Of a DNA stretch of 8,923 nucleotides, positions 1-8,923 are shown piece by piece. Under the pieces are notes generated by a model, which was not told the DNA's origin, did no database searches, and saw nothing but the letters and a program-made list of their open reading frames with translations. Position 1 is the first letter of the stretch. Each line of letters starts with the position of its first letter. A program made the position numbers and the translations under genes. Where the stretch lies: positions 1-8,923 of the forward strand of contig JAUXIQ010000058.1 of the NCBI GenBank assembly GCA_030620925.1, written 5' to 3'. The stretch is from JAUXIQ01 sp030620925 [NCBI: Nitrospinota bacterium]. Lineage in GTDB: Bacteria; JAUXIQ01.

Positions 1-164
1 ACCCCCCCGGGAGTTTCCTCGTCTTCGCTGGGATAATAGATTAGGAGACCTCCCCCCACGATTTTGGACATCGGCAAAAGGACTGCCACTGAAGCTAAGA
101 TGATAAAAACAGTCATGGCATAGCCCAATTTTTGCCCTGTGCGCAGGTCTACAATCTTTCTCAT
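1..164 (-). CDS. Unidentified small membrane protein, N-terminal part (runs off left edge)
   Basis: An open frame starts with ATG at 164 and stays open for 54 codons to the window edge, so the C-terminus is missing. The visible protein starts with a short basic stretch (MRKIVDLRTGQK). It continues with one hydrophobic segment at about residues 14-31 that fits a signal anchor or transmembrane helix, then a glycine-rich turn and an acidic stretch (EDEE, about 47-50). It begins 58 bp after the slipin stop, so it is probably in the same operon. Only a weak Shine-Dalgarno (GGAAA, about 10 bases upstream) is visible. The usual partner of a slipin gene is NfeD, but these residues do not look like a typical NfeD N-terminus. 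I do not recognise the family. That it is a real gene is moderately supported by frame, position and hydrophobic segment. Confidence 0.5.
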   Translation of the reverse strand, partial: MRKIVDLRTGQKLGYAMTVFIILASVAVLLPMSKIVGGGLLIYYPSEDEETPGG

Positions 165-222
165 GGTCACAGTTTCCAGGTTTCATGGGGAGGAGAGTTT
201 CTTTTCCTCCCTTTAATCTCAA

Positions 223-1188
223 TCATGAGGTCTCTTCGCCATCCGGTTTTTTCTCTAAATGGGTGTATTCTTTGGCCATGGCCATCAGCCCTGCCATGGT
301 TCCCAGGTTCATGCTGTCCAACGCTGTTGAGGGGACAACCATTATCGTTGCCTGTCCTTTAAGACCCTCATACAGCATGTTCATGGCCCTTAAATGGAGG
401 GCGGTGGGATTATCTTTATAGCGGGTCGAGGCCTGCTCGAATTTTTCGGCTATGATGAGCTCGGAGTCACCGAGGATGACCCTGGCCTGTTTCTCCCTCT
501 CTGCCTGTGCCTGCATGGACATGGCGTCCTGGAGAGCCTGGGGGATGGTGACGTCCCTTAACTCCACGGAAACGGCGCGGATGCCCCAGGGGGTTATCCG
601 CTCATCGATGAGGCTGCCCAGGTCCTTGTCCAGCTTGAGCCTGCCTTCCAACATGTCGGAGAGGTCGGCCCGCCCGATGATATCCCGAAGAGCGGTCTGT
701 GCCGCCCAGCTAACGGCCATCTGGTAGTTCTCCACTTCCAGGGCGGCCTTCATGGGGTCCACCACGTGCCAGAAGAGCACGGCGTCCACGTCCACGGGAA
801 CGTTATCTTTGGTGAGGGTGGATTCGGCTCTGAAGATGGTGGTAATAACCCTCAGGTCTATCCAGTAAGCGATGGAATCTACTATGGGGGCGATGGCGAA
901 GAGGCCGGGCCCTTTGACCCTGCTGTATTTACCCCATCTCAACACCACGGCTCTATCCCATTGTTTGGCGATCTTTACCATGAAAGCCACGTACAGGGCC
1001 AGGGCGAAGAAGCCTGCTCCGATCCATGCATTGTGCTGTGCCATGGTGCCGCCGGCGCCGGCGCCGGCGATGATCAGGAAAAGGATTACAGAGAGGGGGT
1101 TGACATGTTTCAACCTCTTGGGCATCTTGAGGCTAATTACCTCTCCTTCCAATTCCTTCGCACCTGCACCTTTAGTTTCTTCGTTCAT
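223..1188 (-). CDS. Slipin / stomatin-like SPFH (Band 7) membrane protein
   Basis: This 321-residue protein has two hydrophobic segments near the N-terminus (about 31-49 and 54-72). An SPFH/Band 7 domain (about 73-240) follows, with typical stretches: a WDRAVVLRWGKY start, GPGLFAIAPIVD, an IDLR strand, TKDNVPVDVDAVLFW and ELRDVTIPQ. The alanine/glutamate-rich helix after the domain (about 217-255, with QAQAEREKQAR) and the SEL segment are characteristic of stomatins. Such proteins oligomerise on the membrane and organise microdomains or protect membrane complexes. Translation starts at ATG 1188 behind a strong AGGAGG, about 5 bases upstream. It lies 105 bp downstream of the 11-heme cytochrome and is probably co-transcribed with it. 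An unidentified membrane protein follows in place of an evident NfeD. The Ala-Gly stretch at residues 41-47 is encoded by a tandem GCCGGC repeat. The family call is secure. The partner and role here are inferred. Confidence 0.92.
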   Translation of the reverse strand: MNEETKGAGAKELEGEVISLKMPKRLKHVNPLSVILFLIIAGAGAGGTMAQHNAWIGAGFFALALYVAFMVKIAKQWDRAVVLRWGKYSRVKGPGLFAIAPIVDSIAYWIDLRVITTIFRAESTLTKDNVPVDVDAVLFWHVVDPMKAALEVENYQMAVSWAAQTALRDIIGRADLSDMLEGRLKLDKDLGSLIDERITPWGIRAVSVELRDVTIPQALQDAMSMQAQAEREKQARVILGDSELIIAEKFEQASTRYKDNPTALHLRAMNMLYEGLKGQATIMVVPSTALDSMNLGTMAGLMAMAKEYTHLEKKPDGEETS

Positions 1189-1293
1189 CTTTTCCTCCTA
1201 ACTTAGGTTTTTACCACCTGTAATAAAAAGAGCTCACTGTCGCTCCCTCCCTCATGGATTAATTTCACATACCACTCAACGCCTCACGAATAA

Positions 1294-2181
1294 TTATAAG
1301 AAGAACTTTTCAAGAGGTTTCCTATCATGACAGCTCTGACACAGTTCCCTGGCTAAGTCTCTGGTGACCCGCCACATGTGCGGCATGTGGCAAATGGTGC
1401 AGTCGCCACCGGTGGCATCCAGGTGTATGCCGTGTTTACCAAGCTCGACGATGGAGTTGTGGCATCGTAAACAATCTGTTGAAGTTGGTTTTATGCTCTT
1501 AGAATGCGGTTTATGGCACTCCATGCAGCGGAAGGCCATGGAGCCGTTCCGGGGCCAGAAATTTGCTCCGTCAAGGCCTTGTGATCGGGCTATCTTGGCA
1601 TGACAGGAGAGACACCTTTCTCTGGTTGGTCTGAGGTCCGCTTGCTGGCCGCCGTAAGTATGGCAGCCGAGGCAGGCCATTCCTTCCATTCCCACGCCGT
1701 GCACCCTTTTTTCGATGTGGCAGTTTACGCAGAAGCGTTCTTCGGTGACGAATTTGTGGAGTTCTGTCCCGTGACACTGGGTGCATTCCAACTGAGCCAT
1801 GAACACGTGCCGGGCGTGCCCGTAGGAGCGGTTTATGGAAATGGCGGCGTCTCTGGTGAGATGGCATTCTCTGCAGATGTCTGAAGGCACGAGGAAGTGG
1901 CCGTAGCGCTCGCTCACCTCTTTGGGGTTGCTGAACAGGGTTCTTATCATCATCTTGTTCTTTTCGATGATGCTGGCTTCATGGCAGGTATGGCAGTTTA
2001 TGCCGTTGTGCACGCTCGCTTTCCAGGCATCGAAGGCTTCGTCCATGAGGTGGCAGGACCTGCAAAATTCGGGGTTGTTTTCGGTGAAATCGTAAGCATA
2101 GAAGGCTACGGTTATGGCGCCTATGACAACTATAACTCCCAGGATCACAGTTATAATCGACAGCTTGAAGGGGAATTTCAT
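1294..2181 (-). CDS. Membrane-anchored 11-heme c-type cytochrome (NapC/NirT-like N-terminus)
   Basis: This 295-residue protein has one N-terminal transmembrane anchor (about 8-29) followed by eleven CXXCH heme c motifs. They start at residues 40, 63, 103, 133, 151, 170, 190, 219, 237, 261 and 281. The anchor followed by CRSCH and CHTCH in the first 70 residues resembles the NapC/NirT quinol-dehydrogenase family. That family normally has four or five hemes, so the rest is a long multiheme extension. It should be exported, held at the outer face of the cytoplasmic membrane, and pass electrons from the quinol pool to periplasmic or extracellular acceptors. Its terminal partner cannot be read from this window. 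Additional histidines between motifs could serve as distal heme ligands. Translation starts at ATG 2181, preceded by AAGAG. The gene lies 62 bp downstream of the pseudo-receiver, probably in one operon. The heme count is read directly, and the electron-transfer role is secure. The redox partner is unknown. Confidence 0.9.
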   Translation of the reverse strand: MKFPFKLSIITVILGVIVVIGAITVAFYAYDFTENNPEFCRSCHLMDEAFDAWKASVHNGINCHTCHEASIIEKNKMMIRTLFSNPKEVSERYGHFLVPSDICRECHLTRDAAISINRSYGHARHVFMAQLECTQCHGTELHKFVTEERFCVNCHIEKRVHGVGMEGMACLGCHTYGGQQADLRPTRERCLSCHAKIARSQGLDGANFWPRNGSMAFRCMECHKPHSKSIKPTSTDCLRCHNSIVELGKHGIHLDATGGDCTICHMPHMWRVTRDLARELCQSCHDRKPLEKFFL

Positions 2182-2243
2182 AAACTCTTAACCTTGATCT
2201 ATTAATCTTTAGCCGTTGGTGCCGCTTACAGTTTCATCGATGT

Positions 2244-2624
2244 CTATTTAGAATGTTTAGCTATGGCGTGCTCAATCGCCGATTTAATTTCGTCTCCAGA
2301 AGTGGGTTTGACCAAATGGTAAAATATCTTTCCCTTTCTTATCTGGCGCTGCGTCTCCAGGGAGTCTTCGCTGGTTATCGTGATTATGGGCAGAGTGTCG
2401 TCTATCTGGTTAATTATGGGAATGGTCTCCGCCCCACCTTCTCTATCCGGGTCCAATTCAAGGATTATAGCGTCATACTTATTTTTAAGTATTTGTTTTA
2501 ATGCTTCGGTCAATTTCTCAATGAACTCAAGCCGATAGTTGGATGCACTCAGTAGTTCAGTAAGCTGGTTTCGAAAGTCGGCATCGCTGTTTAAGACAAG
2601 AATGTTTATCGTGTTGTTGCTCAT
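2244..2624 (-). CDS. Stand-alone atypical receiver (pseudo-receiver) domain protein
   Basis: This 126-residue protein has the CheY-like receiver fold pattern: a first strand INILVLNSD (6-14), a third strand DAIILEL (51-57), strand four PIITIT (79-84) and a YHLVKP motif (102-107). The conserved Thr84 and Lys106-Pro107 are present. The phospho-acceptor aspartate appears to be replaced by Glu56, and the acidic pair at the end of strand one is Asn12-Ser13, with only Asp14 retained. Phosphorylation-dependent signalling is therefore unlikely. Glu at the acceptor site can mimic the active form in some receivers. No output domain is present, so it would act by protein contact. It is the first gene after the candidate sigma-54 promoter and precedes the multiheme cytochrome. 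Its base composition looks more AT-rich than the flanking genes. No clear Shine-Dalgarno is seen before ATG 2624. The fold is well supported; the loss of phosphorylation is inferred from my alignment. Confidence 0.85.
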   Translation of the reverse strand: MSNNTINILVLNSDADFRNQLTELLSASNYRLEFIEKLTEALKQILKNKYDAIILELDPDREGGAETIPIINQIDDTLPIITITSEDSLETQRQIRKGKIFYHLVKPTSGDEIKSAIEHAIAKHSK

Positions 2625-2697
2625 TTGATGAATACAAAGCCATCTGTGTGTTTGAACTATCTACTACATTTTCCTTAGGGCATCTTCCTTATTCAGT

Positions 2698-2713
2698 TAC
2701 AAAAATCGTGCCT
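2698..2713 (-). promoter_or_regulatory. Candidate sigma-54 (-24/-12) promoter for the receiver-cytochrome-slipin operon
   Basis: On the minus strand this reads AGGCACGATTTTTGTA, against the sigma-54 consensus TGGCACG-N4-TTGCW. The -24 GG (2712-2711) and the -12 G (2700) have the required 10-base spacing. The mismatches are A for T at the first base and T for C in the -12 GC. Transcription would begin near 2688, giving a leader of about 63 bases before the receiver ATG at 2624. A sigma-54 activator is encoded immediately upstream, which supports the call. Confidence 0.6.
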
Positions 2714-2828
2714 TTTGGAGTTGCGGCCCGGGATGATAGGAGAATTAGGTTATAAATCATTGAAAATATAAGTGAAGTCAGGGAACGTTGCGTTATAGAG
2801 AGATTGTGCGAAAATGGGTGTCGGGTGT

Positions 2829-2848
2829 TGTCGTCTGACAATATGTCA
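2829..2848. promoter_or_regulatory. Candidate NtrC-type activator binding site (overlapping dyads)
   Basis: Two perfect dyads overlap here: TGTC-GTCT-GACA (2829-2840) and TGACA-ATA-TGTCA (2836-2848). They lie about 130 bp upstream of the -24 GG of the candidate sigma-54 promoter, a normal distance for an upstream activating sequence bound by an NtrC-family activator. More half sites (TGTCAG and TGTCA) occur at about 2915-2928, overlapping the end of the regulator gene. The dyads are read directly; their use by the adjacent regulator is inferred. Confidence 0.45.
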
Positions 2849-2925
2849 TGGCATTGTAGGGTGGTAAGTGCATAAACCCAGAGCCAGAGCCGGATGAGGG
2901 CTATTCTGTCGATTTGTCAGTAGTG

Positions 2926-4305
2926 TCATGACTCTTTGTCGATGGACGCGGTATCGGGGATGCTGTATTCTCTTAGCTTCCGGTAGAGAGTCCGCTCGCT
3001 TATGTTCAGGGCTTTGGCGGCTTTCCCCCGGTGTCCGTTCATACGCTGGAGCACCTGAATAATATATTTTTTCTCCATTTCTTTGAGGGGGAGAAGGCTT
3101 CCCGATTCATCGTTCTCACCAGCATGGGCTGCCCTCCGGATGTTTGTAGGGAGGTCTTTGGGGCTAATATAGTCGTCTTCTGACATTATGATGGCCCTTT
3201 CGATGACGTTTTGCAGCTCACGTATGTTCCCGGGCCAGGAGTAGGCCATGAGCCTTTCCATGGCCTCGTCGGTTATGGACAGGTTCTTTTTCCCCGTAAT
3301 GCTGGTATTTTCCATGAAATATTGGACGAGGAGTGGAATGTCTTCCTTCCTCTCCCGTAGCGGTGGGATGGACATGGAGAAGACGTTGAGGCGGTAAAAG
3401 AGGTCTTCCCTGAACTGGCCGTTTGACACCATCTGGTAGAGGTCTCTGTTAGTGGCGGCGATTATCCTCACTTCCACCCTGATGTCTTTGGTGCTGCCCA
3501 TGCGGCGGAAGGTCTTACTGTCCATCACCCGCAGCATCTTGGCCTGGATTGCAGGGCTGATCTCTCCTATCTCGTCCATGACCAGCGTGCCGGTATCGGC
3601 CACCTCAAAAAGGCCGTGCTTTCTGCTGGCGGCCCCTGTATAAGCGCCTTTTTCGTGTCCGAACAGCTCGTTTTCCAGCAGGTTTTCCTGCAGGGAGCCG
3701 CAGTCGATGATAACGAAGGGGCGGTCTTTCATGGGGCTATGGTGGTGGATGGCTCTGGCGACTAATTCCTTGCCCACTCCGCTCTCCCCCATGATGAGGA
3801 CAGTGGATTGGGCATTGGCCACCTTATTGATAAGCTCCAGGACGTTCTTGATTGCCTGGCTGTGGCCTATTATCCCCTGGAATTCTTCCCTGCGGGCGAG
3901 CTCCTGTTTGAGCATAATGTTCTCTTTTCCTATGAGCTGTTTTTCGTAGGCTTTGGTGATGATTGTCTCCAGCTCTGAGAGGTTGCATGGTTTGGTTATG
4001 AAGTCGTAGGCTCCCTGTTTCATGGAATTTATGGCGTTGTCCACTGTGGCGTAAGCGGTGAGCATTATTATCTCGATTTCGGGATTTATGTCTTTTATGG
4101 CTACCATCGTATCGAAGCCGCTCATTCCGGGCATCTTTATATCCAGCAATACCACGTTCAAGTTTTCTTCGGCCACCAGCTTCCGGGCCTCGTCTCCGTT
4201 GGCTGCGATGCTCACGTTGAACCCTATAGAGGCCAGCTCTTCGCTCAGCACTTCTCTGAAGGTATCGTCATCATCTACTAAAAGGACTGCGATGTCCTCT
4301 TTCAT
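2926..4305 (-). CDS. NtrC-family sigma-54-dependent response regulator
   Basis: This 459-residue protein has the standard three-domain layout. The receiver (about 1-120) has the acidic pocket Asp11-13, phospho-acceptor Asp55 (in VVLLDIKMPG), Thr83 and Lys105. The AAA+ sigma-54 interaction domain (about 143-375) has Walker A GESGVGKE at 173-180, the sigma-54 contact loop as GAYTGA at 220-225, Walker B LVMDEIGE at 241-248 and the arginine-finger region FREDLFYRL near 298-306. The C-terminal Fis-type helix-turn-helix contains GKAAKALNISERTLYRKL. The contact loop has Tyr in place of the usual Phe, a known natural variation. It starts at ATG 4305 behind GGAGG and overlaps the kinase stop by 4 bases, so the two are translationally coupled. 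It should hydrolyse ATP to remodel sigma-54 RNA polymerase. The nearest candidate target is the promoter at 2698-2713, just downstream of this gene. The family call is very secure. Confidence 0.96.
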   Translation of the reverse strand: MKEDIAVLLVDDDDTFREVLSEELASIGFNVSIAANGDEARKLVAEENLNVVLLDIKMPGMSGFDTMVAIKDINPEIEIIMLTAYATVDNAINSMKQGAYDFITKPCNLSELETIITKAYEKQLIGKENIMLKQELARREEFQGIIGHSQAIKNVLELINKVANAQSTVLIMGESGVGKELVARAIHHHSPMKDRPFVIIDCGSLQENLLENELFGHEKGAYTGAASRKHGLFEVADTGTLVMDEIGEISPAIQAKMLRVMDSKTFRRMGSTKDIRVEVRIIAATNRDLYQMVSNGQFREDLFYRLNVFSMSIPPLRERKEDIPLLVQYFMENTSITGKKNLSITDEAMERLMAYSWPGNIRELQNVIERAIIMSEDDYISPKDLPTNIRRAAHAGENDESGSLLPLKEMEKKYIIQVLQRMNGHRGKAAKALNISERTLYRKLREYSIPDTASIDKES

Positions 4306-6209
4306 ACCGCTTTTTCCTCCATGTCCGCCGGTTTTCCGGCTATCGGCAAACGCACGAAGAAATCCGTGCCCTCCCCGGGCGAGCTTTTAACGGAGACCGT
4401 TCCTCCAATTTTGTCCATCAGATTCCTGCAGATGTAGAGCCCCAGGCCTGTTCCCTTTCCGGGCGGTTTTCTGGTGAAAAAGGGTTCGAAGATTTTGCCC
4501 ATATCCTCTTTCGCTATTCCCTTGCCTGTGTCGGAGATGGTCACCTGAATCAAGTTGTCTGACATAACGGTTCGGACGGTGAGGCAACCCCCCTCGTCTT
4601 CTATGGCTTGTATTGCGTTGAGTATGAGGTTGAAAAACACCTCTCGCAGGTCCGATTGATCCAGTTGCAAGAGGGGTACGGAGGGGTCTAAATCCTTCAT
4701 TACTTCTATCTCACGGCGCGTCGATTCGGATTCCAGCAGGGAGATGGTCTCTTCCAGGCATTGGTTGACGTCCACGCTTTTTGTGGAGGGGATGGATTTT
4801 CTGGAAAGGAACAGGAGCTTATCGGTTATTATCTTACATCTTTCAGCCTCTTTTTTGGAGAGGCCCAGGTATTTATTAAATTTGTTGAGCTCTTCGGGCA
4901 CCAGGGGTGAGCTGGATTTCTTAAGCATCCGCTGAAGCCCTTCGATGCAGGTGGTTATGGACGCCAGGGGGTTCTTTATCTCGTGAGATATGCCCGAGGC
5001 AAGCAGCCCCAGGGAAGCCAGGCGCTCGGAATGGATCAGCTCCGCTTCCAGTTTTTTCCTCTCTGTGATGTCCCTTATCACTTCCACCACCTGATATACG
5101 TTTCCCGCGCTGTCCTTTATGGGAGAAGCATAGATTTCAAGCTCTATCTCTTCATCCTTTGTGTTCCGGAAGCTCCTGATGGTTTTGTGAAGGGTGCCTG
5201 TGCGGAATGTCTCTTCGGCAAGGCAGTACTGGTTGTCCGCCCCCTCTTCATTAAAGAGGGCGCCGCAGATTTTACCTACCAGTTCTTCCGTGGGACGCCC
5301 CATCAGATGCGAGACGGCATCATTTGCGGCTACTACACGATCCTCTCTGTTCACCACCAGAACCCCTTCGTCTATGCTGTTCACCAGTTTTTCCAGTTGC
5401 TCTTTCTGCAGTTTTATCTCTTTGATTTTTATGTATTCTTTCAGGTCTTCGGTCATCTGGTTGAAATTGTGGGCGAGCTGGGCCAGTTCGTCCGCCCCCC
5501 GTTCATCCACCATGGCGTCCAATTCTCCCCGGCCCACCCTGCTGGTATGTTTGAGGAAGTCGAACAGCCTGTGGATTACCAGTCTGTTCAACAGCAGCCA
5601 GAGCACGGCGGACATTACTCCGATGACTATAAGTGTCCAGAGGAGGACTTTTTTGACGTTGGCCTTTAGCGCCTGGTTTACATCGGCCATGGAGAAATCC
5701 ATCATCAGCACACCATTCAGTTTTTCAGACGCGTCGTGGCATCGATGGCATTCGGGATAGTTGAAGATGGGGTTGACGTTGCGGAAGACCTTCTCCCCGG
5801 AGGGGGTGGTATAGACGATCGTGGTGGCCCTGTTTTCCGGCTTATGTTGGTGGCAGATAAGGCAGGTGGTTTCCTCTCTGGTCATGTTTATCCCCACCAT
5901 CACAGGGTCGGAGGCGAACTTAACGGTCCCTTTCTTGTCCAGTATCATGATATTTTGGAGGCTTTCCTCCTGAGCAAGCCTACTGATAACGCCGTCTATC
6001 ATATCCAGATGATCGCCCAGCATGGCATACTGGAGACTGCTCCTTATCAGGGCGCTGACGTTTGTGGTGGAGGTTCTGAGGCTTTCTATCCACTGCTCCC
6101 GCTGATAGCGGTAGAGCAGGTAGGTGGATATACTGAGGATAATGGCCAGCGTAGCGACTATGCCTATGGTTATCTTGAAGTTCAGCCTGTCGAAAAATTT
6201 AATACCCAT
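4302..6209 (-). CDS. Membrane sensor histidine kinase with two extracytoplasmic CXXCH heme motifs (HAMP-PAS-HisKA-HATPase)
   Basis: This 635-residue protein has transmembrane segment 1 at about 13-33 and an extracytoplasmic sensor region at about 35-186 containing CLICH (116-120) and CHRCH (154-158). Transmembrane segment 2 (about 187-209) is followed by HAMP (about 210-262) and a PAS domain (about 270-385). The kinase core has the H-box SGISHEIKNP with His409, an N-box with Asn531, the G1 box DTGKGI (560-565), FEPFFT (574-579) and the G2 box GKGTGLGL (584-591). CXXCH motifs on the exported side are expected to bind heme c covalently, so it probably senses redox state, or a ligand such as NO, at the outer membrane face. 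The PAS domain has two cysteines (315 and 329) that could add redox or metal sensing. It probably phosphorylates Asp55 of the regulator that overlaps its stop codon. The start at ATG 6209 has only a weak ribosome site. Architecture is secure; the signal is inferred. Confidence 0.95.
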   Translation of the reverse strand: MGIKFFDRLNFKITIGIVATLAIILSISTYLLYRYQREQWIESLRTSTTNVSALIRSSLQYAMLGDHLDMIDGVISRLAQEESLQNIMILDKKGTVKFASDPVMVGINMTREETTCLICHQHKPENRATTIVYTTPSGEKVFRNVNPIFNYPECHRCHDASEKLNGVLMMDFSMADVNQALKANVKKVLLWTLIVIGVMSAVLWLLLNRLVIHRLFDFLKHTSRVGRGELDAMVDERGADELAQLAHNFNQMTEDLKEYIKIKEIKLQKEQLEKLVNSIDEGVLVVNREDRVVAANDAVSHLMGRPTEELVGKICGALFNEEGADNQYCLAEETFRTGTLHKTIRSFRNTKDEEIELEIYASPIKDSAGNVYQVVEVIRDITERKKLEAELIHSERLASLGLLASGISHEIKNPLASITTCIEGLQRMLKKSSSPLVPEELNKFNKYLGLSKKEAERCKIITDKLLFLSRKSIPSTKSVDVNQCLEETISLLESESTRREIEVMKDLDPSVPLLQLDQSDLREVFFNLILNAIQAIEDEGGCLTVRTVMSDNLIQVTISDTGKGIAKEDMGKIFEPFFTRKPPGKGTGLGLYICRNLMDKIGGTVSVKSSPGEGTDFFVRLPIAGKPADMEEKAV

Positions 6210-6270
6210 TGATGACCCAAGACAGAGGTTAATTGATTCTGAGGCAAAAGGGTCATTTGCGCGGCGAGTT

Positions 6271-6294
6271 AGATACTGACATATCTACATGTAG
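6271..6294. repeat. Adjacent dyads AGATA-N6-TATCT and CTACATGTAG in the kinase leader
   Basis: A perfect 5-bp inverted repeat (6271-6275 with 6282-6286) is followed directly by a perfect 10-base palindrome, CTACATGTAG (6285-6294). They lie between the candidate promoter and the kinase start, about 60-85 bases before the ATG. They could be an operator or leader-RNA structure. Short dyads also arise by chance in AT-rich DNA, so this is weak. Confidence 0.3.
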
Positions 6295-6328
6295 GGCAGG
6301 AGATAAATCGAGATATTTTGTTGTTTTC

Positions 6329-6356
6329 GTCAGATATAATGCTCGGTTGTTCTGAC
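6329..6356. repeat. Inverted repeat GTCAGA-N16-TCTGAC downstream of the kinase promoter
   Basis: Perfect 6-base arms are separated by 16 bases and lie 21-48 bases downstream of the candidate -10 element. Arms and spacing could suit a dimeric regulator site or a leader hairpin. The GTCAGA/TCTGAC arms resemble the TGTC/GACA half sites upstream of the receiver operon, so autoregulation by the encoded activator is possible but unproven. Confidence 0.35.
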
Positions 6357-6376
6357 TAAATTTCTATTCTAATAGG

Positions 6377-6406
6377 AATATATATATATCAAGTAGAAGT
6401 GTGCAA
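6377..6406 (-). promoter_or_regulatory. Candidate sigma-70 promoter for the kinase-regulator operon
   Basis: On the minus strand TTGCAC (6406-6401) is separated by 18 bases from TATATT (6382-6377). An alternative -10, TATATA, lies two bases closer. The region is AT-rich against GC-richer surroundings. Transcription would start near 6370, giving a leader of about 160 bases before the kinase ATG at 6209. The assignment is by consensus match only. Confidence 0.45.
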
Positions 6407-6453
6407 TTTTCTGCGGATAATAAAAGGGTTCTTTCAAAATTCCCTCGATTCTT

Positions 6454-6501
6454 GAAAAAATTGTGAGTGCGCCTTTTGAAACCCCGCGTTCCGCGGCGCA
6501 C
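6454..6501 (-). terminator. Candidate intrinsic terminator or structured 3' element after the lipoyl-protein operon
   Basis: Read on the minus strand, GTGCGCC (6501-6495) pairs perfectly with GGCGCAC (6473-6467) across a 21-base loop, and a run of six T follows after TCACAA. A competing tight hairpin, CCGCG-GAA-CGCGG (6496-6484), overlaps the first arm. The T-run starts six bases after the stem, later than in a classical terminator, so a different RNA structure is possible. Confidence 0.4.
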
Positions 6502-6766
6502 GCTTCCCTTTGTAGCGAGCGGTTAATAGAAATAGGGGAAAAGGTTAATATGGTAAAGTCGTGGAAAATCGTCTGTGGTGTTAGGAGCGGATTTAAGGGA
6601 GGATGTGTCTGGTCTTGACACTATTGTGGGGCACCGAAGATTTCCTTCCAATCGTACCTTTCAACTTATCGGCAGTCATAATAGATGTAAGCCCGGTACA
6701 ACTTATGGGCCGGTGCCGGCTGTTCCCGCGTGCGCCGGTATCCGATGAGCGCCAGGGGATTACGGC

Positions 6767-7228
6767 TCAATCTTCTTCCTCTTCTTCGCCCAGGAGGCCC
6801 TTCTCCCGGTATTCTTTTATCTCGTTGGTGAGCCATTCGGTTATGGCCTCGCCTCCGTGGACGCGGTCTTTCAGGTCTTCCTCAAGGTCGGTGGGCTCGA
6901 TGACAACGAACCAGCCCTGCCCGTAGGGGTCTTCGTTGACCAGCCGAGGGTTCTTGAGCACCGTGTCGTTGTGTTCGATGACCTCCCCGTTAACGGGGGC
7001 CTTGAGCGGCCCGATATATTTACCCGCCTCCAGGGAACCGAAGGCTCGGCCTTTGCGCACCGACCTGCCCACCGGCATCAGCTTGATGTAGGCCACCGTG
7101 CCCGCGGACTGTTGGCCGAACATATCCAGACCCACGCGCACGTTTCCGTTCTCGATCCTGCTCCACAGGTGCTCCTTGGGGTCGTAATAGAGGTCGTCGG
7201 GCAGCTCGTATTTTTCCACGTTAGCCAT
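6767..7228 (-). CDS. GcvH-like lipoyl-carrier protein linked to an HdrD-like reductase
   Basis: This 153-residue protein matches the glycine cleavage H protein/lipoyl-domain fold. It has an N-terminal DLYYDPKEHLWSRIENG stretch, VRVGLDMFGQ (31-40), GTVAYIKL (43-50), the lipoylation hairpin SLEAGKY with Lys70 in the ExxK position, and the closing APVNGEVIEHN. WFVVIEP (106-112) follows. The C-terminus, from about residue 113, is unusually acidic and ends in a run of glutamates. No other glycine cleavage gene (GcvT or GcvP) is present. Its ATG overlaps the end of the HdrD-like gene by 8 bases. This recalls the lipoate-binding proteins of sulfur-oxidising sHdr systems, where the lipoyl group carries sulfur intermediates. 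It probably carries a dithiol/disulfide or a C1/sulfur adduct for the neighbouring reductase. A true glycine-cleavage H protein is less likely from context. Fold and Lys70 are well supported; substrate is inferred. Confidence 0.88.
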   Translation of the reverse strand: MANVEKYELPDDLYYDPKEHLWSRIENGNVRVGLDMFGQQSAGTVAYIKLMPVGRSVRKGRAFGSLEAGKYIGPLKAPVNGEVIEHNDTVLKNPRLVNEDPYGQGWFVVIEPTDLEEDLKDRVHGGEAITEWLTNEIKEYREKGLLGEEEEED

Positions 7229-8432
7229 TTTTACGCGGGCCTCCCTTGAATATGCCCTTTTCCAGTACCAGCTCCACGATGTCTTTGATCTCCATGGCGG
7301 ACTCTTCCGTGCTGACGCTGTTAAGCAGCATCCGTTTGCACTGCTGGCAGGCGGTGACCACCATCTGCGCGCCCGTGCTCTGCACGGCGTTTAAAAGATC
7401 GCAGGCGATCTTGTTGGTTACGTCGGCGTCGATCATCTCCAGGTCGCCGCCCCCGCCGCAGCAGTAGCCGCGCTCCCTGTTCTGGGGCAGCTCCACGAAA
7501 TTTTTGGCCCCTGCTTTGATGACCTCCCTGGGAGGCTCGAAGACTTTCATGCCCCGGCCCAGGTCGCAGGGGTCGTGGTAGGTGGTAGTCTGCTCGATTT
7601 CCTTTATCTCCAGGCGGCCCTGTGTGATGAGCCGGTGTATGTACTGCGTGGAGTGAAGCAGCTCCACACCTTCCAGTTTATAGTAGTTGTTCCAGGTATA
7701 ATAGCAGGAAGGGCAGCTGAAGACCACCGTCCGTGCGCCCAGATTTTCGAGTTTCTCCAGGTTGTGTTGGCGCAAGGCCTCCGCCTCCCCTGGCAGGCCG
7801 GCGATTATGAGGGGGAACCCGCAGCACCACTCTTCTTCTCCCAGGACGGCGAAATCCTCGCCCGCCGCTTCCAGCAGACGCAGGAAAGAGGTGGGTATTT
7901 CCTGGACGGCCGGGGAGAAGGAGCCGATGCAGCCCACGAAATAGAGAACGTCGGCCCTCTCTTTCTGATAAAGGTGGTCGGGGACGTCGTCCATGAACTC
8001 CACCCACATGGCTCTCTCTTCGTTGGGGTAGTCCAGGACGTTATGCTCTTTGCGGGTAATCTCTATAACTTGATCGAGTACTGCCGGAGCGTGGCCCCGC
8101 TCCACCAGCTCATGACGCACGGAAATCCACAGGTTCCGCTGGTCGATGTTGACCGGACAGACCTGCTGACAACGCCCGCACAGAGTACATAGATAGGTGT
8201 TCTCAGACAGGGTGGTGAGTTGGGGAGACATGTCTCTATTTCTTTTCAACAGCCTGCCCAGCAGTCCTCGCTCCCTGCCTATGATCCTGCGCAGCATGCT
8301 GATCTTTTCGGCGGGAATATAGAGGTCCGCCGCTCCCTGCACGTTTATGGGGCAGGGATTCATGCACTCGCCGCATCGGGTGCAGGCGTCCAGCTCCATG
8401 AGTTGTTTAACGGAGAAGTTGGTGAGCGTCAT
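7221..8432 (-). CDS. HdrD-like heterodisulfide-reductase-related iron-sulfur protein (two 4Fe-4S, two CCG domains)
   Basis: This 403-residue protein has no signal peptide. Two ferredoxin-type 4Fe-4S motifs are complete: Cys17/20/23/27 and Cys82/85/88/92, each closing in CP. Two CCG (DUF224) domains follow. The first has Cys168, Cys203-Cys204, Cys240 and Cys243; the second has Cys289, Cys324-Cys325 in a CCGGGG stretch, Cys362 and Cys365. Spacings are those of the CX31-39CCX35-36CXXC motif, which in methanogen HdrB/HdrD binds non-cubane 4Fe-4S clusters that split disulfides. Related proteins include DsrK, HmeD and GlcF. It sits 10 bp after the b-cytochrome gene behind a good AGAGGA site, like hdrE-hdrD or dsrM-dsrK pairs, and overlaps the lipoyl-protein gene. 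It should be a cytoplasmic-side reductase exchanging electrons between the membrane subunit and a disulfide. All cluster ligands are present. The exact substrate is unknown. Confidence 0.93.
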   Translation of the reverse strand: MTLTNFSVKQLMELDACTRCGECMNPCPINVQGAADLYIPAEKISMLRRIIGRERGLLGRLLKRNRDMSPQLTTLSENTYLCTLCGRCQQVCPVNIDQRNLWISVRHELVERGHAPAVLDQVIEITRKEHNVLDYPNEERAMWVEFMDDVPDHLYQKERADVLYFVGCIGSFSPAVQEIPTSFLRLLEAAGEDFAVLGEEEWCCGFPLIIAGLPGEAEALRQHNLEKLENLGARTVVFSCPSCYYTWNNYYKLEGVELLHSTQYIHRLITQGRLEIKEIEQTTTYHDPCDLGRGMKVFEPPREVIKAGAKNFVELPQNRERGYCCGGGGDLEMIDADVTNKIACDLLNAVQSTGAQMVVTACQQCKRMLLNSVSTEESAMEIKDIVELVLEKGIFKGGPRKNG

Positions 8433-8442
8433 GAAATCCTCT

Positions 8443-8923
8443 TCAGGTCTGTCTCTGCGCGGACAGGTTGTTTATTGCAATGACCAGGGGGCTTGCGAAA
8501 AGATGTATGAACTTGCCGAAGGGTATGTATGCGATGAAAGCCAATGATGCCAGGGCATGAACGTACCACAGGGCCGTATGGGCGAAGGCCCAGTGCTCTC
8601 CGGGTGTGCCCGCCGCGGATATAAGGTGTCCCATGAAAGCGTAGCGGGTGACTTCAGGCGGTGTCCCCTCCATGAGGAAGCGGAAGCCTTCCGCCACAAA
8701 CCCGCTGATAACCACCGCCGCCAGCAGGACGACGGCCATCAGGTCTTCCGGGGTGTTCAGCAGTTGGGGGACCCTGAAGGCTGTCCGGCGAAGGACGGCT
8801 AATACCACGCCGGCTATTATCATTGACCCTAACAGGTCGAACATCAGGGCCAGGTATGGGAGGTCTTTCACGGCTTCCTCCCCCATTCCCCCGCGGATGT
8901 AGGACACTTCGATACCATCGAAT
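8443..8923 (-). CDS. NarI/HdrE/DsrM-like b-type cytochrome membrane subunit, C-terminal part (runs off right edge)
   Basis: The frame is open from the window edge for 160 codons to TGA at 8443, so the N-terminus is missing. A GTG at 8907 could be called a start, but it has no ribosome site and the frame continues upstream, so truncation by the edge is more likely. Visible hydrophobic helices include one with LMFDLLGSMIIAGVVLAVL, one with VVLLAAVVISGFVAEG, one around ALWYVHALASLAFIAYIP, and a last segment around FIHLFASPLVIAI. Histidines in FMGH, FAH, YVH and KFIH are candidates for b-heme ligands. The IAYIPFGKFIHLF ending is typical of the NarI-like domain fused to or paired with HdrD/DsrK-type proteins. 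It should link the quinone pool to the HdrD-like protein 10 bp downstream. Whether other domains precede it cannot be seen. Confidence 0.88.
   Translation of the reverse strand, partial: FDGIEVSYIRGGMGEEAVKDLPYLALMFDLLGSMIIAGVVLAVLRRTAFRVPQLLNTPEDLMAVVLLAAVVISGFVAEGFRFLMEGTPPEVTRYAFMGHLISAAGTPGEHWAFAHTALWYVHALASLAFIAYIPFGKFIHLFASPLVIAINNLSAQRQT

What the first reader, a model, noticed from the sequence alone, without database searches (positions are those of the whole stretch)
6767..8923. Membrane b-cytochrome + HdrD-like reductase + dedicated lipoyl-carrier protein: a possible quinone-linked lipoyl-disulfide oxidoreductase
Three overlapping or nearly abutting genes encode a NarI/HdrE-like membrane subunit, an HdrD-like protein with all non-cubane cluster ligands, and a GcvH-like protein with its lipoyl lysine (Lys70) but no glycine cleavage partners. 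CCG domains act on disulfides, and an oxidised lipoyl arm is a disulfide. The 8-bp overlap suggests matched expression. Known sHdr/LbpA systems use soluble HdrA/B/C subunits, whereas here a membrane cytochrome pairs directly with HdrD and the carrier. The specific coupling is my inference.
Basis: partly seen in the sequence, partly recalled or inferred. Interest (0 to 1): 0.62.

Follow-up and report, generated by a model that had tools for sequence, protein, structure and literature searches.

The report
Lipoyl carrier for membrane disulfide oxidoreductase
Three adjacent genes encode a membrane cytochrome, an iron-sulfur enzyme of the kind that acts on sulfur-sulfur bonds, and a small protein that probably carries a lipoyl arm; related gene sets recur in many sulfate-reducing bacteria, which suggests an overlooked way to pass electrons, and perhaps sulfur, between lipoyl proteins and the respiratory chain.

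Summary
The triplet is real: NarI-like cytochrome b (cut by the contig end), HdrD-like protein with all ten CCG cysteines, GcvH-like protein with Lys70; HdrD and GcvH genes overlap by 8 bp. The genome has a separate glycine-cleavage operon with its own GcvH. The closest relatives of both HdrD and GcvH lie together in four Desulfobacteraceae MAGs, where NarI and HdrD are fused and followed by TusA, the GcvH-like gene, DsrE/F/H-like genes and lipoate-assembly genes. Another contig of the window's genome carries DsrH-TusA-LplA-LipT. Of 32 related HdrDs, 30 have a GcvH-like gene within 2.5 kb (31 counting one slightly farther); the exception lies at a contig start. A neighbouring HdrD clade has 0 of 13. 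ETF-linked NarI-HdrD enzymes form another clade and lack one of the ten cysteines. The GcvH-like protein lacks the two cysteines that mark sHdr LbpA; it falls outside glycine-cleavage GcvHs in the best tree, but topology tests are inconclusive. Best reading: a membrane HdrD-cytochrome b module exchanging electrons between a lipoyl protein and menaquinone, here probably serving sulfane-sulfur oxidation. The association is strong; chemistry and direction are untested. New variant of a known kind.

The parts
8443..8922 (-). NarI/HdrE-like membrane cytochrome b subunit, C-terminal 159 residues only; 5' end lies beyond the contig
   Evidence: Pfam Nitrate_red_gam 8.8e-9; His pair 18 columns apart conserved in 13 of 13 aligned NarI-like proteins; no CxxCH in the visible part
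7221..8432 (-). HdrD-like iron-sulfur protein, 403 aa: two ferredoxin-type 4Fe-4S sites and two complete five-cysteine CCG sites
   Evidence: Pfam CCG and Fer4_8; cysteines C17 C20 C23 C27, C82 C85 C88 C92, C168 C203 C204 C240 C243, C289 C324 C325 C362 C365; grouped with Desulfobacteraceae NarI-HdrD fusions, support 98/93 and 99/96
6767..7228 (-). GcvH-like (lipoyl-carrier) protein, 153 aa, without cysteine
   Evidence: Pfam GCV_H 1e-30; NCBIfam GcvH models 109.6 and 87.7 bits, below their cut-offs of 117 and 115.85; grouped with four Desulfobacteraceae proteins, support 100/99
7019..7021 (-). codon of Lys70, the predicted lipoyl attachment site
   Evidence: motif LEAGK70YIGPL; K in 47 of 48 Hdr-linked rows; position computed from the gene start at 7228

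Best explanation
The genes encode a membrane-anchored oxidoreductase built like HdrDE or DsrMK (NarI-type cytochrome b plus HdrD-type CCG/4Fe-4S subunit) together with its own mobile dithiol carrier, a GcvH-like protein lipoylated on Lys70. The lipoyl arm presents its dithiol, disulfide or persulfide to the non-cubane clusters of HdrD, and electrons pass through the cubane clusters and haem b to or from menaquinone. In this genome the substrate side is most likely sulfane sulfur delivered by TusA/DsrEFH-type transferases, and oxidation (lipoyl side to quinone) is the more likely direction, because dihydrolipoyl (about -0.29 V, as given in PMC6067878) is lower than menaquinone (about -0.07 V, recalled). 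Shown: gene order, motifs, phylogeny, conserved linkage, presence of sulfur-transfer and lipoate-assembly genes in relatives and, in part and on another contig, in this genome. Inferred: lipoylation, HdrD-carrier contact, substrate, direction, quinone type.
For: 30 of 32 related HdrDs have a GcvH-like gene within 2.5 kb, 31 of 32 in the locus and on the same strand, against 0 of 13 within 2.5 kb in a neighbouring clade. Window HdrD and GcvH have the same nearest relatives (98/93 and 100/99), in loci with TusA, DsrE/F/H-like, LplA, LipS2, LipT-like and LipS1 genes. Own-genome contig C16 has DsrH end-TusA-LplA/DUF116-LipT-like. Both CCG sites are complete in 5 of 5 window-plus-fusion and 27 of 27 other GcvH-linked HdrDs of this group, but in 0 of 9 ETF-linked relatives. 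NarI-GcvH-HdrD sets with no FAD oxidase gene between or beside them in L157, L192, L193, L195, L198. LbpA of the sHdr pathway is an experimentally shown precedent for a lipoyl protein working with Hdr-like CCG proteins (PMC6067878).
Against: No biochemistry. NarI is truncated. In G000 the TusA/DsrH/LplA/LipT genes lie on a different contig, so their link to the triplet is by analogy; the only DsrE-family (PF02635) genes found in G000 are a different pair on C357, LipS2 gave only a weak match of 4.2e-4, DsrA none; DsrF and LipS1 were not searched genome-wide there. 28 of the 32 HdrD loci, the window's own among them, show no TusA/DsrE in the stretch held, and 15 of the 27 standalone ones have a GlcD-type FAD oxidase beside them, so the substrate may differ between branches. 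A NarI-type gene was seen in the stretch for 21 of 32; several of the other 11 are cut by contig ends, but L169 has about 2 kb upstream of GlcD without one. Whether the GcvH linkage arose once is unresolved: the 32 rows join at 88 in the quick tree but not in the careful ones. The window protein lacks the two cysteines of LbpA. Complete CCG sites are not specific to GcvH-linked HdrDs (12 of 13 unlinked ones have them). LipS1/LipS2 are not restricted to sulfur oxidisers (PMC10332631 passage).
Confidence: 0.6

Rival explanations
1. The lipoyl carrier is an electron shuttle between a soluble dehydrogenase (GlcD FAD oxidase plus its own CCG subunit) and the membrane NarI-HdrD; the system oxidises an organic hydroxy acid, and sulfur is a side case.
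For: In many Desulfobacterota loci the order is multihaem cytochrome c/NarI - GlcD - GlcF-type HdrD-a - GcvH-like - HdrD-b, with a CCG protein on either side of the carrier; 15 of 27 standalone HdrD-b loci of the group have GlcD beside them.
Against: The window's closest relatives (L051-L054) have TusA/DsrE/F/H in that place and no GlcD was recognised among the genes named there; NarI-GcvH-HdrD sets without GlcD exist. What lies upstream of the window's NarI is unknown.
Confidence: 0.2
2. NarI-HdrD is an ETF:menaquinone oxidoreductase (EtfD/EMO) and the GcvH-like gene is an unrelated neighbour.
For: Same overall plan; the only PDB sequence matching the window HdrD at 0.001 is the 1042-aa iron-sulfur-binding reductase 9ojn (2.2e-38), whose length fits EtfD of PMC13083937 (the link between entry and paper is my inference).
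Against: Nine NarI-HdrD proteins that I took, 8 of 9 with an ETF subunit as the neighbour scanned, form a separate clade, 100/100, and 0 of 9 keep all ten CCG cysteines; none of the eight window proteins scanned is an ETF subunit; the GcvH linkage is conserved.
Confidence: 0.07
3. The GcvH-like protein is a second glycine-cleavage or lipoyl-relay H protein that happens to sit beside the Hdr genes.
For: Same Pfam family; a topology joining it to GCS GcvHs is not rejected (p 0.088; p 0.66); all nine other GcvH-like proteins scanned, Hdr- or LipS-linked ones from other branches, pass at least one NCBI GcvH cut-off.
Against: The genome has a separate GCS operon whose GcvH scores 173.8 and 161 bits, against 109.6 and 87.7 for the window protein; conserved Hdr linkage on one strand.
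Confidence: 0.08
4. The complex runs in reverse: menaquinol reduces a lipoyl disulfide or lipoyl-bound sulfur, as DsrMK is thought to do with DsrC (recalled).
For: DsrMK and HdrDE have the same plan (recalled); Desulfobacteraceae relatives G061 and G062 carry DsrA over the cut-off.
Against: Potentials favour oxidation of the dithiol; G000 and G060 have no detected DsrA and G059 a partial one.
Confidence: 0.12

Closest known systems
sHdr-LbpA sulfur-oxidising system (Hyphomicrobium and others; PMC6067878, PMC10332631)
   Same: GcvH-like lipoyl carrier working with CCG proteins, plus LplA/LipS1/LipS2/LipT assembly genes and TusA/DsrE-type transferases in relatives
   Different: no sHdrABC set was seen at the locus; a membrane NarI-HdrD is there instead; the carrier lacks the two cysteines that mark LbpA
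HdrDE of methanogens (recalled)
   Same: b-type cytochrome plus HdrD with two complete CCG sites
   Different: bacterial; a protein-bound lipoyl arm instead of CoM-S-S-CoB (inferred)
DsrMK with DsrC (recalled)
   Same: NarI-like membrane subunit, HdrD-like subunit and a small mobile dithiol protein
   Different: HdrD scores 106.1 bits against the DsrK cut-off of 400; the carrier is GcvH-like, not DsrC
EtfD/EMO ETF:menaquinone oxidoreductase (PMC13083937; entry 9ojn matched)
   Same: membrane NarI-type domain plus HdrD-type domain
   Different: separate clade, ETF neighbours in 8 of 9, one CCG cysteine (C240 position) missing in 9 of 9
TusA-DsrEFH type II (YTD) clusters of sulfate reducers (PMC13293266, PMC12998232)
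   Same: TusA followed, after the GcvH-like gene, by DsrE/F/H-like genes in the Desulfobacteraceae relatives
   Different: PMC13293266 holds none of the terms GcvH, lipo-, HdrD, NarI and PMC12998232 none of GcvH, glycine cleavage, HdrD in the main text; type II membership of these DsrEFH was not tested here

Membership tests
LbpA of the sHdr pathway | conserved lipoyl lysine | tested here: met
   Lys70 aligns with the lipoyl lysine
LbpA of the sHdr pathway | two conserved cysteines near the N and C termini (PMC6067878; some archaeal LbpAs excepted) | tested here: not met
   no cysteine in the window protein or its four closest relatives; present in L034 (two proteins), L035, L171
LbpA of the sHdr pathway | encoded with soluble sHdrA/B/C genes | tested here: inconclusive
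   none in the window; other CCG proteins of G000 lie on C194, C117 and C217 and are not an sHdr set as far as read by eye; contigs are short and C217 is cut
GcvH of the glycine cleavage system | encoded with gcvT/gcvP | tested here: not met
   no such genes in the window; they lie on C83 with another GcvH
GcvH of the glycine cleavage system | NCBIfam GcvH cut-offs (117 and 115.85 bits) | tested here: not met
   109.6 and 87.7 bits
GcvH of the glycine cleavage system | groups inside GCS GcvHs in a tree | tested here: inconclusive
   outside, 97/94, but AU p 0.088 and p 0.66 on the quick tree
HdrDE | HdrD with two complete CCG sites and two 4Fe-4S sites | tested here: met
   18 of 18 cysteines
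HdrDE | HdrE-type b cytochrome | tested here: inconclusive
   C-terminal 159 aa with conserved His pair; N-terminal part beyond the contig
HdrDE | reduces CoM-S-S-CoB | not testable with these tools
   needs enzyme assay
EtfD/EMO | clade membership and ETF neighbours | tested here: not met
   separate clade; none of the eight window proteins scanned is an ETF subunit
DsrMK | DsrK model cut-off | tested here: not met
   106.1 of 400 bits
TmcB/HmcF | model cut-offs | tested here: not met
   102.6 of 735 and 86.8 of 750 bits

The most novel reading that the evidence does not exclude
A lipoylated protein serves as the bacterial counterpart of CoM/CoB or DsrC: a dedicated, protein-bound dithiol that links several front ends (TusA/DsrEFH sulfur transfer in one branch, GlcD-type dehydrogenases in another) to a membrane HdrD-cytochrome complex and the quinone or periplasmic cytochrome pool, widely used by sulfate-reducing bacteria and not described in the papers searched.
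Probability: 0.4. Interest if true: 0.82.

Novelty: new variant of a known kind. Interest (0 to 1): 0.63.

Why it matters
Lipoate has few known roles. The discovery of LbpA (PMC6067878, 2018) added sulfur oxidation by Hdr-like complexes. A membrane HdrD with its own lipoyl carrier would tie lipoyl chemistry directly to quinone respiration, would give many Desulfobacterota genomes a testable electron or sulfur entry point, and bears on the open question of how sulfate reducers with TusA/DsrEFH-type genes oxidise sulfur. Relatives occur in a phylum with cultured members, so a deletion test may be possible.

Tried and rejected
Structure prediction of the GcvH-like protein from a four-row alignment gave mean pLDDT 55.3 with a poor lysine region; not used, and the HdrD-carrier complex could not be modelled with these tools. 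Rfam found nothing in the window. Plasmid tblastn with HdrD gave 92 records, all under 60% identity. The first set of GcvH neighbourhoods from other phyla (L033-L048, 16 stretches) had no HdrD or NarI hit at 1e-4, so a GcvH neighbourhood as such does not bring HdrD. Trees of LplA and LipT did not place the C16 proteins firmly (the L069-L071 copies were not in that tree). The idea that the window's cytochrome with 11 CxxCH (1294-2181) corresponds to the haem domain of the NarI fusions found only weak, repeat-type similarity. Sigma-70 and terminator scans of 6200-6800 gave no more than shuffles. Literature searches that did not turn up this combination; open-licence papers only. Selection: the 36 HdrD loci L154-L169 and L179-L198 were taken by me from the upper part of the HdrD-only rows, not all of them; 25 of 36 had a GcvH-like gene within 2.5 kb. 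The nine ETF-type proteins were also my choice from that list. HdrD hits under 250 aa were left out of the trees. In the smaller trees near-duplicates and some long-branch rows were dropped by hand; the quick trees hold them, save three GcvH rows (L155, L007, L026) left out.
Full report
OBSERVATION. The window is the whole of contig C404 (8923 bp) of a 2.5-Mb, 445-contig genome, about 89% complete, the only member of its phylum among the genomes held. On the minus strand lie a NarI-like protein (8443-8922, open at the contig end), an HdrD-like protein (7221-8432) and a GcvH-like protein (6767-7228). Gap and overlap are 10 bp and 8 bp. Pfam matches are Nitrate_red_gam, CCG (two stretches) plus Fer4_8, and GCV_H. 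HdrD has 18 of 18 expected cysteines: two ferredoxin-type sites and two five-cysteine CCG sites. NarI keeps a His pair 18 columns apart, conserved in all 13 NarI-like proteins aligned. That this corresponds to haem b ligands of NarI is recalled.

THE GENOME HAS ITS OWN GLYCINE CLEAVAGE SYSTEM. Contig C83 carries gcvT, gcvH, gcvPA, gcvPB and an LplA-like gene. That GcvH scores 173.8 and 161 bits on the NCBI GcvH models; the window protein scores 109.6 and 87.7, under both cut-offs. So the window protein is an additional, divergent H protein.

CLOSEST RELATIVES. A pattern-based scan of genome contigs (84,980 species) with the window HdrD found five loci; four are Desulfobacteraceae MAGs with 45-47% identity (the fifth, from a Dehalococcoidia MAG, has 29%). 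In all four NarI and HdrD are one protein (two copies complete, 706 and 708 aa; two cut by contig ends). They are followed on the same strand by TusA, a GcvH-like gene (52-54% identical to the window's in the three aligned; the L052 copy was found later), DsrE/DsrF/DsrH-like genes and an LplA-like gene. Where the contig goes on there are two small proteins without a family, a second GcvH-like gene, LipS2, LplA with DUF116, a LipT-like flavoprotein and LipS1, and an HdrB-like gene in one of them (LipS1 and LipS2 score just under their NCBI cut-offs). A similar block, DsrH end - TusA - LplA/DUF116 - LipT-like, occurs in the window's genome on contig C16 (L077), 46-49% identical to the Desulfobacteraceae TusA, DsrH and LplA and 38% for LipT. 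In G000 the DsrE-family search found only another pair, on C357, and the LipS2 search only a weak match of 4.2e-4; DsrF and LipS1 were not searched genome-wide. The assembly is fragmented.

WIDER CONSERVATION. In 85 genomes of the order of the relative G061, 77 have a match to the fusion at 1e-60 or better, most to other NarI- or HdrD-type proteins. I fetched 36 standalone HdrD loci from the upper part of that list; 25 of 36 have a GcvH-like gene within 2.5 kb. The common order is multihaem cytochrome c/NarI - GlcD - GlcF-type HdrD-a - GcvH-like - HdrD-b, in some loci followed by LplA, LipT, LipS1 and LipS2. The NarI fusions have 11 CxxCH in L145, L154, L157, L185 and L193, and 6 in L195 and L198. 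Five loci (L157, L192, L193, L195, L198) have NarI - GcvH - HdrD with no GlcD between or beside them (L157 has GlcD genes over 10 kb away, and L192 is cut within NarI). A strict search with the four-row GcvH profile gave 17 of 395 genomes of that phylum at 1e-35, of which only G061 is close (3e-88; the others 2e-43 to 8e-36), and 4 of 386 genomes from elsewhere at 1e-33, the window's own included. Around those 17, an HdrD-type gene was found in 11, HdrB/HdrC-type genes alone in 1, NarI alone in 1, and only lipoate-assembly genes in 4.

PHYLOGENY. HdrD: the window falls with the four fusions (97 quick, 98/93 and 99/96 careful), though its branch is long and treekit warns of long branches meeting. 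In the quick tree these join the GcvH-linked HdrD-b proteins at 88. Of these 32, 30 have a GcvH-like gene within 2.5 kb. L145 has one 1962 bp away with an AMP-ligase-like gene between, and L179's contig starts 212 bp upstream of HdrD; so 31 of 32 have one in the locus, all on the same strand, gaps otherwise -5 to 393 bp. A NarI-type gene was seen in 21 of 32 stretches. A neighbouring HdrD clade has 0 of 13 within 2.5 kb; three of those 13 (in L154, L155, L157) share a stretch, at 2.7 kb or more, with a GcvH-like gene that adjoins another HdrD. Fisher p is 1.4e-9 for 30/32 against 0/13, without correction for relatedness; on the careful tree the label needs 3 changes against 11.9 in shuffles. 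The careful trees do not settle whether the linkage arose once. Nine ETF-type NarI-HdrD enzymes (an ETF subunit in the neighbour scanned for 8 of 9) are a separate clade, 100/100.

GcvH: the careful tree puts the window with the four Desulfobacteraceae proteins (100/99) and splits 21 context-defined GCS GcvHs (with 5 of unknown context and, against the pattern, 2 of the second GcvH-like type of the Desulfobacteraceae loci) from 39 Hdr-, NarI- or LipS-linked or LbpA-type proteins (97/94). The proteins with the two LbpA cysteines are a weak sister of the window family (88/58). AU tests do not reject the window family joining GCS GcvHs (p 0.088; p 0.66 on the quick tree, where the joined tree scored 10.4 log units better), nor joining the HdrD-b-linked carriers (p 0.146). 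Deep placement is open.

DISULFIDE CHEMISTRY. PMC13083937 (passages read) reports that in Hdr two solvent-accessible non-cubane clusters cleave the heterodisulfide, while in mycobacterial EtfD one cluster is non-catalytic and the other lacks an Hdr cysteine. Here 0 of 9 ETF-type Desulfobacterota proteins keep all ten CCG cysteines (the one at the C240 position is missing in all nine, apparently not the position reported for EtfD), whereas 5 of 5 window-plus-fusion, 27 of 27 GcvH-linked HdrD-b, 10 of 10 other GcvH-locus HdrDs and 15 of 16 HdrD-a proteins do. This fits disulfide or persulfide chemistry, but 12 of 13 unlinked HdrDs keep them too, so it does not prove the lipoyl partner.

MECHANISM. 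The plan - NarI-type cytochrome b, HdrD, small mobile dithiol carrier - is that of DsrMK-DsrC and HdrDE-CoM/CoB (recalled). A lipoyl protein as partner of CCG proteins has a precedent in LbpA of sHdr (PMC6067878: abstract, section 6, first part of section 13. PMC10332631: passages). In loci with two CCG proteins flanking the carrier gene, the carrier could shuttle between a soluble dehydrogenase and the membrane complex; in the window's branch TusA/DsrEFH-type proteins would be the source, giving sulfane-sulfur oxidation to the quinone pool. Against a sulfur role in general: 28 of the 32 loci show no TusA/DsrE in the stretch held, 15 of the 27 standalone ones have GlcD, and LipS1/LipS2 also occur outside sulfur oxidisers. 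Lipoylation, contact, substrate and direction are inferred.

LITERATURE. PMC13293266 (abstract, sections 14 and 15, passages) characterises DsrEFH type II with TusA, widespread in sulfate reducers, and PMC12998232 (passages) the YTD cluster; the terms GcvH and HdrD occur in neither main text. Searches listed no paper that I recognised as being about a membrane NarI-HdrD with a GcvH-like partner; only open-licence papers were searched.

VERDICT. New variant of a known kind.

Noticed in passing
window 4302-6209 (-): The histidine kinase beside the triplet has two CxxCH motifs (residues 116 and 154) in its sensor part, suggesting a haem c redox sensor; it overlaps an NtrC-type regulator gene.
   Followed up: partly
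window 1294-2181 (-): A 295-aa cytochrome c with 11 CxxCH motifs and a NapC/NirT-type match; weak similarity to the haem domain of the NarI fusions.
   Followed up: partly
L154-L198 (Desulfobacterota): A recurring operon: multihaem cytochrome c fused to NarI, GlcD, two CCG proteins and a GcvH-like protein, in some loci with lipoate assembly genes.
   Followed up: partly
GcvH-like proteins of L154-L198: The 24 full-length copies of this branch each carry a single cysteine at about residue 99 that the window protein lacks.
   Followed up: no
L051-L053 and L070, fused NarI-HdrD: The Desulfobacteraceae fusion has a CxxCH motif in the NarI part, perhaps a covalent haem; the visible window NarI has none.
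   Followed up: partly
L069 4761-5401; L071 9578-10334: Two conserved small proteins (about 107 and 110 aa) without a Pfam or NCBIfam match sit in the sulfur/lipoate cluster.
   Followed up: no
L135, L139, L141, L145, L146, L148: GcvH-like genes lie near AMP-forming acyl-CoA ligase-like genes in several Desulfobacterota loci (named by eye).
   Followed up: no
L066 (G000 contig C357): DsrE-family genes beside genes that look like MoeB/ThiF, ThiS-type and cysteine synthase (by eye): perhaps a separate sulfur-carrier system.
   Followed up: no
L206 (G000 contig C117) 2092-5640: HdrB-like protein beside what look like succinate dehydrogenase/fumarate reductase iron-sulfur and flavoprotein genes, resembling the SdhE-anchored type (by eye).
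   Followed up: no
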